A DNA stretch of 52,461 nucleotides from Prochlorococcus sp. AG-402-P16 (GTDB lineage Bacteria > Cyanobacteriota > Cyanobacteriia > PCC-6307 > Cyanobiaceae). Made by a program: the position numbers and the translations under genes. The notes below the pieces were generated by a model. That model did no database searches. It saw only the letters and a list, made by a program, of their open reading frames with translations, and was not told the DNA's origin. Every line of letters starts with the position of its first letter. Within the stretch, counting starts at the first letter, position 1. This document shows, piece by piece, positions 1 to 52,461 of this stretch. The DNA is taken from positions 1-52,461 of the forward strand of contig QCJB01000011.1 in assembly GCA_003216295.1 (NCBI GenBank), in the 5' to 3' direction.

Positions 1-623
1 TCGCTAACATCCTCATTGGACAAAACAAACTTCAAGAAGCTGAGATAACTTGTCGTAAAGCGATCGAGCTCAATCCAAATCTATTTAACTCTCATTTTCT
101 TCTCGCTAACATCCTCATTAGTCAAAAGAAACTTCAAGAAGCAGAACTAGCTCTTCGCAAAACTATTGAACTTAAACCTGATTTCGCAGAAGCGCATTCC
201 AATCTGGGAAGCATTTTGAGAAATCTTGGCAACTTACAAGACGCAGAAATATCAACTCGAAAAGCAATTGAACTTAAGCCTGATTTTGCTGAGGTTCATC
301 TAAACCTTGGATCAATTTTAAAAGACTTAGGACTATTACAAGAAGCAGAAGTTTCCACTCGAAAAGCTATTCAACTTAAGCCTGATTTCGCAATGGCTCA
401 TAACAATCTTGGAAGCATATTGAAAAATCTTGGCAACTTACAAGACGCAGAAGCATCAACTCGAAAAGCAATTGAACTCAATCCTGATTACGCAATGGCA
501 CATTTCAATTTGGGGAATATTTTGAGAGAGATTGATAAAAAAATGGAATCAAATGAATGTTATAAAAAATCAATATTTTTGAAGCCATGGGATATCTCAT
601 TGGCTTGGAAAATAAATAGTTAA
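1..623 (+). CDS. TPR-repeat protein, C-terminal part (5' end outside window)
   Basis: The reading frame is already open at base 3 and runs to the TAA at 621-623, so this is the C-terminal part of a longer gene. It consists of about six tetratricopeptide repeats of 34 residues with the consensus A-x-x-x-x-R-K-A-I-E-L-x-P-D-x-A-x-A-H-x-N-L-G. Unlike the other two TPR genes of the island it carries no catalytic domain: after the last repeat it ends in a short tail closing with WKINS. The repeats centred on NLFNSHFLL match repeats in the 6563-8620 gene almost word for word, which points to recent exchange between the copies. TPR arrays bind partner proteins; the partner is unknown. It converges on the SET-like gene with only three bases between the stop codons. 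Confidence 0.85.
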   Translation, partial: ANILIGQNKLQEAEITCRKAIELNPNLFNSHFLLANILISQKKLQEAELALRKTIELKPDFAEAHSNLGSILRNLGNLQDAEISTRKAIELKPDFAEVHLNLGSILKDLGLLQEAEVSTRKAIQLKPDFAMAHNNLGSILKNLGNLQDAEASTRKAIELNPDYAMAHFNLGNILREIDKKMESNECYKKSIFLKPWDISLAWKINS

Positions 624-626
624 TAT

Positions 627-1622
627 CTAAACACAATCAGAAATTACTTTCAACTCTATTGATAAAGCTTCTATCAATGATTGAGCAGAAAAAATATTTA
701 ATTTACTTATCTTTTCAATTACTTCCATCCTTGTTTTAATATTGTAATCAATAATCTGCTTAAGTTGATCATTTAAATCAAATTTTACATTGATAATATT
801 AGAAAGATACGAAAGATAATTATAGGGGAAGTTCTTTAAATTAATATTGGCTATTGGTATACCCTCAATTATAATTCTGTTATTTAAAATAGGAAAATTT
901 ATTTGCTCTTTATCTAAAGATTTTCCTTGACATACACATTTCAGGTCGGATCCAACAATATCAAATTCAAACGGCAATGAAAAAACCATAGGCTCAACGG
1001 GACTAAATCCACATTGACTCCATCTAGCTAAAGAGCTCATATAGTTATAATGATGTGTTATTTCTTGATCTGATATATCAATTTCTGGATGAAAAATTCC
1101 CTCTTGCGTTATTAATAATTCAGAGGATTTAGGAGAATAGTTAACTAACTCTAGATATGGAGCTAATACAGGCTCATTCATAAATTTAAGCCCTCTATTA
1201 AATAGAAAAGTTTTCAGAATAGAATTTTTAGAAAGATTTCTATACCTTTTATTAATATCAATTATTCTTTTTTTTTTAAGAAATCTTTTAATCTCTTCAG
1301 GGATTATTGCTAAATCTTTCTCAAAAGCTTCTGTTGATTCTTTACCTCCTTTACCCCAAGAGAAATTTTCCTGATAAAAAGAAAAAAAATCGATTACTTC
1401 TTTTGAATAATATGAACCATCTTTTATGCTTAATTTGCCTTTATCTAAAAAGATATGTTCTAGATTTATTAAAAGGTTTCTTGGTACAAAAATTTTTGAC
1501 TTCAATTTTGAATCTACAGGAAATATTCCACGGCCATTTTTACCAACTTTTTGAACAATATTTTCAGCCACTCCTCCACAATTACGAAACATAGAGATTC
1601 CTGTTTCCCAGTTTTCATCCAT
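627..1622 (-). CDS. SET-domain protein, putative lysine methyltransferase (RuBisCO LSMT/SETD-like)
   Basis: About 331 residues from the ATG at 1622; an in-frame TTG lies 24 bp upstream at 1646 and neither has a clear ribosome-binding site. The N-terminal stretch NGRGIFPVDSKLKSKIFVP resembles the first SET motif (GRG-[IV]-x-A with V-P). The middle part, LVNYSPKSSEL then DQEITHHYNYMSSLARWSQ followed by CGF, resembles the second SET half (NHxxxxN, then GEEI-x-x-x-YG-x-x-x-N and a GF ending). SET enzymes move a methyl group from S-adenosylmethionine to protein lysines. The family call rests on motif order only. The usual NH dipeptide is NY here and the Tyr-Gly is Tyr-Asn, so activity is uncertain. 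It lies in the island beside TPR proteins, consistent with a protein-modifying role. Confidence 0.5.
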   Translation of the reverse strand: MDENWETGISMFRNCGGVAENIVQKVGKNGRGIFPVDSKLKSKIFVPRNLLINLEHIFLDKGKLSIKDGSYYSKEVIDFFSFYQENFSWGKGGKESTEAFEKDLAIIPEEIKRFLKKKRIIDINKRYRNLSKNSILKTFLFNRGLKFMNEPVLAPYLELVNYSPKSSELLITQEGIFHPEIDISDQEITHHYNYMSSLARWSQCGFSPVEPMVFSLPFEFDIVGSDLKCVCQGKSLDKEQINFPILNNRIIIEGIPIANINLKNFPYNYLSYLSNIINVKFDLNDQLKQIIDYNIKTRMEVIEKISKLNIFSAQSLIEALSIELKVISDCV

Positions 1623-1780
1623 TAAAAGATTCTTGTTTAAGATCAATTAATTAATAATGTAGCAAAAAAGCCGAATAAAACGTTTTGATCAAAAAAAAGG
1701 TGGTTTTTGCTTAGCCTACAATTATTTGATGAGTAAAAAGATATCCCTCACAATAAAGTCTTTCAGATCTATTTGTCGAA

Positions 1781-1903
1781 ATGGAATCTCTCCTAAAAAC
1801 AACTTTTAATCCTTTCAGAACAAACTTTTTAAAACCATGGCAATCAGTGGCAGTCCTTTTTCTTGGTGAGTCAATTGATCTCAGCGATTTTGGACTCGTC
1901 TAA
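1781..1903 (+). CDS. Possible 40-residue ORF, perhaps the truncated start of a small membrane protein
   Basis: An ATG at 1781 opens a 40-residue frame. Its first 29 residues (MESLLKTTF then FLKPWQSVAVLFLG) look like a short membrane protein with one hydrophobic segment. The tail after that is polar, ends at TAA 1901, and lies within 20 bp of a degenerate attachment-site copy. One reading is that an older gene was cut here by recombination; another is chance. No ribosome-binding site is evident and I do not recognise the family. Confidence 0.25.
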   Translation: MESLLKTTFNPFRTNFLKPWQSVAVLFLGESIDLSDFGLV

Positions 1904-1922
1904 ACCCGTCTGAACCTAAATG

Positions 1923-2037
1923 ACACGGAAAGGGAGTAATTCCGATTAGCGGGAAAAAGAACGGGACGGAACAGGTTGGGAATAGTTGATGAGAGGACAG
2001 CGGAAAAATCTCCTCATTAGAAAAATGTTAATTAAGA
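1923..2037 (+). repeat. Degenerate copy of an element head (attachment-site-like end plus 17-bp box)
   Basis: Positions 1925-1966 align, with a 4-base insertion, to 5493-5532: CGGA-[AG]-AGGGAGT, then CCG, TTAG, and AAAGAACGG in the same order. About 60 bp later both copies carry the identical 17-mer aaaaatgttaattaaga (2021-2037 and 5602-5618). I infer that the same kind of element boundary exists here as at 5490, more decayed. The 12-nt direct repeats of the other copies are not recognisable here. The 17-bp box ends 9 bp before the ATG of the TPR-GT41 gene, so it may include that gene's transcription or translation signals. Confidence 0.55.
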
Positions 2038-2046
2038 TCGATTATA

Positions 2047-4155
2047 ATGAATTGTATAATTACTGAACTTGTAAGTTCGAAAAAGGTTTTGGCATCTCAT
2101 GATAAAGATCAAGGAAAAAAGAAAATCAAGAATGTTAAAACATACCCAGTTCCATTCGCTTTAGAAAAAAAAAAGGAAAATATTACTATTAATACAAATA
2201 CGCCTTCTAAACCTTCTAAACCTTCTAAACCTTCTAAAGAACAAATAATCAATCAAGCATTTAAATTTCATTCACAAGGAAATATTCGAGAAGCAGCAAA
2301 ACTTTATCAATATTTCATTAATCAAGGTTTTAATGATCACAGAGTTTTTTCTAATTTTGGAACCATCTTAAAAGATCTTGGCAAATTACAAGGAGCAGAA
2401 AACTCTTATCGCAAAGCAATTGAACTTAATCCTGATCTCGCAGAGGCACATTTCAATCTGGGAAACTTATTGAAAGAACTTGGAAAATTACAAGACGCAG
2501 AATCATCCTACCGCAAAGCAATTGAATTCAAACCTGTTTACGCAAAGGCGCATTCCAATCTGGGAAATATATTGAGAGAACTTGGCAAATTACAAGGAGC
2601 AGAAAACTCTTATCGCAAAGCAATTGAACTTAAACCTGATTACGCAAAGGCTTATTTAAATCTAGGAAATATATTGAAAGATCTTGGACAATTACAAGAA
2701 GCAGAAATATCCACTCGCAAAGCAATTGAACTTAATCCTGATTTCGCAGAGGCACATTTCAATCTGGGAACAATCTTGATAGATCTTGGGAAGTCATATG
2801 ATGCTATAAATTACTTTAAAAAGGCTATAAAACTGAATGATAATTTATCGAAGGCGAAGTCAGGTTTAATTAAATCTAAAGGACTTATCTGCGATTGGAG
2901 TGATCAAGAAACTCAAACCAAATGGTTAGATAAACTTGGTATAGAAGGATCATCTATATCTCCCTTAAGTTTATTTTATTACGAAGATAGTCCATTAAAA
3001 CATTTAAAAAGAGCAAAGAATTTATACAAGCAAAGATACTATAAAGAATCAAAAAGGTTCGCGACTATAAATAATAAAAAAACGCGTATAGGCTATTTCT
3101 CATCAGATTTCAGAGCACATCCAACAATGTTTCTAATTTCTTTAATACTTAAGTTACATGATAAATCTAAATTCGATATATACTTATATTCATTCGCTCC
3201 AAGTGAAGATAAATATACTGAAATCGCAAAGAAATCTGGATGTATTTTTAAAGATATAAAAGAATTAACTGATATTGAAGTTGTTGAATTAGCTAGAAAT
3301 GATCAACTAAATATCGCTATCGATCTAATGGGTTATATTAAAAATAGTAGAATGAATATATTTTCTTATAGAGTCGCTCCAATACAAATTAATTATCTTG
3401 GATATCCTGGTTCTCTTGGAGCAGATGCTATTGACTATATCCTCGCAGATAAGATTACAATTCCCGAGGAATATGAAAAATTTTATTCTGAGAAAATAAT
3501 ACGAATGCCTAGTTGCTATCAATGTAATGACAATACAAAAGAAATATGTGAAGAACCTATTTCTCGCAAGGAATTCAATCTTCCTGAAAAAGGATTTGTA
3601 TTTACTTGTTTTTGTGCTAACAAAAAAATCACTCCAAAAGAATTTGATATTTGGATGAGATTACTTAAAGAAACAAAAGGAAGTGTTATTTGGTTATTTA
3701 AATCAAATCAATATTCGACAGTAAACTTAATTAATGAAGCCGAAAAAAGAAATGTTGATTCAACAAGATTAATATTCGCGGATAAACTGCCATTAAACAA
3801 ACATTTAGCAAGGCATAGACTTGGAGATTTAGGACTCGATACTTTTAACTACAATGGTCATACAACCACCTCTGATGCTTTATGGGCAGGGTTGCCAGTT
3901 CTAACAAAAATTGGAAAAAGTTTTGCTGCAAGAGTCTCTGCCAGCATTCTGACTTCGATCGGTCTTCCTGAACTCATAACTTACAATGATAAAGAATATG
4001 AAGAGAAAGCTTTAAATATAGCTAGAAATCCTGATGAACTTTTAAGGATAAAATCTAAACTAGCCAAACTAAGAGAAACATCAGCACTTTATAATTCAAA
4101 ACTATTTACCAAAAATTTAGAAAGTAAATTCAAAGAATTGGTTAATATTATTTAA
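2047..4155 (+). CDS. TPR protein with O-GlcNAc-transferase-type glycosyltransferase domain (GT41)
   Basis: 702 residues. Residues 1-65 are a lysine-rich leader ending in four PSK repeats. Residues about 66-275 form about six TPR units. The rest matches the GT41/SPINDLY catalytic region in order: RIGYFSSDFRAHPT, then VAPIQINYLGYPGSLG, DYILAD with YSEKIIRMP, GFVFTCF with FDIWMRLLK and GSVIWL, and the C-terminal HLARHRLGDLGLDTFNYNGH block with TSDALWAGLPV and the SFAARVSASIL element. Known family members transfer a sugar from a nucleotide donor to Ser/Thr of proteins chosen by the TPR superhelix; bacterial relatives modify diverse proteins. Donor and targets cannot be read from sequence. The ATG lies just after a module-head box, without a clear Shine-Dalgarno. 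A remnant of a small RHH-like ORF follows. Confidence 0.9.
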   Translation: MNCIITELVSSKKVLASHDKDQGKKKIKNVKTYPVPFALEKKKENITINTNTPSKPSKPSKPSKEQIINQAFKFHSQGNIREAAKLYQYFINQGFNDHRVFSNFGTILKDLGKLQGAENSYRKAIELNPDLAEAHFNLGNLLKELGKLQDAESSYRKAIEFKPVYAKAHSNLGNILRELGKLQGAENSYRKAIELKPDYAKAYLNLGNILKDLGQLQEAEISTRKAIELNPDFAEAHFNLGTILIDLGKSYDAINYFKKAIKLNDNLSKAKSGLIKSKGLICDWSDQETQTKWLDKLGIEGSSISPLSLFYYEDSPLKHLKRAKNLYKQRYYKESKRFATINNKKTRIGYFSSDFRAHPTMFLISLILKLHDKSKFDIYLYSFAPSEDKYTEIAKKSGCIFKDIKELTDIEVVELARNDQLNIAIDLMGYIKNSRMNIFSYRVAPIQINYLGYPGSLGADAIDYILADKITIPEEYEKFYSEKIIRMPSCYQCNDNTKEICEEPISRKEFNLPEKGFVFTCFCANKKITPKEFDIWMRLLKETKGSVIWLFKSNQYSTVNLINEAEKRNVDSTRLIFADKLPLNKHLARHRLGDLGLDTFNYNGHTTTSDALWAGLPVLTKIGKSFAARVSASILTSIGLPELITYNDKEYEEKALNIARNPDELLRIKSKLAKLRETSALYNSKLFTKNLESKFKELVNII
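2203..2238 (+). repeat. Four tandem 9-bp repeats (PSK tripeptide array)
   Basis: Four perfect copies of ccttctaaa in frame encode Pro-Ser-Lys four times in the linker before the TPR domain. Perfect short in-frame repeats gain and lose units by replication slippage, so linker length probably varies between strains without breaking the frame. Confidence 0.9.
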
Positions 4156-4189
4156 AAATAAGAAAATCAAATAAGGACACAAGACATTA

Positions 4190-4267
4190 AATGTTTCACT
4201 CAGAAATGATGATTTACCTGAAATGATTAAGGAGTATTCAGATAAATTACAAAGAATTAAACTCTAA
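4190..4267 (+). pseudogene. Remnant of the small ribbon-helix-helix-like ORF
   Basis: In frame, 4190-4267 encodes NVSLRNDDLPEMIKEYSDKL followed by five residues and TAA. It matches residues 9 to about 27 of the intact 50-residue protein at 8802-8954 (NVSLRNDDLPQLIEEYLEKF). The start codon and N-terminal residues are lost (the upstream frame lacks an ATG and has indels), and the C-terminal half is gone. It sits 35 bp after the TPR-GT41 gene, matching the position of the intact copy after the TPR-dioxygenase gene. Confidence 0.75.
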
Positions 4268-4324
4268 TTATAAGACATAAAATATAAAGAATACAAGAAC
4301 AGGGAATTCTATTTCTCTTGGAGT

Positions 4325-4351
4325 AAAAGCACCTGCTTGGTAGGTGCTTTT
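4325..4351. terminator. Bidirectional Rho-independent terminator
   Basis: A perfect 10-bp stem (aaaagcacct / aggtgctttt) with the 7-base loop gcttggt, A-rich on the left arm and T-rich on the right, so it can work from either side. It lies 170 bp after the TPR-GT41 stop and closes that transcription unit. Confidence 0.85.
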
Positions 4352-4619
4352 AAAATGCCTTAAGTAATAAACAGACCAGACAATATCCACCCAAGAAACT
4401 TCAATCCCCCTCAACGCAGCAAAAAAATTCCCCTCCACGAGCGTGAAGCCGATTGACATACCAGAGATCTCTCTCTCCTACTGAGTTCTTAAAATCCCCC
4501 TCCACATTTCCGATCTCTATGGCACACTAAAGGAACGCTTAAAACTCTTTATCTCTCTAAACCTTTACTACTACTGTATTTTCAATCTGTTTAGAACTGC
4601 TTGAAACTCTCTTACACCA

Positions 4620-4639
4620 AATAAGAACGGAGAGGGAGG
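4620..4639 (-). repeat. Attachment-site copy: 3' end of tRNA-Ser (20 bp)
   Basis: The 20-mer aataagaacggagagggagg is identical to 10320-10339, which covers the last 12 bases of tRNA-Ser (3' acceptor strand with its discriminator, and the edge of the T stem) plus 8 bases of 3' flank. Same orientation as the tRNA. The preceding bases are also alike (accaa before it here, accaaa at the tRNA). This is expected at the far end of an element integrated at the tRNA 3' end. Confidence 0.85.
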
Positions 4640-4710
4640 ACTTTTGAGTGACACCAAGTGGACTGTGGTGAAGCAACATGACGCAAGTGGATGAGATTTT
4701 GGAGTTATTC

Positions 4711-4731
4711 CACCCAACATCCCACCCAACA
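4711..4731 (-). repeat. Pair of 9-bp direct repeats with 12-nt period (putative recombinase arm sites)
   Basis: cacccaaca occurs at 4711-4719 and 4723-4731 (TGTTGGGTG on the minus strand). The pair begins 72 bp after the end of the attachment-site copy at 4620-4639. The same layout occurs at 5577-5596 after the next copy. Function as integrase or excisionase arm sites is inferred from spacing and position. Confidence 0.7.
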
Positions 4732-4835
4732 CAATTCTATTTAAGGAGCACAATTACTGTCTAAAATATACCTTCAAAATGAAGTGAGGGTCTCAAGGTC
4801 GCTGAAGCAGCAGGGTCCCTTTCTTAATGCAAAAA

Positions 4836-5006
4836 TTAAGGTTTCCAATACTCATCCCATTCATCCTGAAGTTCTTTCTGCGATAAAGAGTTGTAGAAAC
4901 CTCTCCACTTCTTTTCTGAATTTGCGTCAGTTACACTCAATGAAACCATTAGATCTATTGCTTCTTCTTTTGTAAAGGATTTACCTTGATTTGATTTGAA
5001 TATCAC
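4836..5006 (-). CDS. Hypothetical 56-residue acidic protein
   Basis: A GTG at 5004-5006 directly follows the TAA stop of the upstream 76-residue gene (sequence taaGTG), giving a 56-residue frame ending at the TAA at 4836-4838. The product includes FTKEEAIDLMVSLSVTDANS and a Trp-rich acidic end (ELQDEWDEYWKP). Amphipathic, charged and low in repeats, it looks like real coding sequence, not a shadow. No ATG lies near the start, so translation probably depends on termination-reinitiation from the 76-residue gene. Alternatively the two frames were one gene split by the stop. Family not recognised. Confidence 0.6.
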   Translation of the reverse strand: MIFKSNQGKSFTKEEAIDLMVSLSVTDANSEKKWRGFYNSLSQKELQDEWDEYWKP

Positions 5007-5237
5007 TTACGAAGCAATCTCTTCCCAAGGCTCACGTGAAGACAGTTCCTTGAATGGTATCAATTTAAAATCACCTCTCCTGATACCACTACATATCAAT
5101 CCATCTGGATGTTCTCTCTTAAATATTTCAACTGCATCTTCTTTTCGTTCCGATGGAATCGTGACTTTATAAATCACATCACCTGAATCACGAATCTTAT
5201 AAACAAAAATCCAATCATATTCTTTACTATCCATCAT
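5007..5237 (-). CDS. Hypothetical 76-residue protein
   Basis: 76 residues from two consecutive ATG codons (5237 and 5234). The sequence has a plausible alternating strand-helix-strand pattern: YDWIFVYKIRDSGDVIYKVT, a helix KEDAVEIFKREHPD, then LICSGIRRGDFKLIPF. No signal peptide, membrane segment or catalytic motif is visible. It forms a two-gene unit with the 56-residue ORF that starts immediately after its stop. The pair is the only coding cargo between attachment-site copies 4620 and 5490. Function unknown. Confidence 0.65.
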   Translation of the reverse strand: MMDSKEYDWIFVYKIRDSGDVIYKVTIPSERKEDAVEIFKREHPDGLICSGIRRGDFKLIPFKELSSREPWEEIAS

Positions 5238-5361
5238 CAGTTCATGCTGACTAACTTTGTTTTAACTCACTTTGGTCTGATGAACCAATTACACAAATGG
5301 AAACAGGTGTTTTCTCTCATGTTCCAATGATTTTGTTTGATTAGAAATGGGTTGGAGTTCT
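5238..5361. other. Upstream region of the two small genes and of the small-RNA candidate
   Basis: This stretch must hold the minus-strand promoter of the 76-residue gene and the plus-strand promoter of the small-RNA candidate. No close match to a TTGACA/TATAAT pair is visible in either direction. Confidence 0.4.
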
Positions 5362-5475
5362 AGCACTTGTCTTCCCGTAGGTCAGGGAAGTGGTTAGTTA
5401 AAGGGAATCGGATTGTTCACATGGATATACAAGTGCTGAACTTAAAGGGGGCAACCAAAATCTTGCCCCCTTCTT
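5362..5475 (+). ncRNA. Candidate structured small RNA ending in a strong terminator
   Basis: No ORF covers this stretch, but the plus strand shows nested pairing. A closing stem pairs agcacttg (5362-5369) with caagtgct (5430-5437), 8 of 8 pairs. Inside it cttccc (5371-5376) pairs with gggaag (5385-5390) around an 8-base loop. A few bases later comes a 10-bp terminator stem (5445-5472) followed by tctttaa. The 5' end is not defined and no clear promoter was found, so transcription is inferred. It ends 15 bp before an attachment-site copy, so it sits at the very end of an element. A long terminator leader from readthrough is the alternative. Confidence 0.5.
5445..5472 (+). terminator. Rho-independent terminator
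   Basis: Perfect 10-bp stem aagggggcaa / ttgccccctt with the 8-base loop ccaaaatc, followed by tctttaa. It is the most stable hairpin of the island. No protein gene on the plus strand leads into it, which suggests an untranslated transcript or insulation of the element boundary just downstream. Confidence 0.85.
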
Positions 5476-5489
5476 TAATGGAAGAAATT

Positions 5490-5506
5490 AAGAACGGAGA
5501 GGGAGT
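5490..5506 (-). repeat. Attachment-site copy: 3' end of tRNA-Ser (17 bp)
   Basis: taagaacggagagggag is identical to 10322-10338 at the tRNA-Ser 3' end and to 4622-4638. With the tRNA it brackets the 4.8-kb segment carrying the AlpA-like fragment, Rep-like pseudogene, TPR-dioxygenase and FkbM genes. A diverged partial duplicate (taaagaacggcagcgg) follows at about 5524-5539. Confidence 0.82.
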
Positions 5507-5552
5507 CCGTTAGTGGCGAACCATAAAGAACGGCAGCGGAAGGGAATGAACT

Positions 5553-5618
5553 AATAAAGGGAGAAATACCTTTATTCCCCCCACATTTCCCCCCACGCAG
5601 GAAAAATGTTAATTAAGA
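5553..5618. repeat. Element head: hairpin, 12-nt-period repeats and 17-bp box
   Basis: First a perfect 8-bp stem aataaagg/cctttatt (5553-5560, 5569-5576). Next the direct repeats ccccccac at 5577-5584 and 5589-5596, a 12-nt period starting 71 bp after the attachment-site copy. Then the 17-mer aaaaatgttaattaaga at 5602-5618, also present at 2021-2037. The repeat pair has the same layout as 4711-4731 (72 bp from its own copy), which argues for a common recombinase-binding arrangement. Confidence 0.65.
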
Positions 5619-5656
5619 AGAATTCTCTAACTAAAGAGAATAGAGGAGCAAACTTC

Positions 5657-5685
5657 TTGCTATTACTGGAAGTTTGTGCTATAAT
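5657..5685 (+). promoter_or_regulatory. Strong sigma-70-type promoter with extended -10
   Basis: TTGCTA at 5657-5662, a 17-base spacer, and TATAAT at 5680-5685 preceded by TGC (an extended -10). It is the best consensus promoter in the island and points at the AlpA-like ORF (5758) and the Rep-like pseudogene (5863). The leader of about 70 nt is untranslated apart from short frames. Confidence 0.8.
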
Positions 5686-5757
5686 GTATTCATCTGAAAC
5701 AAAGATATACCTCAAAAAGGTTTAGAAGTTCAGTATTTTATTTTCGCTTTAATTATT

Positions 5758-5832
5758 ATGAAATTAACCGATAGGTTACTTCGTTTGCCCGAAGTAATGG
5801 AAAGAGTTCCATACAAAAAAACAATAAGATGA
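5758..5832 (+). pseudogene. Truncated AlpA-family excisionase/regulator-like ORF (24 residues)
   Basis: The ATG at 5758 encodes MKLTDRLLRLPEVMERVPYK followed by KTIR and a TGA at 5830. The segment RLLRLPEVMERVPYKKT matches the opening of AlpA-type MerR-like winged-helix proteins (RLLRL-x-EV-x-x-x-x-x-x-S-x-x-TIYRLI), which act as phage or element excisionases and regulators. The rest of the domain, from the recognition helix on, is missing, probably through a deletion or frameshift near the seven-A run at 5815-5821. A perfect hairpin (ttacttcg/cgaagtaa, 5776-5797) lies inside it. Family assignment is by motif only. Confidence 0.55.
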
Positions 5833-5862
5833 GATAAGTTTTCAATAGAGATCAATTAAGTT

Positions 5863-6533
5863 ATGTTAGGTAATTCTATTAATTACGCTGAGAGAGTTGA
5901 AGAGAGTAGGCAAGTAGAGAAGATAAAGAAAGTATTGATTACACAGGCATCTGAGTTCCTACCTTCTTATTATGCTGTTTGTTATTATGGTAAATCTTCT
6001 TCTGGCAGATTATTAAAACCTGAAGAATATAGAAAAAGATGGGATAGAAACGAAGTTATTAAAACTCATAAGTTTATTAGTAATAGAGTTAGAAAATGTT
6101 TTGGTGATATTCCTTTATTTTAGTTTAGTAATAGGCACGATGATTATGAGGGTATTGAGGGCAACTGTAAGAAGGGTTCTTTTCATTCCGATCTCTACAT
6201 AGGTGAAATACCAAACGAAGCGATTACAACGCCTTCTAATACCCTCTTAGAACTCTTAGGTAAATCAGACCAATCAGGGATTCCGATAAATATCAAAGAG
6301 GTAGGAATGAGAGCGTTAAAACTTCTTTTATTGGAATTGTGTATCAGAGAAGCGAAGTGGATAGAGAAGCATCCCAACTCACTAAAACTTCAGAGAGTTC
6401 CAATAGAAGAGTTTTCGCAAACCTTTGACTATGGGTTAAAGGACATAACAAATTGGATGACTTCAATCAAGTATTTGATTGGGAAAATAGTTCTTTTTAT
6501 CACGCAAGCACTAAGAACTTAAATAAAACCTGA
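5863..6533 (+). pseudogene. Broken element gene, possibly a Rep-like protein (nonsense codon plus frameshift)
   Basis: The first 86 residues (ATG 5863) end at TAG 6121-6123 after GDIPLF. The same frame then stays open without a start codon for 132 more codons, with good protein character: FSNRHDDYEGIEGN, KKGSFHSDLYIGEIPNEA, LLLLELCIREAKWIEKHPNS. Near 6450 the protein-like sequence switches frame to KLDDFNQVFDWENSSFYHAS and ends at TGA 6531, consistent with a one-base deletion. The TAG would be TGG (Trp) with one base restored. The HDDYE and GSFHSDL elements recall the histidine motifs of small HUH-type replication proteins, but that is a weak resemblance. Its place behind an AlpA-like ORF and beside an attachment site supports a mobility or replication role. 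Confidence 0.6.
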
Positions 6534-6562
6534 TATATTAACCGCATATTAGGATTTAAGAC

Positions 6563-8620
6563 TTGGAAGCAAATATAGAAACAGCTCAATCGCTCTTTCA
6601 ACAAAATAAATATCAAGAAACAATTGATACCTGTAATCAAATATTAGCTACGGATAGCAATTCAGTAGAAGCTATAAAATTAAACGCAAAATCTTTTTTA
6701 GCAACAAGAAAGATAGATGATGCCCGTTTATATTTAAATAAAGCTCTTAATATTAAGCCTGATGATTGTGAAGTAATTAAAGATCTAGGTAATACCTATC
6801 AAGCTATTGGCGATGCTAATACTGCTAAAACCTATTATCAAAAAGCAATAGCCATAAATAATTCTTACGCTCCAGCATTAACTAATCTTGGGAGCATTGA
6901 ACTCAATACAGGCAACAAACAAGAAGGATTATCTTTATTAATCAAAGCGACTGAATATGATACTCAATTAGCTCCTGCTTGGGGAAACCTTGCCAATGGT
7001 TATATTCAACTCGGAAAGACGAGAGAGGCTGAAATTGCCTGCCGCAAATCAATAGAACTTAACCCCAATCTCTTTAACTCTCATTTCCTTCTTGGAACAA
7101 TTCTCCTTGGGCAAAAGAAACTTCAAGAAGCAGAAATATCAACTCGCAAATCAATAGAACTTAACCCCAATCTCTTTAACTCTCATTTCCTTCTTGGAAC
7201 AATTCTCCTTGGGCAAAAGAAACTTCAAGAAGCAGAATTGTCACATCGCAAAGCAATTGAACTTAATCCTGCTTTCGCAGATGCTCATCTAAACCTTGGA
7301 GTGGTTTTAAAAGAACTTGGAAAACTACAAGAAGCAGAATTGTCATACCGCAAAGCAATTGAACTTAAAACTGATTACGCAGAAGCTCATCTAAATCTGG
7401 GAAGCATATTGATAGATCTTGGCAAATTAAAAGAAGCAGAAGTCTCGACTCGAAAAGCAATTGAACTTAATCCTGATGAAGCTGATGTTCATTTAAATCT
7501 GGGAATCATTTTGAGAGATCTTGGCAAATTAAAAGAAGCAGAAATATCAACTCGCAAAGCAATTGAAATTAAAACTGATTTAGCTGAAGCTCATAACAGT
7601 TTAGGATATATACTCCTTGAAAAAGGTAACTATGAGTCATCCTTAAAATATTTTTCAGAAAGTGCTGAGTTACTAAGAGGACAAAAAAAGAAAGAATTTA
7701 ATAACTCAAAATTCACTCAAATAAGTAAGGCTAAAATTTATCATGACATTGAGCAATTTGACTATTTAGTATCGCAAGGTTACGAGACGAAAAAATTTAA
7801 TGATCTTGCCATTCTTTATAAAAAAGTTGCCGCTGAAATCAAGTGGCCATCAGAAACGCAATTGATTTCACTAAGTCATAAATATCTAAGCCTTCTTAAA
7901 AGAAGTTATAATCATCTAATACATCTAATAAAGGCACCTACAGTTAAGAACGGAGCAGTCAATAATTCATTAAATGTCGAGAAAATTACAAATCATTATT
8001 TCGATCATGAGTTCGGATTAACTTACATTGATGATTTCTTAAGTCCTACAGCAATAGATTCACTTAGAAAATTCCTACTTGGAAGCACAATTTGGTTTGA
8101 AATCAAAAAAGGTGGATATCTGGGAGCTTATTTAAAAGAAGGTTTAGCTAGTCCTTTAATAATACAAATAGCAAATGAATTAAGTCAGAAGTTCCCAAAA
8201 ATTTTCAAAGATCATCCAATTAACCAAATATGGGCTTTCAAGTATGATAGCCGTGCTAAAAATAAAAATTCATCTCTCAAAGGCATCAATGTTCACGCAG
8301 ATTTCGCAGCAGTAAATGTAAACTTTTGGATTACGCCTAAAGAAGCCAACTTAAATCCCAATTCTGGTGGTTTAATCGTTTACGACGTAGAAGCACCTAA
8401 AGAATGGAATTTTAAGACTTATAATAATGATGAGCAGAAAATACGAGAAGAACTAAAAAAAAGTAAAGGCAATACAAAAGTAATTCCATATAACGAAAAC
8501 CGTGCGGTTATCTTCAATTCAAATTTATTTCATGAAACTGATAAATACGAATTCAAAGAAGGCTATGAGAATCGTCGAATCAATGTCACCATTTTATTTG
8601 GAAAAAGACATAATAGGTAG
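6563..8620 (+). CDS. TPR protein with C-terminal 2-oxoglutarate/Fe(II) oxygenase domain
   Basis: 685 residues from a TTG start at 6563, with AGGA eight bases upstream; there is no ATG near the N-terminus. Residues 1 to about 375 hold about eleven TPR units. The last 200 residues look like a 2OG-Fe(II) dioxygenase: an iron-binding H-x-D (His578, Asp580 in GINVHADFAA), NVNFWITP, NSGGLIVYD, the distal His657 in NRAVIFNSNLFHETD and the 2OG-contacting arginine region in RRINVTILFG. Such enzymes hydroxylate proteins or small molecules. The TPR array may choose the substrate. It contains a 102-bp tandem duplication. A 50-residue RHH-like ORF follows. Confidence 0.88.
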   Translation: MEANIETAQSLFQQNKYQETIDTCNQILATDSNSVEAIKLNAKSFLATRKIDDARLYLNKALNIKPDDCEVIKDLGNTYQAIGDANTAKTYYQKAIAINNSYAPALTNLGSIELNTGNKQEGLSLLIKATEYDTQLAPAWGNLANGYIQLGKTREAEIACRKSIELNPNLFNSHFLLGTILLGQKKLQEAEISTRKSIELNPNLFNSHFLLGTILLGQKKLQEAELSHRKAIELNPAFADAHLNLGVVLKELGKLQEAELSYRKAIELKTDYAEAHLNLGSILIDLGKLKEAEVSTRKAIELNPDEADVHLNLGIILRDLGKLKEAEISTRKAIEIKTDLAEAHNSLGYILLEKGNYESSLKYFSESAELLRGQKKKEFNNSKFTQISKAKIYHDIEQFDYLVSQGYETKKFNDLAILYKKVAAEIKWPSETQLISLSHKYLSLLKRSYNHLIHLIKAPTVKNGAVNNSLNVEKITNHYFDHEFGLTYIDDFLSPTAIDSLRKFLLGSTIWFEIKKGGYLGAYLKEGLASPLIIQIANELSQKFPKIFKDHPINQIWAFKYDSRAKNKNSSLKGINVHADFAAVNVNFWITPKEANLNPNSGGLIVYDVEAPKEWNFKTYNNDEQKIREELKKSKGNTKVIPYNENRAVIFNSNLFHETDKYEFKEGYENRRINVTILFGKRHNR
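7043..7237 (+). repeat. 102-bp tandem duplication of one TPR unit
   Basis: 7043-7135 and 7145-7237 are identical over 93 bp at a spacing of exactly 102 bp, one 34-residue TPR unit. Identity at synonymous positions shows the duplication is recent. Closely related units (same NLFNSHFLL peptide) open the partial TPR gene at the left window edge. Confidence 0.92.
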
Positions 8621-8801
8621 CTTATTTTACGAAGCAATTGGCTGTGAAATTAATAGGAATATAACTAAAAAAGTAATAACAAACCAACTTACAAAACTGG
8701 GCAAAATTCGAAGAGAAGCATCCAAATACTTTCAGAACAATGTATCAATTCTGGGTTTATAAAGGCGAATAAATAATTAGGCTAAAGACGAGAAAAATTA
8801 A

Positions 8802-8954
8802 ATGACAGCACAAGGCATTTACATAAATGTTTCACTTAGAAATGATGACCTACCTCAATTAATTGAGGAGTATTTAGAAAAGTTCAACCTATCCAAAGCG
8901 GATACTGTTGCTGAGATTCTTAGAGCGTATCCAAAACTTCTTGCTTACATGTGA
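8802..8954 (+). CDS. Small ribbon-helix-helix-like protein (50 residues)
   Basis: ATG 8802 to TGA 8952-8954. The sequence begins MTAQGIYINVSLRNDDLPQL and ends LSKADTVAEILRAYPKLLAY plus Met. A short strand (IYINVSLR) followed by two helices (DLPQLIEEYLEKF and SKADTVAEILRAY) fits the CopG/Arc ribbon-helix-helix fold, whose dimers bind operator DNA. That function is inferred. A decayed homologue follows the other TPR-enzyme gene (4190-4267), so the ORF seems to travel with these genes. It could regulate the element or the TPR gene. Confidence 0.65.
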   Translation: MTAQGIYINVSLRNDDLPQLIEEYLEKFNLSKADTVAEILRAYPKLLAYM

Positions 8955-8989
8955 ACTGGATAGAACCTGTCAATTGTTGAGGGATTTTG

Positions 8990-9010
8990 CCAACAACATT
9001 CCCAACAACA
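8990..9010 (-). repeat. Pair of 9-bp direct repeats with 12-nt period
   Basis: ccaacaaca at 8990-8998 and 9002-9010 (TGTTGTTGG on the minus strand). Same 12-nt period and similar core as the repeats at 4711, 5577 and 10194, but with no tRNA-end copy beside it. It lies between the RHH-like ORF and the FkbM gene, possibly an internal element junction or another recombinase or regulator site. Confidence 0.55.
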
Positions 9011-9063
9011 CACGCTTGACTTAGTATGAAACCACCTGACTCCAATTGACCCGCTCTATTCAG

Positions 9064-9945
9064 TCATATCATTAGTTTTTCTGAAGGATGAAAAGATGAA
9101 TCCGTTACTTCCATCAAACCTATTTTAGTTTTGATTTCCTTTCGGAATCCAATCATATTAAAGTGATAAAAATGTTTGAAAATATTATTGGTATTTTTAA
9201 AAAAATTATTTTCATTGTAATAAGGTTGGATATGCCAAAACAATTTATAATCAAGGGACCATAATAGTTCAATCAATTCTTGCGATTTCTCTTTATAAAC
9301 TAAATCATTCTCTACATATAAAATTGGTTTGGTTCTCTTAATCAAGTCAAAACCACCTTTTAAAACATTCACTTCCATTCCTTCAGCGTCTGTCTTTAAA
9401 AGTTTTAAACTTTGCAGATTACTAAATTTATTATCCAAAGTATCAACATTTGCCTCATAAAATTTAATTCTATCTCTTGAATTATCTATATTATCGTAAT
9501 AGTTTTTATTTCGTATAAAAGACATTGCTGCAAAGTTTTGCTCTGCATTAAAATTATAATTTAGATTATATAATTTTTCATCTATTTTATCTGTTAAAGC
9601 ACATTGAAAGCAAAAACAATTTGTTATTGAATTAATAGAAATATTTGCACAAAGATTTTGGAAAACTACATTCTGTGGTTCAAAAGCATAAATCATACCT
9701 TGATTAACAATTCTAGAAAGAGGAAGAGTAAGACTTCCAATATTTGAACCAACTTCAATTATGGAATCATTAGGTTTCAGAATTTGTTTTAATAGATCAA
9801 TTTCTCCAAGCGACCATTCCCCATATTCTTTGATGCTTTTCCCAACATAAGAATCATTCTTGTTATAAATCATCCAACCATCTCTCATTTTAATTAGATC
9901 GCTGAAACCTCCAAGAGAGATGAATTCTTTATTTTCTATATCCAA
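9064..9945 (-). CDS. FkbM-family SAM-dependent methyltransferase
   Basis: 293 residues from a TTG at 9945, the longest form. An in-frame ATG at 9885 (residue 21) is an alternative; upstream ribosome-binding signals are weak for both. The methyltransferase core is clear: IIEVGSNIGSLTLPLSR (SAM-binding motif I), MIYAFEPQNVVFQNLCANIS, the FkbM signature LLKTDAEGMEVNVLKGG, and KPILYVEND. FkbM enzymes O-methylate sugars or small molecules, often in surface-polysaccharide or glycan gene sets. In this island it could methylate a glycan made by the GT41 protein, which is speculation. It faces the TPR-dioxygenase unit. Confidence 0.88.
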   Translation of the reverse strand: MDIENKEFISLGGFSDLIKMRDGWMIYNKNDSYVGKSIKEYGEWSLGEIDLLKQILKPNDSIIEVGSNIGSLTLPLSRIVNQGMIYAFEPQNVVFQNLCANISINSITNCFCFQCALTDKIDEKLYNLNYNFNAEQNFAAMSFIRNKNYYDNIDNSRDRIKFYEANVDTLDNKFSNLQSLKLLKTDAEGMEVNVLKGGFDLIKRTKPILYVENDLVYKEKSQELIELLWSLDYKLFWHIQPYYNENNFFKNTNNIFKHFYHFNMIGFRKEIKTKIGLMEVTDSSFHPSEKLMI

Positions 9946-10327
9946 GAATCTTGTTAGGGAGTTTGCAAGGTACTAGCAAATATATACCCTCTATACTTCT
10001 TTAGGTATATCTTTCCTAGTTTTCATACAAATTAAAATTAAAAAAACCATAAATTCAAATAGTTTTTCCTGGTTCCAGAAAAAATATACCAACAACAGAT
10101 TCTTTAAAACTGCTTGCAGCGAATAAATGGATCTCAAGGAATTACCAACTAATACTTAATACAACTGATCTCACCCAACACAAGATTGTTTCTCACCCAA
10201 CATTTCACCCAACAAAATATTGAACTGTATGCAACAGTATGGGTACATCTGAATCAATCTATTTCGTTATATCTAGTCACTGTCAGGCGTTTGAGTCGTT
10301 ATGAAGCATCCTGAACCAAAATAAGAA
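9946..10327. other. 382-bp non-coding element end next to tRNA-Ser
   Basis: No gene on either strand. Contains the FkbM gene's promoter region, an inverted repeat tatacc/ggtata near 9991-10017, and three CACCCAACA repeats (10172-10214). It ends directly in the 3' flank of tRNA-Ser. Confidence 0.6.
10172..10214 (-). repeat. Three 9-bp CACCCAACA repeats (putative recombinase arm sites)
   Basis: cacccaaca at 10172-10180, 10194-10202 and 10206-10214, with spacings of 22 and 12 nt. The last two repeat the exact unit and 12-nt period found at 4711-4731. They end 106 bp before the tRNA-side attachment site at 10320, so they would form the opposite arm of the element bracketed by 5490 and the tRNA. 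Confidence 0.7.
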
Positions 10328-10339
10328 CGGAGAGGGAGG
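10320..10339 (-). repeat. Attachment site at the tRNA-Ser 3' end
   Basis: The 20-mer shared with 4620-4639, of which 17 bp are also shared with 5490-5506. It spans the tRNA acceptor 3' strand and 8 bp of downstream flank. Copies outside the tRNA are not maintained by tRNA function, so their preservation implies recent origin or selection as recombination sites. Confidence 0.82.
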
Positions 10340-10416
10340 GATTCGAACCCTCGACAGAAGTTACCTCCTGTAACTCCTTAGCAGGGAGCCGCTTTCAACC
10401 ACTCAGCCACCTCTCC
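10328..10416 (-). tRNA. tRNA-Ser(GCT)
   Basis: 89 nt. 7-bp acceptor stem GGAGAGG/CCTCTCC with discriminator G, D-loop GGCTGAGTGGTTGAAAGC, anticodon loop with GCT (CCCTGCTAAGG), a long variable arm typical of tRNA-Ser (ACAGGAGGTAACTTCTGT), and the T arm GAGGGTTCGAATCCCTC. CCA is not encoded. Its 3' end is the attachment site of the island; the gene is intact, as expected when an integrating element restores the tRNA end. Confidence 0.98.
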
Positions 10417-10477
10417 ATAATAAATACCTTATCAAGTAGAAGATCCCAAAAAATATATTGTGATCCTACAAGCATTT

Positions 10478-11698
10478 TTAGATAGTAATTCTGGGAAGGC
10501 GATTTTTAAAACCGCATAAGACTTCCCACGGGATTAATCCAGATAAATCACTCCATTGCTGGGGTGAAATAGTTTTACCACCATCTGATCCAAGAAGAGT
10601 TAAGGCTTTGCCGACTTTAATATTTGGTTGATTTGTTATGTCAAAAACCATCTGATCCATGGCAATAGCACCAACTTGCGGAACTAAAACGCCATCTACT
10701 ATTGCTGATATTTTTCCGGATAATGCTCTACTAACACCATCTGCATACCCAATGGCAACAACTGCAAGCCTACTCTTTCTTTTAGTCTTAAATAGATGGC
10801 CATACCCTACACCAGTACCATCTGGTACATCTCTAATGAAAGTAACTCGGGCCTTAACATTCAAAGCAGGCTGGAGACCTATATCAGAGGCACAATTATT
10901 TAATGGCGAATAACCATATAAGCTCAGTCCTACACGAACCATATCCAAATGAAGACGATCATCTGAAAGTGTTCCGGCTGAGTTAGCTAAATGACGACAA
11001 AATGATTTTTTTCTCTCACCTAAATTGTTAAGGACTTTATTAAATCGATCCCTTTGAATTTGCGTGAAATTAGTTGAAAAAGATTCTTCAGTTGAATTTT
11101 GATCTGCTAGAGCCAGATGACTATAAATACCTTCTAAAGATAAATTTTTCAAAAAGTCTATTTTACGGATGATTTGAGATACATCCTCAAGGTTGCATCC
11201 AAGCCTAGTCATTCCTGTATCGACTTTTAAATGAATAGCAAATTTTTTTTTATGCCTCTCAGCGATGTTATTACAAATAATTGCCTCCCGGATGCCACTA
11301 ATGGTAGGAATTAGCCCCCAATGAAAACTTGAATAAAGCTCATCCCAATTTATTAAATTTCCTAGAATTAATATTTGACATTTAATACCAGCTTTTCTTA
11401 ATTCAATACCTTCTTCTAGAGTTGCGACTCCAAGGCTGTCAGCACCCCCCAATAAAGCAGCCTTTGCTACTGTTGCAGCACCATGTCCATAACCATCTGC
11501 TTTCACAACAGCCATTAATAAGCACTCTTTTCCAATAAATTCCTTCAAAACTTTTGAATTATTTTTAATTGCTTTCTTATTTACCTCAACCCAAGCTCGA
11601 TTACATGGATTTGGTTTAATTACACTTTTGGGAGTATCGCCCAAAGGAACAAATTTTTGATTAGCAGAGATGTTTCGCATAACTCCACATTTGATCAA
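10478..11698 (-). CDS. alr: Alanine racemase
   Basis: 406 residues, slightly longer than the usual 360-380 because of an N-terminal extension of about 30; the conserved domain begins at NRAWVEVN. The PLP-binding lysine is Lys66 in AVVKADGYGHG. Further family blocks are HLKVDTGMTRLG, GIYSHLALAD, HLANSAG with DMVRVGLSLYGYSP, the catalytic-tyrosine region GVGYGHLFKTKR, AIGYADGVSR and VGAIAMDQMVFD. It makes D-alanine for peptidoglycan in the cytoplasm. First backbone gene after tRNA-Ser, divergent from the HNH gene 65 bp away. Confidence 0.96.
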   Translation of the reverse strand: MIKCGVMRNISANQKFVPLGDTPKSVIKPNPCNRAWVEVNKKAIKNNSKVLKEFIGKECLLMAVVKADGYGHGAATVAKAALLGGADSLGVATLEEGIELRKAGIKCQILILGNLINWDELYSSFHWGLIPTISGIREAIICNNIAERHKKKFAIHLKVDTGMTRLGCNLEDVSQIIRKIDFLKNLSLEGIYSHLALADQNSTEESFSTNFTQIQRDRFNKVLNNLGERKKSFCRHLANSAGTLSDDRLHLDMVRVGLSLYGYSPLNNCASDIGLQPALNVKARVTFIRDVPDGTGVGYGHLFKTKRKSRLAVVAIGYADGVSRALSGKISAIVDGVLVPQVGAIAMDQMVFDITNQPNIKVGKALTLLGSDGGKTISPQQWSDLSGLIPWEVLCGFKNRLPRITI

Positions 11699-11763
11699 TG
11701 TAATAAGGGAAACTGCAACAGAGTTGTAATACCACTAGCATGCCGCTTAAATAGCCTGCTTGC

Positions 11764-12270
11764 ATGGCCCAGGTTCTTGTTTTGAATGCGTCATATGAGC
11801 CATTGAACATCACTTCATGGCGACGCGCGACTGTTTTAATGCTCAAAGGCAAGGCTGAAAGTCTTGAAGAGGACCATGAACACACTATTCGACAAGATAT
11901 TAAAGCTCCTACGGTTATTAGGTTAAGGCAATTTATCAAGGTTCCATATAGAGATATTCCTCTATCAAGAAAAAATATATTTCAACGAGACAATAATTGT
12001 TGTCAATATTGTGGGCAAAAGAATAAAAAATTATCTATTGATCATATTTTGCCCCGAAGCAGAGGAGGTATCGATCAATGGGAAAACGTTATCACAGCCT
12101 GTCTCCAATGCAATGTAATGAAAGGGAACAGAACTCCTGAAGAAGCACAAATGCCATTAATGAAAAAACCATACAAACCCTTAAATAATATGAGTTTCGA
12201 AACAACTAGCCAAATTCACTCTTGTCGTCATAAAGAGTGGAGAAAGTATGTAATAGGTTGGTCAAATTGA
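11764..12270 (+). CDS. HNH endonuclease family protein
   Basis: 168 residues. The N-terminal part (QVLVLNASYEPLNITSWRRA) is the typical lead-in of the cyanobacterial HNH family. The nuclease core has zinc ligands CCQYCGQK and CLQCN framing the H-N-H residues: SIDHILPRSRGG and WENVITACLQCN, then KGNRTPEEA. HNH domains bind a metal and cleave DNA, but the cellular role of this short conserved type is not established. There is no associated methylase or intron. It converges with prfA, 7 bp between stops. Confidence 0.9.
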   Translation: MAQVLVLNASYEPLNITSWRRATVLMLKGKAESLEEDHEHTIRQDIKAPTVIRLRQFIKVPYRDIPLSRKNIFQRDNNCCQYCGQKNKKLSIDHILPRSRGGIDQWENVITACLQCNVMKGNRTPEEAQMPLMKKPYKPLNNMSFETTSQIHSCRHKEWRKYVIGWSN

Positions 12271-12277
12271 ATCACTA

Positions 12278-13375
12278 TCATTCAGTAGTTTGATTACTAA
12301 GTTCTTCCATTTGTCTCTTTTGTTCTTCAGCGATACAAGAACCAATAACATCTTCTAATTGCCCCGCAAGGACTTGCTCAAGTGGAAAGTTGACTCCTAA
12401 TCTATGATCAGTGGTTCGATTATCTTTGTAGTTATAGGTTCTTATCTTTTCACTCCTATCACCTGTACCGACTTGTGATAATCGAGCAGATCTTTCTTTA
12501 GCGTTGGCTTCTGCTATTTCTAATTCCAATAATTTAGCTCTCAAAATTTCCATAGCTCTTTCTCTATTTTGTAATTGAGATCGTTCCTGGGTACAAAAAA
12601 CCCTTATACCTGAGGGCTTGTGAAATAAATCGATAGCTGTTTCAACTTTATTTACATTTTGACCTCCGGCCCCACCAGACCTAGCAGTACTAATTTCTAA
12701 ATCAGTAGATTCTATTTTTACTTCAACTGGATCAGCCTCAGGCATAACTGCAACAGTAGCAGTTGAGGTATGGACTCGTCCTTGAGATTCCGTCGAAGGA
12801 ACTCTTTGAACTCTGTGAACACCGGCCTCAAATTTTAATTGGCTATAAACAGATTCCCCCTTAACTGAAATGATCAATTCCCGAAAACCACCAACATCAG
12901 CCTCAGTTGAACTAATCGGTTTGACGTTCCAGCCTAACTTTTGACCATATCTTTCATACATTCTTGCTAAGTCTCCTGCCCACAAACAAGCTTCATCGCC
13001 TCCTGCTCCAGCTCTAATCTCTAACATCACACTCCTCTCATCTCTTGGATCTTTGGGTAAAAGAGCTAAGGTCAGTTTTTGTATTAAATCATTTTTTGAA
13101 AGCTCAAGATTTTGAAGTTCTTCCTGAGCCAAAAGTTCCATCTCTTTATCATCTCTACTTTCTTTAAGTAAACCCTTAGCCTCAAGACATTCTTTCTCTA
13201 TGGCCTGAAGTTTGAAATAATCATTCACCAATGGTTCCAATCTCGAACGCTCCCGTGCAATTGTTTCTAATTGCTTAGGGTTAGATGCAACATCAGGATC
13301 TGCTAATTGCATCTCCAAATTTTTAAAACTACTTTTAGCTGTTTCTAACCTTTTAATTAAGGTTGAAGAATCCAT
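12278..13375 (-). CDS. prfA: Peptide chain release factor 1
   Basis: 365 residues, full length. Carries the GGQ peptidyl-tRNA hydrolysis motif ([15 protein letters not shown]) and the stop-codon-recognition tripeptide PST in [16 protein letters not shown], where E. coli RF1 has PAT, so it reads UAA and UAG. Last gene of the ribosomal super-cluster, 33 bp after rpmE, as in other picocyanobacteria. Confidence 0.97.
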
Positions 13376-13408
13376 TTTTTATTCCCAGTATCTATAAATC
13401 AACAGCTA

Positions 13409-13669
13409 TTAATTTTCTTTTTTGTCTTGTGATGTTTTATCTTTCTCATTACTTGAATCCGATGAACCCATACCATATTTACGCATGAATCTATCCACTC
13501 TTCCTTCAGTATCTAAAATTTTCTGTGTTCCAGTAAAGAAAGGATGATTTCCACTCCAAACATCAACTTGAATTTCAGGTTGAGTGGAGCCTGTTGTCAT
13601 AACAACTTCTCCATTACAAATAACTTTTGCTTCTGGATACCAAGTTGGATGAATATTTGACTTAGGCAT
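13409..13669 (-). CDS. rpmE: 50S ribosomal protein L31
   Basis: 86 residues. L31 signatures: IHPTWYPEAKVICNGEV, VDVWSGNHPFFTGTQKI and GRVDRFMRKYGM, followed by a Ser/Lys/Asp-rich tail. Only one of the four zinc-binding cysteines of the C+ form is present, so this is the zinc-free type. Lies between rpsI and prfA. Confidence 0.96.
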   Translation of the reverse strand: MPKSNIHPTWYPEAKVICNGEVVMTTGSTQPEIQVDVWSGNHPFFTGTQKILDTEGRVDRFMRKYGMGSSDSSNEKDKTSQDKKEN

Positions 13670-13705
13670 TTGATAAATAAAGAAAGATTTGGGAAATTAA
13701 TGAAA

Positions 13706-14113
13706 TTATCTCTTAGAGAATTGAGGCGCCTTGCGAGCTTTTTTCAGCCCATACTTACGTCTCTCTTTTGCTCTAGGATCACGACTCAAGTGACCTTCAG
13801 TTTTTAAAGGCTTTCTATTATCAATTGCTATATCACACAGAGCTCTGGCTGCCCCCTGCTTGATTGCATCAGATTGTCCTGTCAATCCTCCACCATAAAC
13901 ATTTACTAGCACGTCATATGAATCACCTAAACCTAATGTTCTCAAAGGAGCTTTAACAGCAGCTATGTAAGCAGGGTTGAAATTCAAATAATGATCACCA
14001 GGTCTACCATTGATAATTATTTCACCCTGACCAGGAGTTAATCTCACTCTTGCCACTGATGTTTTACGTCTACCAGTTCCCCAGTAAACTACTTTGTTTG
14101 TGGAACTTGTCAT
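13706..14113 (-). CDS. rpsI: 30S ribosomal protein S9
   Basis: 135 residues. Starts [16 protein letters not shown] and ends in the basic tail [18 protein letters not shown] that reaches the P-site tRNA. The ATG overlaps the rplM stop by four bases (ATGA), so translation is coupled to L13. Confidence 0.98.
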
Positions 14114-14562
14114 TTGGAAACTGATTCAGAAATTAAATTAAGGATTTTAGGTTCTTGAGCTGAGTGAGGATGCTCTGAACCTTTATAAACTTTGAGTTTA
14201 CTGAATAATTGTCTTCCTAATCTAGTGTGGGGAAGCATTCCTTTAATAGCCTTTTCTACTATTCTCTCAGGAATTCTAGCTTGTAGAGAATTAAAATTCT
14301 CTACTTTCATTCCTCCTGGACGTCCTGAGTGTCTTCTATAAAGTTTTTGATCAGCTTTTTTACCAGTTACTTTAATTTTCTCGGCATTTACAACAATTAC
14401 AAAATCACCCGTATCTAAATGAGGAGTGAAATTTGGCTTGGTCTTGCCTCTCAGGATGCTAGCTACTTCGGTTGCTAACCTGCCAAGAGTTTGATTTTCT
14501 GCATCAACCAGAAACCACTGGCGATCTATTGAATCCGAGGATGGAACGGATGTCTTGTTCAT
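14110..14562 (-). CDS. rplM: 50S ribosomal protein L13
   Basis: 150 residues with the L13 signatures [47 protein letters not shown] and [11 protein letters not shown]. Early-assembly 23S rRNA-binding protein. Overlaps rpsI by 4 bp. The 184-bp gap to truA holds a 16-bp perfect palindrome (14593-14608), perhaps a separate promoter or processing point for rplM-rpsI. Confidence 0.98.
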
Positions 14563-14746
14563 TTTATCTGGACACCTTTAACACTGAATAAACACTATTT
14601 AAATAGTGGTGTTGAAGAAGTTATCAAGTCAAATAATCGATCTGATACTTCGAAACCACTACTCTACACTTTCACGGTGGCAAACTGTATAGTTTTTAAT
14701 CACATAATTTAAATTGATCATTTAAAAACTGAAAATTTAAAAATTA

Positions 14747-15589
14747 TTAGTCCTCAAAAAAAAGTGCTTCTTTTGGAGAATCAAAAATCGAGAGTGAAAA
14801 ACTTGGAAAAGTGTCAAAACTCTTTGATCTAGAAAAAATTCTCTTCTCATATCCCACTCTGATTAAACAAAGGCCACATGATGGAGCCGCCTCTTTAACC
14901 TCAGAACGCAAACCTCGTCTCCATCTAGTCTTGAATTCTTCAATAGTCAGTCTTTTTTCTCCAACTGCCACTAATTGTCCAACTAAAAGTCTCACCATCC
15001 CATATAAAAAACCACTAGCTTGAATCTCAATAGAAATAATATCGCCATTTCTACTAACAGAAACTTCTTGCACTGAAGTGCATGAATGATTTCTATTACT
15101 TCCTGCCTTTTGAAATGCTGCAAAATCATGATAACCAACTAAGTCTTTCAATGCCTGTTGCATTAAATTTTCATCTAATCGAAATCTATATTTGTGCCAA
15201 CTTATTTGTTGAAGAAAAAGATTTGGATGACAACCGTTAAAAATAGAATATCGATACCTTCTATATTTTGCGGAATAGCAAGCGTGCCAATCAGAAGGAA
15301 CCTCAACAGCTTCTAGAACTTTAATGGAATTTGGGAGACGGCCATTCAATGCTGAAGGCCATTTTTCAGTAGGTATTGGACCTAAAGAATCAAAATGCAC
15401 AACCTGTCCAGAGGCATGAACTCCAGCATCAGTTCTTCCTGCAGCGACTAATTTTACAGGTCTAATAGGATCAAGCTCAGCAATTTTTTCTTCTAAAGTA
15501 CTTTGAATTGATACTAAATCTTTTTGATTTTGCCACCCACAAAATTTAGAGCCTTCGTACTGAATAACAAGAGCAAGTCTCCTAGTCAA
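14747..15589 (-). CDS. truA: tRNA pseudouridine synthase A
   Basis: 280 residues. Begins at a TTG codon ([20 protein letters not shown]); no ATG is near the conserved start. The catalytic aspartate lies in [18 protein letters not shown], with later blocks [18 protein letters not shown] and [14 protein letters not shown]. Forms pseudouridine at positions 38-40 of tRNA anticodon arms. Extra C-terminal residues (after VGYEKRIF) are lineage-specific. Confidence 0.95.
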
Positions 15590-15661
15590 AGCAAGAACTT
15601 TTGAAAGTTATTTAAGAAAGGACAGCAATATTTTTAGAAATTCTAATTAATGATTAATACT

Positions 15662-16012
15662 TTAAACAAGTTCTACAATTGCCATTTCAGAATTATCACC
15701 TCTTCGTGGAACTGTTCTAACAATCCTAGTATAGCCACCTTGACGATCTCCATAACGTTCTTGAGCTTTTTCGAAAAGTGCGTGAACCAACTGCTTATCG
15801 TAAACATAGCCTATTGCTCTTCTTCTAGATGCAAGGCTACCGTCCTTTGCCAAAGTAATCATTCTCTCAGTTTCATCCCTTAATGCTTTTGCTCTGGCTT
15901 TAGTAGTAGTGACTCTACCTTCACGAATTAACTGAGTAGTCAAACCTCTTAAAAGAGCCTTCCTTTGGTCAGCAGGTCGACTTAATTGTGGAGTTCTACA
16001 TTGATGTCGCAT
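15662..16012 (-). CDS. rplQ: 50S ribosomal protein L17
   Basis: 116 residues with [51 protein letters not shown]-type motif ([11 protein letters not shown]), [20 protein letters not shown]. Follows rpoA by 39 bp in the standard alpha-operon order. Confidence 0.98.
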
Positions 16013-16051
16013 TGGATTAACTGTGAAAAAAACTAGAAATAGAACCGAAAA

Positions 16052-16990
16052 TCATGCAGAGGTTCTGCTTTGAGGAATAGAAATACCTATTCTTTCAAGA
16101 GCCTCAATAACTTCGTCGGCAGATTTGGAACCGAAGTTCTTGATTTCTAACAAATCCTCATAACTGAAACCCATCAAGTCTGAAACTGAATTCACTTGGG
16201 CACGTTTAAGGCAATTATAAGCTCTTACAGATAAGTTTAACTCTTCAAGGGGTATTTGAGCCTCTGCGGCCGGTTCAGGCTCTTCAGGTATCTCTTCAAC
16301 CATTGTGACAGTAGCTAAAGGCTGAAAAAGCTCTATTAGTTGATTGGCTGCTTCAGCCAACGCATCATCAGGAGAAGTGGATCCATCAGTAACAAGCTCC
16401 ATTTTTAATCTTTCTCGAGAAGATCCACCTTCCGCCACGGCCGTTTCATCAATGGTAAAATTGACCCTCGTTATCGGCATAAAAACAGCATCTATTTGCA
16501 ACAAATCAATAGCACTTGTCTCTTCATTTCTCCTATCAACTGGACGATAACCAGTTCCCCTTTCTACATGCAATTCTAATTCAAGATTGTGTCCTTCCTG
16601 AACGGTTGCTATTGGACGATCCCCATCAACAACTTCGACTTGAGAAGAGAATTGAATGTCTTTTGCTGTAACTTCAGCTGGCCCCGTAACAACAAGTCTT
16701 CCTATCTCAAGATCCTGGCTTCGACTATCAACTGAAATTTGTTTGCAGTTTAAAAGAATATCTAATACGTCCTCTCTGACTCCTGGGATTGTTGCATATT
16801 CATGATTGACCCCAGCAATTCTTACAGCTGTAACTGCACTGCCTTCAAGTCCACCCATTAACACTCTGCGTAAAGAATTACCCAAAGTTGTTGCTTGGCC
16901 TCTTTCAAGAGGTCCTATTAGGAAGACACCTGTTTGGGAACGATCCTTAGAAACTTGATGGTCGATCCTGTCGATCTGGTATTGCAACAC
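16052..16990 (-). CDS. rpoA: RNA polymerase alpha subunit
   Basis: 312 residues. N-terminal assembly domain with [20 protein letters not shown] and [13 protein letters not shown], an acidic Glu/Pro-rich linker near residue 230, and a C-terminal domain with [20 protein letters not shown] and [17 protein letters not shown], which contacts UP elements and activators. Lies between rpsK and rplQ. Confidence 0.99.
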
Positions 16991-17042
16991 GGTCTAATGC
17001 GATGAGGAAAGAAAAGAAAATTTCACTGAATGTGAATAAGAT

Positions 17043-17435
17043 TTAAACGCGTCTGCGTTTAGGTCTCCTACAACCATTATGTGGAAGAGGAGTTACATCT
17101 CTGATCAAAGTAATTTCAAGACCAGCTACTTGCAACGCTCGTATTGCGGTTTCACGACCAGAACCTGGTCCTCTAACAAGGACTTCAATTTGCCGCATAC
17201 CTTGCTCTAGAGCTCTCCGCGCCGCTGCCTCAGCAGCAGTTTGAGCAGCAAAAGGAGTTCCTTTACGAGCGCCTTTAAATCCACTAGCTCCTGCTGATGA
17301 CCAGGAAATGACTGCACCGGAGGTGTCAGTAATTGAGACAATTGTGTTATTAAAGGTACTTTGAATATGCACAACTCCATTAGGAACGTTGCGCTTTGTT
17401 TTCTTAGAACCGGATTTCTTTGAGGTTGTAGCCAT
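17043..17435 (-). CDS. rpsK: 30S ribosomal protein S11
   Basis: 130 residues with [53 protein letters not shown] and the basic end [13 protein letters not shown]. Binds the platform of the 30S subunit at the mRNA exit. Located between rpsM and rpoA. Confidence 0.99.
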
Positions 17436-17497
17436 TAGGCTGTGCCTTTATTAATGAGATTTAAAATTTACCAAGTAGTAACAGGATACTTAAGAAA

Positions 17498-17863
17498 TTA
17501 TTTCTTTCTTCCTGCAACAGTTTTTCTCGCTCCTCGACGAGTACGAGCATTAGTTCGAGTTCTTTGTCCTCGAACAGGCAAACTCATTCTATGCCTACGA
17601 CCACGGACACATCCAATATCTTGAAGTCGTTTAAGCGCCATACCTTCTTGGCGCCTCAAATCTCCTTCAAGAGTGAATTCTTCAGTAGCAGCTCTAAGCT
17701 TCTGAACATCACTATCTTCTAAATCCTTCACACGAATATCAGGGTTTACACCTGAATTCGCAAGGATTTTCTGGGCCCTGGTTAAGCCAATGCCATAGAT
17801 GTAAGTAAGGGCAATCTCTACCCGCTTTTCGCGAGGTATATCGATGCCTGCAATCCGTGCCAC
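17498..17863 (-). CDS. rpsM: 30S ribosomal protein S13
   Basis: 121 residues: [34 protein letters not shown], and the C-terminal signature [20 protein letters not shown] followed by RRGARKT and a basic tail that contacts P-site tRNA. Follows rpmJ by about 115 bp and precedes rpsK. Confidence 0.99.
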
Positions 17864-17977
17864 TTAGGAATAAATCGAAGAGGACAATAAAATCATCATA
17901 ATTTAAAGATGATTGTTGCTTAAGAAGCTAAAAACAAGAAAATTCATCGCTAAAAGCTTCTTAAGAATGATCAGGAG

Positions 17978-18094
17978 TTAACCCTGACGCTGTTTGTTGC
18001 GAGGCCTTTTCTTGTTGATCACATAGATACGGCCTCGGCGCCTCACGATTTGATCGTCAGGACTAATTTTTTTGACTGAGGATCTAACCTTCAT
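17978..18094 (-). CDS. rpmJ: 50S ribosomal protein L36
   Basis: 38 residues from the ATG at 18092-18094 to the TAA at 17978-17980: [10 protein letters not shown], then [20 protein letters not shown] and KQRQG. The zinc-binding cysteines and histidine of the C+ type (as in C-x2-C-x12-C-x4-H) are absent, so it is a zinc-free L36, parallel to the zinc-free L31 in this cluster. Correct position between adk and rpsM. Confidence 0.95.
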
Positions 18095-18138
18095 TTGGTG
18101 AGACTCTCCTATTTCCAAACTATAACTTTACTACATCG

Positions 18139-18687
18139 TCAGCCTAAAGCTTTCTCAATACATGAAAACACAACATCTATGTCAGCGTTACCATCAATAC
18201 TTTCAAGTATTCCCTCCTTGCTATATAAATCAATAAGAGGAGCTGTTTTTTCTCTGTATATTTTAAGTCTATTAATTATTACATCTTCATTATCATCCTC
18301 TCTTCCTCTAGCTAAAAGCCTTTTTATTAAATAATCATCAGCAATTTTTAATGAGATAACCGACTCTAAGGGTTGGTTAATTTTTTGTAAGAGTTTTTTT
18401 AAAGCATCCGCTTGATAGATATTCCTAGGAAAGCCATCCAACAACCAACCTTTATTAATCTTCAAAAGTCTCAGCTCAACAATTGAAAGCACTAATTCAT
18501 CACTTACTAATTCTCCTCTGTTCATAATCTCTGCTGCCTTAAGACCTAATAAAGATCCTGAAGAAACCTCATCTCTCAATAAATCTCCCGTTGAAAGATG
18601 ATCTAAACCATATTTTTTACAAAAAAGAGTTGCTTGAGTCCCTTTACCTGCTCCAGGAGGGCCTAGGAATAGTAATTTGTTTTTCAT
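18139..18687 (-). CDS. adk: Adenylate kinase, short form
   Basis: 182 residues, about 30 fewer than E. coli Adk because the LID insertion is reduced. P-loop FLGPPGAGKGTQA, NMP-binding part DHLSTGDLLRDEVSSG, GWLLDGFPRN, and the arginine-bearing LARGREDDNEDVIINRLKIY. Interconverts ATP+AMP and 2 ADP. Adjacent to secY, 21 bp apart, in the usual spc order. Confidence 0.97.
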   Translation of the reverse strand: MKNKLLFLGPPGAGKGTQATLFCKKYGLDHLSTGDLLRDEVSSGSLLGLKAAEIMNRGELVSDELVLSIVELRLLKINKGWLLDGFPRNIYQADALKKLLQKINQPLESVISLKIADDYLIKRLLARGREDDNEDVIINRLKIYREKTAPLIDLYSKEGILESIDGNADIDVVFSCIEKALG

Positions 18688-18708
18688 TTAAAAAGCATCA
18701 TAGAAAGT

Positions 18709-20028
18709 TTATTGTCGGACTAATCCTTCATATCTTTGAGAAATCACATAAGTCTGAACTTGCTTTGATGTATCGATTGCAACTCCCACCAAAATCAATA
18801 ATGAAGTTGCACCGAGTCCCTGAAAAGTTTGAACATTCGTTGCCCTTTCAACTGCAGCAGGAACAATCGCTACTGAACCTAGGAACAGGCCACCAAGCAA
18901 AGTTAATCGATTTTGGACACCTGAAAGATAAGCTGAAGTAGAACTACCAGGCCTAACTCCTGGGATTGCGACACCTCCTTTTTTCAAATTAGAGGCAATG
19001 TCTATTGGATTAATAGTTAAAGAAGCATAAAAATAAGCAAAGCCCAATATCAAGGCAAAGAAAGTTATTGCATATGGCCATGGGTTTGAAGAGCCTGGGT
19101 TAAGTGAACTAGCAGCCTTAATTAATAAAGGATTTTGAGTGAAATTTGCAATCGTAATTGGTAAAAAAATCAATGCAGATGCAAAAATGATAGGCATTAC
19201 ACCACCGGCATTTAACTTAAGAGGAAGATAACTTTGCCTACTTGGCAAAAGAGCGGCCCCTCCCATTTGGCTCTTAGCACTGACTATTGGAATTCTCCTT
19301 GCACCTTCCTGTACGAAAATAATCCCGACGATAGTAATTAAAAAAACTATTAAAAGAATAATTATGCCAAGCACATCCGATCTATCTCCAGTCTGCGCTT
19401 TCTCAATAGTAGAGCTAAGTGCTTTAGGTAAAGTGGCAACAATATTCAAGAAAATAACCAAAGAAGCTCCTTGGCCTATGCCTTTTTCAGTAATAATTTC
19501 ACTCAGCCACATAACTATCATCGACCCAGTAACTAATGCCAAGGCTGTTTGAACAACAAACTCAGTTTCTCCAAGACCTGCAACTGAGTATTGCCTTAAA
19601 ATTAAAGCAAAAACAGTACTTTGAACTAATCCCCAACCCAAGGCTACATAACGAGTTATTTGAGCAATCTTTCTTCTTCCTGCCTCTCCTTCATTCTTCT
19701 GGAGATCCTCCAATTGTGGTAGGGATGCAGTTAGCAACTGAATAATTATTGAGGCGTTAATAAAAGGGAGTATGCCAAGTGCAAAAATTCCCAAAGTTGA
19801 AATTCCACCACCTGTGAAAATATCCAGGAATCCAATTAATTGTCCACCTTGATCAATAAAAGTTTTAAAGGCCTCTCTATCAATTCCAGGCATAGGAATA
19901 TAAATTCCCAACCGAACAATTAACAGAAGACCAAGCGTAGTGATAACTCTTCCCCTAAGCTCCTCATTGCGAAAAAGCTGAGTGACGACCTCACCAGCAC
20001 TTGGATTACGTCCACGGCTTATTAACAT
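18709..20028 (-). CDS. secY: Preprotein translocase subunit SecY
   Basis: 439 residues with ten predicted membrane spans. Signatures: LGIYIPMPGIDREAF, GISTLGIFALGILPFINASI, GIGQGASLVIFLNI, the cytosolic loop with IPIVSAKSQMGG, and LKLNAGGVMPIIFASALIF. Forms the protein-conducting channel of the cytoplasmic and, in cyanobacteria, thylakoid membranes. Placed between rplO and adk. Confidence 0.98.
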   Translation of the reverse strand: MLISRGRNPSAGEVVTQLFRNEELRGRVITTLGLLLIVRLGIYIPMPGIDREAFKTFIDQGGQLIGFLDIFTGGGISTLGIFALGILPFINASIIIQLLTASLPQLEDLQKNEGEAGRRKIAQITRYVALGWGLVQSTVFALILRQYSVAGLGETEFVVQTALALVTGSMIVMWLSEIITEKGIGQGASLVIFLNIVATLPKALSSTIEKAQTGDRSDVLGIIILLIVFLITIVGIIFVQEGARRIPIVSAKSQMGGAALLPSRQSYLPLKLNAGGVMPIIFASALIFLPITIANFTQNPLLIKAASSLNPGSSNPWPYAITFFALILGFAYFYASLTINPIDIASNLKKGGVAIPGVRPGSSTSAYLSGVQNRLTLLGGLFLGSVAIVPAAVERATNVQTFQGLGATSLLILVGVAIDTSKQVQTYVISQRYEGLVRQ

Positions 20029-20085
20029 TAAATTTTAAAATTACTTGATACTGATAAATACAATCATATTTTAAGGAGAAAAAGT

Positions 20086-20538
20086 TTATGTGTATACCTC
20101 ACACTTTCCTCCAAGTGCTTCAATTTTCTTTTTAGCGGATAAAGTGAAGGATGCAGCTTGGACAGTAAGTTTAACTTCTAAATTACCGTTACCAAGAATT
20201 TTTAAAGGGTTTTGAGGCTTTGTCAAAATCCCCTCCTTAACTAAAGAATCTAAATTAACAACTGAACCATCTTTGAGTGAATTCAATCTAGAAACATTAA
20301 TGACAGTAAAATTTTTCTGATTAACTATGGGAAAATGTTTCAATTTTGGGACTCGCCTGTATAAAGGCATTTGACCTCCCTCAAAACCTGGTCTAGTAGG
20401 TCTTCCTGAACGGGATTTTTGCCCCCTCATTCCAAAACCGCAACTAGCTCCTTGGCCAGCTGCTATACCTCGACCTTTCCGCATTTTTTTACGTCTAGAT
20501 CCTTTATTAGATTGGAGGGATTCCAGTTTAATAGTCAT
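20086..20538 (-). CDS. rplO: 50S ribosomal protein L15
   Basis: 150 residues from the ATG at 20538 ([20 protein letters not shown]). A start 36 bp further upstream would run into rpsE, so 20538 is preferred; it leaves 4 bp after the rpsE stop. Signature G-rich stretch [20 protein letters not shown], then [14 protein letters not shown]. rpmD (L30), which sits before rplO in many bacteria, is absent, as in other cyanobacteria. Confidence 0.96.
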
Positions 20539-20542
20539 GATT

Positions 20543-21166
20543 TTAAGAATAAATCTGCTCGAGTGAAATACCACGCTCTTTTGCTGTGGCTTTATGAGTT
20601 CTTAACTCACTTAATGCAACCATTGCGGCACGAGCATTGTTTAGAGGTGTCTTGCTTCCTAATCTCTTTGCAAGAACATTTTTGATTCCAGCCAGCTCTA
20701 AAACAGTACGAATTGATCCGCCCGCAATTACACCAGTACCTGGGGCAGCAGGACGAATTAATACGCTGGCAGCACCATCTCTCCCATTTGAAAGAGTTGG
20801 GATAGAACTATTTCGTGTAAGAGGAACACGAACTAAATGTTTTTTACCATCAGCCACACCTTTGCGAACTGCGCCAATTACATCCCCAGCCTTACCCACA
20901 CCTACACCCACTTGACCTTTTTCATTACCCACTACAACTATTGCCCTGAAACTCATTTTCTTTCCACCTTTTACAGTTTTGGAAACTCTTCTAATTTGAA
21001 CAACTCGTTCTTGCCATTCAGAGTCTCTTTCTTGCCTTCGATCCCTTCTCCCTCCTCTTTTTTCACCTCGATTACGACGATTTTCCTGCCTTCCATCACC
21101 GGCAGAAGAGCCATCTGTTGAACCAGAAGTTCTTTTATTTTGTGACTGGTTTTTAGAATCTGTCAT
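20543..21166 (-). CDS. rpsE: 30S ribosomal protein S5 with long charged N-terminus
   Basis: 207 residues, about 40 longer than E. coli S5. The first 50 residues are low-complexity and rich in Arg, Glu and Gly ([20 protein letters not shown]). The conserved body follows: [40 protein letters not shown], and [21 protein letters not shown]5 takes part in mRNA unwinding and decoding fidelity. The charged extension is common in picocyanobacteria; its role is not known. Confidence 0.97.
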
Positions 21167-21180
21167 TATGAGATCAATGA

Positions 21181-21549
21181 TTAAAAGTTCAAGCCTGCCA
21201 CTCTGGCAGCTTCGGCTAGAGCTTTAACCCTGCCATGATAGATGTTCCCACCTCTGTCAAAGATAACTTGTTTAATGCCTTTTGATAAAGCTTTTTTCGC
21301 AACAAGATCCCCGACTGCTTTAGAAGCATCACAACTTCCTGCATTCACTTTTAAGGATGCTTTTAATTCTTTATCAAGTGTGGAAGCAGCACATATGGTG
21401 TTTTGAGCATCATCATTGATTATTTGAGCATATATATGATTATTGGAACGAAAAACAGCAAGTCTTGGCCTGGCTTCTGTTCCGCTCAAATGCCTTCTCA
21501 TTCGTTTATGCCGTTTTTGTGTCTGTTGTTTTCTTGAAAGTTTTGACAT
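21181..21549 (-). CDS. rplR: 50S ribosomal protein L18
   Basis: 122 residues: [34 protein letters not shown], and the end [20 protein letters not shown]. Binds 5S rRNA. Between rplF and rpsE, 14 bp before the rpsE start. Confidence 0.98.
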
Positions 21550-21580
21550 GACTAAAAAAGTTGATGGAAAATTAATAAGA

Positions 21581-22120
21581 TTACTTTTTGGCTGACTTAC
21601 CAGCTTTTCTAATTATCTGTTCTCCTTCATATTTGATTCCTTTACCTTTATAAGGTTCTGGTGGTCTGATTGCTCTTATTTTGGCAGCTTCATTGCCAAC
21701 TAATTCTTTATCAGGTCCAGTTACAGTCACATTTGTATTATTTTCAACTTTAAAAGTTATACCGTCTGGAGGAACAACCTCAACCGGATGACTATAACCG
21801 GCGCTAACGACAAGAGTTTTTCCTTTTACTTGAGCCCTTGAGCCAACACCAACAATCTCAAGTTTTTTTGTAAAACCATTACTAACTCCTTCAACCATAT
21901 TGGCAACAAGGGTTCTACATAGCCCATGCATTTCCCTGGACTTTCTCTTTTCGTTTGTTGGTTTAACAATAATCGTATTGTCATCTTTGCTTAGGCTTAC
22001 TCCATCAGGAAGAGTTCGTTGCAGTTCACCTTTTGGACCTTTAACAGTGATAGAAAGTCCTTCAAGTTTTACATCTACCTTTTCAGGAAGGGAGATTGGT
22101 TTTTTTCCAGTACGAGACAT
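21581..22120 (-). CDS. rplF: 50S ribosomal protein L6
   Basis: 179 residues: [35 protein letters not shown], and the C-terminal signature [18 protein letters not shown]. Two L6 folds, near the GTPase centre. Between rpsH and rplR. Confidence 0.98.
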
Positions 22121-22137
22121 AATAAATACCTAATCAA

Positions 22138-22539
22138 TCAACAGACGTAGCAGAGGACTTCTCCTCCAACACCTTGTTTGCGAGCATCACGATCACTCAT
22201 TACTCCCTTAGAGGTAGAGATTATTGCAACTCCAAGGCCTCCTAAAACTTTTGGTAATCCTCGAGTATTTTTATAAATCCTCAATCCTGGTTTACTCACT
22301 CGCTGCATTGAACGAATAATGGGTGAGCGATGCTTACCAGTATATTTCAATCCAAGAATGAGCTGCTTTCGAAAGCCTTCTCCTTCTTCATTGATTTCTG
22401 CAATAAATCCCTCACGCTGAAGCACCTTAGCGATACTAAGAGACATTCTTGAAGCAGGGACTTTGGTTTTTTCATGACGTTTTTCACTTGCATTTCGTAT
22501 GCGAGTGAGCATGTCTGAAATTGGATCGTGGTTGGCCAT
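22138..22539 (-). CDS. rpsH: 30S ribosomal protein S8
   Basis: 133 residues: [40 protein letters not shown], and the end [20 protein letters not shown] with GGEVLCYVC. Directly follows rplE; rpsN, which lies between them in many bacteria, is absent here, as usual for cyanobacteria. Confidence 0.98.
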
Positions 22540-22558
22540 AGTATTTAGCTAATCAAAC

Positions 22559-23098
22559 TCATTTTTTACGGAAGGGCATTCCCATTTCACTTAGCAGAGC
22601 CTTACCTTGCTCATCAGAGGAAGCACTGGTCACAATTGTGATATCCATGCCTCTAATGGTGTCGACTTTGTCAAAAGTAATCTCAGGGAAAATAAGTTGT
22701 TCTTTGACTCCAATGGTGTAATTTCCTCGGCCATCAAAGCTTTTAGGACTAACACCACGAAAATCTCTGATTCTTGGAAGTGCCAGATTTATGAACCTTT
22801 CCAAGAATGCATACATGCGATCACCTCTAAGTGTGACTGCGCAACCTATAGGCATTCCTTGTCTGATTTTAAAAGTAGCAATTGCTTTCTTAGCCCTTGT
22901 CACAAGAGCTTTTTGCCCCGAGATTGTTGCCATTTCATTTAAAGAGGCTTCTAAAGCTTTTGAATTTGTTGCGGCTTCACCAAGACCTCTATTTAAAGTG
23001 ACCTTCTGCACCTTAGGAACTTGATGAACATTTTTCAGACCAAGATCTTTTAAAAGCTTTGGTCTAATTGTCTCTCGATAACGGGTTTTTAGTGACAT
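22559..23098 (-). CDS. rplE: 50S ribosomal protein L5
   Basis: 179 residues: [74 protein letters not shown] and [17 protein letters not shown]. 5S rRNA-binding protein. Same length as E. coli L5; the gap of 89 bp to rplX is the widest in this part of the cluster. Confidence 0.98.
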
Positions 23099-23187
23099 TG
23101 TTGGAAAGGGTTTAATTCTGGTCTTGGTCAGAATTCAATTGGGAAAAGAAAGTCTGCTTTAGTTAATTCAGACAAAGGAATAGTGAA

Positions 23188-23544
23188 TTAATCAATTAAT
23201 TCCCCAGTCTTTTTTAATCGTCGTTTCTTTGATCCGTCTTTATCTACAAAAATTTCAACCTTACTAGCAACCTTCTCTTTAGTTGAGTAGATCATTACAT
23301 TTGAGGCATGCAAGGAAAATTCTTTGGTCTCTATTCGACCAGTTTCTCCTTCCTGTGAGGGTTTTACATGCTTTGTTCTTTGGTTTATTCCCTGGACTAA
23401 AACTCTATTTTCATAGGGAAGTGTTTTAAGGACTTCACCGGTTTTACCCTTGTCCTTTCCAGAGATAATCTGAACTGTATCTCCTTTACGTATTTTCATT
23501 TTGATCCGCTCGGTAGGAGCTTTGGATTTGTTAATTGCTGGCAT
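23188..23544 (-). CDS. rplX: 50S ribosomal protein L24
   Basis: 118 residues from ATG 23544; an internal ATG at residue 16 begins the core [19 protein letters not shown]. The longer start is preferred because it lies 2 bp after the rplN stop and cyanobacterial L24 usually has this extension. KOW motif, then [20 protein letters not shown]. Starts assembly of the large subunit. Confidence 0.95.
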
Positions 23545-23546
23545 GA

Positions 23547-23912
23547 CTAAATAACCTCCGGAGCTAAAGAGACAATTTTAGTGAAATTGCGCTCTCTTAA
23601 TTCTCGCGCGACGGGACCAAAAACCCTAGTTCCTCTTGGGTTTTGATCATCATTGATAAGAACAGCAGCGTTGTCATCAAAGCGAATTGAATTTCCAGTC
23701 TCTCTTCGCATTGTTGCTCTAGTACGAACAACAACCGCTTTAACGACATCTGATTTTTTGACTCCCATATTTGGCATCGCATCTTTAACAGAAGCAACTA
23801 TTACATCGCCTACGTGGGCATAGCGACGATTGGAACCCAAGACCCTAATACATTGCAAACGCTTGGCACCACTGTTATCTGCAACGGTTAAGAATGTTTC
23901 TTGCTGAATCAT
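23547..23912 (-). CDS. rplN: 50S ribosomal protein L14
   Basis: 121 residues: [40 protein letters not shown], and the end [20 protein letters not shown]. Overlaps the rpsQ stop by four bases, so the two are translationally coupled. Confidence 0.98.
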
Positions 23913-24175
23913 TTTGCAGCCTCCTTAGATTTCATACCCTGAACGAGAACATCTGTAACCGTCCATCGTTTATGAGCGCTGATTGGAGGAGACTCTTTAA
24001 TCCGAACTCTGTCTCCCACTTTGCAATTGTTTTCTGCATCATGTGCTTTATATCTAGTCGTACGACTAATGATTTTTTGGTAGATAGGATGTGGAAATCT
24101 ATTTTCCACAGCCACAACTACTGTTTTTTGCATTTTGTCACTGACAACAGTGCCGACCATTTCTTTAAGTGCCAT
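23909..24175 (-). CDS. rpsQ: 30S ribosomal protein S17
   Basis: 88 residues from the ATG at 24175 ([20 protein letters not shown]). A longer frame to 24217 would overlap rpmC by over 30 bp, so the shorter start is taken. Signatures [40 protein letters not shown] and [11 protein letters not shown]. Binds 16S rRNA 5' domain. Confidence 0.95.
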
Positions 24176-24185
24176 AACTAAAAAA

Positions 24186-24398
24186 TCAAGATGATGTGTT
24201 GGAGCGGCTTCGCTCATTAGAAACCGTTAGAAGTTGAGCCAATTCGGTTCGTGCCTCTTTGAAACGGTGAGTTTTCGCTAGCTGTCTAGTGGCTTGCTTA
24301 AAACGAAGATCAAAAAGTTCTTTACGAAGATTTTCAATCTTTTCTAATATCTCGGAATCAGAGAGATTCCTTAAATCTTTCGTAGTTGTTTTGCTCAT
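24186..24398 (-). CDS. rpmC: 50S ribosomal protein L29
   Basis: 70 residues, two-helix protein: [40 protein letters not shown]. Docking area of SRP and trigger factor at the tunnel exit. ATG overlaps the rplP stop by four bases. Confidence 0.97.
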
Positions 24399-24880
24399 GA
24401 TGATGACTCCGAATCATCTGCTGTAACTGGCGTTTTAGCAGGTTTATAATTTCCCTTATTGAGATCTTCCTCTAAGGAAATAAATTTTGTTTTTACTGGC
24501 AGCTTGTATTGAGCAAGACGCATTGCCTCTTTTGCAATTTCCTCTGTAATTTCGTCGCCTCCCATTTCAAACAAGATTCGACCAGGCTTGACAACTGCAA
24601 CCCAAAATTCTGGGTTACCTTTACCTGATCCCATTCTTGTCTCGGCAGGCCTCATCGTTACAGGTTTATCAGGGAAAATACGAATCCAAATTTGTCCTCC
24701 CCTTTTTACATAACGAGTCATAGCTCGTCTACTTGCTTCGATTTGTCTTGAGGTAACCCAACCACAATCTTGTGCTTGCAATGCAAACTGACCAAAAGCG
24801 ATTTTGTTGCCTCTAGTAGCAACGCCGCGCATACGGCCTCTTTGTTGTTTGCGAAATTTGGTTCTTTTGGGACTAAGCAT
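24395..24880 (-). CDS. rplP: 50S ribosomal protein L16
   Basis: 161 residues: [40 protein letters not shown], with a C-terminal extension of about 20 residues rich in Lys, Pro and Ser beyond the E. coli length. Helps position A-site tRNA. Confidence 0.98.
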
Positions 24881-24892
24881 GATTAAAACTCC

Positions 24893-25627
24893 TTATTTAG
24901 CTTCATTGGAACGATCCTCAAATTGTTGAGGTCTTCGATTCCCCCTATTGCGTCTAGGAGTAGAACCAACAGGTAATGGTTGTTCTTCTTTAGGAAGAAC
25001 TTCCCCTTTGAAAACCCATACTTTGATTCCTAAAACTCCATAGGTTGTAGTAGCAACTTTGGTTGCATAATCGATTTCTGCTCTCAAAGTGTGGAGAGGA
25101 ACTCTTCCTTCTCGTGTCCATTCAGAACGTGCGATTTCAGCGCCATTCAACCTTCCACCTACTTGTATTTTAAGGCCTAAGACACCAGCTCTTTGTGCTC
25201 TTTGAACAGCCATTCGAATAGTTCGCCTAAAGGCAACACGCTTTTCAAGTTGCTGAGCAATATATTCGGCAAGAAGATAAGCATCTGCATCAACTTTTTC
25301 TACTTCAACAACATTGATACGTACTTGTCTATTTCTATCACCGATTGTTTTTTGAATACCAGATCTGAGTTCTTCAATACCGCTTCCCTGCCTACCAACA
25401 ATTACTCCTGGCCTAGCAGTTTTTAATTCGACCTCAAGCTGATCTGCTTTTCGAGCAATCAATACATCGCTTACACCTGCTGCTCCATACTTTTTCTTGA
25501 TGAAAGTGCGGATCCGATCATCTTCTTGGAGTAGTAAAGGATAGGTTTTAGTTGGTGCATACCATTTAGAACGATGCTCTTGGGTGATGCCAAGCCTAAT
25601 TCCAGTGGGGTGAATTTTATGTCCCAT
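24893..25627 (-). CDS. rpsC: 30S ribosomal protein S3
   Basis: 244 residues: [20 protein letters not shown], the KH-domain loop [17 protein letters not shown], and the C-terminal [21 protein letters not shown] short basic tail follows. The start codon shares one base with the rplV stop (TGATG), so translation is coupled. Confidence 0.98.
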
Positions 25628-26007
25628 CAGTCTGAGTCCTCAGAGTTGGTTGATTGAGTGGCCGAAACAGCAATGCTGATATGGCATGTCTGCTTTTTAA
25701 TTGCAAATGCTCTGCCCTGAGCCCTAGGCCTATAACGTTTCATTGGCGGGCCCATATCAGCGGTAGCAGTGCTAATCACCAGCGAAGAAGGTTCAAGACC
25801 AAGATTGTTTTCTGCATTCGCAACAGCTGATCGCAATACTTTTGTTATTGGCTCAGTTGATCTATAAGGCATAAATTCAAGCATGATCAAAGCATCCCTG
25901 TAAGTTCTTCCTCTTATTTGATCAAGAACACGTCGAACCTTTGAAGCAGATCCGCGAATATAACGCCCATGAGCCTGGGCTGTCGTTTTAGTAGATGAAG
26001 TAGTCAT
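25627..26007 (-). CDS. rplV: 50S ribosomal protein L22
   Basis: 126 residues: [20 protein letters not shown], and the tunnel-lining loop [20 protein letters not shown] with KKQTCHISI. The C-terminal tail ([12 protein letters not shown]) is longer than in E. coli. Overlaps rpsC by one base. Confidence 0.98.
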
Positions 26008-26009
26008 AA

Positions 26010-26285
26010 TTAGCGTGCTCCTTTTTTATCTCTGATGTGACCTCTGTAGGTTCGAGTTGGTGCAAACTCTCCTAACTTGTGTCCAACCATTTGCTCAGTT
26101 ATGAAAACGGGTATGTGACTCTTTCCATTATGAACAGCAATTGTATGGCCAATCATCATTGGCAGAATTGTTGAGGCTCTGGACCATGTTTTGATGACAG
26201 CCTTATCGTCATTAGAGTTTTGCTTCTCAATTTTACGAAGCAAACTGTCTGAAATAAATGGCCCTTTTTTTAGTGAACGTCCCAT
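26010..26285 (-). CDS. rpsS: 30S ribosomal protein S19
   Basis: 91 residues: [73 protein letters not shown]. Two bases separate it from rplV. Confidence 0.99.
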
Positions 26286-26320
26286 AATTATTTAAAAGAA
26301 TTGGTAAAGAAAGATAGAAA

Positions 26321-27184
26321 TCATGAATCGCGACCTCCTCTACTCCGTTTAGATACCTTGCGTCGTTTTCGAAGAACATACTTATTGCTGGGCTTATTTT
26401 TCTTCCTGGTTTTCAAACCAAGAGCAGCTTTACCCCAAGGGGTAACAGGACCAGCACGTCCAACAGGTGCCTTTCCTTCTCCTCCTCCATGAGGGTGATC
26501 ACATGGATTCATTACACTTCCTCTAACTTGAGGTCGTCTGCCAAGCCATCTTCTTCTTCCAGCTTTTCCAAGGCTTGTATTTCTAATCTCAGAATTACCA
26601 ACCTCTCCAAGGGTGGCATAGCATTCCTTTCTGACTAAACGAACCTCAGTTGAAGGTAATTTCAACGCAACGTAATCTCCTTCTTTAGCCATGACTTGGG
26701 CGCTAGCTCCAGCTGTACGAACCATCTGTCCGCCTCGACCTGGATAAAGTTCAACACAATGAACGCTCGAACCTAAAGGCATTGAAGAAAGTGGTAAAGC
26801 ATTACCAGTTTCAATTGGTGCATCTGGACCTGAAATAACTTCTTGCCCAACTTTTATGTCCGCAGGTGCAAGTATGTATCTCTTTTCACCGTCAGAGTAA
26901 AAGAGTAGAGCAAGTCTTGCATTCCGATGTGGGTCATAATGAATTGCCGCAACTTTGGCTGAAACGCCATGCTTATTGCGACGAAAATCAACAATCCTAT
27001 ATAGCCTTTTATGCCCTCCTCCTCTATGACGACAAGTAATTACTCCTCTGTTATTACGCCCTTTCTTGCGATGCTTGGATACGACAAGTGACCTCTCAGG
27101 TTTATTGGATGTAACTTCACTAAAGTCAGTTACTACTCTTGTACGAGTGCCAGGTGTGTAAGGCTTGAAACTTCTTATGCCCAT
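26321..27184 (-). CDS. rplB: 50S ribosomal protein L2
   Basis: 287 residues: [40 protein letters not shown], and the peptidyl-transferase-adjacent segment [20 protein letters not shown] with its conserved histidine. Some of the oldest conserved contacts to 23S rRNA. Five bases after rplW. Confidence 0.99.
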
Positions 27185-27188
27185 TGTT

Positions 27189-27500
27189 TTAAGCCTCCTC
27201 TGATTCTGGGAATAACTGGATGGAGTTGCCTTCTGCTAGGCGAACCACAGCCTTCTTGACTTGAGGTCTCTTTCCAGAAAACCTACCAACTCTTCTGCTT
27301 TTTCTTGGAGGATTCATAGTACTAATACCAAGAACCTTGACATCAAACATCTTTTCAACAGCAGCTTTTATGTCAGGCTTAGCTGCTCTTGGATCGACTT
27401 CAAAAGTGTACTGATTTAGATCCAAAGCTTTCGTAGCCTTCTCGGTTATCAAAGGACGCTTAATCACATCAGTAAGTCGTTCATCAAAAAATTTAGTCAT
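27189..27500 (-). CDS. rplW: 50S ribosomal protein L23
   Basis: 103 residues: [59 protein letters not shown]. Tunnel-exit docking site for trigger factor and SRP. Its start lies inside the last codons of rplD (8-bp overlap) behind a strong GGAGG. Confidence 0.98.
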
Positions 27501-28131
27501 TACCGTAGACCTCCTTAATGGTTGATAATGCGTCTTCGCCTATTACCAAAGAATTGGCATTGAGAAGGTCAAACACATTTAATTGATCAGCAGAGATAAG
27601 CTTTATCTTTTCTAAGTTTCTAATTGAGCGCTTTATAATTTCTGATGGCTCATTGAGAATAATAAGAATTTTCCCATCAGCATTGATTCCTACTCGCTTG
27701 AGTAGAGCAATGATTTCGCTTGTTTTAGGAACTTCTAGCTTTGAACCGAAGTCTTTAATTATTTTTGCGTCTGAAATCCTACTCATTAGAGCAGTCCGAA
27801 GAGCTAGCCTTCGTTCCTTCCTATTCATTTCCAAGTTATATTTGCGAGGCTTAGGACCAAATATAATTCCACCTCCTGGTCGAAGAGGTGTCCTAATTGA
27901 ACCTTGCCTTGCTCTACCAGTACCCTTTTGCTTGTAGGGTTTTCGCCCGCCTCCTCGAACCTCAGCCCTAGTCAAAGTGCTTGCAGTCCCTTGGCGACTG
28001 TGAGCCTGTTGACGCAAAACAGCACGATGTAATAAATCTGCTGCCGAAGATTCCTTGGCGGTTTTCAAATCAATTGATGATTCTCCAGCCTCTTTACCTT
28101 GCCAATCAAGAACAGTACAGTTAGCCATCAT
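27493..28131 (-). CDS. rplD: 50S ribosomal protein L4
   Basis: 212 residues. Tunnel-loop signature [51 protein letters not shown]. In enterobacteria L4 represses its own operon; no such site is proven here. Two ATGs in a row (28131 and 28128) follow AAGGAGGT; the first overlaps the rplC stop by four bases. Confidence 0.98.
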
Positions 28132-28784
28132 TTACCTCCTTGCTGGGTAGAGACGCCAACTCTTTTGGCAGGTCTTATGTTTAAAAGAGATCCAGGCTTC
28201 CCTGGCACAGATCCTTTTACTACTAATAAATTGTGATTTGTGTCTATCTTTAAAATTTCAAGGCCTCTGGTAGTGACTTTTTTGCCGCCCATACGACCAG
28301 CCATCCTTTTCCCAGGATAAACACGGCCAGGAGTTGTTCCGGCTCCTGTCGAACCAGGCAATCGATGATTCTTTGAACCGTGACTCATGGGGCCTCGGCT
28401 AAAACCATGTCGCTTTTGATAACCGGCAAATCCTCTACCCATTGTGTCGCCACTAACATCAACCTTTTGACCTTGTTCGAAATCATCGACAGTTATTGAA
28501 GCGCCAAGCTGAAATTCGCCAGAATTTTCTACTCGGTACTCTCGAAGATGACGCAAAAGGGTATCTCCTGATTTTGCAAGATGACCTTTTGAAGGCTTGT
28601 TAATAAGTTTTTCACGAATTAATTGAAAGCCTATCTGAACAGCGGCATAGCCATCCGTATCAGCAGATTTCAATTGAGTGATTTGACAGGGACCCGCTTC
28701 GATCAAAGTGACTGGAACGGCTCTGCCTTGATCATCGAAGAGTTGGGACATACCCAACTTCTTACCTAAGATTCCTAAAGACAT
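28128..28784 (-). CDS. rplC: 50S ribosomal protein L3
   Basis: 218 residues: [37 protein letters not shown], and the core [20 protein letters not shown] with [20 protein letters not shown]. First gene of the 16-kb minus-strand cluster; rpsJ is not upstream, the normal state in cyanobacteria. The 370 bp upstream hold the operon leader. Confidence 0.99.
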
Positions 28785-29154
28785 GAGTTAAATAAACGCC
28801 AGCTAAAAGGTCAATCTGTAACGAGAGAGACTTGGTATCTGAATTAAATCGCCTATCTAGCCAAAAAAGTTGAAATTAATTGAAGTTCAATTTATTTGGA
28901 AAAATGCTAGCGACAATCAGCTGGCTGAGACTTTTTCAAACTTTTCAAAAAGTTCAAAGAGTATCTCGACAGAAGAAAATAAATTCTTCTGGACTGGCCA
29001 AAAAGACTAAACGCAGACGCCTAGTCTGCTCAAGCGTCTAGAGGCCCGGCTAGCGGGCGGGCATAGAAAAGCTTTAGCAACTTAAAAGATTACACTATTA
29101 ACGTCCATTTTGTGTGATGCTTCAGTTGAATAAGATAAAGAATTTGATTTAAGG
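28785..29154. other. 370-bp divergent intergenic region: leader of the ribosomal cluster and ndhN promoter
   Basis: No gene. On the minus strand it is the long untranslated leader of rplC. It contains a perfect 8-bp hairpin cagaagaa/ttcttctg (28970-28991), a U/A-rich inverted repeat near 28930-28953, and the competing-hairpin area 29000-29058. The plus side (about 29060-29154) should hold the ndhN promoter; no strong consensus was found. Confidence 0.6.
29000..29058 (-). promoter_or_regulatory. Candidate attenuator in the ribosomal-cluster leader
   Basis: Read on the minus strand, overlapping stems compete: agacgc (29039-29034) with gcgtct (29020-29015); gcagac (29029-29024) with gtctgc (29018-29013); and agacta (29027-29022) with tagtct (29009-29004), the last followed by UUUU (29003-29000), as in a weak terminator. 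A G/C-rich hairpin gcccg/cgggc (29058-29044) lies just upstream. Such an arrangement is typical of transcription attenuation, but a ligand or protein trigger cannot be named. Confidence 0.4.
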
Positions 29155-29619
29155 ATGCCTTTATTACTCTCTGGTCAGAAATTTCGCACTGATCTTGAAT
29201 CATTCGGCTGCCTTGCCATCCTTAGTCCACTAGAAGGTGGTGCAGAAACTCGTTTACTTCGAAGACTTAGAGCTAGCGGATATCAAACACAGATAACTTC
29301 CGCTAGAGGATTAGGAGATCCAGTTGTCTTTCTCACCCAATTACATGGAATCAGACCACCACATTTGGGGCATCAAAATGTTGGGAGGAATGGGGCCTTA
29401 GGAGAAGTTCAACAAGTTATTCCTCAATTAAATGAATTGTTAATCGCAGATAAACCCTTGGTTCTATGGTTATTAGAGGGTCAAGTCCTATCCAAGTCAG
29501 AGCTATTAGCAATAAATAATCTCTGCCAAAAGGAACCTCGAATTAAAATTGTTATTGAGATGGGAGGGGCTCGAAGTATTAAATGGCAACCATTAAATGA
29601 ATTCATCAATAGAGATTAG
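29155..29619 (+). CDS. ndhN: NDH-1 subunit N
   Basis: 154 residues: [90 protein letters not shown]. NdhN is a peripheral subunit, specific to oxygenic phototrophs, of the thylakoid NAD(P)H/ferredoxin-plastoquinone oxidoreductase used in respiration and cyclic electron flow. It precedes ldpA by 12 bp, so the two are likely co-transcribed. Confidence 0.95.
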
Positions 29620-29631
29620 AAATTCATCAAG

Positions 29632-30654
29632 GTGATCACTCAAAATTCGATTCACAATTCTGAAGCTCTCAAAAAAGGTAATTGGGTAAAATTAATTTGT
29701 GGCGCAAGTAATCAAGACCTACCTGCAATAAATGATCTTTGCTCAATTTATGGAGCTGCAGGTGTACATTGCATTGATCTCGCTGCCGACGAAGCTGTCA
29801 TACATGTAGCTCGCAATGCTATTGATTGGGTTTTCGAAACTTATGGAAAAAAACCTTGGCTGATGATCAGCTTAAGTGATGGAAAAGATGCACATTTTCG
29901 CAAAGCTTGGTTTAATCCAGACCTATGTCCTTCGAATTGCTTAAGACCTTGTCAAAGCATTTGTCCAGCTCACGCGATTGAAAACGAAGGTGGTGTAAAG
30001 GCTAATAAATGCTATGGATGTGGCCGATGTATTGATTCATGCCCATTAGGAATCATTCAAGAAAAGGATCGAAGATTAACTCTGAAAGATTTTGCTCCGT
30101 TGTTAACAACTATTAGACCAGATGCAGTAGAAATCCATACTGCTCCAGGAAGAGGACAAGAATTTGAAAAAACAATCAAGGAGATTTTTAAAGTCGATCT
30201 GGAACTACAACGATTATCTGTAAGCTGCGGTTTACAAGGGCATGGAATAAACCATGAAAAATTAGCAGAAGAACTTTGGCTGCGATATAAATTTCTGAGA
30301 ATTCATAATCAAAAACCTCTTTGGCAAATTGATGGGCGTCGAATGAGTGGAGATCTTGGAGCAGGTGCGGCCAAAATTGCAGTAAAACTCTGGGAAAGAA
30401 TACGCCCAATAGCTCCACCAGGCCCCTTACAACTTGCTGGAGGGACTAATGAATCGACCATTAAGTACCTCCCAGAGATTAAGGGGCCTGAAGGAGTTGC
30501 TTTTGGAGGGAAAGCAAGGAAGGTAATCCAACCATGGTTAGAAGAGGCTCAACGAAAAAGAATTAGTCTTAGAGAATGGCCTGAAGGCTGGGAGGCAGCT
30601 CTTGCAGAGGCAAAACGGCTGATAAATCCTTGGCTTGTAAGAAAATCTTTATAA
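29632..30654 (+). CDS. ldpA: LdpA, iron-sulfur protein of circadian light input
   Basis: 340 residues from a GTG at 29632. Two cysteine clusters: C99-x3-C-x3-C-x3-C (CPSNCLRPCQSIC) and C127-x2-C-x2-C-x3-C (CYGCGRCIDSC), fit to bind Fe-S clusters, as in LdpA, which senses redox state and adjusts circadian period length in Synechococcus. C-terminal block LWQIDGRRMSGDLGAGA and KVIQPWLEEAQ are LdpA-specific. Prochlorococcus lacks a complete clock (no KaiA), so the role may be general redox signalling. Confidence 0.92.
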   Translation: MITQNSIHNSEALKKGNWVKLICGASNQDLPAINDLCSIYGAAGVHCIDLAADEAVIHVARNAIDWVFETYGKKPWLMISLSDGKDAHFRKAWFNPDLCPSNCLRPCQSICPAHAIENEGGVKANKCYGCGRCIDSCPLGIIQEKDRRLTLKDFAPLLTTIRPDAVEIHTAPGRGQEFEKTIKEIFKVDLELQRLSVSCGLQGHGINHEKLAEELWLRYKFLRIHNQKPLWQIDGRRMSGDLGAGAAKIAVKLWERIRPIAPPGPLQLAGGTNESTIKYLPEIKGPEGVAFGGKARKVIQPWLEEAQRKRISLREWPEGWEAALAEAKRLINPWLVRKSL

Positions 30655-30837
30655 TTGGTTTTCCCTAGCTAAATCAATCATTCGAAAGCCCACGTTGAGC
30701 TGTATTAATGAAGAAATCTACCGATTAACTAAAAAAAACTGGATAAATACATGACAGGATTGAATCAAATATGCAATTATTTAAGAGTAAAGAATTCAAA
30801 TCTATGTCTTTCAATTGCAAACATAGATTTGGAACAA
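30655..30837. other. Intergenic gap before tRNA-Gln
   Basis: Contains an inverted repeat aatctatgt/acatagatt (30799-30830) just 5' of tRNA-Gln, possibly the ldpA terminator or an upstream tRNA processing element. Otherwise nothing recognised. Confidence 0.4.
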
Positions 30838-30909
30838 TGGGCCGTCGCCAAGTGGTAAGGCATCGGGTTTTGGTCTCGACATTCCTAGGTTCGAATCCTA
30901 GCGGCCCAG
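30838..30909 (+). tRNA. tRNA-Gln(TTG)
   Basis: 72 nt. Acceptor TGGGCCG/CGGCCCA with discriminator G, D arm GTCGCCAAGTGGTAAGGC, anticodon TTG in GGGTTTTGGTCTC, T arm CCTAGGTTCGAATCCTAG. CCA not encoded. Unlike tRNA-Ser it shows no repeat copies nearby, so it is not an active integration site in this genome. Confidence 0.97.
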
Positions 30910-30922
30910 TTTTCAACAGTTA

Positions 30923-31702
30923 GTGATAGAAAAACCTCTACTTGTGCTTGATTTTGATGGCGTCATCGTTGACGGTATTAAGGAGTATTGGTCAAGTTCT
31001 CGTCAAACTTGTCTAAATATACTTTCTGACAAAGAAAAAGAAATTATTTTTTTTCCTAGTGAGATTCCCAAAGCTTTTAAGGCCATGAGGCCATGGGTTC
31101 ATCATGGTTGGGAAATGGTTCTTCTGGCTGCTGAATGTTCAAATAAAACTAGTCAATTAAACTTAAAAGGTTTACAAAATTTCTCAAAAAATTATCAAAT
31201 AGAATGCTCCTTAGCTCTTGAAAATTGGAGTTGGACCCCTTCTCAACTGCAAGAAGCTTTAAATCAAACTAGAAGAGAAGCAATATCAAATAATTTCAAT
31301 CAGTGGTTAAATTTTCATCAGCCTTTTTCTTTAGTCACTCAACGCCTAAAGACACTTGAGAAGGAAGGTATTGAATTTGCTATTTTAACAACAAAAAGTA
31401 TTCAGTTCACAAAAAAACTTTTGGATTGTTTCGATCTTCAGCCAAAGCTTGTTTTCGGTCACGAGTCAGGAAGTAAAGTCGATGTCTTGAATCAACTCTT
31501 ACAAACAAGAATAATTCAAGGTTTTATTGAAGATCGAAGAACTACCTTAGAAAAAGTTTTGGAAGATCCAAAGCTGAAATCTATCCCTTGTTACTTAGCA
31601 AGCTGGGGATACTTAAAACCTCAGGATAAAAATAATCTTCCTTCCGGTATTAAATTATTAAATTCAGATACTTTACGAGAACCTATTGCCAAGTGGTCTT
31701 GA
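30923..31702 (+). CDS. HAD-superfamily hydrolase-like protein
   Basis: 259 residues from a GTG 13 bp after tRNA-Gln. HAD motif I is LLVLDFDGVIVDG with the nucleophile Asp; motif II is FAILTTKS; a motif III/IV-like part is GSKVDVLNQLL with GFIEDRRTTLEKVL (acidic ED). The cap region (residues 20-130) is large and specific to marine cyanobacteria. Likely phosphatase on a small phosphorylated metabolite; substrate unknown. The stop overlaps the recA promoter -35. Confidence 0.8.
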   Translation: MIEKPLLVLDFDGVIVDGIKEYWSSSRQTCLNILSDKEKEIIFFPSEIPKAFKAMRPWVHHGWEMVLLAAECSNKTSQLNLKGLQNFSKNYQIECSLALENWSWTPSQLQEALNQTRREAISNNFNQWLNFHQPFSLVTQRLKTLEKEGIEFAILTTKSIQFTKKLLDCFDLQPKLVFGHESGSKVDVLNQLLQTRIIQGFIEDRRTTLEKVLEDPKLKSIPCYLASWGYLKPQDKNNLPSGIKLLNSDTLREPIAKWS

Positions 31703-31726
31703 CTTAATAGCGTACGTCTGTACTAT
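31699..31726 (+). promoter_or_regulatory. recA promoter overlapped by a LexA-type SOS box
   Basis: TTGACT (31699-31704), 16-bp spacer, TACTAT (31721-31726). Between and across the -10 lies GTAC-GTCT-GTAC-T (31712-31724), matching the cyanobacterial LexA site GTAC-N4-GT[AT]C-B; the purine usual just before the first GTAC is C here. Binding there would block RNA polymerase, so recA should be SOS-induced. The -35 overlaps the stop codon of the HAD gene. Confidence 0.75.
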
Positions 31727-31814
31727 CGGTTTAATTGCTATTCGTTGAGGAACTGAGTATTTCATCATCAATCCCAACGTCTGTTGTTATCCCTCTGAAT
31801 TAACGTTATTTGTC

Positions 31815-32948
31815 ATGCCAAACGAAGGTAAGTCACTCCCATCAACTGAACCTAAGAAAATAGACGCCAAATCCGGAGAAAAAGAAAAAGCATTGAGCTT
31901 AGTGGTTGGACAAATAGAACGCAATTTCGGGAAGGGTTCAATCATGCGCCTTGGGGATGCATCAAAGATGAGGGTAGAAACAATTTCTACAGGTGCATTA
32001 ACTCTTGATTTAGCTCTTGGTGGTGGCTATCCCAAAGGACGTGTAATTGAAATTTATGGTCCAGAAAGTTCTGGGAAAACAACGCTGACATTACATGCGA
32101 TAGCTGAGATTCAACGTAACGGTGGAGTCGCGGCATTTGTAGATGCAGAACATGCTCTTGACCCAGTCTATGCAGCTTCTCTGGGTGTTGACGTAGAGAA
32201 TCTTCTCGTATCTCAACCGGATACAGGCGAGATGGCATTAGAAATCGTTGACCAACTTATTAGATCTGCTGCAGTCGATCTAGTTGTTGTTGACTCAGTC
32301 GCCGCACTTACGCCTCGCTCCGAGATAGAAGGAGAAATGGGTGATCATTCAGTAGGTGCCCAAGCTCGTCTCATGAGTCAAGCGATGAGAAAAATTACCG
32401 GAAATATTGGAAAGTCTGGATGCACAGTAATTTTCTTAAATCAATTACGTCTAAAAATTGGTATTACATATGGAAATCCAGAAACAACAACTGGTGGAAA
32501 TGCTCTTAAGTTTTATGCCTCAGTAAGATTAGATATTCGTCGGATTCAAACATTAAAGAGAGGAACTGAAGAATATGGAATTCGTGCAAAAGTCAAAGTC
32601 GCAAAAAACAAAGTCGCACCTCCATTTCGAATAGCCGAATTTGATATTCTTTTTGGAAAAGGAATTAGTACTCTTGGTTGTCTTCTCGATTTAGCAGATG
32701 AAACCAATATCGTTACTCGCAAAGGAGCTTGGTATAGCTATGAAGGTGACAATATTGGGCAAGGAAGAGACAATACGATTACTTGGCTTGAACAAAATCC
32801 AGAATCAAAAGAAATAATTGAAAGATTAGTCAGAGAGAAATTAACTGAGGGCTCAGAAGTGAGTGCTAACTCAATGCGTCCATTAGCTGCTGCCGCTCGG
32901 AATGCTTCATCTCGACCAACCTTAAGCCAAGTCGCAGCAAACGGCTAA
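31815..32948 (+). CDS. recA: Recombinase RecA
   Basis: 377 residues. Walker [10 protein letters not shown], Walker [13 protein letters not shown], the MAW block [18 protein letters not shown], and the L2 loop region [20 protein letters not shown] with the primary DNA-binding FLNQLR. C-terminal tail is Ala/Ser-rich ([16 protein letters not shown]), not the acidic tail of E. coli. Strand exchange in recombination and co-protease for LexA. Confidence 0.99.
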
Positions 32949-32969
32949 AGATAAAAAAGATATTTGACT

Positions 32970-33209
32970 TTATCTAATATCTGCAGGAATCCACCATCCC
33001 GCAGCGGGTCCAATAAAGCGAACAATGATCCAAATGACAACTAAAGTCGCAATACCTACCCAGCCTGCACGGATACTTAATTGGATAAATTGATCCCTTT
33101 GAGTTTGGGTCACAGGAAACCAAGAGACAATACGTGGTGATTCATTCCTAGAGTTTTTCTGACCACGTGGTTTTAAACCTTGTTCAGACCTTCGACGAGC
33201 TTCTCCCAT
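32970..33209 (-). CDS. DUF2839-type small membrane protein
   Basis: 79 residues: a charged head GEARRRSEQGLKPRGQK, then SWFPVTQTQRDQFIQLSIRA and one membrane span (GWVGIATLVVIWIIVRFIGP) with a short end GWWIPADIR. This organisation matches the DUF2839 family, restricted to cyanobacteria, with no known function. Co-oriented with the DinG-like gene 39 bp upstream. Confidence 0.8.
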   Translation of the reverse strand: MGEARRRSEQGLKPRGQKNSRNESPRIVSWFPVTQTQRDQFIQLSIRAGWVGIATLVVIWIIVRFIGPAAGWWIPADIR

Positions 33210-33248
33210 TATAAAAAAAACAATATTTTGTAATCTAAGAGATTGATT

Positions 33249-34697
33249 TTAATAAGGCAATAAACGCTCCAAAGTGACCCAAGGCTCAAGAGCTTCAAAT
33301 ACTAATTTTCCCCAACTTCTGTAGTACATGCGACCGTCAAGTATAGCGACTCGAACATCTTTCCCCCTAATACTTGCAACAGATTGAAGAAGGATAACAA
33401 GAGTTTCTGGCAGAAGAAATTCTCGAAACCAATTACGACCTTGATGCTTGAGCATTTCCACTCTAGCGGCGATTAAAGGTGATTCTAAAGTAGGCAATGG
33501 AATCACTGGGAAAATTAATTGATCTGGATTTGGCAACTTATGCTGATTAATAATCCACCAATTACAACTACAACAAATAATGCCATTAGTCACGATATTA
33601 GTAGTTTCATGAACAACTCTCAATCCAAATTCTCCAGCCAATTCACTAGTTAGCTGGAGTCGTAATTGCAAATCATCTATCAAAATAATAGTTATATGAA
33701 TACGACCAAGAATTAATCTTTGACATTGTCTTACAATATGCCGATAAAATCGAGCTGTATTTGGCAAAGGTTGTCTTTTTGGTACAAATAAAGGGATAGG
33801 TTCTTGATCCAGCATATTACCTAACTTTACCTTCACATTGAAAGAGAATTTTTTACTATTTAAATCTAAAAGGACAGAATCGCTTTTACCTAAATTAGAT
33901 AGCATCAAAAGCGTATTGTTAGATAACAGCTCTGATAGAATTTGTATAGGTAACAAAGGTTGAATATATAAATCCCAACTGAATGTTTGATTATCTAGTC
34001 TTGCCCATGTTACCCATTCATTATTCACTGTGTTAAAAGCCCGTTCCCATAGCATTGAGGAAGGTACTTCATCTTTTAAAATTCCTTTTAAAATTCCAAT
34101 TTCTCTATTATCAATTCTTATAACACCATCACGACTAGCTGATTGACTATAAAGTCTTCGACTGATGCGCTCATGAACTTCAATGATGGATGCTTCAAAA
34201 CTTAAGTGAGAATGAATTAAATGCTCCCAATCTTGTGGGGTAATCTTAATTGACATACATTCCCTAAGCTCACTAGACATAAACTCATAGTCAGGAAAAA
34301 TTAATTGGCGATTTTTTAAAAAGCCTTTTTCATAAGCAAAAATAAGATCTTGGTAACTAAGAACCCAAATTTTTTCTTCTGCAGGAGTGAGATCAATTCC
34401 CTCTACATAATCAAAAAGCAATTCACTTGAGCTTAATTTTGACAATTCAACCTCAAACAATTGTCTACGTTGTTTAGCTGAAAGAATCAGTACAATATTG
34501 TTGTTATATAAACAAAGTGGAATTAAAAGACCCGGCCACCAAAAATTTCTACTATCACTTGATAATTGAATCAAAGTGTTGTCTTTGCGGCTTAAACTTC
34601 TAGAGATCAATCTTGTTAGGGTTAGATTATGAGGCCATAGAGCAAGATTATTTTGATAGTATTTTTTGAGATGTTTATGAGCATTTACCTCAAGCAT
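33249..34697 (-). CDS. Decayed DinG-like helicase family protein
   Basis: 482 residues from the ATG at 34697; a TTG six codons upstream is an alternative. The C-terminal end follows the DinG/XPD layout: IFPVIPLPTLESPLIAARVE, NWFREFLLPETLVILLQSVA, VRVAILDGRMYYRSWGKLVF, where true helicases have LPF-x-x-P, a GRLIR motif VI and a D-x-R-x-x-x-x-YG element. The GRLIR motif is ASIRG here, and no Walker A (GKT/S) or DEAH box is visible. So the protein probably keeps a helicase fold without ATP-dependent unwinding. Next to recA and tyrA; role unknown. Confidence 0.7.
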   Translation of the reverse strand: MLEVNAHKHLKKYYQNNLALWPHNLTLTRLISRSLSRKDNTLIQLSSDSRNFWWPGLLIPLCLYNNNIVLILSAKQRRQLFEVELSKLSSSELLFDYVEGIDLTPAEEKIWVLSYQDLIFAYEKGFLKNRQLIFPDYEFMSSELRECMSIKITPQDWEHLIHSHLSFEASIIEVHERISRRLYSQSASRDGVIRIDNREIGILKGILKDEVPSSMLWERAFNTVNNEWVTWARLDNQTFSWDLYIQPLLPIQILSELLSNNTLLMLSNLGKSDSVLLDLNSKKFSFNVKVKLGNMLDQEPIPLFVPKRQPLPNTARFYRHIVRQCQRLILGRIHITIILIDDLQLRLQLTSELAGEFGLRVVHETTNIVTNGIICCSCNWWIINQHKLPNPDQLIFPVIPLPTLESPLIAARVEMLKHQGRNWFREFLLPETLVILLQSVASIRGKDVRVAILDGRMYYRSWGKLVFEALEPWVTLERLLPY

Positions 34698-34769
34698 TAG
34701 AGCAACCTTTATCAATAAATTCTTTTAATCATGTTGCCCTATCAATGAAGATATAGAACAATATAATTT

Positions 34770-35645
34770 ATGGAGCTTAAATCAAAACCATCTGAAAATA
34801 TAGGAATTGTTGGATTAGGTCTAATTGGAGGCTCCTTAGGCTTAGATCTCCAAAAACTAGGATATACAGTTTATGGAATCACTCATCGAGAAGAGACTGC
34901 GAAGAAAGCAAGAGAAAGAAAACTAGCCCAATTTGTGAGTACAGATCCAAATATCTTAAAAGATTGCTCCATTATTTATATTGCTTTACCACTTGAACAG
35001 CTCCTTAAACCATCATCACTTTTAATTAATGCAATTCCCAAAAATGCTGTTGTTACTGATGTTGGATCTGTAAAAGTCCCTGTTCTAAATACGTGGAATA
35101 ACTTACATCCACGTTTTGTAGCGAGTCATCCAATGACAGGGACAGAAGAATCTGGTGTTAATTCAGGTCAACACAATTTATTTAAAAATAAACCATGGGT
35201 CGTTACACCAGTTAAAGAAACCGATCAAAAGGCACTCGAAATTATTCATCAAATTTCTTCGTCACTTGGATGTAAATGGATAATCTCTGAAGCTCAAATA
35301 CATGATGAAGCTGTAAGCTTGATTTCACATTTGCCTGTTCTTATTAGCGCCACATTAATCAATACAGTTAGCACTAATATCAACCCTTCTCTTTATTCAC
35401 TTGCCAAAAGTATTGCATCAAGTGGGTTTGCTGATACTTCTCGAGTAGGAGGTGGCAATCCAGAACTAGGAGTCTCTATGGCAAAATTCAATAAAAAAAA
35501 TTTACTAAGATACATATTAAATTTCAAAAATTCTCTCGCTCTTTTAGAAAAATTTATACTTGAGGAGGACTGGAATGAACTCGAGAAAGTACTATTACGT
35601 GCTCAGGAAGGGAGACAAGATTTTATTTCAAAGCCTACTAATTAA
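34770..35645 (+). CDS. tyrA: Prephenate/arogenate dehydrogenase
   Basis: 291 residues. NAD(P)-binding GIVGLGLIGGSLGLDL, then VVTDVGSVKVPVL, the substrate-site FVASHPMTGTEESGVNSG and HDEAVSLISHLPVLISATL, and SGFADTSRVGGGNPELG. Cyanobacterial enzymes of this length usually use arogenate and NADP to make tyrosine. Shares its last 8 bp with the convergent crtD-like gene. Confidence 0.94.
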   Translation: MELKSKPSENIGIVGLGLIGGSLGLDLQKLGYTVYGITHREETAKKARERKLAQFVSTDPNILKDCSIIYIALPLEQLLKPSSLLINAIPKNAVVTDVGSVKVPVLNTWNNLHPRFVASHPMTGTEESGVNSGQHNLFKNKPWVVTPVKETDQKALEIIHQISSSLGCKWIISEAQIHDEAVSLISHLPVLISATLINTVSTNINPSLYSLAKSIASSGFADTSRVGGGNPELGVSMAKFNKKNLLRYILNFKNSLALLEKFILEEDWNELEKVLLRAQEGRQDFISKPTN

Positions 35646-37155
35646 AGATAGGAATCCTTAAATGTCTACCTTTATTTTTCATTAATTGTCTGACAACCAT
35701 CAAAGCTGATTGGCTCACCCCAGCAGTACCTTCACCAGGATAAATCGAGTCACCACAAAGCCATAAACCATGAAGGGGAGTTCTGCTTGACAAGCCAAAT
35801 GGGCCAAATTGAGACGGATGTTGACCAAGCCCCCCAACTATTCCACGAGGACGTCCTGTCCATCTTTCAAAGCTTCTTGGAGTAGAAAATTCTTGATGAG
35901 ACCAGCTATTTTCTGTCAACCTAAAATGATTATTTATGATAGTTGTAATCTGTTTAGCTACGATATCTTTTTTTATAGAATAAGATTGACTATCTAAATT
36001 AGACCATTGATCAATATCAACGAATATACTTGCAATCAATGTAGCCATCCCTACTGGTGCACGTTGATCATTTTCCATGCTTATAGAAATAAATAAAGAA
36101 CCAAACTGCTTATCAAATAATTGAATATGACCTGGACAATCAACTGGCAACTCAGCACGACCAAGAGCCCCATAAAAGACCAGTGCACCACTTGGTTTAG
36201 GTAATTTAGATATACTATTACGATATGTTGTCGATAATCCCCCGTTAACAGGTATTAAATCTAAAAGCGATTGAGGAGGCAAGCTAAAAACAACATCTGA
36301 TGCATTCATAGATATCAAATTCTTTTTTCTATCAACTATATCGACATTAAAAGTATTACTTTTTTTCTCATTAACTATATTAGTAACTCGATGACCAATC
36401 AAAAGCTTTCCTCCATCTCTTAAAAAACTATTTTTCAATAAATCGCTAAGGATTTGCATTGATCCATGAAGATGCCAGAGTCCTCTTGGAGACTGAGCCA
36501 TTTGAAGAACAGTTGCCCCGTACAATGCAGAGGTTCTATTTGCTGGCTCTTGAGAATAGAGTTTTAATTGAAGGTCAAGAAATCGTCGTAAGCGTCTATC
36601 TCTTTGACAACCAGTCATTACAAGCAAGTCTGCAATAGTCAACTTACTCAATACACCTGTTAAAAGATTGGAAGGACGTATAGCTCTAATTAATTGACTC
36701 AAATCCCAAAAATTTCTAAATGGTAGAATTGGATCTCTTTCGACAAATGACCAATTACTTTTATGAATATAAGAACATAATGACCAAAAGATTTCGCTCC
36801 CTGGAAACTGTTTTTGTCTTTCGTTCTCCCACAAGAAGGGATCATGCCATAAATTAATTGGCCTAGTCCCATCACCTAAGACAACACAACATCCAGGATT
36901 TAAAATTTTTGCATTAGGTATAGGAATATCTAAATAATTAAACAAACGATGATGGATACCTCCGATTTCAAGACCTGCAACTTGAGTAGCACCTACATCA
37001 AAGGTATATGGACCTCTTTGAAAAGTTCCTGCACAACCACCTAATTGAGTATGTGCTTCAACCAAAGTTACTTGATAGCCTTCTTTAGCGAGCAAAGCAG
37101 CACTCGTCAAGCCAGCTATCCCTCCCCCAACAACAATGATAGATTCTTCAACCAT
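35638..37155 (-). CDS. crtD: Carotenoid desaturase-like FAD protein, probably CrtD
   Basis: 505 residues. N-terminal dinucleotide-binding IIVVGGGIAGLTSAALLA and EAHTQLGGCAGTFQRGPYTF; C-terminal FAD motif LHGLWLCGDSIYPGEGTAGV. This is the CrtI/CrtH/CrtD flavoprotein family. Length and position near tyrA fit the C-3',4' desaturase CrtD; CrtH (cis-carotene isomerase) is the main alternative. Acts on membrane carotenoids. ATG start at 37155 with an 8-bp overlap to tyrA at the other end. Confidence 0.75.
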   Translation of the reverse strand: MVEESIIVVGGGIAGLTSAALLAKEGYQVTLVEAHTQLGGCAGTFQRGPYTFDVGATQVAGLEIGGIHHRLFNYLDIPIPNAKILNPGCCVVLGDGTRPINLWHDPFLWENERQKQFPGSEIFWSLCSYIHKSNWSFVERDPILPFRNFWDLSQLIRAIRPSNLLTGVLSKLTIADLLVMTGCQRDRRLRRFLDLQLKLYSQEPANRTSALYGATVLQMAQSPRGLWHLHGSMQILSDLLKNSFLRDGGKLLIGHRVTNIVNEKKSNTFNVDIVDRKKNLISMNASDVVFSLPPQSLLDLIPVNGGLSTTYRNSISKLPKPSGALVFYGALGRAELPVDCPGHIQLFDKQFGSLFISISMENDQRAPVGMATLIASIFVDIDQWSNLDSQSYSIKKDIVAKQITTIINNHFRLTENSWSHQEFSTPRSFERWTGRPRGIVGGLGQHPSQFGPFGLSSRTPLHGLWLCGDSIYPGEGTAGVSQSALMVVRQLMKNKGRHLRIPIFN

Positions 37156-37183
37156 AAAAAATTATCAGGTGAGAGTTAGGTGA

Positions 37184-38071
37184 ATGGAGGACTTAATACA
37201 AAAGGCACTTTTAAATTCGAAAAAAGTAAGCAAAAACTTTTTAATAGACAAAATAATTCCCTTGGGAGGAGGGTGTATTCATGATGCTTGGTGCATTCAT
37301 TACCAAAATGGTAAAAAAGTTTTTGCGAAATCAAATGATATTGACAATATTAATATGTTTGAGTTCGAACGTGAGTGTCTTTTAGTTCTAAAAAGATTTG
37401 CTAATGAATCATATATCTGTATTCCTGAACCGCTTGATCTCATAACTTACGAGAATTTATCTCTACTATGCTTGGATTGGATAAATCTAGAACAAACTCA
37501 GCAAAAAATTTTAGGCAAAGGCCTAGCACTAATCCATAAATCATCATCTGAAGAAAAGAATAAAGACTTTGGATGGGGTAAACAAGGTTTCATAGGTTCT
37601 AATGCACAACTTGGAGGATGGGAAAGTGATTGGGGTACATTCTTTGTGAATTATCGTTTGAGACCTCAGCTGATAAAAGCAAAAACCTGGGGAATTGTAA
37701 TTGAAGAATATGAGGAGGTTTTAATATATTTAAGTTCATATTTAAATAACCATCATCCAGAGATCTCATTAGTTCATGGTGATCTTTGGTCTGGTAATTG
37801 TGGAAGTACTGAAAATGGTTTAGGGAGCTTATATGATCCAGCTAGTTATTGGGCAGATCGAGAAGTTGATATCTCAATGACTAAACTATTTGGTGGTTTT
37901 AATTCAGAATTTTATAAGGGCTATGAAGAAATATGGCCATTACATAAATCTTCAAATGATAGGACAGAAATATATAATTTATATCATTTACTAAATCACG
38001 CAAATATGTTCGGCGGATCTTACCAACAAAGCTCTTTAAAAATATTGAAAGACCTAAAATGTCGTTTTTAA
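37184..38071 (+). CDS. Fructosamine kinase family protein
   Basis: 295 residues. The family signature is complete: IIPLGGGCIHDAWCI, KVFAKSN (ATP lysine), FGWGKQGFIGSNAQLGGW, the catalytic loop LVHGDLWSGNCGS with the general-base Asp, and YDPASYWADREVDISMTKLF in which the D binds Mg. FN3K relatives phosphorylate sugar amines on glycated proteins so they detach, a repair reaction. Divergent from the crtD-like gene, 28 bp apart. Confidence 0.9.
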   Translation: MEDLIQKALLNSKKVSKNFLIDKIIPLGGGCIHDAWCIHYQNGKKVFAKSNDIDNINMFEFERECLLVLKRFANESYICIPEPLDLITYENLSLLCLDWINLEQTQQKILGKGLALIHKSSSEEKNKDFGWGKQGFIGSNAQLGGWESDWGTFFVNYRLRPQLIKAKTWGIVIEEYEEVLIYLSSYLNNHHPEISLVHGDLWSGNCGSTENGLGSLYDPASYWADREVDISMTKLFGGFNSEFYKGYEEIWPLHKSSNDRTEIYNLYHLLNHANMFGGSYQQSSLKILKDLKCRF

Positions 38072-38104
38072 CTAAATTTCAGGTCTTTTGTATTTTCTAT
38101 TAGT

Positions 38105-38467
38105 TTAACCTAGGTACTCTTTTTTAAGGTTTTGGACTTTATCAAAAACTGCTGTTCTTTTTTCACTTGTAGTTAAGTTCTGCCAACTCCATTGGCCTAA
38201 AACTACAATTCCAAGAAGCTCTAGTAAACCAGGAAGAATTGGGAAAAAATTGACCGTATCAATAACAACCTTGATTAATACTTGAGCAAGCACAACGACT
38301 GCGATTATTCCAGCAGCCTTTCCATACTTACCCATCTGAGTCCAATCAATTTTGCTCAAAGATTCGTTAACTTTTCCCATTACATCACTGTAACGTTCCG
38401 AAAAATTAACACCTTCAGTTTTGCCAGACTTTGATTCATCTTTAGAATCAGGATTTACATCAGACAT
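38105..38467 (-). CDS. CAAD/CURT1-domain thylakoid membrane protein
   Basis: 120 residues from the ATG at 38467; a GTG two codons upstream is possible. An acidic, polar N-terminus is followed by two close membrane helices (AGIIAVVVLAQVLIKVVIDT and ILPGLLELLGIVVLGQWSWQ) and the amphipathic end KRTAVFDKVQNLKKEYLG. This pattern matches the CAAD domain (found on cyanobacterial aminoacyl-tRNA synthetases) and plant CURT1 proteins, which bend thylakoid membranes. As a stand-alone protein the CURT1-like role is more likely. Confidence 0.82.
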   Translation of the reverse strand: MSDVNPDSKDESKSGKTEGVNFSERYSDVMGKVNESLSKIDWTQMGKYGKAAGIIAVVVLAQVLIKVVIDTVNFFPILPGLLELLGIVVLGQWSWQNLTTSEKRTAVFDKVQNLKKEYLG

Positions 38468-38590
38468 GAACACAAGCTACTAAGCAATTATGGACTGAGC
38501 GTATCGAATTAATTTGATAAATGCCATAGGCTCTATAGAGATAACTCCGAACCAAAATAGAGAGAATGCCGAATCAAATCAATTTTGATC

Positions 38591-39103
38591 ATGAAAATTC
38601 CTAAATACATTGAATTCCACAACCAGACAAATAGTGTTCTCTCTAGATTTTTAAAGGAGGCAGAGCCATTGGAGGGCTGCGCCATATTAATTGGGCAAAA
38701 AAAAACCACATCAACAGATCACAAAAAAAATTTTTGGGAAATAAAACGTATATGGAAATGTTGCAATATTTGGGGTAAACAAGAATCAAGATTAGTTAGC
38801 CAAACTCAAAGCACATTTTCAGAGCAAACAAATCTACAACTATCAAAAAAAAATCGTTTCGAAATAGACCCTAAAGATCAAATTGCAGCTCAAAAATGGG
38901 CAAGGCAAAATAATCTTGAAATTTTATGTTGTGCTCATTCCCATCCCTTAGGTCAAAACATACCTTCCGAAATCGATTTATTTTGGCATAGCCCTCCTGG
39001 CCTTATGGTGATTTCAAACAAAAAGGGAAATTTAAAAGCATGGTGGATTAAAAATAAATTTAGCTTTCATAAAGTGAAAATTCAGATTTCTTCTTTAACG
39101 TAA
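38591..39103 (+). CDS. JAMM/MPN+ metalloprotease
   Basis: 170 residues from the ATG at 38591; a TTG two codons upstream is an alternative. The complete JAMM zinc motif H-x-H-x7-S-x2-D is present (His116, His118, Ser126, Asp129 in AHSHPLGQNIPSEID) and an N-terminal glutamate occurs in EPLEGCAILIG. Bacterial members cleave ubiquitin-like or sulfur-carrier proteins at a C-terminal Gly-Gly or release sulfur-carrier adducts. It ends 23 bp before a ThiF/rhodanese gene, which supports such a role. No ubiquitin-like gene is visible nearby. Confidence 0.88.
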   Translation: MKIPKYIEFHNQTNSVLSRFLKEAEPLEGCAILIGQKKTTSTDHKKNFWEIKRIWKCCNIWGKQESRLVSQTQSTFSEQTNLQLSKKNRFEIDPKDQIAAQKWARQNNLEILCCAHSHPLGQNIPSEIDLFWHSPPGLMVISNKKGNLKAWWIKNKFSFHKVKIQISSLT

Positions 39104-39126
39104 ATCAATAATCCAAACTTTGATTA

Positions 39127-40281
39127 ATGGAGATAACCGAGAATCAAACCAATTTAAGTGCTGAAGAAATTTCTAGGTATGCAAGACATCTAAGTCTTCC
39201 TGAGATAGGTATCAAAGGTCAAGAAAAACTAAAGGTTAGTTCAGTTGCGTGCATTGGCACAGGAGGTCTTGGGTCTCCACTTCTAATTTATTTAGCAGCA
39301 GCCGGAATTGGAAGAATCGGAATAATTGATTTTGATTTCGTTGAAGACTCAAATTTACAAAGGCAAATTATTCATACAACCAATTCTATAGGTGAACTAA
39401 AAACACATTCAGCAAAGAAGCAAATACTCAAAATAAATCCGTATTGTAAAATTGACATATTCGATGAAAAACTAACAAGTATCAATGCCTTAGATATACT
39501 TAAGAATTATAATGTGATATGCGATTGTTCAGACAATTTTCCAACACGCTATCTGATAAATGATGCATGTTTACTACTTAATAAGCCTAATATATATGGT
39601 TCTATAGCAAGGTTTGAAGGGCAAGCAAGTGTATTCAATTTAAAGAAAGATAGCCCAAACTATCGAGATCTAATACCGACACCCCCGCCAAAAGAACTTA
39701 TCCCATCATGCTCTGAAGCAGGAGTAATGGGCATTCTGCCTGGAATTATTGGTATAATTCAAGCAACAGAAGCTATAAAGATTATAACAAATATTGGTGA
39801 TCCACTTGATGGAAGACTGTTAATATTTAATGCATTAAAGATGAGTTTTAAAGAGCTGAAATTGAAATCCAATCCAACAAATAAAAATATCAATAAATTA
39901 ATAGACTATGAAAGTTTCTGTTCAAAGATAAAAATTAAAAATGAAATTGACTTTAATATTCAAAGTATATCTGTTGAAGACTTAAAAATACTACTCAATC
40001 AACCCCTAGACAAAATATTATTAATAGATGTTCGTAATCCAATAGAATATAATCAAGGTTCAATTTCAGGATCAAAGCTAATACCACTTAGTACTATTGA
40101 AAGTGGGGAAGCGATAGATGAAATCAAAAAGTTTTCTTTAAAAAATAATCTTTATATATTTTGCAAAAGTGGAAAAAGGTCATTGCGAGCAATAAAACAT
40201 TTAAAAAAATATAGAATTAGCGGTATAAATATTGAAGGAGGAATTGAAGCCTGGAATAAACATCAAAGAAATTCGAATTAA
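39127..40281 (+). CDS. moeB: ThiF/MoeB-type adenylyltransferase fused to rhodanese
   Basis: 384 residues. E1-like domain (residues 1 to about 265): EISRYARHLSLPEIGIKGQE, nucleotide loop CIGTGGLGSPLLIYLAAAG, DFDFVEDSNLQRQIIHT, CDCSDNFPTRYLINDA and CSEAGVMGILPGIIG. The C-terminal rhodanese (about 280-384) has LLIDVRNPIEYNQGSISGS and the active-site loop FCKSGKRS with its cysteine. Such fusions activate and thiocarboxylate MoaD/ThiS-like carrier proteins; molybdopterin, thiamine, or other sulfur transfer is possible. With the JAMM gene it forms a pair. Overlaps the following opposite-strand gene by four bases. Confidence 0.85.
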   Translation: MEITENQTNLSAEEISRYARHLSLPEIGIKGQEKLKVSSVACIGTGGLGSPLLIYLAAAGIGRIGIIDFDFVEDSNLQRQIIHTTNSIGELKTHSAKKQILKINPYCKIDIFDEKLTSINALDILKNYNVICDCSDNFPTRYLINDACLLLNKPNIYGSIARFEGQASVFNLKKDSPNYRDLIPTPPPKELIPSCSEAGVMGILPGIIGIIQATEAIKIITNIGDPLDGRLLIFNALKMSFKELKLKSNPTNKNINKLIDYESFCSKIKIKNEIDFNIQSISVEDLKILLNQPLDKILLIDVRNPIEYNQGSISGSKLIPLSTIESGEAIDEIKKFSLKNNLYIFCKSGKRSLRAIKHLKKYRISGINIEGGIEAWNKHQRNSN

Positions 40282-41435
40282 TAATCAACTCCCCTTTTTA
40301 AATCAACTCCTTTTTCTGCATAATGCTTATGACAAACCATCTCAGAATGCACACTTGCTAAATCAAAATATATAGGGTGATTTTTACATCTACCTGTAAT
40401 AATAACCTCCGTCTCTGAAGGTTTTCTAAGCAATGTTTGAACAATAGGTTCAACTGGTAAAAGCTCCAAATCAACAGTTGGATTCAACTCATCCAATATC
40501 ACAGTCTTATACAAACCACTTGAAATCGCTGCCCTTGCAATTTCCCAAGCTCTTTCAGCCTCGACATAATCAATAGGCTGTTGTTGCCCCCTCCAAACTA
40601 TCGCATCCCTACCAGATCTAAGATGATCGACCAAATGAGGATAACTCTCTCTAAGAGCTGCAATAGCAGCATCCTCTGTATAACCACTACCACCTTTGAG
40701 CCATTGCAGAATCAATACACGATGACTTTTATCTTGGCTGATCCCTCTACCAATAGCTTGTAAAGCTTTTCCTAAAGCACTAGTTGATTTGCCTTTGCCT
40801 TCACCTGTATATATCTCAATCCCATCAATATTACTCTCAAAAAGGATTTCATCATTATTCATGTCAGGACGCCTATGTGCTTTCATCTCAGAATGGAGTT
40901 CTGCAACCTTAATAAGGGGATTTGGTGCAGCCCTTCCAGTCACTATAATTTCCATACCGTTTGGTCTTGAAGTAAGTGTTTTTACAACGTCTTCAACAGG
41001 TAATAATCCCAAATCAAGAACAGGATTCAATTCATCTAGGACCACAACTGAATATAAGGCACTCGCAATTGCTCCCTTTGCTATGTCCCATCCTCTTTGA
41101 GCTTCTTGGAAATCAAATTTAGTAGATTGATCGGCAGTAAAAAATTCACCTCTCCCAGTTCTAACTTGATCAATTAAATGGGGAAATCCTTGCTGTAAAG
41201 CATCTATGGCTGCATCTTCGTCATATGAACGTCCAGGTCCTTTCAAAAACCTAAGAAGTAAGACTCTGGTCTGTCTTTTCTCACATATTCCAAGGCCTAT
41301 AGTTCTCAAAACCACTCCCAAAGCTGCCTGACTCTTACCTTTACCCTCACCGTCATAAACATGTAATTGTCCATGACTACGTTCCTGGCTTTCCGCTGCT
41401 GTTGTAATCCCTATACCGTTTGATGCCACGATCAA
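40278..41435 (-). CDS. Duplicated cob(I)yrinic acid a,c-diamide adenosyltransferase (CobO/BtuR type)
   Basis: 385 residues made of two homologous halves. Each has a P-loop and the CobA/BtuR pattern: GEGKGKSQAALGVVLRTIGL then LLLRFLKGPGRS, and GEGKGKSTSALGKALQAIGR then LILQWLKGGSGYTEDA; both share V[VI]LDELNP and a [IV]I[IV]TGR element. It adds adenosyl to the cobalt of corrinoids in B12 synthesis. The second half is more like an active enzyme; the first may be divergent. The start is TTG at 41435 or GTG at 41429. Duplicated forms are known in marine picocyanobacteria. Confidence 0.85.
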   Translation of the reverse strand: MIVASNGIGITTAAESQERSHGQLHVYDGEGKGKSQAALGVVLRTIGLGICEKRQTRVLLLRFLKGPGRSYDEDAAIDALQQGFPHLIDQVRTGRGEFFTADQSTKFDFQEAQRGWDIAKGAIASALYSVVVLDELNPVLDLGLLPVEDVVKTLTSRPNGMEIIVTGRAAPNPLIKVAELHSEMKAHRRPDMNNDEILFESNIDGIEIYTGEGKGKSTSALGKALQAIGRGISQDKSHRVLILQWLKGGSGYTEDAAIAALRESYPHLVDHLRSGRDAIVWRGQQQPIDYVEAERAWEIARAAISSGLYKTVILDELNPTVDLELLPVEPIVQTLLRKPSETEVIITGRCKNHPIYFDLASVHSEMVCHKHYAEKGVDLKRGVDY

Positions 41436-41561
41436 AAATTTTATTCTTATGCATGCAACTTAACTTCTTCTCCATAGGAAGTCATAGAATAAGCAAAATA
41501 CATACAAAGATGAGCAAGTTTAAAAGTTACTATTTCAAAAATTTCTTGATCTCATAGAGAA

Positions 41562-42407
41562 GTGTTTTTTAGTCAACTAGAATCTTTAACCGCCTCAGAA
41601 TTAAAGCAATTAACATTGTTGAGGGAGTTTGTTAAAAAAATAGATCAGGTTTGTGTTGCTTACTCGGGAGGTATTGATAGTTCTTTAGTTGCGACCATAG
41701 CCCATGAACAACTAGGTTCCAAAGCTTTTGCGGTTACTGGTGTATCACCTTCTTTAGCCCCATATTTGCTTAAACAAGCACGTCTTCAAGCAGCTTGGAT
41801 AGGTATTAGGCATGAAGAATGCCAAACCGATGAAATAAGTCAGCCAAACTACTATAAAAATCCTGAGAATAGATGCTTTGCTTGTAAACAAGAATTGCAC
41901 AAACATTTAAAACAACTTTCAGAAAAATTCCATAGTGCTCAAGTTCTTGATGGAGTCAATCATGATGATCTTAAAGATTTTCGACCTGGCATTGAGGCAT
42001 CTAATCAAGCAGGAGTTATATCACCTCTAGCCGAACTAGAGATAGATAAAAAATCAATTCGTGCAATTTCTAAATCCTTAGGTTTACCTTGGTGGGACAA
42101 GCCCGCTCAACCATGCTTAGCCTCTCGAATCCCTTTTGGTGAGGAAATAAGCGCGAATAGGCTTGAGCAAATTGCACTAGCAGAAGAATGGATTATTAAT
42201 CAAGGTTTTTCTAAAGTACGGGTAAGAAGTCAAGGACTATCAGCAAGAATAGAATTACCTGAAAATGAAATAGACAACTTTCTTAAAGTGATCGAAAGAG
42301 ATAGAATAGTTAAATATTTTTTATCTTTAGGTTTTAATTCTATTAGTTTAGATCTAGAAGGTCTGATCAGTGGCAAACTTATTAGAGATATAAAAGCTAA
42401 CGGATAA
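41562..42407 (+). CDS. larE: LarE-family ATP-dependent sulfur transferase
   Basis: 281 residues from a GTG at 41562. PP-loop CVAYSGGIDSSLVATIAHEQ, then NRCFACKQELHKHLKQ (cysteines of the family), VLDGVNHDDLKDFRPGIEAS, the LarE/ExsB block KPAQPCLASRIPFGEEIS with the sacrificial-cysteine position, and a C-terminal VRVRSQGLSARIEL. LarE donates sulfur from its own cysteine to make the nickel-pincer cofactor; many cyanobacterial homologues lack larA partners and their product is unknown. No larB/C nearby. Confidence 0.85.
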   Translation: MFFSQLESLTASELKQLTLLREFVKKIDQVCVAYSGGIDSSLVATIAHEQLGSKAFAVTGVSPSLAPYLLKQARLQAAWIGIRHEECQTDEISQPNYYKNPENRCFACKQELHKHLKQLSEKFHSAQVLDGVNHDDLKDFRPGIEASNQAGVISPLAELEIDKKSIRAISKSLGLPWWDKPAQPCLASRIPFGEEISANRLEQIALAEEWIINQGFSKVRVRSQGLSARIELPENEIDNFLKVIERDRIVKYFLSLGFNSISLDLEGLISGKLIRDIKANG

Positions 42408-42445
42408 AAACTTAAACAAAAAATTTTATCTAAATTTTAATTTAG

Positions 42446-42913
42446 TCAGGGATCACGATGCAACATATTGATCCCCATAGGAATCTCTCTATCAATATTT
42501 TTAAAAGAAAAATTCTTAGCCTCAAAATCTTTTGCTAGTAATTTACACGCTTTTTCTGGCATCGTATGATCGCCACATGTGAAAACATCAATGGCAGCAT
42601 ATCCAATCTCAGGCCATGTATGTATTGAGATATGAGACTCAGCCAACAAAGCTAATCCTGTAACTCCCTGAGGGTTAAATCCATGAGTTACCAAATTTAT
42701 TAATGTTGCACCAGCAATTTTAGCTGAAGAGGTGATCGTAACCCTTATGAAATCTTCATCATTAAGCTTAGCCTTATCACAATCATAAAGTTCAAGTATG
42801 CAATGCCTACCAATATTCTCAGCGAAGTCATCATGTAAGTTACTTAAGTTATTTTTGCTTTCAGACGCATACCATCCAGGATTTGGATGCAATTCTGGGA
42901 AGAAAGATTCCAT
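42446..42913 (-). CDS. speD: S-adenosylmethionine decarboxylase proenzyme
   Basis: 155 residues. The self-cleavage site is [11 protein letters not shown], where the Ser after Glu becomes the pyruvoyl group; catalytic residues follow in [10 protein letters not shown] (Cys). The short prokaryotic type makes aminopropyl donor for spermidine. Here it follows recF by 40 bp on the same strand. N-terminal 30 residues ([10 protein letters not shown]) extend the usual length of about 120. Confidence 0.92.
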
Positions 42914-42953
42914 ATTGATTCATGATTTTCTCCACAATAGCCGACTAGTAGTT

Positions 42954-44054
42954 TCAGCTATTGTGGTTTAGTTGCATCAATTGAGAGTGCCTGACCCATT
43001 CACCTTCAAAAGATTCCAAATGTGTGGCACTTATTAAACACTGATGTTTTTCACCTACGGCATCTAAAAGTAACAATTGCCTTTGGGGATCCAGTTCAGC
43101 CAGAACATCATCTAGGAGTAAAATTGGTGACTCACCATACAAAGTTGTAATTAATTCTAATTCAGCTAATTTCAAAGCTAATACGATGGTTCTTTGCTGA
43201 CCGGCAGAAGCAAAACGTCTAGCATCAACTCCATTTATTAAAAACTGCACATCATCTCGATGAGGACCTATTCGACAATTTCCAGTGTTCTCTTCATCAG
43301 GTCTCATTTCTAAAAGTTGACGCTCAATACTTGCTTTCCAAATTATTTCACTTTCTTCACCTTCAAGTTTACTTCCAGGTAAATAGAAAATATTCAATTG
43401 TTCCTTATCATTGCTTAGATATTGTTGCCAACGTAAAGCTATAGGAAGTAGACGATTTAGTATACGCCTACGTCTTCGATGAATTCTTGTACTTACTAAA
43501 GCCATTTGTACATCGAAAGAATCTAATAAAATATTGCGATCCTTGACTGATTCAATATTAAATTGGCGCCAAAGCTGACTTCTTTGCTTGATTAACCTGG
43601 TGAATCTTCCAATCAAGTCAGAATATATAGGTTCAAGTTGCTGAACAATTCTATCTAGCCAATTTCTTCTTAGAGATGGCTCACCCCGTATCAAGTCCAA
43701 ATCAAGAGCACTAAATACTACGCTTCTTATGGGCCCGATCAAATCAATTTGTCTTGTTAAAAGTTTTTCATTTTTATAAGCTTTTCTACCTCCTTTTCTA
43801 TTTATCTCTAGAGAGAGTTTTTGCTCATCTTCAGTGATTGCCGTCAAGTAAGCCTTATCTTGGTCCCAAAAAATTAAATCCTGATTTCTATTGGATCTAT
43901 GAGAACGCAAACTGGATAATAATTCGACAGATTCTAGAAGATTAGATTTTCCAATTCCATTTGGACCTATTACTATCAAACGATTTTCAGTTAACTCAAA
44001 CTGAAGTCGTCGATAATTTCGAAAATCATTAAGTTCTAACTGGTGAAGCTGAAT
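42954..44054 (-). CDS. recF: DNA replication and repair protein RecF (no canonical start codon)
   Basis: About 366 residues. Walker [17 protein letters not shown] signature [18 protein letters not shown] and Walker [13 protein letters not shown] confirm RecF, which loads RecA at gaps. The first usual start codon in frame is a TTG at 43979, but the frame upstream still encodes the conserved RecF N-terminus ([20 protein letters not shown]). From the in-frame stop near 44117 to that TTG there is no ATG, GTG or TTG. I therefore place the start at ATT 44052-44054. ATA or a nearby ATT are alternatives, or an upstream sequence error. Confidence 0.85.
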
Positions 44055-44133
44055 GTTTCTTTCTGTAATATGTATGTAAGCTAATTTTAATAAGGTCTCA
44101 GTTTTTGACCTTTTTTAATAAGAACCCTTTTTT

Positions 44134-44207
44134 GGGCATGTAGCTCAGTTGGATAGAGCATCAGATTCCGGTTCTGAGAGTCGGGGGTTCGAGTCCCTCC
44201 ATGCTCG
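44134..44207 (+). tRNA. tRNA-Arg(CCG)
   Basis: 74 nt. Acceptor GGGCATG/CATGCTC with discriminator G, D arm GTAGCTCAGTTGGATAGAGC, anticodon CCG in the loop TTCCGGT between CAGA and TCTG, T arm GGGGGTTCGAGTCCCTC. CCA is not encoded. No partial copies are visible nearby. Confidence 0.97.
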
Positions 44208-44221
44208 TATAGACAAATTGA

Positions 44222-44674
44222 TCAAAGTTTTAATCCCATTGTTTTAATCCCATTTGGATCCAATAAAAATCCATTAGCTTTTAACGCCTTGATTGAAATT
44301 AATGGAGCCGCCACAGAAATGCTACAGCCAGGCAACTCACGTCTAATAATTTCAATTGCTTTAAAAACTATGATAGACATATATTGCTCTTGTTGATCCC
44401 CTGGCTCAGCGACTAAATCCCACAAATTTGCATTCAAGCCTCTATCACTAGTAACACGAACAAAACCTACAATATTCTCTGAAGTCTTGTGAAGCAGAAC
44501 CAAATAAAAATCGCTACTTTTAAGGGCTAATTTAAACTTCTGTGGTGGATGGGTATCTTGATTACACTTTGACAAGAGTCTGTTTATTTTCTGTACTGAA
44601 ACAATTTCACTTCTAAGAAGAATATAACCCTCAGGGATTTGAGGACATGCATTAAAAGAGTTTCGTCCAAGCAT
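44222..44674 (-). CDS. GNAT-family acetyltransferase-like protein
   Basis: 150 residues. GNAT fold cues: strand-rich NIVGFVRVTSDRGLNANLWD, then LVAEPGDQQEQYMSIIVFKA (acetyl-CoA-binding region, though a clean Q/R-x-x-G-x-G/A is not seen), and late NGFLLDP. Likely small-molecule or protein N-acetyltransferase; substrate unknown. It starts one base after the ppc stop and closes the trpE-gshA-ppc operon. Confidence 0.72.
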   Translation of the reverse strand: MLGRNSFNACPQIPEGYILLRSEIVSVQKINRLLSKCNQDTHPPQKFKLALKSSDFYLVLLHKTSENIVGFVRVTSDRGLNANLWDLVAEPGDQQEQYMSIIVFKAIEIIRRELPGCSISVAAPLISIKALKANGFLLDPNGIKTMGLKL

Positions 44675-44675
44675 A

Positions 44676-47660
44676 TCAACCCGTATTTCTCATACCTGCA
44701 GCAATTCCATTTATTGTTAATAAGGCTCCTCGTAAAAGTTCACTACGGCTATATGTTCTGGGATTCTCAATTGAATCAACCCTTATATCCTCACTGATAG
44801 GTGGCTGTCGATTCTGATCTCTTAATCTCTTTAAAAGGGCAACTTGCAAAAATCCCAAAGGAACAATGGTTCTATTTCTCAGATTTACAGACAATTGCAA
44901 AGCAGGATCTGCACTTAACAATTTTGGCTTATCAGTAATTTCTAGAATCAATTTCTTAGTCAAACTATATTCACTTGAGATAATATCGAATATGCGTGCA
45001 AAGGCTTCTCGACTTTCATTGCCTCCCAAGCTAACCATATAATGATGTGCAACTTCTAGATCAACTTTTGAGAGCGTCATCTCTACTTTAGAAATCAACA
45101 TCCTAAAGAAAGGCCATCTCTGATTCAACATTCGCAACAACTCCATTTGTTCGGAATCTGTCTTAAGTTCATGTGCTAAAGCTGTTCCAACCCCAAACCA
45201 ACTTGGCAAAAGAAAACGGCTTTGAGTCCAACCAAAGACCCATGGGATTGCACGTAGACTTGATAAATCTTTGGCCCCACTCTTTCTGCGAGCAGGACGA
45301 CTAGAAATTTGTAACTTACTAATTTCTTCTATTGGAGTAACTACTTGAAAAAATTGAACAAGATCAGGATTGTCATGAACAAGCGCACGATAATGCTCTC
45401 TAGAGCGAGCTGCCAGTCTGGTCATCAATTCATTCCAGCTAGGCGTGGCATCTAATTTATTGGTAACTAAGCTATTTTGAAGTACAGCTGTTGTTACTGT
45501 TTCAAGATTATAAAGAGCTAATTCAGGCAGACTATACTTTGAGGCAAGAACTTCTCCTTGCTCAGTTATTTTTATACGACCTTGAAGGGTACCACTTGGT
45601 TGAGCCAAAATTGCTTGATAAGCTGGACCACCGCCTCGTCCGACAGATCCACCTCTACCATGAAAAAGTCGTAATGCAATTCCTTGTCTACTTGCAAGAT
45701 CTTGCAACGCTATTTGGGCCTTGTGAATTTCCCAATTACTTGAAAGGAAACCAGAATCTTTATTGCTATCTGAGTATCCAAGCATAAGTTCCTGTAAAGG
45801 TTGATTTTTTTCTCCTACACGTGGAAGTAATTGACGATAAAGATCTGTTTGAAGTAGAGACTCCATAACAGAAGGAGCATGTTGCAAATCCTCAACCGTC
45901 TCAAATAATGGTACAACTAGAAAATCAGCAGCTCCCAAGCTTGGGTCAATTAATCCTGACTCTTTAGCTAAAAGAAGAACCTCTAATAAATCAGAGGCTG
46001 TATGACTCATTGAAATTACATATGAGCGACATATACGAGTACCAAATTCTTTTTGAAGCCTATGGAGCATATGAAAAACTGATATAGTTTCTTGCGTACT
46101 TTTAGACCACTGAAAAGCAGGAGGGATAAGTGGTCTTCGAGTTTGTAATTCCTTCATCAACCAGTTGACTCTATTGTCCTCCTCCATCTCTCCATATGAT
46201 TTGGGTAAATCTAAATAATTGGTCAGTTCATCCAAAGCATCACTGTGTCGTGTACTTTCTTGCCTGATATCCAAGCTAGCCAAAGAAAAACCAAAGATAT
46301 GAACTTGATTCAGCAAAGTATCCAAAGGTTCACAGGTCAAATCTGTACTAACGAGACTATTTCTGATAAGTTCCAGTTCATTCTTAAATTCATCTACAGA
46401 TCTATAGTGAAGTAATTCATCAAAGCTACTATTCATAGCCATTAATGGCTTTCCTTCAGGCGAGAATTGCCAGCCAGCCTCTGCTAGTTGTTTGTTACGT
46501 TGCTGAGTAAGTCGTAATCTTTCTAATGTATAGCTAAGTTTCAATCGATAAGGTTCTAAACGATATCTCGCTGCTCTCTCCTCATACACCTCGGGGAAAC
46601 GAACTCTATCCATTTCCAGTGACTCTAATAACGGAGCACTTACTTGACTCCATTGCATAGAAATACTTAGTTGATCTCTAAGTTCGTGTACAGAAGCAAT
46701 ATATCTATCCAACATCAATTGTCTCTGATAGCAAGCTGTTCGCCAAGTGATTTCTGGGGTAACTGATGGATTCCCATCACGATCTGAGCCTACCCAAGAA
46801 CCAAATGTACAAAAAGCTTCATGTGGAATCTCTACGTCCGGATAACTTGATTCTAATGCCGTCGTAAGTCTCCTTCTTAATAGAGGCATAGCATCAAATA
46901 AAACCTGTTGAAAATAATGCAGAGCATAATCAACTTCATCTAGAACAGTTGGTTTGAATTGATGTAACTCATCAGTTCGCCACCAAAGCCTGATTTCTTC
47001 TTCTAGTTGCAATCTACATATTTCCTTCTCAGAGTCAGAGATTGAACTATTAGATTGCAGCTGTTGTAAAAGAGTGGCTACTCTTCTTTGCTTGTGTCTC
47101 ACAGTATGTCTAACTATCTCAGTTGGGTGAGCTGTAAAAACAAGACGAATATCCATTTCCCTCATCAAGGCATCAAGCTGCGCTGGAGGTACATTCAAAC
47201 GACGTAATCTTTCAAATAATTGTCTAAAAGTTGCTGGTGCATTCTGACTAGCTAAGGCTGGTGCGAATGGATCTATTTTATTGATGCTCTGATCTTGCTT
47301 CCCTCTCTTCATGCTCTCTAAATAACTATCTTCCTCTATACGTTGCTCAAGAATATTTACTAGCTGAAAATAAAGAGAGAATGCCCTAGCGGCAGATATA
47401 GCCTCTGCCAAGTCCATTTCCGTAATTAATTGAACTATGGCCTCTGACGAATTGTCTTGAATTGTTTTACTAGGATCACTTAATTGCTTAAGACGCAACA
47501 ATCTATCAGTTTGCTCAGAAGGACACTCACTCTTAAGAACTGTTTTCCATAGATCCTCAACTAATTCAAGCCTTTGCTGCAATAAATATCCAGGATCTTT
47601 TTCCTCAACACATTCTGCTGAATGATTAGGGGTATTTTCTTTAGGGGAGTTTTTCAACAT
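44676..47660 (-). CDS. ppc: Phosphoenolpyruvate carboxylase
   Basis: 994 residues, typical for cyanobacteria. Catalytic blocks: [20 protein letters not shown] (active-site His), [39 protein letters not shown] and [20 protein letters not shown], and the C-terminal [20 protein letters not shown] ending RNTG. Fixes bicarbonate onto PEP to give oxaloacetate, replenishing amino-acid precursors. Follows gshA by 28 bp. Confidence 0.98.
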
Positions 47661-47688
47661 AAACTTATTATGAAGCAGTTCTTACGAC

Positions 47689-48834
47689 TTAGTCATTAAA
47701 TGGTTGATTCATTTGAATGAAATTTGTCTCTTCTCGTTTCATTTCTAGAATCTCTTCATGAAGTAAAGACTGAATTGATGCGCCCTTTGAGTAAGAATCC
47801 AGCCAAATCATTGCCTGATTTCCTTTTGTTAAAACAGATTCAATAGGTTGAAGTAAATCAAACATATTAAGCTCCTTAGCTAAAGGAGTTACATCCTTGA
47901 CAAGCTCTGTTATCCAATCACGACACCTAATTGTTTCACCATTGTCCCAACGCAATAAATCTGCATCAAGACTATGTTTTGCAGTTTGAATATCATTTTC
48001 ATCGGATAAGAGAGCTAATTCTATTTGATTAATAGAACTTGCTTCAATTGGATCATACTTTTTTCTATTATTTTTTAGATTTATAATTCTTAGCTCTAAT
48101 AAAGCAGTGATCGCAAGGAGTAACTCTACATTTCCTACTAAATCACATATCCTCAATTCTAATCGATTTAAGCTATGAGGCCTCTCTGGTCCATTTGGCC
48201 TTACCGATGTCCAAAGATGTCTTTCATTATGCATATTGCCTTGACTTAATTGCTCTTCAACCCAATTCACATAATGAGCATGGTCAATAAAAATTGGAAC
48301 TTTTAATGGAGTCTTAGGGAATTGAACCCATCTTTGAGAATGAACACCAGTAGCTCTCCCTTCTAAAAAAGGGGAACTAGCACTTAATGCAAGAAATAAT
48401 GATGCTTCGCATCTCACTAAACGAAGTGCTGAAAAAAGTAAGGATAAATTGTCGATACCTAAGTTGATATGAATACTTGCTGTAACTACATTGGTTCCAT
48501 AATTCTTTTCTATAAAAGAGTGATATAAATTTTCAGTATCTGACCTTTCAAAGACTCTTGTATTTCCAAGACTAAGTGTACTTCCAGGTAGGATTGTCAA
48601 TTCTCTGGAAGCAAGCCATTTTCTAAGCTTTTGCCTGGGGAGCAAAAGAGAGTTTCTTAAAACTGAGTAATTTGTATCTGGAACAGTTATGTACTCAAGA
48701 TTTCTGTGATCAGGTTCAATAACAAATTCAGAGAAATCCTTAGAAATCTCTGATGCAACCCCTACATTCTCCCCAGAAGGGGTGCCAGTAAAAAGCTCAA
48801 CTTCGAAGCCCTTCAAAAACCGTAAATTGGTCAT
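47689..48834 (-). CDS. gshA: Glutamate-cysteine ligase, cyanobacterial type
   Basis: 381 residues. Family blocks KGFEVELFTGTPSGENVGVA, FVIEPDHRNLEYITVP, TASIHINLGIDNLSL, RCEASLFLALSASSPFLEGR and SRNRLELRICDLV-type (HSLNRLELRICDLV) identify the cyanobacterial/proteobacterial GCL group. First step of glutathione synthesis. The ATG overlaps the trpE stop (ATGA, 48831-48834), so it is translationally coupled to trpE. Confidence 0.94.
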   Translation of the reverse strand: MTNLRFLKGFEVELFTGTPSGENVGVASEISKDFSEFVIEPDHRNLEYITVPDTNYSVLRNSLLLPRQKLRKWLASRELTILPGSTLSLGNTRVFERSDTENLYHSFIEKNYGTNVVTASIHINLGIDNLSLLFSALRLVRCEASLFLALSASSPFLEGRATGVHSQRWVQFPKTPLKVPIFIDHAHYVNWVEEQLSQGNMHNERHLWTSVRPNGPERPHSLNRLELRICDLVGNVELLLAITALLELRIINLKNNRKKYDPIEASSINQIELALLSDENDIQTAKHSLDADLLRWDNGETIRCRDWITELVKDVTPLAKELNMFDLLQPIESVLTKGNQAMIWLDSYSKGASIQSLLHEEILEMKREETNFIQMNQPFND

Positions 48835-50351
48835 AAATCAGGAGCTTCTAAGCAAGATAATGCAGTAAACATCCCTTTTGCTTTATTTAAAGTTTCTTGA
48901 TATTCATTGGATGGGACAGAATCTGCCACGATCCCAGCACCGGCTTGGACCTCAACTGAAAAATCATGTTTATCTTTTCTTCGAACAATCATTGTGCGAA
49001 TAGTGATAGCAGTATTCAACGCTCCATTTAAATCTACTGACCCATACACACCAGAATAAGGACCTCTACGTTGTTTTTCTAATTCATTTATTAGCTGCAT
49101 TGCTCTTATTTTTGGAGCTCCACTTACTGTGCCGGCAGGGAAAGAGGCCATCAACAAGTCCCAAACATCTTTTTCTTTTTCCAGCATTCCTTCCACTTCA
49201 CTGACGATGTGCATAACATGCGAATATTTTTCAATTACCATCAAGTCTTTTACAACAACACTACCTGGGAAGCAAACTCTACCTAGATCATTTCTACCTA
49301 AATCAACCAACATCACATGCTCAGCTATCTCTTTAGGATCCTTTAAAAGATCATTCTCAAGAGTGGTATCTTCACAGCTATTTTTACCTCTAGGTCGAGT
49401 ACCAGCAATTGGTCTCAAACTAGCCTTAATGCCTTGTTCGGTTTGTTGAGCTTTGACCATGACCTCAGGACTTGAACCAATAAGTTGCCAATCCCCAAAA
49501 TCAAAAAATGCCATAAATGGTGATGGATTCACCATTCTCAAACTCCGGTATAATTCAAAAGGGTTTTGAACGACAGTAGACTCAAATTTTTGACTCAGAA
49601 CTAATTGGAAAATATCCCCTTTTCTAATAAATTCTTTAGCGATTTTGACATTCTGCTCAAAATCTTTTTTTGTAGTATTGCTTTTCATATCAACAGGTCT
49701 ATTACCTTTCTCACTCCACCTCAAAGACTTTATAGGATTTAAAGGATCAGCTAATAAACCTTGAAGTTCACTGATTTGTTCACAGGCAATTGCATAAGCT
49801 TTTTCTATCGAAGCTCCATTACTTAAATTTCCATATGCGACAGCGGTAATTAAGCGTTTAACCTGATCAAAGATAAGAATTTTGTCCATAAACATCCAAA
49901 TGCCATCGGGTAAATCTTTATCAGTTAATTCATAAATAGGTACTTTGGTTTCGATCCATTGAATTAGTTCATACCCCCAGGTACCAAACAGTTGTCCTAG
50001 TTGAGGCAAGCCTGATAAGGATATAGATTTATAAGGCTTAAGAAGGCTCCGAAGTATTTCAAAAGGATTTCCATTGAAAGTTTCACTGCTACCGTCTCGC
50101 CAACATCTAGTCACTTGATTACCCCTAACAGTCACCATCCAGAGAGGATCTGATGCAACAACACTCCACCTCCCAAGTGTTTCACCACCTTCTACTGATT
50201 CAAGTAAAACGCCTGGTGGATTGTTATTACCAACCTTAAGCCAGGTTGTAAGGGGTGTTTCCAAATCTGCTGGCCAACTTTTTGACAGCGGGATAAAATT
50301 TGCCCCCTTTGAAGCTGATTGAAAAAATTGTTTTTTATCTAAACTAAGCAT
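48831..50351 (-). CDS. trpE: Anthranilate synthase component I
   Basis: 506 residues. The tryptophan feedback motif LLES is present (VLLESVEGGETLGRWS). Catalytic blocks: PSPFMAFFDFGDWQLIGSSP, LRPIAGTRPRGKNSCEDT, DPKEIAEHVMLVDLGRNDLG, SFPAGTVSGAPKIRAMQLI and VQAGAGIVADSVPSNEY. Converts chorismate to anthranilate with TrpG, which is not in the window. First gene of the trpE-gshA-ppc-GNAT unit; 61 bp after psaD. Confidence 0.96.
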   Translation of the reverse strand: MLSLDKKQFFQSASKGANFIPLSKSWPADLETPLTTWLKVGNNNPPGVLLESVEGGETLGRWSVVASDPLWMVTVRGNQVTRCWRDGSSETFNGNPFEILRSLLKPYKSISLSGLPQLGQLFGTWGYELIQWIETKVPIYELTDKDLPDGIWMFMDKILIFDQVKRLITAVAYGNLSNGASIEKAYAIACEQISELQGLLADPLNPIKSLRWSEKGNRPVDMKSNTTKKDFEQNVKIAKEFIRKGDIFQLVLSQKFESTVVQNPFELYRSLRMVNPSPFMAFFDFGDWQLIGSSPEVMVKAQQTEQGIKASLRPIAGTRPRGKNSCEDTTLENDLLKDPKEIAEHVMLVDLGRNDLGRVCFPGSVVVKDLMVIEKYSHVMHIVSEVEGMLEKEKDVWDLLMASFPAGTVSGAPKIRAMQLINELEKQRRGPYSGVYGSVDLNGALNTAITIRTMIVRRKDKHDFSVEVQAGAGIVADSVPSNEYQETLNKAKGMFTALSCLEAPDL

Positions 50352-50412
50352 GACTGCATAATGGCAGCACAGTATATAGATTTAAAGGGCACAAAAGTTT
50401 AAATTGAATTAC

Positions 50413-50838
50413 TCATGCATCGTAGGTATTTTTTCCACTAAATTTTAAACTTGCTGGGTTAGGGTTTTCGCCGATTCGTCTATTGTTATAACCAGCCATG
50501 GGGCGACCTTCATTTGGCTTCTCGGAGAAGACACCATCTTTGGGGAAGAGTAATTCTCTATCGCCACCAGGATAAAGTCTATAAATCTGACAAGTCTCTA
50601 TTCTTGGTTTGAATCCCCTTAGTTGAGTATTGAGAGCAAAACATTGCTCTTTTCTTGCGAAATACATAAGATTTTCTCCCTCATGCATTACTGCAGCCCC
50701 TCCAGTTGGGAGTTCAAAAACTTCAGACGTTTTACTGGTCCAAGTAATTGCATATTTTTCTTCAGTTTCAGCAGAATTTAATAATCCCCCTGTGCTACCG
50801 ATGTGCTTTGGAAGTGTTCCAGGTAATACTTCGGTCAT
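50413..50838 (-). CDS. psaD: Photosystem I subunit II
   Basis: 141 residues: [60 protein letters not shown] and the end [17 protein letters not shown]. PsaD is the stromal, ferredoxin-docking extrinsic subunit of photosystem I. Probably its own strong light-regulated transcription unit; the 95-bp upstream gap carries AT-rich sequence (tatata near 50863). Confidence 0.98.
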
Positions 50839-50933
50839 TTTCTCAATGAAAACACTGTTTCTATATATTTTTAAATTAGCACTTTATTTTGTGCCTTTTG
50901 ACGCTTTTGATATCAACTTCACACGCGTCAACA

Positions 50934-52349
50934 TTAATTCAAAAACTCAAATTCTTTTGATTCAGAAATAGGAAAAAATATCGTAATCCCACTATCGCGC
51001 CTATTTGTAAGACGACCACCAAGACTTTTCAACAACCTTTGAGTAGCAGCCTGACTGAGCTGCAAATTTCCTGTAGCTGGATTCCAACTGAGTACTGGAC
51101 CTATCTCTTCGTTAGACACATTTTCTGAAACTTCAGAATTTTTTATTGAAGAAAGCTGAGTTAAAATTTGCAATTTGAGTCTGTGTCCCGCTGGTCTTAA
51201 TTTCAAAGTCAGTTCTCCCCCTGTTTGTAATCCTCGCGTATTGCGATCAATAAGACCTGTAAGCATTAATTCGAGACCTTCTGAATCACTCAAAACCTTT
51301 GGCAAATCTGGAGTTATATCCAAAACAAGTTTTAAACCTTTTCGATCAAGCTGATTCCTCCAAACCGGGGAAAGTAATGTAAGCATTTTCCCTAAATCAG
51401 TTAATGCTAAATTTGTTTTAACAGGCTTACTTCTCTCCAATTCAACAGCATTAAAAATTAAACCAAAGCGATCAATTTGTTCAGTGCATTCAATATCTAT
51501 TTGCTTTAAACGATTTTCTACAAGTTGAGGTAGATCTTTTTTCTTAAGTAAAGATCTTATCAAAGTTCTTATTGTAGCTAGTGGAGTTCTAATTTCATGA
51601 GTTAACGCTTCTAAAAGAGAAATCTCATTATTGGTTGAAGCTGATTTATGTTCATCGCCCAAATTTCCTGGCAAAGTCTGAATATTCAAACTTGGAGCTA
51701 TACCTGCAATTCTTTGCGATAACAAAGGCCAAAATATTGTTGATAAATCATCATTTGTTTTTAACTGACCCATTTCTCCAAGTGCATTTCTGAGATTATT
51801 AGCTTGTTCTACATTTTCCATATGTAACCTGTTATCAAGCAAAGTCAAAAGATCACTCAAGGTCTCAGGATCACTTCGCATTAATAATTTGCGTTCTTCA
51901 GCTTTACCTTCCAAGGCTAAAGCAATTTGAATCTCAGGGGTAATGACTATAAGTAATGGGTCATTGCCATCTTCTTCAAGAAGTGTCAAACGCTCGTAAT
52001 CTGAAGAGTGACTATTGATGTCCATCGAAATGGATTTGCTCGGAGGCAGCATCCCAACCGAAGGATTTGTAAGATTCAACAACTCTTTTGGTGCCCAGAC
52101 CCAACCTTGAAATTGTTTTAACAATTTAGGTTCATATAAAGCTGGCAAAGGAGATGACAACCAAAGGCCTCTCGTTAAATTCATTGGTAATAGTATGTCT
52201 GACTGAAGAGTATCTAGAGCTGCCCACCACATTCTTCTGACAGCAGCTTCGCTACCTGAAGTTTTTGGAACTCCTTGAGCCATTCTTTTTTGTAGAGCTT
52301 TAATTGTGACTGCAGGAGAAGTCAAAACCACCTCCAGAACCAACAACAT
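50934..52349 (-). CDS. Sensor histidine kinase with degenerate ATP-binding domain
   Basis: 471 residues. The N-terminal half (50-220) has no clear membrane span and no named domain; it may be a GAF- or DICT-like sensor. The H-box is EALTHEIRTPLATIRTLIRS with the phospho-accepting His near residue 250. The catalytic domain is poor: the N-box region (ELMLTGLIDRNTRGLQTGG) lacks the usual N-x-x-x-NA, and no D-x-G-x-G (G1) or G-x-G-x-G (G2) is visible. It may only dimerise or be phosphorylated by another kinase. Precedes psaD on the same strand, with 95 bp between. Confidence 0.8.
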   Translation of the reverse strand: MLLVLEVVLTSPAVTIKALQKRMAQGVPKTSGSEAAVRRMWWAALDTLQSDILLPMNLTRGLWLSSPLPALYEPKLLKQFQGWVWAPKELLNLTNPSVGMLPPSKSISMDINSHSSDYERLTLLEEDGNDPLLIVITPEIQIALALEGKAEERKLLMRSDPETLSDLLTLLDNRLHMENVEQANNLRNALGEMGQLKTNDDLSTIFWPLLSQRIAGIAPSLNIQTLPGNLGDEHKSASTNNEISLLEALTHEIRTPLATIRTLIRSLLKKKDLPQLVENRLKQIDIECTEQIDRFGLIFNAVELERSKPVKTNLALTDLGKMLTLLSPVWRNQLDRKGLKLVLDITPDLPKVLSDSEGLELMLTGLIDRNTRGLQTGGELTLKLRPAGHRLKLQILTQLSSIKNSEVSENVSNEEIGPVLSWNPATGNLQLSQAATQRLLKSLGGRLTNRRDSGITIFFPISESKEFEFLN

Positions 52350-52461
52350 CCTTCAAATTCATTTAAATAATTAGATTTTGAAGGGATAGAAAACATAAAA
52401 AGCAGAAATTGAAGTCTCTTGGGGGTATCTTTTTTTCAATAGTTTCAACTAAATCAACTGA

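Follow-up and report, generated by a model that had tools for sequence, protein, structure and literature searches.

The IntSXT/DUF4102 subgroup, as characterized in the class description in the accessible part of PMC8138268, comprises tyrosine integrases with an arm-binding domain, and an attL that overlaps the int promoter has been described (excerpted text of PMC2951348). Tycheposons are tRNA-bordered islands of Prochlorococcus (sections of PMC10872708 and PMC11389934), CIMEs are elements that have lost their integration and transfer genes but keep attL and attR and are stacked on one target gene (portion of PMC5704250), and in additive flexible genomic islands a tRNA is the landing site of successive cassettes (partial text of PMC4119200). 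Arm-type sites and tRNA islands as such are already known.

The window considered here, a whole stretch of 52,461 nt from Prochlorococcus sp. AG-402-P16, contains an island that resembles tycheposons in lying at a tRNA gene, with a copy of the 3' end on its far side. Unlike tycheposons, the window island encodes no recognized tyrosine recombinase, its matched segments in the genus measure 0.9-6 kb and mostly hold one main ORF, and the sections of PMC10872708 and PMC11389934 consulted do not mention arm sites. Elements with this layout share with the IntSXT/DUF4102 group an N-terminal arm domain joined to a catalytic domain, direct repeats flanking a tRNA core and repeats upstream of int; in contrast to that group, the repeat unit is hypervariable among elements of related integrases while the period of 12, the offsets and the repeat order are constant, and the matched genus segments have no recognized integrase. 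Compared with CIMEs, the window island has both ends but is a mosaic, and a parent element with transfer genes would be hypothetical. An arm-site code is not described in the available part of PMC4119200 for additive flexible genomic islands, and no description of a hypervariable, end-matched code at invariant geometry in small passengers was found in the searchable literature.

The repeats very probably represent arm-type sites, predicted to belong to a PF13356/DUF4102-class tyrosine integrase that inserts small elements at tRNA-Ser 3' ends. One end of such an element would carry a direct-repeat pair about 83 bp inside, and the other would carry two to four copies of the element's repeat at spacings of about 20, 21 and 12, with the start of the last pair lying roughly 134 bp away from the core. 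In an excised circle, both repeat groups would flank the core, which is the usual attP layout; the N-terminal domain of the integrase would then act on the arms and its catalytic domain on the tRNA core. The wording of the arms would be specific to the element at constant spacing and offset, and because arm sequence varies between elements within this constant frame, each element may be addressed by its own integrase type.

In the window, the integration target is a tRNA-Ser(GCT) gene (10327..10417, minus strand), whose 3' end holds the attachment core (10323..10338, plus strand). The sequence AAGAACGGAGAGGGAG is found exactly at 4623, 5490 and 10323, and the first two of these positions mark 3' end copies recognized by sequence match, namely a putative core remnant at 4623..4639 and a second copy at 5490..5505 (both plus strand). 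All repeats lie on the plus strand. The outer left-arm pair (4711..4731; CACCCAACA at 4711 and 4723) has a registered offset of +83 from the core, the inner left-arm pair (5577..5596; CCCCCCAC at 5577 and 5589) one of +82, and the right-arm pair r3 and r4 (10194..10214; CACCCAACA at 10194 and 10206) one of -134, while an isolated pair occupies 8990..9010 (CCAACAACA at 8990 and 9002). Direct reading bears out an earlier note on this DNA that four repeat sets recur at exactly 12 nt, with a third right-arm copy of CACCCAACA (r2, 10172..10180) 22 nt ahead of the pair at 10194; the distances of 72 and 71 that the note gives from the copy end to the left pairs agree with pair starts 88 and 87 nt from the copy start. 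The placement of all repeats beside attachment sites holds for 4711, 5577 and 10194 but not for 8990, which has no adjoining intact tRNA copy. No core was found near the 8990 pair, whose right side shares 98% identity over 45 nt with the right-arm flank of another genome, diverging before the core, and whose left side is weakly left-arm-like (56% versus 42%). The neighboring pairs at 5577 and 10194 are mismatched, while the outer pairs at 4711 and 10194 are both CACCCAACA; since the adjacent left and right pairs differ, the island appears to be a mosaic. Its contents are an 86-aa ORF without a Pfam match (5863..6123, plus strand), a 685-aa TPR-repeat protein (6563..8620, plus strand) and an FkbM-type methyltransferase (PF05050; 9064..9945, minus strand), the latter two being cargo.

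When exact 9/9 tandem repeats with at least 3 G/C were counted at periods 10 to 30, period 12 gave four occurrences in the window, every one inside the tRNA-Ser(GCT) island, and each other period gave 0 to 3. A degenerate pattern built from these same four sites matches exactly at its four sources and once more with 3 mismatches, compared with a mean of 0.76 matches at up to 3 mismatches in shuffled sequence. In the whole genome of 1.59 Mb, CMCCCAACANNNCMCCCAACA occurs exactly at 4711 and 10194 only; at 3 mismatches it is found at five more places, 5577 among them, compared with 2 for its reversed control. Across 41 genus genomes, the CMMMCMACANNNCMMMCMACA motif has 32 matches and its reversed control 0. 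The expected recurrence in tRNA-linked islands of other strains is borne out at tRNA-Ser ends: of 135 nonredundant tRNA-Ser core copies in the genus, 32 have an exact pair of period 12 to the left-arm side and 24 to the right-arm side; exact pairs of other periods are nearly absent around these cores, and control windows yield 0.5 per 100. Genus integrase loci at tRNA-Thr, Tyr, Leu, Asp or Pro have no exact 9/9 period-12 pair within 250 nt of the tRNA. A separate candidate, CCCAACATCTAGCCCAACA with its close variants, is common in the genus but was set aside as conserved non-island sequence, its flanks being near-identical in the genomes displayed.

As is expected of arm sites, the attachment core has direct repeats to its left and right, each group at a fixed distance. 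The registered left-arm offset is 82-84 in 28/37 genus and 7/8 family sites; on the right, 26 of 45 genus sites fall between -131 and -136 and a further 14 between -142 and -145, while 18/20 family sites fall between -134 and -136. These core-fixed offsets persist across segments with unrelated cargo, which makes it extremely improbable that the repeats serve a cargo or replication gene as regulatory sites or iterons and lie near the ends by chance, even though in integrase-bearing elements they stand directly 5' of the integrase gene and may control that gene too. A further expectation for arm sites, one unit on both arms of an element, is seen in 15 of 18 adjacent segments, while the wording of the unit varies widely between elements; shuffles give a mean of 2.7/18 and reached 15 in 0 of 10,000, and the 5577/10194 combination of the window is one of the 3 misses. 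Neighboring elements, in contrast to CIMEs, have different arm units, the right and left pairs around one core matching in 0/8 cases. Selection for orthogonality was considered for this count and found unconvincing, because the shuffle rate of 2.7/18 already predicts about one match, so that the absence of same-core matches is no proof of selection.

Integrase genes are associated with the same layout. In Prochlorococcus AG-439-L12, an integrase with PF00589, PF13356 and PF22022 adjoins tRNA-Ser(CGA) with the same arrangement of repeats, and its N-terminal part is matched by PDB 3ju0, named Phage integrase. The right pair is present in 19 of 20 other family integrase loci beside tRNA-Ser(CGA), selected by their tRNA, and most of these 20 show four repeats by eye. 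In integrase-bearing elements, the repeats are situated immediately 5' of that gene. In a further set of 40 integrase loci that are more distant, an exact period-12 repeat between the integrase start and the tRNA occurs in 12/17 with tRNA-Ser within 250 bp, many of the 12 being near-identical, and in 1/23 without. Two genus loci speak against the arm-site reading: L127 and L136, which have an integrase and tRNA-Ser(TGA) somewhere in 20 kb, have no exact period-12 pair. The TCCCACATCACA arm type is represented by an integrase in L179 and by a passenger in L081.

The arm unit also tends to follow the integrase. In a Mantel test on 17 of 21 loci (omitting L227, a twin of L226; L235, with no ORF; and the fragments L238 and L239), the distances between arm domains and between arm units are correlated (r=0.58, 12 of 5000 permutations), and catalytic-domain distance is also correlated with arm units (r=0.50, 0 of 5000). 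Controlling for catalytic distance leaves an arm-domain correlation of 0.35 (317 of 5000), which changes to 0.25 (395 of 5000) minus L236 and to 0.45 (14 of 5000) minus both L236 and L237. An E in the arm-domain strand read as LxxVEP accompanies units starting with TC, and Y, D or H accompany TA or TT. Distinct units counted by hand start with TC in 7/7 cases with E and in 1/7 without (L237), a post hoc pattern among related sequences with registers judged by eye, which omits L235, L239 and L277 (no N-terminus), L279 and L280 (no arms seen), L263 (no protein), and L259 and L292-L295 (register uncertain).

Direct repeats near attachment sites are typical of excisionase sites too, and the earlier note had left room for such sites beside arm-type ones. 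The repeats would then be bound by a recombination directionality factor (excisionase, AlpA-like), a small protein that bends DNA for excision, and their position adjoining attachment sites suits this role. However, one unit is found on both arms, the unit tends to covary with the integrase, and no such gene is conspicuous among the ORFs of at least 60 aa in the listed segments; the excisionase reading is accordingly considered quite unlikely, while core offsets, matched ends and integrase association support the arm-type one.

A comparably slim chance is given to the repeats being the recombination core itself, with cargo exchanged at identical repeats of 21-24 bp, in which case the tRNA-end copies would be older relics. 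Of six collapsed segments, each holding just one pair flanked by two cores, L042, L155 and L086 point in this direction, as they clearly fuse a left-arm to a right-arm flank at the repeat; in L078 this fusion is less clear, and the 8990 site of the window is similar. Yet loss of the DNA between two short direct repeats accounts for the collapsed segments, the members L082 and L165 gave no clear flank assignment, and the flank test itself places 54/59 right and 33/39 left ordinary sites correctly and misassigns the rest. In addition, a tyrosine or serine recombinase core is not expected to consist of direct, non-inverted repeats with a 3-nt gap, the form seen here, and the integrase-bearing elements sit at the tRNA core.

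Under the preferred arm-site interpretation, the window island and the matched genus segments are probably passengers or decayed elements, movable by a cognate integrase from elsewhere. Neither a PF13356 protein nor a relative of the query integrase was found in the 83% complete genome of the window, whose two PF00589 matches are on contigs C4 and C2, outside the window. The matched segments have mainly one principal ORF and no recognized recombinase, with a PF00589 match in 0/10 of those from the genus. Given this genome without PF13356 and these ten segments without PF00589, the segments look like passengers moved in trans. In another genus, a type I restriction-modification cluster at tRNA-Ser(TGA) likewise lies between CACCCAACA arms; an integrase with such arms was not found, although the pair is present in 10/400 family genomes. 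Neither an integrase scan nor an alignment scan found relatives in viral contigs, and the 19 viral stretches with an exact CACCCAACA pair are apparently unrelated, with the GGAGAGGG[AT]GG motif within 400 nt in 0/19.

More tentatively, and somewhat short of an even chance, the arm repeats may constitute an identity code. One tRNA-Ser integrase clade would have diversified its arm specificity at constant geometry, allowing elements to stack without cross-excision, and integrase-free, often single-gene passengers with a matching code would be moved in trans by any incoming integrase of that code, forming an integron-like cassette network. In marine cyanobacteria, the termini of small mobile elements, with or without an integrase, would be recognizable by a simple signature, period-12 pairs lying at about +83 and -134 relative to a tRNA-Ser end. 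The natural pairs of integrase and site offer a resource for working out how the arm-binding domain selects its DNA, and the arm unit of a passenger predicts the integrase type expected to move it, which makes the movement of integrase-free tRNA islands testable.

Period-12 repeat pairs are found at four places in the window, at 4711, 5577, 8990 and 10194, exactly the positions reported in the earlier note, and no other exact (9/9) period-12 tandem with three or more G/C occurs across the 52 kb. The island carries a tRNA-Ser(GCT) gene (10327-10417), repeats of its 3' end at 4623 and 5490, and genes for a TPR protein and an FkbM methyltransferase between a tRNA-end copy and the tRNA gene. Within the TPR gene, 12 nt of the tRNA-end copy recur (TTAAGAACGGAG, 7944-7955), either by chance or as a relic, and a 61-nt stretch occurs twice at 84% identity (4188-4248 and 8824-8884), the second copy within the island.

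The genus sample, drawn from searches of 41 genus genomes, comprised 35 stretches beside tRNA-Ser(GCT), including the window, 30 beside tRNA-Ser(CGA), and six loci lacking the tRNA gene concerned, some stretches being shorter than 2 kb because of contig ends. A scan assuming no motif covered 135 nonredundant tRNA-end copies at 65 tRNA-bearing loci, some of which will be false since up to two mismatches of 13 were allowed. Exact period-12 pairs occurred on the left-arm side of 32 copies and the right-arm side of 24; control windows yielded 0.5 per 100, and the pairs beside tRNA-Ser ends are not due to chance. Other exact periods were represented by 0-2 copies each, save periods 18 (9), 21 (8) and 22 (5) on the right side; the latter two fit the extra right-arm repeats, while the excess at period 18 is left without explanation. 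When 8-of-9 matching is used, other periods rise, foremost period 15 on the left (31 copies), the cause of which is not explained.

The geometry of the arm pairs is rigid. Offset counts, which take in related genomes and collapsed segments (where a single pair is scored for both sides), place the start of the left pair, in a common register, 82-84 bp from the core, the tRNA-Ser 3'-end copy, at 28 of the 37 genus sites and at 7 of the 8 from the wider family, and that of the right pair at -131 to -136 in 26 and -142 to -145 in 14 of 45 genus sites (the remaining five at -109, -120, -125, -158 and -158). Of 20 family sites, 18 have the right pair starting at -134 to -136 and the other two at -140 and -157. 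Hand measurement in two genomes of another genus gave +83 and -123 or -125. The offsets differ in steps of about 10 bp, as if the helical face were preserved when the distance slips by one turn, a pattern that some sites do not fit.

Unlike the geometry, the arm-unit sequence is not rigid. There are 54 distinct 10-letter first units over 110 registered sites, some distinct merely by register or one base, and 42 over genus sites alone; types include CACCCAACA, the unit at 4711 and 10194, as well as CCAACAACA, CCCCCCACA, CCTCACAACA, CCTACAACA, CCCTAGCACA, CCACCAGCA, CCCACATCA and CCAACATG. The same unit stands at both ends in 15 of 18 segments (13 genus, 5 family), the mismatched three being the window itself, L038 and L040; shuffles averaged 2.7 of 18 and reached 15 in 0 of 10,000. 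Right and left pairs of neighbouring elements around one shared core carried matching units in 0 of 8 cases. At locus L229, the outer two right-arm repeats read TCCACCAACAC and the inner two TCCCACAACAC, as if two codes shared one arm region. A loosely conserved ATGTTATTTAAGGAG-like stretch lies to the right of several left-arm pairs with differing units (e.g., window ~4735-4760).

Six segments of 193-241 bp hold only one pair between two cores. In a flank test that correctly placed 54 of 59 control sites of the right arm and 33 of 39 of the left arm, three of them (L042, L155 and L086) matched left-arm flanks on the left and right-arm flanks on the right at 82-100%, and L078 did so at 58% and 87%; the comparison gave no clear left-arm or right-arm assignment for L082 and L165. 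The clear cases are probably elements that lost, by deletion, the DNA between their two identical arm pairs. The window's 8990 pair resembles these segments (left flank 56%, right flank 98%).

An integrase-bearing element with the arm layout of the presumed passengers (armed segments without a recognised integrase) lies at tRNA-Ser(CGA) in a congeneric genome, G040, its repeats being less perfect than the 8-of-9 threshold. Its pairs (L179, 16151 and 19594) each begin with a CAGCAC-type unit followed by a CATCAC-type one, so that both ends share this mixed order. The 427-aa product has the arm DNA-binding domain PF13356 together with PF22022 and PF00589, and 89 of 400 family genomes contain relatives. 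Of 32 integrase loci, 23 have tRNA-Ser(CGA); a right pair was found at 19 of the 20 examined (the other three being G040 twice and a fragment), and most printed sequences show, by eye, four repeats from integrase start to core. Among 40 further loci, a manual count (omitting a distal match at L280) found exact period-12 repeats in the stretch from integrase to tRNA at 12 of the 17 that have tRNA-Ser within 250 bp, many of the 12 near-identical, versus 1 of the 23 that do not, a few of these being integrase fragments. At L126 (~4848), close to an integrase and tRNA-Leu(TAA), the tandem GTTAACTGT has period 12 and may represent arm sites of another integrase.

Across 17 loci, arm-domain distance correlates with arm-unit distance (r = 0.58, 12/5000 permutations), suggesting that domain and unit co-vary. 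This is not proven because catalytic-domain distance correlates too (r = 0.50, 0/5000) and the arm-domain correlation with catalytic-domain distance fixed is weaker: 0.35 (317/5000), 0.25 without L236 (395/5000), and 0.45 without L236 and L237 (14/5000).

The ten matched genus segments span 0.9-6 kb, with exactly one ORF of at least 120 aa in eight, none in one and five in one; PF00589 matches in their genomes never fell inside the segments. Of eight segment ORFs compared with Pfam, two are methyltransferases, one is a TPR protein, one is surface-adhesin-E-like, and the other four have no match. The window's genome (1.59 Mb, 83% complete, with the window as contig C11) yielded neither a PF13356 match nor a relative of the G040 integrase. 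It has a second element at tRNA-Ser(CGA) (L181; G000:C10, oriented 18320-19644), in which the arm unit is TTCCAACATGTT, the right arm holds four repeats, and a 241-aa ORF has no Pfam match. Some units are common to passengers and integrase-bearing elements, such as TCCCACATCACA in L081 and the G040 element; no integrase with CACCCAACA arms was found. Two genomes from a different genus also have CACCCAACA arms at tRNA-Ser(TGA), where they flank segments of 7.5-8.9 kb; one segment (L305, 4494-13344) encloses a YgjP-like gene and a type I restriction-modification cluster made up of HsdM, HsdR and two specificity subunits, and the other (L306) has similar ORF starts and sizes.

The repeats are very probably arm-type sites of a tyrosine integrase with an arm-binding domain, the reading proposed in the earlier note and supported by fixed offsets, end-matched units and integrase-linked loci of the same layout. 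Confidence is slightly reduced because two loci that hold both an integrase and a tRNA-Ser(TGA) (L127 and L136) showed no exact pairs and because of the catalytic-domain correlation. Such an arm code was not found in titles and abstracts on tycheposons, tyrosine recombinase islands of Prochlorococcus, arm-type integrases (also in cyanobacteria) and their arm-binding domain, accretion and additive islands, a scope that leaves most subscription literature outside. Set beside portions of the literature on arm-type integrases, tRNA islands and accretion (PMC10872708, PMC11389934, PMC2951348, PMC4119200, PMC5704250, PMC8138268), what would be new relative to known arm-type sites is a hypervariable, end-matched code whose geometry does not vary, together with the use made of it by putative passengers that lack an integrase.
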